This document shows, piece after piece, positions 1 to 10,802 of a stretch of 10,802 nt of DNA. How positions within the stretch are numbered: the first letter of the stretch is position 1; every line of letters starts with the position of its first letter. The position numbers and the translations under genes were made by a program. The notes beneath the pieces were generated by a model. That model was not told the DNA's origin and searched no databases. It worked only from the letters and a program-made list of their open reading frames with translations. Source of the stretch: Candidatus Tectimicrobiota bacterium (lineage in GTDB: Bacteria > JACPSX01); contig JACPSX010000003.1 in NCBI GenBank assembly GCA_016193065.1, positions 1 to 10,802 of the forward strand. The letters run 5' to 3'.

Positions 1-1197
1 CTCTTGAGCCTGCCGGGAGGCTGCCATGAGCGGGTCTTTTACTGTGAGAGCAAAGGTCGCTGCTGCGGCAGCCATTAAGATCGAGATGATCAGAAAGCCG
101 TTTGAGTAACTCAGCGAAGCGATCAGGAAGCCGGCCAGGATCGGACCAGCGGCCTCGCCGCTGTCCCAGATTGTCCCGAAGACCCCCATGGCCGAACCCA
201 TCCTCCCCGCCTTGGCGAGATCGGCCACCAGCGCCGTCGTCGAGGGAGTGACGATCGCGACACCCAAACCAAGAAGGCACGAGAGGGCCAGAAGGGTAAA
301 GAACCTCTGACCCATGACGATCAGAGGGAGGCTCGAGGCGCAGAGAACGAGACCCAGGAGGATCATCGGTTTTCTGCCGATCCGGTCCGAGAGCCAGCCG
401 CCGGCAGGCTTGCCCATCATCGTGGTGGCAAGCTGGCCCCCCATGATGAGTCCAATCGCAGCATCGTTGTAACCGATTCCCCTGGCATAGAGGGGGAAAA
501 AGCCCAGGAAGGCCCCGTAGCCGACGTACATTGCCGCTTCCAGGGCCGAGGCGATGATAACAGCTCTGTTCAATACGACCTCGTGGATGCCCGTTTTGAA
601 CTGCGCCCATCGTCCAGGATTGGCCGTTGCCGGGGCCGGTGTTCTCTCCTCAGCCGGCAGGCGCAGAACGATGAGGAGAGGCAAGAGACCCAGTCCGCCC
701 ACGACCAGATAGGTGACCGGGTAACTGGCCGTGGAAAAGAGGATGAAGCCGCCCACTGCAGGACCCAGCGTTGCTCCCACGTCATTCGCCGAAGCGAACC
801 ACCCCAGTTTCTCCCCTCGGCCCTTCTGAAAGATGTCCGCCACGAAGGCGGAGGCCACCGGTGAGAAGATCGCTGTGGCAAAGCCGTGGAAAAACCGTAA
901 GACGAGCAGGCTTATAGGATCTTTGACCAGCGGATACAGAAAAGGAGGGGCGGCGAAAAAAAAGGCCCCGAGGAGCAACATGCGCCTGCGTCCGAGAATG
1001 TCGGAGAGGGCTCCGGCAGGGAGCTTGATGAAGATGCCGGTGATCGTGGAGGCGGCGACGATAAGGCCAATGAGCTCCGGTGAAGATCCCAGATCCTGGG
1101 CAAAGCGCGGTAGAACCGGGCTGCGCGCCATCTGGTAGCTGAAGCGCGAGAGCATGCCTGCAATGACAAGGGTCAAGAACGGATTGGCCGCTTTCAT
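1..1197 (-). CDS. MFS transporter, C-terminus cut by the window edge
   Basis: This is a major facilitator superfamily secondary transporter of the inner membrane, with 399 codons visible from the ATG at 1197 and no stop before the left edge. The frame is open throughout. Two copies of the MFS motif A are readable: GALSDILGRRR near residues 62-72 (loop 2-3) and GGWLSDRIGRK near 266-276 (loop 8-9), as expected of two six-helix halves. A GATLGPAVGGF motif near 141-151 is the helix-5 motif C often seen in drug/H+ antiporters. A hydrophilic Pro/Ala-rich linker (about 180-200) separates the halves. Typical family length is about 400, so little is missing. A GGAGGGGG Shine-Dalgarno lies just upstream of the ATG. 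It starts 27 bp after the chrB stop on the same strand, so the two are probably co-transcribed, and an efflux role tied to ChrB is inferred. An 8-T run in the coding strand (956-963) is in frame, not a frameshift. The substrate is unknown. Confidence 0.93.
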   Translation of the reverse strand, partial: MKAANPFLTLVIAGMLSRFSYQMARSPVLPRFAQDLGSSPELIGLIVAASTITGIFIKLPAGALSDILGRRRMLLLGAFFFAAPPFLYPLVKDPISLLVLRFFHGFATAIFSPVASAFVADIFQKGRGEKLGWFASANDVGATLGPAVGGFILFSTASYPVTYLVVGGLGLLPLLIVLRLPAEERTPAPATANPGRWAQFKTGIHEVVLNRAVIIASALEAAMYVGYGAFLGFFPLYARGIGYNDAAIGLIMGGQLATTMMGKPAGGWLSDRIGRKPMILLGLVLCASSLPLIVMGQRFFTLLALSCLLGLGVAIVTPSTTALVADLAKAGRMGSAMGVFGTIWDSGEAAGPILAGFLIASLSYSNGFLIISILMAAAAATFALTVKDPLMAASRQAQE

Positions 1198-1224
1198 GCT
1201 CCCCCTCCGGAACTCTTTCCGTTC

Positions 1225-2328
1225 TCACGGAGAGCTTTGCTGATCTACGGATCCTGCCAGGCGTGTCTTTGTCGTCCCTTGGGGTCTCTTCGGTCGCTTC
1301 CCCGGCTCTTTAAAAAATGAGTAAAGGCCATCGAAGATGGGCAGGCTTTTCTGCAAATGCTCGTGATCGTTCCTGGAGAGCCTGCCCAGCCCCGACAGGA
1401 TCCGGTCCAGCCCGGGCCCTTCCTCCCGGAAGAACTTGCCGTCCTTGAGGTCCACGTCGTGAACGATCTCGGCGATCTCCGTCAGGGCCCGGTCCTTGAA
1501 TCCCAGCCTCCACAGTAAAGTTTCAAACGTGCACAGATCGCCGGTATGGCCGAACTCGGCCTCAAACATGTCAAACCGGATGCTTCCCGGGGGAATTTTT
1601 TCCGCCTGAGGATCAATGAAAGTAAACGGGGCATTGGGATCAATGAAGCGCAGGACCAGCCAGGCAGTGGCAAGACGATCGATGTGAATGTTTGCCCGGG
1701 TCACCCAGGGTTTCCCCTTGAGGGACGGGATCGAAAGCGGGGCGAGTTTTCCCTGCTCCGACGGTGTGCGGCCTGTGGGCCGAGACTCGGTCGCCGAGAG
1801 GCGTCCCCGCAGGCTGCGGATCTGTTTCTCTATGACCGAGCCCTGAGGGGCACCGAAGAAGTCAATCTTCTTAATTTCCTGATACTGTTTTTGAAGTCGT
1901 TCAAGCTGCTCCGCAAGCCCCGAGGCCGCCGCGGGGTTCAATTGCTTTTCTCTGAGCAGGCGGGCGGCCCGGGCTTGAAGTCTTCCCAGTTCCTCGCCCA
2001 GTTGAAGTCTTCCCAGTTCCTCGCCCAGGGTCTTGTAGTCTTGCGAACGAGCCTCCAGGAAGAGTCCCCGGATCTCCTCGTCCTTCATCCCCTGGACCGC
2101 GTTCGCGGTAAAAATCTGGGCTGTGCCTCGCGCCGACAGGACTTCCTCTTTGAGCCACTGGAAATCCTCAATGGTTTCCTGGGAGAAGGGCAGAACGTAG
2201 GCCGAGTTCTTCAACCCGATCGCACCGATCTTCTGCAGACGGCGCCACAGACTCACCCTCGCCTTGGAGGGCTGGGCGGGGAGCTGAAAGATAAAGAGTA
2301 GCCATCTCAGCGATTTGTCTCTTTTCAT
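1225..2328 (-). CDS. chrB: ChrB, chromate resistance/regulatory protein
   Basis: This 367-residue protein matches the two-part ChrB architecture. The N-terminal ChrB domain (about 1-155) starts with a LRWLLFIFQLPA... segment followed by a Leu/Arg/Glu-rich, probably coiled-coil stretch (about 95-155). The C-terminal chromate-resistance domain (about 206-335) contains WVTRANIHIDRLATAWLVLRFIDP and the later EFGHTGDLCTFETLL and AEIVHDVD motifs. ChrB proteins accompany chromate transporters, and one (Ochrobactrum tritici) is described as a chromate-responsive transcriptional regulator. The start is set by an AGGTG Shine-Dalgarno 7 nt upstream (2336-2340) and by agreement with the family N-terminus. 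It is first in an operon with the downstream MFS gene. Its own promoter has a palindrome over the -10 element, which fits autoregulation (inference). Oddities are a 27-bp tandem duplication (residues 101-118) and an ordinary ChrA missing next to it. The family is certain; chromate as the actual ligand here is not. Confidence 0.9.
   Translation of the reverse strand: MKRDKSLRWLLFIFQLPAQPSKARVSLWRRLQKIGAIGLKNSAYVLPFSQETIEDFQWLKEEVLSARGTAQIFTANAVQGMKDEEIRGLFLEARSQDYKTLGEELGRLQLGEELGRLQARAARLLREKQLNPAAASGLAEQLERLQKQYQEIKKIDFFGAPQGSVIEKQIRSLRGRLSATESRPTGRTPSEQGKLAPLSIPSLKGKPWVTRANIHIDRLATAWLVLRFIDPNAPFTFIDPQAEKIPPGSIRFDMFEAEFGHTGDLCTFETLLWRLGFKDRALTEIAEIVHDVDLKDGKFFREEGPGLDRILSGLGRLSRNDHEHLQKSLPIFDGLYSFFKEPGKRPKRPQGTTKTRLAGSVDQQSSP
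1975..2028. repeat. 27-bp perfect tandem duplication inside chrB
   Basis: Two identical 27-bp units, 1975-2001 and 2002-2028, lie head to tail. On the coding (minus) strand each encodes the nonapeptide LGEELGRLQ, so the protein reads this motif twice in succession (residues 101-118). The duplication keeps the frame and lies in the Leu/Glu-rich, probably helical linker between the N- and C-terminal domains. The perfect identity suggests a recent slippage event. Confidence 0.95.
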
Positions 2329-2349
2329 TGAGAAACACCTATTAATTGA

Positions 2350-2365
2350 TGTAATAGATATTACA
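2350..2365. promoter_or_regulatory. Inverted-repeat operator candidate over the chrB -10 element
   Basis: TGTAATAGATATTACA is a perfect 6+6 bp inverted repeat (TGTAAT/ATTACA) with a 4-bp centre. It covers the whole -10 hexamer of the predicted chrB promoter and the end of its spacer, the classical position for a repressor that blocks RNA polymerase. ChrB itself is the obvious candidate binder because it is encoded immediately downstream. That assignment is inference. Confidence 0.6.
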
Positions 2366-2379
2366 ATTCAGTGGGTCAA
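2351..2379 (-). promoter_or_regulatory. Predicted sigma-70 promoter of chrB-MFS operon
   Basis: Read on the minus strand, a -35 hexamer TTGACC (2379-2374) is followed after exactly 17 bp by TATTAC (2356-2351). A second possible -35, TTGACT, lies just upstream (2386-2381). The expected start of transcription is near 2344, giving a leader of about 16 nt that contains the AGGTG ribosome site of chrB. The region is clearly AT-rich against a GC-rich background. Confidence 0.65.
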
Positions 2380-2599
2380 GAGTCAACAGAAAATCTGCAG
2401 CGATAAAAGTCCGGCGCTGGCCGGGCTCCTTGGGGGACGTCCCGGATAAAAAATGTCCGGAGTGTAGGGAAAAATTGCGGCGTATCCCCGCAGAAGATTT
2501 ATGAAGGGCGGCATGAGAGGGAAAAACGACAAAGATTCTGTAACTTACCGGAATACGGGAAGCTTGTCTCCTGTGGGTGGCCTCCCCTGGGGATTCCGC
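2380..2599. other. Intergenic region between divergent operons
   Basis: No gene is supported here, although the radical SAM reading frame is open from an ATG at 2501. The stretch holds GC-rich inverted repeats: CCGGG/CCCGG (2421-2425 with 2441-2445), a GGGACGTCCC palindrome (2434-2443) and TGCGG/CCGCA (2476-2480 with 2488-2492). They could be operators or leader structure. No known riboswitch class is recognised. Confidence 0.4.
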
Positions 2600-2605
2600 T
2601 ATAAT
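2600..2605 (+). promoter_or_regulatory. -10 element (TATAAT) of the radical SAM-nitrilase operon
   Basis: A consensus TATAAT hexamer lies 57 bp before the preferred GTG start. No convincing -35 is seen 16-18 bp upstream: the nearest hexamer is GTGGCC, and a TTGTCT at 2564-2569 is 30 bp away. If used, the promoter may depend on an activator. It lies downstream of the ATG at 2501, arguing that the longer reading frame is not the translated one. Confidence 0.45.
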
Positions 2606-2644
2606 GTTCAGAGTAAGGGCTTCAGAATTCACGGCACAGGATCG

Positions 2645-2655
2645 AGGAGAGGGGG
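2645..2655 (+). promoter_or_regulatory. Ribosome binding site deciding the GTG start at 2663
   Basis: The purine run AGGAGAGGGGG ends 7 nt before GTG 2663. It is the best Shine-Dalgarno in the upstream part of the open frame and supports the shorter N-terminus. Confidence 0.6.
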
Positions 2656-2662
2656 AACGGCG

Positions 2663-4183
2663 GTGCCCGTGTCCGAACATCTCACCGGTGAGCAGACCCG
2701 TCCAACCCGCTTTCACCCTGGATCGTTGCAGGACCCCGGCGCGATTCTCCTCATTTCCTGCTACGAGCTGGGGCGCCAGCCCCTGGGTGTCGCGTTCCCC
2801 CTGAGCTTCCTGCAGCAGTCCGGCTACGAACCCGAGGTTCTGGACATCTCCATCCAGGAGCTGGATGAAAAGAAAATCGCGCGCGCCCGTTTTGTCGGGA
2901 TTTCCGTCCCCATGCACACGGCCCTGCGCTTGGGAGTGCAAGTGGCCGAACGGGTGCGGGAAATCAATCTGGCCTGTCACATCTGCTTCTACGGCCTCTA
3001 TGCCACCCTGAACGCGGATTATCTGTTGGAGCACTGGGCCGATTCGGTGATCGGCGGGGAAATCGAGGCTCCTCTGGTTCAGCTTATTGGGGTCCTGGAG
3101 AGGGGGGACAGGGCTCCAATTCCGGGAATCGCCCGGCGTCAGCAGAACGCCGGGCCATTCCTGGAAAAACTTTCCTTTCCGGTTCCCAGCCGCCATTCTC
3201 TCCCGGACCTTACCAAATACGCCCGCCTGGAGCAGGGCGGAGAGCAGAGGCTAGTGGGTACCGTGGAGGCCAGCCGCGGTTGCAAGTACATGTGCCTCCA
3301 CTGTCCCATCCCGCCGGTGTACGGCGGGCGCTTCTTCGTGGTGCCCTCCGAGGTGGTCTTGAAGGACATCCGGAACCTGGTGGGGGCAGGGGCCTCGCAC
3401 ATCACCTTCGGGGATCCTGATTTCCTGAACGGCCCTGCCCATTCCCTGCGAATCGTCCGGGCCATGCACAGGGAATTCCCGGAAGTTACCTTCGACTTCA
3501 CGGCCAAGATCGAGCACATCGTCAAGCACCGGGCAATCTTCCCTGAATTGTCGGCTCTGGGATGCTTGTTTGTCGTGTCCGCCGTAGAGTCCCTGAGCGA
3601 CGTGGTCCTGGGGCATCTCGAGAAGGGCCACACGTGCGCCGATGTGGTGACCTCCCTGGAGATCCTGCGAGAGGCGGGAATCACGCTCCGTCTCTCCCTG
3701 GTCTCTTTCACTCCTTGGACCACTTTGGACGACTACATCGAGGTCCTGGAGTTTGTGGAAAACCATGGCCTCATTGATCAAGTGGACTCGGTGCAGTACT
3801 CGATCCGGCTTCTGGTGCCTCCGGGCTCTGCGCTTCTCAAGCGGCCCGCGATCCGGCCGTTTTTGGGGGAGCTCGACCAGGCTTCCTTCCTTTACCCCTG
3901 GGTCCACCCGGACCCCCGCGTGGATTTGCTCTACCATGAGGTCAGCGCGGTTGTGGAGGAGGCGGCCTGCTCGGGGGAGGAGCCAGTGAAGACGTTTCAA
4001 CGGGTGCGGGAGCTTGCTTACCGGATGCGAGGCGACCCGGTACCGGCGGGGGTTCCGGCCGGGCTCGATTCCGTGAAGAGACGAGCGCCCCGTCTTACCG
4101 AATCCTGGTTTTGCTGAGCGGAGCCCACCGAGGGCCAGTTGGGCCCTCTGAGAGCTCAAACTCCTGACAGATCGGCAATTTGA
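2663..4183 (+). CDS. CUAEP-tail radical SAM selenoprotein with B12-binding-like domain
   Basis: Predicted product of 506 residues if TGA 4115-4117 is read as selenocysteine (Sec485). Residues about 27-145 resemble a B12-binding Rossmann domain (AILLISCYELG..., later GGEIEAPL), but the DxHxxG cobalamin motif is absent. The radical SAM core follows, with the 4Fe-4S/AdoMet motif CKYMCLHC (Cys207, Cys211, Cys214 from the GTG start). The frame reaches ...ESWFC, then TGA GCG GAG CCC, giving Cys-Sec-Ala-Glu-Pro. It continues AEPTEGQLGPLRAQTPDRSAI and ends at TGA 4181. This tail matches the family named CUAEP/CCAEP-tail radical SAM (seleno)protein, recalled from NCBIfam, whose reaction is unknown to me. 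A SECIS-like hairpin follows the TGA. The GTG start is chosen over ATG 2501 because of its ribosome site, the TATAAT at 2600 and lack of conserved sequence upstream. First gene of a five-gene operon. Reading the TGA as a stop would leave a 484-residue protein. Confidence 0.9.
4112..4126 (+). other. Cys-Sec-Ala-Glu-Pro tail with in-frame selenocysteine TGA
   Basis: The codons TGC TGA GCG GAG CCC read C-U-A-E-P in the frame of the radical SAM gene, with the TGA at 4115-4117 recoded as selenocysteine. A Cys-Sec vicinal pair near a C-terminus recalls the mobile redox tail of animal thioredoxin reductase, though a metal- or substrate-binding role is equally possible. An ordinary stop at this point would not be expected to be followed by this exact family motif. 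Confidence 0.88.
4121..4157 (+). promoter_or_regulatory. Bacterial SECIS element candidate
   Basis: Directly after the TGA, GAGGGCC (4130-4136) and GGCCCTC (4142-4148) form a perfect 7-bp stem with a 5-nt apical loop AGTTG. A short lower helix GAGC (4121-4124) with GCTC (4154-4157) can extend it across a 5x5 internal loop. A G is the second loop base (4138), 20 nt beyond the TGA. This agrees with the relaxed bacterial SECIS description (G in the first two loop positions, loop about 16-37 nt from UGA). There is no T-tract, so it is not an intrinsic terminator. Binding of SelB is inferred. Confidence 0.75.
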
Positions 4184-4215
4184 TCGCGTAACCCGAAAGG
4201 AAAGGGGAACAGACA

Positions 4216-4515
4216 ATGGAAGGTATGGAAGGCATGACGGATCTCGGAGAAAAGGTGCAGTACATCCTCGATACGGCCGTCAACCCCGCCATAGCAGCCC
4301 ACGGAGGCTACATCGAGCTCATCGAGGTGAAGGACAAGACCGTCTACGTTCGCATGGGCGGAGGTTGCGCGGGATGCGGGGCTGCCGACATCACTCTGAA
4401 GGCCGGTGTGGAGGCGATGCTCAAGGAAGAGATCCCGGAGATTGAAGAGGTTCTTGACACCACCGACCACGCCGCGGGTACGAACCCGTATTACAGCCCG
4501 GGCAAGGGGTTTTAG
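4216..4515 (+). CDS. NifU C-terminal-domain (NfuA-type) Fe-S carrier protein
   Basis: This 99-residue protein is a single NifU-C/Nfu domain. The N-terminal helix and strand (VQYILDTAVNPAIAAHGGYIELIEV) are followed by the signature GGGCAGCGAADITLKAGVE with the cluster-binding pair Cys51-x-x-Cys54. Such domains bind a bridging 4Fe-4S cluster between two subunits and pass it to client enzymes in the cytosol. No NifU N-terminal scaffold or other domain is attached, so it is a minimal stand-alone form. The ATG at 4216 is preceded by an AGGAAAGGGG ribosome site. It lies 32 bp after the selenocysteine-extended radical SAM frame and 6 bp before the ATP-grasp gene. Its position suggests it loads or repairs Fe-S clusters of the neighbouring radical SAM enzyme, which is inference from context. 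Confidence 0.92.
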   Translation: MEGMEGMTDLGEKVQYILDTAVNPAIAAHGGYIELIEVKDKTVYVRMGGGCAGCGAADITLKAGVEAMLKEEIPEIEEVLDTTDHAAGTNPYYSPGKGF

Positions 4516-4521
4516 CGCTTC

Positions 4522-5775
4522 ATGCCCCGGCTCTTGCTGCTTCTGCCCACCACGACCTACCGCACGGAGGCTTTCCTGGAAGCCGCCTCGCGGCTCGGTG
4601 TGGAAATCACCGTGGGCTGCGATCGAACCCAGGCGCTGGCGGCCAGGCAGCCCAGCCATAATGTCACTCTCGACTTTCTCCATCCCAAGGAAGCGGCCCG
4701 AGTTGCAGCCCTGTTTGCCCGGAAGTACCCCATTGACGCCGTCGTGGGGGTCGATGACGACACGGCGGTCGTGGCCGCGGCTATTTCCGAGGCCCTGGAG
4801 CTCCCCCACAACTCCGTGGAATCCACTTTGGCCGCGAAAAACAAGCACCTCATGAGGGAGATGCTGAGACGCTGCGGAGTCCCGGTTCCTCGCTTCGCCG
4901 TTTTTTCCCTGGAAGACGATCCCGGCGATCTGGCCGGCCGGATGACCTACCCGTGCGTCTTGAAGCCTTTGATCCTGGCGGCCAGCCGGGGCGTCATCCG
5001 GGCTGACGGCGATCGCGAGTTTGTCGCCGCTTTCCGCCGGATCGAAGCGATGCTGCGCCAGCCGGAGGTGGCGGAGCGCGGAGAGCCCGCCCGCCGGATC
5101 CTGGTGGAGAATTTCATTCCCGGGCAGGAGGTGGCCCTGGAGGGGTTGTTGACGGATGGGAAACTTCAGGTGCTGGCTCTCTTTGATAAGCCGGATCCTC
5201 TGGACGGACCGTTCTTTGAAGAGACGATCTACGTGACCCCATCGCGTCATCCCGCTGCTGTGCAGGACGAGATCGTCTCCTGCGCGGCCCGCGCTGCGGC
5301 CGCCCTGGGGCTCCGGGAAGGGCCTGTACACGCCGAACTGCGCTTCAACTCCCAGGGCATATGGATGATCGAGATGGCGGCTCGCTCCATCGGCGGTTTG
5401 TGCTCCCGAATCCTGCGTTTCGGTGCCGGACTGTCCCTGGAAGACTTGCTCCTGCGCCATGCCCTGGGAATGGAGATTGAGTCCATGGAGCGCGAGCGCC
5501 AGCCCGCCGGGGTCATGATGCTGCCGATCCCCCAGGCCGGAGTCCTGCGGCAGGTGAGCGGAAAAGAGGAAGCGGAAGCCGTGCCGGGGATTGTTGAGGT
5601 TGCCATTACATCGCACCTGGGACAGGAACTCGTGCCTCTGCCCGAGGGGGCGAGGTATTTAGGCTTCGTGTTTGCGCGTGCCGAGACCCCCGATCGGGTG
5701 GAGGCTGCCCTGCGGGAGGCTCAGCCCCGGCTGCACTTCACGATTGAACCCTCACCTGTAGAGTCGACGGTATGA
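4522..5775 (+). CDS. ATP-grasp carboxylate-amine ligase (L-amino acid ligase type)
   Basis: This 417-residue ATP-grasp enzyme should activate a carboxylate as an acyl phosphate and join it to an amine, making an amide or peptide bond. The order is an N-terminal Rossmann-like domain (1-100, with VVGVDDDTAVVAA), the lid-domain entry KNKHLMREMLRRCGVPVPRF (106-125), an ATP-binding segment PCVLKP...SRGV (Lys148), the LVENFIPGQEVALEG strand (Glu196, Glu203), the metal-site HAELR and IEMAARSIGG strands (Glu272, Glu284, Arg288), and a C-terminal domain (about 328-410) resembling the second C-terminal domain of L-amino acid ligases. BacD-like dipeptide ligases and carnosine-synthase-like enzymes share this layout, and length is normal. 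It starts 6 bp after the NifU-like gene with a modest AAGGGG site 12 nt upstream, and its stop overlaps the next start by ATGA (translational coupling). Substrates cannot be read from the sequence. The alternative is a PurK/biotin-carboxylase-like enzyme, which fits less well. Confidence 0.88.
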   Translation: MPRLLLLLPTTTYRTEAFLEAASRLGVEITVGCDRTQALAARQPSHNVTLDFLHPKEAARVAALFARKYPIDAVVGVDDDTAVVAAAISEALELPHNSVESTLAAKNKHLMREMLRRCGVPVPRFAVFSLEDDPGDLAGRMTYPCVLKPLILAASRGVIRADGDREFVAAFRRIEAMLRQPEVAERGEPARRILVENFIPGQEVALEGLLTDGKLQVLALFDKPDPLDGPFFEETIYVTPSRHPAAVQDEIVSCAARAAAALGLREGPVHAELRFNSQGIWMIEMAARSIGGLCSRILRFGAGLSLEDLLLRHALGMEIESMERERQPAGVMMLPIPQAGVLRQVSGKEEAEAVPGIVEVAITSHLGQELVPLPEGARYLGFVFARAETPDRVEAALREAQPRLHFTIEPSPVESTV

Positions 5776-6971
5776 ACCCCGCCCGTGCCACCCGCCCAAG
5801 TGAGGTGCGGATCGGTCTCTCCATATCGCTCAGTGGAATGTTCTCCCGCCAGGGCCGCCAGGGGCTTCATGGGCTCGAGCTCTGGGTCCGGGATACAAAC
5901 CATGCCGGCGGCCTGCTGGTTCCATCGTGGGGGCAACGGGTCCCTCTCCATCTGATCGTTTACGATGATCTGAGCCGGGCGGAGTCGGCGAAGCGAAACG
6001 TGCAGCAGTTAATCGCGGCGGATCGTGTGGACATTCTCTTCGGCCCTTACTCCAGCGGCCTCACGATGATCGTGGCCCCGCTGGCCGCGGCGGCCGGCAA
6101 GCTGCTCTGGAACCACGGAGGCACCAGCGACGCTCTGTTCCGGCAGGGCTGGCAACACCTGATCAGCATCGCCAGCCCCGCCGGCGACTACTTTCGCGCC
6201 TTGCCGGCTCTCCTTGAGTCCCACCACCCCGGCCTGCGCGGGTTGAGCCTTCTCCACGACCGGCGCGGAACGTTTGCGGCCAACGTGGTGAGCGGCCTGG
6301 TCGAATCCTGCACTGAAGCGGGGATCCTCCTGTCTCCTTTTCCCTTTGAGTCCCCGCTTCGTCTGGCTTCTGATCTGGTGGCGGAAGCGCTGGCGCGGGA
6401 GCCCGGGGGGCTGGTGGTGGTCGGGCGGTATCAGGACGATGTGGAGGTGGTCGCGGCCTGCGCGGATTCTTTGCAACCTCCGAAGTTTGTGGCCGCCGTG
6501 GCGGCGGGACTCAATGCCTTCGGCACGGAGCTCGGTTCCCTGTCCGAAGGGGTGGTCGGTTCAAGCCAGTGGGAACCTGGACGGACCGCGGATCCCGTGA
6601 CGGGTCCTGCGCCCGGGGAATTTGTTGCGGCGTTCCGGAAAGCCTACGGGGAAATGCCCGAGTACCCGGCCGCGCAGGCTTACGCTCTGGGGATCATCCT
6701 GGAGAAGTGCGTGGAGAAGGCCGAAGACCTGGACGATGCCCATCTCCGCGCCGCCGCCTTGGGCCTGGACGTGACGACGTTGTTCGGCTGCTTCCGCCTC
6801 GATCCGGTTACGGGCCGCCAGATCGGCCATCAGGGGCTCCTGGTCCAGTGGGTCGCGGGGCAAAAGGTGGTGCTGTGGCCTCCGTCGGCTGGCGGGGCCT
6901 CTCTCAAGGAGTTCACTCCTTCTAAACAAGATCGGGGCGATGAGCTGGATTCCGGACTTACTATTGCCTGA
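5772..6971 (+). CDS. Leucine/amide-type substrate-binding protein lacking a signal peptide
   Basis: This 399-residue protein is a type-I periplasmic-binding fold of the leucine/amide/urea receptor family. It opens with RIGLSISLSGMFSRQGRQGLHGLELWVRDTN, the usual first strand and helix, then the LIVYDD strand (about 61-66), DILFGPYSSGLTMIVAPLAAA (about 87-107), and LWNHGGTSDALFRQGWQHLI where ligand-loop residues normally lie. The second lobe follows (VVVGRY, EYPAAQAYALGIIL). The N-terminus, MNPARATRPSEV, is polar with no hydrophobic core, so no signal peptide or lipobox exists. The start is fixed by a 4-bp ATGA overlap with the ATP-grasp gene. No permease or ATPase genes adjoin it. A cytosolic ligand receptor similar in principle to AmiC of the Pseudomonas amidase operon is therefore more likely than a transport component (inference). 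The ligand is unknown. Confidence 0.85.
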   Translation: MNPARATRPSEVRIGLSISLSGMFSRQGRQGLHGLELWVRDTNHAGGLLVPSWGQRVPLHLIVYDDLSRAESAKRNVQQLIAADRVDILFGPYSSGLTMIVAPLAAAAGKLLWNHGGTSDALFRQGWQHLISIASPAGDYFRALPALLESHHPGLRGLSLLHDRRGTFAANVVSGLVESCTEAGILLSPFPFESPLRLASDLVAEALAREPGGLVVVGRYQDDVEVVAACADSLQPPKFVAAVAAGLNAFGTELGSLSEGVVGSSQWEPGRTADPVTGPAPGEFVAAFRKAYGEMPEYPAAQAYALGIILEKCVEKAEDLDDAHLRAAALGLDVTTLFGCFRLDPVTGRQIGHQGLLVQWVAGQKVVLWPPSAGGASLKEFTPSKQDRGDELDSGLTIA

Positions 6972-6975
6972 AATC

Positions 6976-6982
6976 AGGAGGG
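6976..6982 (+). promoter_or_regulatory. Ribosome binding site deciding the nitrilase start
   Basis: AGGAGGG lies 8 nt before ATG 6991. The in-frame ATG at 6940 lies inside the preceding gene and would add 17 residues unlike a nitrilase N-terminus. Confidence 0.8.
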
Positions 6983-6990
6983 TTCCTCCC

Positions 6991-8004
6991 ATGTCTTCAA
7001 AGTCGAAAATTATCGCCGCGGCGGTGCAGGCAGCCCCGGTCTACCTGAACAAGGAAGCTTCCCTTGAAAAAGCCTGCGGGTTGATTGCGCAGGCCGCCGA
7101 AAGGGGGGCCGACTTGATTGCGCTGCCGGAGGCTTTTCTTTCCGGTTACCCCTACTGGATCTGGTTTCAGCCCATCGGGGAGGGGATCCCCTATGCCGTG
7201 CGGCTGTTTGAAACATCCGTAAAGGTACCGGGACCGGAGACGGAAGCTCTGGGGGCTGCAGCTCGCAAGGCCGGAGCCTATGTCGTGATTGGCGTGAACG
7301 AGCTGGAGAACAAGGCCCTCTACAACACGCAGCTCTTCTTCGACCGCGAAGGGAAGCTGATCGGCAAGCACCGGAAGTTCAAGCCCACCTATGCGGAGAA
7401 GGTCATCTGGGCCGACGGGGACGGCAGCACCCACCGCGTTTACGAAACGGATTTCGGCGGCCTTGGTGGTTTGATTTGCGCAGAACATGCCATGGCCCTG
7501 CCCGGTTTCACGCTGGCTTCCATGGGAGAGAGGGTGCACGTCGCGATCTGGGTGGGGTTTGCAAGCTGTCTCGGGGAAGCCCGCCGGGAGGGCTTCCGGA
7601 ATCTCACCCAGGCGGCTGCTGTCTACCATGCCGTCGCCTTCCAGAGTTTTGTCGTCAACTCTCAATCCATCGTAGATGACTCCGCCCTGGAGGTTTTAGG
7701 CCATCCCAAAGAGATGGAGAAGGGCGGAGGATGGACGGCGATTATCGCCGCCGGTTCGGGCCGGATTCTTGGCGGACCGCTGGTGGATGATGAAGGGATC
7801 GTTTCCGCGGAAATCAACCTTTCCGACGCGATCCCGTTCTACTTCAACCGCGACGTGACCGGCCAGTACTGGTCCCCGTTTTTCACCGTGCAGTTCGATC
7901 CCAGGCCGCACTCCTCCGTCCAAATCGCCACGGAGCCTGGGGCTCCGAGGTACCAGTCGACGGAACCCGATGAACAGGATGCGGGCCCAGAGATCGGCCC
8001 GTAG
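6991..8004 (+). CDS. Nitrilase-family carbon-nitrogen hydrolase
   Basis: This 337-residue cytosolic enzyme belongs to the nitrilase branch of the C-N hydrolase superfamily. The catalytic set is readable: Glu47 in DLIALPEAFLSGYPYW, Lys129 in GKHRKFKPTYAE, and nucleophile Cys163 in GLGGLICAEH, with the accessory Glu165 at Cys+2. Length and the conserved YNTQLFFDREGK and WTAIIAAGSGRILGGP segments are typical of nitrilases proper rather than amidases. The family hydrolyses nitriles (or adds water to them), sometimes amides or cyanide. The nucleophile context is Cys-Ala-Glu-His where classical nitrilases have Cys-Trp-Glu-His, which suggests altered specificity. It lies 19 bp after the binding-protein gene and is the last gene of the operon. 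A neighbouring radical SAM gene recalls conserved Nit1-type nitrilase clusters, but the other Nit1 cluster genes are absent here. Nitrile hydrolysis is likely, and the substrate is unknown. Confidence 0.9.
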   Translation: MSSKSKIIAAAVQAAPVYLNKEASLEKACGLIAQAAERGADLIALPEAFLSGYPYWIWFQPIGEGIPYAVRLFETSVKVPGPETEALGAAARKAGAYVVIGVNELENKALYNTQLFFDREGKLIGKHRKFKPTYAEKVIWADGDGSTHRVYETDFGGLGGLICAEHAMALPGFTLASMGERVHVAIWVGFASCLGEARREGFRNLTQAAAVYHAVAFQSFVVNSQSIVDDSALEVLGHPKEMEKGGGWTAIIAAGSGRILGGPLVDDEGIVSAEINLSDAIPFYFNRDVTGQYWSPFFTVQFDPRPHSSVQIATEPGAPRYQSTEPDEQDAGPEIGP

Positions 8005-8036
8005 CGTCCTGACTTCCTGGGAGGCCGCTGAGAAAC

Positions 8037-8076
8037 CCTCCGTTCACCCTTCGACTATGCTCAGGGCGAACGGAGG
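8037..8076. repeat. Dispersed-type palindromic repeat, possible bidirectional terminator
   Basis: The arms CCTCCGTTC (8037-8045) and GAACGGAGG (8068-8076) are perfectly complementary over 9 bp. CCCT/AGGG (8047-8050 with 8063-8066) extends the helix past one mismatch, leaving a 12-nt loop TCGACTATGCTC. The core resembles the TTCGAC...GCTCAGGG...GAACGG palindromes I recall as scattered in many GC-rich environmental genomes. It sits between two convergent genes, where a two-way transcription barrier would be expected, but there is no T-tract. Confidence 0.7.
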
Positions 8077-8148
8077 AAGTCCTGAAATTGCTGATGATTT
8101 TCCAAAGACTTTTCGCATCCTGCCGACAGAGCCTGGCGAGAGAGCGAT

Positions 8149-8526
8149 TTATCGGCGGTAGAATTTGCGCCGGAGCTTGGTTCCATAGAAGCTTACGGTC
8201 TGCAAGTTGAACGAGCGGCGTTTGAGAAGGTCGAGGCGGATTCTCTTGAACTGGATCTGCTTCAGCACTGTTCTGCGATCTTCCCTGTCGTAGACGTGTT
8301 GCAGGAGATCTTCGAGGCTGTGAATCTCTTTCAGCAACTGCGCCTCGGGTGGTAAGACGTTGGCGTTTTTCAGCAGAATGTAAGCTGTCCTTAATTCCTC
8401 CGGAACGCAGCTCAGGTCTTCCAGGTTCAGCGGCTTGCCTTCACCGGGCAGGTTCTCGAAGGCCCCGGCCTTCTGGGCCTCCAGGATTCTCTGTTCGACG
8501 ACCCTGTGCAGATAGGACAGCGCCAC
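8149..8526 (-). CDS. DUF1992 / DnaJ-C28-type conserved domain protein
   Basis: This 125-residue protein carries the DUF1992 (DnaJ homologue subfamily C member 28 conserved) domain: VVEQRILEAQKAGAFENLPGEGKPL (about 9-33), then VPEELRTAYILLKNANVLPPEAQL (about 41-64). A charged, probably helical tail ends in a Lys/Arg-rich stretch. The biochemical role of the family is unknown, and no J-domain is present. No signal peptide or membrane helix is seen, so it should be cytosolic. The start is a GTG with a GGAGG Shine-Dalgarno 5 nt upstream; no better start exists in the frame. It is convergent with the nitrilase operon and transcribed alone here. Confidence 0.85.
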   Translation of the reverse strand: MALSYLHRVVEQRILEAQKAGAFENLPGEGKPLNLEDLSCVPEELRTAYILLKNANVLPPEAQLLKEIHSLEDLLQHVYDREDRRTVLKQIQFKRIRLDLLKRRSFNLQTVSFYGTKLRRKFYRR

Positions 8527-8798
8527 TTGATCCTCCGCGAATCCGCTTGCCCGTCTTCTGAATTCTATTGCATCCGTGAGCCGGGTTCAACGGGCACGCC
8601 CGCGGGGACTATCCAGAAACCGCCCTCTGCGGCGATTTACACCCATATATTCAATTGGAAAGGTAAGGGGCAGACCCTCGCCGATGAAATCTCATCAGGT
8701 CTGAAGTCGGGTTATACAGACAATCGCCGCAGTGTTTGCCCAGTCAGACCACCCCCTACAATCCCTTATAAGTCATGGATAAAACAGAATTGTCGGCG

Positions 8799-8828
8799 TT
8801 GCTGGAGGGTGTCCACCGGTGATATGAT
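8799..8828 (+). promoter_or_regulatory. Weak promoter candidate for the SDR gene
   Basis: TTGCTG (8799-8804) and TATGAT (8823-8828, five of six consensus bases) are separated by 18 bp. The -35 is poor. Transcription from here would give a leader of about 80 nt containing the inverted repeat before the SDR start. Confidence 0.3.
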
Positions 8829-8877
8829 GGTAAAAACACGGAATTATGCCGGTCAGCATAATCAATCATCGGGCTCG

Positions 8878-8901
8878 CTGTTCACTATCCACCGTGAACA
8901 G
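8878..8901 (+). promoter_or_regulatory. Inverted repeat at the SDR ribosome binding site
   Basis: CTGTTCAC (8878-8885) and GTGAACAG (8894-8901) form a perfect 8+8 bp inverted repeat with an 8-nt spacer. Its right arm shares its last two bases with the only Shine-Dalgarno candidate, AGGA (8900-8903). As RNA it could hide the ribosome site; as DNA it has the size of a dimeric repressor site. Confidence 0.5.
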
Positions 8902-8913
8902 GATTTGTAATTG

Positions 8914-9630
8914 ATGAAAGCAATTATCGTTGGTGCCTCTTCGGGTATCGGTGCGGCTTTGGCGCATGTCCTCATCCAGCACGGTTATCGTGTGGGTCTC
9001 GTTGCCAGGCGATTACCCCTCCTGCTCGAGTTGCAGAAGAAACTCGGACCCACCTCGTTTGTCAAACAGGCTGATATCGCGGACACGGCTGCCGGAAGAG
9101 AGCGACTCTACGAGCTGATCAGAGAGATCGGCGGTGTCGATCTGGTTGTGATCAGCGCAGGCACGGGATTTATCAATCCTTCTCTCGATTGGGATTTGGA
9201 AGAACAAACGATCGCCGTGAATGTGTCCGGGTTTACTGCGGTTGCGGATGTGGCGATGCACTGGTTTCTGAAGCAGTCGTCGGGTCATCTGGTGAGCATT
9301 TCCTCAATTGCGGCTTTACGCGGAAGCGGTGAGGCCCCTGCCTATAACGCTTCGAAGGCGTTCGTGTCCAATTATATGGATGGGCTGCGTCAGAAGGTTA
9401 CAAAGTTAGGGGTGCCGATCATCATCACAGACATTCAAGCAGGATTTGTTGATACAGCGATGGCAAGGGGTGAGGGCTTGTTCTGGGTGGCTTCGCCGGA
9501 AAAGGCCGCAGTCCAGATCTACCAGGCCATCCGAAAGAAGAGAAAGCATGCGTATGTTACAAAACGCTGGCGGCTCATTGGCTGGTTCCTTAAGTTTGCA
9601 CCCAATAACTTATACGATCGATTGGTTTAA
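8914..9630 (+). CDS. Short-chain dehydrogenase/reductase (SDR)
   Basis: This 238-residue classical SDR has the cofactor loop GASSGIG at residues 7-13, Arg32-Arg33 after the second strand (favouring NADP(H) over NAD(H)), Asp54 at the adenine contact, active-site Asn103, and the catalytic Ser131, Tyr144 and Lys148 (YNASK). The usual NNAG motif is replaced by SAGTG. A basic, hydrophobic C-terminal end (KKRKHAYVTKRWRLIGWFLKF) may touch the membrane. The ATG at 8914 gives the family N-terminus MKAIIVGASSGIG. A TTG at 8911 is better spaced from the weak AGGA site and would add one residue. The gene is AT-richer than the operon upstream and stands alone. The family is clear; the substrate (often a lipid or polyketide-like carbonyl) is unknown. 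Confidence 0.9.
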   Translation: MKAIIVGASSGIGAALAHVLIQHGYRVGLVARRLPLLLELQKKLGPTSFVKQADIADTAAGRERLYELIREIGGVDLVVISAGTGFINPSLDWDLEEQTIAVNVSGFTAVADVAMHWFLKQSSGHLVSISSIAALRGSGEAPAYNASKAFVSNYMDGLRQKVTKLGVPIIITDIQAGFVDTAMARGEGLFWVASPEKAAVQIYQAIRKKRKHAYVTKRWRLIGWFLKFAPNNLYDRLV

Positions 9631-9721
9631 TCCATGGACTGCCAAAGTGTGGCTGCTATTGCGACCGTTCTGAAACCATTCATAAACCCGCCGTTCTCAG
9701 TAAGGTTCAAAGGAGGAGATC

Positions 9722-9877
9722 ATGGCAGTGAAACGGGTCTGTGCCATCGACATCCATTAGGGGAATGCCAAGCGGTTGTTGAAGATGTAAAATGCCCAGG
9801 TATTGTTCTTCGCGAACGATCTTTACCTGTGAGTTCACGTGATCTTTGAGGGTAAAGCAGTATGGTTTAGGGAGCGG
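9722..9877 (+). pseudogene. Decayed small gene, possibly DsrE-like
   Basis: A very strong ribosome site AGGAGGAG (9711-9718) precedes ATG 9722, but the frame stops after MAVKRVCAIDIH (TAG 9758). In the same frame the sequence goes on to look protein-like between further stops: GNAKRLLKM (TAA 9788), NAQVLFFANDLYL (TGA 9830), VHVIFEGKAVWFRER (TAG 9878). The last two pieces resemble the ...FAN...V-VIFEG-AV core of DsrE-family proteins, recalled rather than searched. Four stops in one frame with a preserved start region suggest a small cytosolic gene inactivated by point changes. The alternative is a 12-residue leader peptide upstream of the MFS gene. Confidence 0.35.
9821..9857 (+). repeat. Inverted repeat upstream of the second MFS gene
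   Basis: CTTTACC (9821-9827) and GGTAAAG (9851-9857) are perfectly complementary over 7 bp with a 23-nt loop that contains the palindrome TCACGTGA. It could be an operator or leader hairpin for the MFS gene 42 bp downstream. It overlaps the decayed gene, so chance is possible. Confidence 0.3.
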
Positions 9878-9899
9878 TAGCGGTTAGGGAGGGGGAAAA

Positions 9900-10802
9900 A
9901 TGACAGCGGGAATCGTTGCTGGCTTATTTGCCGCCGCGCTCGCTTCGCCCGCCTGGGCCGATGTGGGACACGGGCATGCCTCCGAGGTGAAAATAGCCGG
10001 GCCGCTGTGGGTTTGGGCCGCGGGACTCGGCGGTTTGACCCTCATCGTGTTCATCCTGATCCGGCTGGCCCGCCGGGGAAGCTTCACCGCCGAGCGATTC
10101 CGGGGCTTCAGCCGCAACGCCCGCCTGCTGATCCTGCGCAGCCCGTTCAGCGGCCTGTCCGCGAGCCTGGTGCGTCTCCTCTTCAACCTCTATCTCCTGG
10201 CCGTGGGCTTCGACACGCTGTTTGTGGCCAAGTTCGCGGCCGTCAACTGGATCTTCCACGGCCTCTCCGTCATCCCGTCCGGAATCCTGTCGGACCTCTT
10301 TGGCCGTCGTCGTGTCTTCCTTATTGGCTACACCGGCAACCTCCTGGCCACGGCCGCGATCCTCTTCGTCACGGATCCCACCTGGCTCCTCGTCCTGGCG
10401 GCGATCATCGGTCTTTTCGAGGGCGGTCACGCCATTGTGGGTCCCCCCTTCATGGTCGAGCAGAGCCGGCCGGAGGAGCGCGTACACCTCTTCAGCCTGA
10501 ACGGGGGAATCCAGGTGGGCGCCGCCAGCCTGGGAAACCTGGCGGCCGGTGTGCTTCCGTTTGTCTTCGCTGCTCTGCTGGGAATCGGGCCGGAAAGCGC
10601 CTGGGCCCGGCGAGGCGCCCTGATCTGCGCCCTGCCCATCATGCTTTTCTCCATGATCCCCATCTATCTGATCCGGGAGGAGTGGAAACCGATCGATATC
10701 CGGCGCTGGGTGAAGGGCATCGAGAGCTACGGGCGGATCGGGATGCTGGCATTGACGGAGGGATTGGTCGGACTCGCCCTGGGATTCTCCGCTCCCTTCT
10801 TC
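9900..10802 (+). CDS. MFS transporter with signal-peptide/TM extension, C-terminus cut
   Basis: The frame is open from ATG 9900 to the right edge (301 codons). The ribosome site is GGGAGGGGG just upstream. Residues 1-20 (MTAGIVAGLFAAALASPAWA) look like a cleavable signal peptide ending in an Ala-Trp-Ala site. A short segment DVGHGHASEVKIAG follows, then a transmembrane helix at about 35-56. The MFS body begins near residue 86. Motif A, GILSDLFGRRRV, lies at 128-139 in the loop after the second MFS helix, and further helices follow at about 142-157, 162-182, 201-229 and 239-257. MFS proteins normally start with helix 1 and have no cleaved signal, so the roughly 80-residue extension is unusual and adds an odd helix. 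Substrate unknown. At least one more half-transporter would lie beyond the edge. Confidence 0.85.
   Translation, partial: MTAGIVAGLFAAALASPAWADVGHGHASEVKIAGPLWVWAAGLGGLTLIVFILIRLARRGSFTAERFRGFSRNARLLILRSPFSGLSASLVRLLFNLYLLAVGFDTLFVAKFAAVNWIFHGLSVIPSGILSDLFGRRRVFLIGYTGNLLATAAILFVTDPTWLLVLAAIIGLFEGGHAIVGPPFMVEQSRPEERVHLFSLNGGIQVGAASLGNLAAGVLPFVFAALLGIGPESAWARRGALICALPIMLFSMIPIYLIREEWKPIDIRRWVKGIESYGRIGMLALTEGLVGLALGFSAPFF

Follow-up and report, generated by a model that had tools for sequence, protein, structure and literature searches.

The window analyzed here, a stretch of 10,802 nucleotides, contains a radical SAM gene with an in-frame TGA codon close to its 3' end. Does this codon terminate the protein or encode selenocysteine, and what might an enzyme with such a tail do? 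In the radical SAM frame, the codons from 4112 to 4129 are TGC (4112-4114), TGA (4115-4117), GCG, GAG, CCC and ACC, and no further stop interrupts the frame for 21 codons past this TGA, up to a second TGA at 4181-4183. When read through, the C terminus becomes WFC-U-AEPT followed by 17 further residues (WFCUAEPTEGQ...). GTG 2663, with AGGAGAGGGGG upstream, is the likely start of the gene, as judged from a Shine-Dalgarno-like stretch and the edge of the HMM match. The features concerned are the following.

2663-4183, plus strand: gene for a CUAEP-tail radical SAM selenoprotein, 506 amino acids when read through, with the UGA-Sec codon at 4115-4117 and the true stop TGA at 4181-4183
4115-4117, plus strand: UGA codon almost certainly read as selenocysteine (Sec485); 87 family members have TGA (62), TGC (15) or TGT (10) here and no other codon
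4130-4148, plus strand: bacterial SECIS-type hairpin, GAGGGCC (4130-4136), loop AGTTG and GGCCCTC (4142-4148), with 7 of 7 pairs

The read-through product matches the NCBIfam family NF040546 (CUAEP/CCAEP-tail radical SAM (seleno)protein) with 680.9 bits without the tail and 695.7 bits with it (cut-off 500), and the match extends beyond the TGA as far as position 467 of the 468 in the profile. The C-terminal motif of the family, C-(U/C)-A-E-P, is present at 4112-4126. An earlier note on this DNA had named the family and had described an in-frame C-U-A-E-P with 21 open codons behind the TGA; the family was named correctly, and the motif and the stop at 4181-4183 lie exactly where the note had them. 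The window protein shares with the other members the CxxxCxxC motif, the Cys-Sec-Ala-Glu-Pro tail and a full-length match, and has no essential difference from them; with 21 codons behind the TGA, it merely continues somewhat further past the motif than many of them do. We hold the selenocysteine reading together with the family membership with high confidence. Since NF040546 is already catalogued in NCBIfam as a selenoprotein family, the window protein adds one member to it.

The family ranges over more than 10 bacterial phyla, and its cultured, sequenced carriers include Thermomicrobium roseum, Thermogemmatispora and Dictyobacter. As the earlier note had also claimed, stop-to-stop annotation removes the distinctive part of the protein: the standard annotation ends just before the family-defining residues. 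The same has happened in cultured Thermomicrobium roseum DSM 5159 (locus L138, NC_011961.1), where the CUAEP protein has the TGA form and the RefSeq gene, TRD_RS12835, ends at the TGA with the tail lost. In the literature searched, the CUAEP motif and the family name occur in no paper (a mention in Haft and Gwadz 2023 or Haft and Tolstoy 2025 is possible), and no function is described for the family. A 2026 inventory and review of prokaryotic selenoproteins contains neither the NF040546 accession nor the motif.

The members with a readable tail, 87 in all, were drawn from genome contigs and 145 diverse genomes. Neither TAA nor TAG was ever found at the Sec site, and 25 of these members carry Cys in place of the TGA. 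A lack of conservation beyond the Cys codon had been set beforehand as speaking against selenocysteine; an alignment of 85 sequences has C484, E487 and P488 in every row and Cys or Sec at position 485 throughout. About six switches between Sec and Cys are needed on the tree of these 85 members, so the exchange must have happened repeatedly. The rival reading is that the TGA is a true stop, that the protein ends in ...WFC, and that the AEPT codons and the hairpin behind them are vestigial or fortuitous. This agrees with the standard annotation, which ends there; however, it leaves the protein-level conservation past the TGA, the 25 homologues with Cys and the complete absence of TAA and TAG at the site to be accounted for. 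TGA serves as an ordinary stop in the ATP-grasp gene and the binding-protein gene of the window, and a genome-wide reassignment of TGA was therefore ruled out as the explanation.

The downstream hairpin, described as SECIS-like by the first reading of the sequence, was then judged by comparison. In 60 distinct TGA-form genes, a stem lies at +16 to +34 (numbered from the T of TGA) with 91.0% of its cells paired, as against a mean of 75.8% and a maximum of 79.8% in the control in which 3' arms were swapped among sequences. In the 25 Cys-form genes the stem is lost, with 51.4% of the cells paired versus 48.1% after the arm swap. The inner five pairs of the TGA-form stem are almost perfect, and G-C, A-U, C-G and U-A are interchanged across these genes, a covariation found in none of the Cys-form genes. 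Because the peptide encoded by the stem region varies (EGQLAL, EEQVAP, ASRKGS, LEDPSGP), the RNA is what is being kept. In the window sequence alone, the stability of the hairpin does not exceed that of shuffled sequence (z -0.62), and the case for it is thus comparative. The unremarkable single-sequence fold is a point for a true stop, while the restriction of the covariation to TGA genes is a point against it. Searching Rfam with the window and with 4095-4215 gave no SECIS family; the sole match, mir-136 (21.9 bits versus 64), was set aside as chance. One Gemmatimonadota group (L021, L131 and L133) has the loop GGAAA in place of the usual AGTTG or AGTT and keeps the stem.

The machinery for selenocysteine follows the codon across genomes, in agreement with the selenocysteine reading. 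Among 58 genomes, SelA scored over its cut-off in 31 of 33 with the TGA form versus 7 of 25 with the Cys form (Fisher p 1.4e-7), and SelB gave the same counts (31 of 33 versus 7 of 25). For the genome of the window itself there is a draft assembly (2.9 Mb, 294 contigs, completeness 86%), and the nearest relatives of this genome among those searched are related at the domain level only. The earlier proposal to look there for selA, selB, selC and selD had a divided outcome. SelB is present (370.6 bits), as are two different SelD genes (L016 and L017), each with an in-frame TGA at its catalytic site (HGAG-U-GCK and CAG-U-AGK) and therefore in itself evidence of selenocysteine decoding in this genome. 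The 86% complete draft yielded neither SelA nor tRNA-Sec; its best matches to tRNA-Sec read as Ser, Leu, Trp or Thr/Gly/Tyr tRNAs. The missing SelA is likely a gap in the draft, since the selB contig begins about 260 bases upstream of selB, and in several relatives selA stands directly before selB.

The draft genome with neither SelA nor tRNA-Sec detected can be read in favor of a true stop, but across genomes the machinery goes together with the TGA form, and we consider termination at 4115-4117 very improbable. Taken by comparison, the TGA at 4115-4117 almost certainly encodes selenocysteine. Recoding of the SelB type at the hairpin 4130-4148 would let the ribosome pass the UGA and produce the 506-residue protein.

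The structure of the protein was predicted from the 85-sequence alignment, with a mean pLDDT of 92.5 and an average of about 83-84 for residues 471-490. Judged by these confidence values, the tail may be ordered rather than floppy, and the flexible C terminus assumed in the earlier note may be wrong. The best structural matches of the model are AprD4, OxsB, MgmA, TsrM and MiaB (Z 22-27). The first four resemble it with Z 24-27 over 360-437 residues, but at 17-19% identity, and the matches mostly stop before the Cys-Sec tail. They also differ in the DxHxxG motif, which none of the 85 CUAEP members has in the N-terminal domain. The B12-like domain of the earlier note was not borne out either: the B12-binding Pfam scored 21.4 bits, under its cut-off of 32.1, and because DxHxxG is absent from all 85 members, cobalamin binding is not indicated by the sequences. 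Some cobalamin-dependent radical SAM enzymes bind cobalamin without DxHxxG, and binding of that kind is conceivable here.

We then considered the genes downstream of the CUAEP gene in the window.

4216-4515, plus strand: NifU/NfuA C-terminal-domain protein (Fe-S carrier), 99 amino acids, PF01106 88.5 bits
4522-5775, plus strand: ATP-grasp amino-acid ligase (LAL_C2), PF13535/PF18603, with the invariant Cys294 encoded by TGC 5401-5403
5772-6971, plus strand: Peripla_BP_6 homologue, PF13458 107.5 bits, overlapping the ligase stop and not conserved with the family
6991-8004, plus strand: nitrilase-superfamily protein, PF00795 138.3 bits, not conserved with the family

Nearly every genome with a CUAEP gene also has one particular ATP-grasp amino-acid ligase. 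An orthologue with at least 49% identity, adjacent or not, was found in 44 of the 46 CUAEP genomes searched, a few of these being fragments or frame-broken draft copies (G145, G163, G181), and in 0 of 34 genomes without CUAEP, which gave two weak matches at 27-28% (p 1.4e-20). This 44 of 46 link is new in this analysis. The ligase shares its ATP-grasp and LAL_C2 architecture with the L-amino-acid ligases BacD and DdaF, but it scores far under the named equivalog cut-offs and differs in an invariant Cys after SIGG whose codon is TGA in four genomes. A search of viral contigs with the ligase found no relative.

At the position right after SIGGx, 68 places, among them a few genes that were read twice, gave 66 Cys, one TGA and one alignment gap. 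The four ligases with TGA there (G094, G196, G197 and G195; loci L174-L177) come from three genera of one phylum and are 68-91% identical. The ligase TGA is followed by GGGACCGGGATGTCCC, identical in all four, and the hairpin downstream of the TGA is likewise the same in each. The Cys-form ligases of the same phylum (L178-L181) are without the stem, and L179 encodes the same RFGTGMSL peptide. In L174-L177, the CUAEP gene, which ends in TGA-Sec, lies about 1 kb upstream. On these features of the sequences, the ligase of L174-L177 is probably a selenoprotein that has gone undescribed, beside the one of the CUAEP family; the TGA at its invariant Cys is likewise new in this analysis. In the literature searched, the terms selenoprotein, ATP-grasp and SECIS come together in no paper, and the 2026 inventory has no ATP-grasp entry. 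That the family travels with this ligase, itself apparently a selenoprotein in some bacteria, points to a hitherto unrecognized biosynthetic pathway.

The next-best family for the CUAEP protein is ArsL, the arsinothricin synthase (NF040542, RCCLKC-tail radical SAM; 332.9 bits, E 3e-99, under the cut-off of 450), for which transfer of the 3-amino-3-carboxypropyl (ACP) group has been reported (PMC8552651). The two share a homologous core with many invariant residues and a vicinal Cys pair near the C terminus, and the ArsL pair aligns on C484-U485, with about 45 gapped residues to be bridged in that part of the alignment. Apart from the Cys pair the tails are unlike: ArsL has RCCLKC at its very end, a sequence missing from the window tail, and has no Sec. 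On the ArsL plasmids of Priestia, Alicyclobacillus and Klebsiella (L139-L141), which have ArsM, ArsN1 or ArsR nearby, there is an ATP-grasp protein distantly related to the window ligase (best 26% identity, E 1e-21), with Ile at the position of the CUAEP-ligase Cys in Alicyclobacillus. The related ligase on these plasmids is new in this analysis, and its presence suggests that the ArsL clusters may make arsinothricin in a ligated form.

ArsL sits among arsenic genes, whereas CUAEP does not. In 89 CUAEP loci, ArsM and ArsR occur in 1, an arsenic transporter occurs in 2, and ArsN1 is essentially absent; the window has no arsenic genes. Since only 1-2 of the 89 loci have arsenic genes nearby, arsenic metabolism was set aside as the direct role of CUAEP. 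The CUAEP enzyme could still be an arsinothricin-type arsenic enzyme, an ArsL with a different tail, given that ArsL is the nearest described family, that it has the Cys pair too and that its ATP-grasp partner is related. We regard this as improbable in view of the score of 333 bits versus 450, the lack of an RCCLKC tail and the near absence of ArsM, ArsR and ArsN1 from the loci.

By analogy with ArsL, we tentatively propose ACP transfer to a soft acceptor followed by ligation. The [4Fe-4S] cluster would cleave SAM to give the 3-amino-3-carboxypropyl radical, as in ArsL, and the Cys-Sec pair, bent back against the barrel, would hold or activate a soft acceptor, either a metalloid, a metal, or a sulfur or selenium species. 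The 3-amino-3-carboxypropyl group would then move to the acceptor and yield an amino acid, which the ATP-grasp ligase, with Cys/Sec294 in an active-site segment, would join to another molecule. Plain arsenite is an unlikely acceptor, since the arsenic genes are so rare at these loci. The score below the ArsL cut-off, the different tails and the alignment gap are points against an ArsL-like chemistry.

Fe-S carriers such as NfuA and ErpA often stand beside the CUAEP gene: NifU/NfuA homologues occur in 29 of the 89 loci, the window included, and ErpA/IscA, YggX and DUF169 are neighbors at others. A vicinal Cys-Sec near the C terminus is the arrangement of mammalian thioredoxin reductase. With selenocysteine accepted, the tail might instead be a redox couple (a selenylsulfide), serving to supply electrons or to shield the enzyme and not to bind a substrate. 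The likeness to thioredoxin reductase, the repeated Sec/Cys switching, as in redox selenoproteins, and the nearby Fe-S carriers would all suit such a couple, but the tail is predicted to be ordered (pLDDT about 83) rather than a swinging arm, and the aligned Cys pair of ArsL belongs to an enzyme with a thiophilic-element substrate. We consider a redox couple rather unlikely.

Selenocysteine would likewise be compatible with a Cys-Sec pair that ligates a second metal or Fe-S cluster, auxiliary or sacrificial, renewed by NfuA or ErpA as for lipoyl synthase. The carriers beside the gene (NifU/NfuA in the 29 loci, ErpA/IscA or YggX beside others) fit such a cluster, as does the finding that invariant Cys besides those of CxxxCxxC occur in the tail only. 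However, for a classical [4Fe-4S] cluster two ligands would be a small number, and we judge this role unlikely.

Returning to ACP transfer and ligation, the CUAEP enzyme and the ATP-grasp ligase may together form an undescribed and widespread two-enzyme pathway with Sec at important positions in both enzymes (in one phylum for the ligase, in many for the radical SAM enzyme), whose product would be an ACP-derived amino acid or peptide with a soft element other than arsenic. This is a possible reading, more doubtful than secure. The pathway would matter most: a Cys-Sec radical SAM enzyme is linked here to one specific amino-acid ligase, and the ArsL arsenic-antibiotic system offers a template for the mechanism. 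The ligase with in-frame UGA at its invariant Cys would be a selenoprotein type missing from the 2026 prokaryotic inventory. The cultured carriers make the function directly testable.

The other two downstream genes were set aside as pathway members because they do not recur as neighbors. Among the other loci of the 89, the Peripla_BP_6 homologue has no match and the nitrilase has one weak match. The Peripla_BP_6 homologue (5772-6971) is UrtA-like, has no evident signal peptide and overlaps the ligase stop with its start (ATGA); it may be a cytosolic sensor. Upstream of the CUAEP gene, a direct repeat of about 24 bases, tcttcccagttcctcgcccag, lies at 1978-2030 inside a ChrB-like gene (1225-2328).
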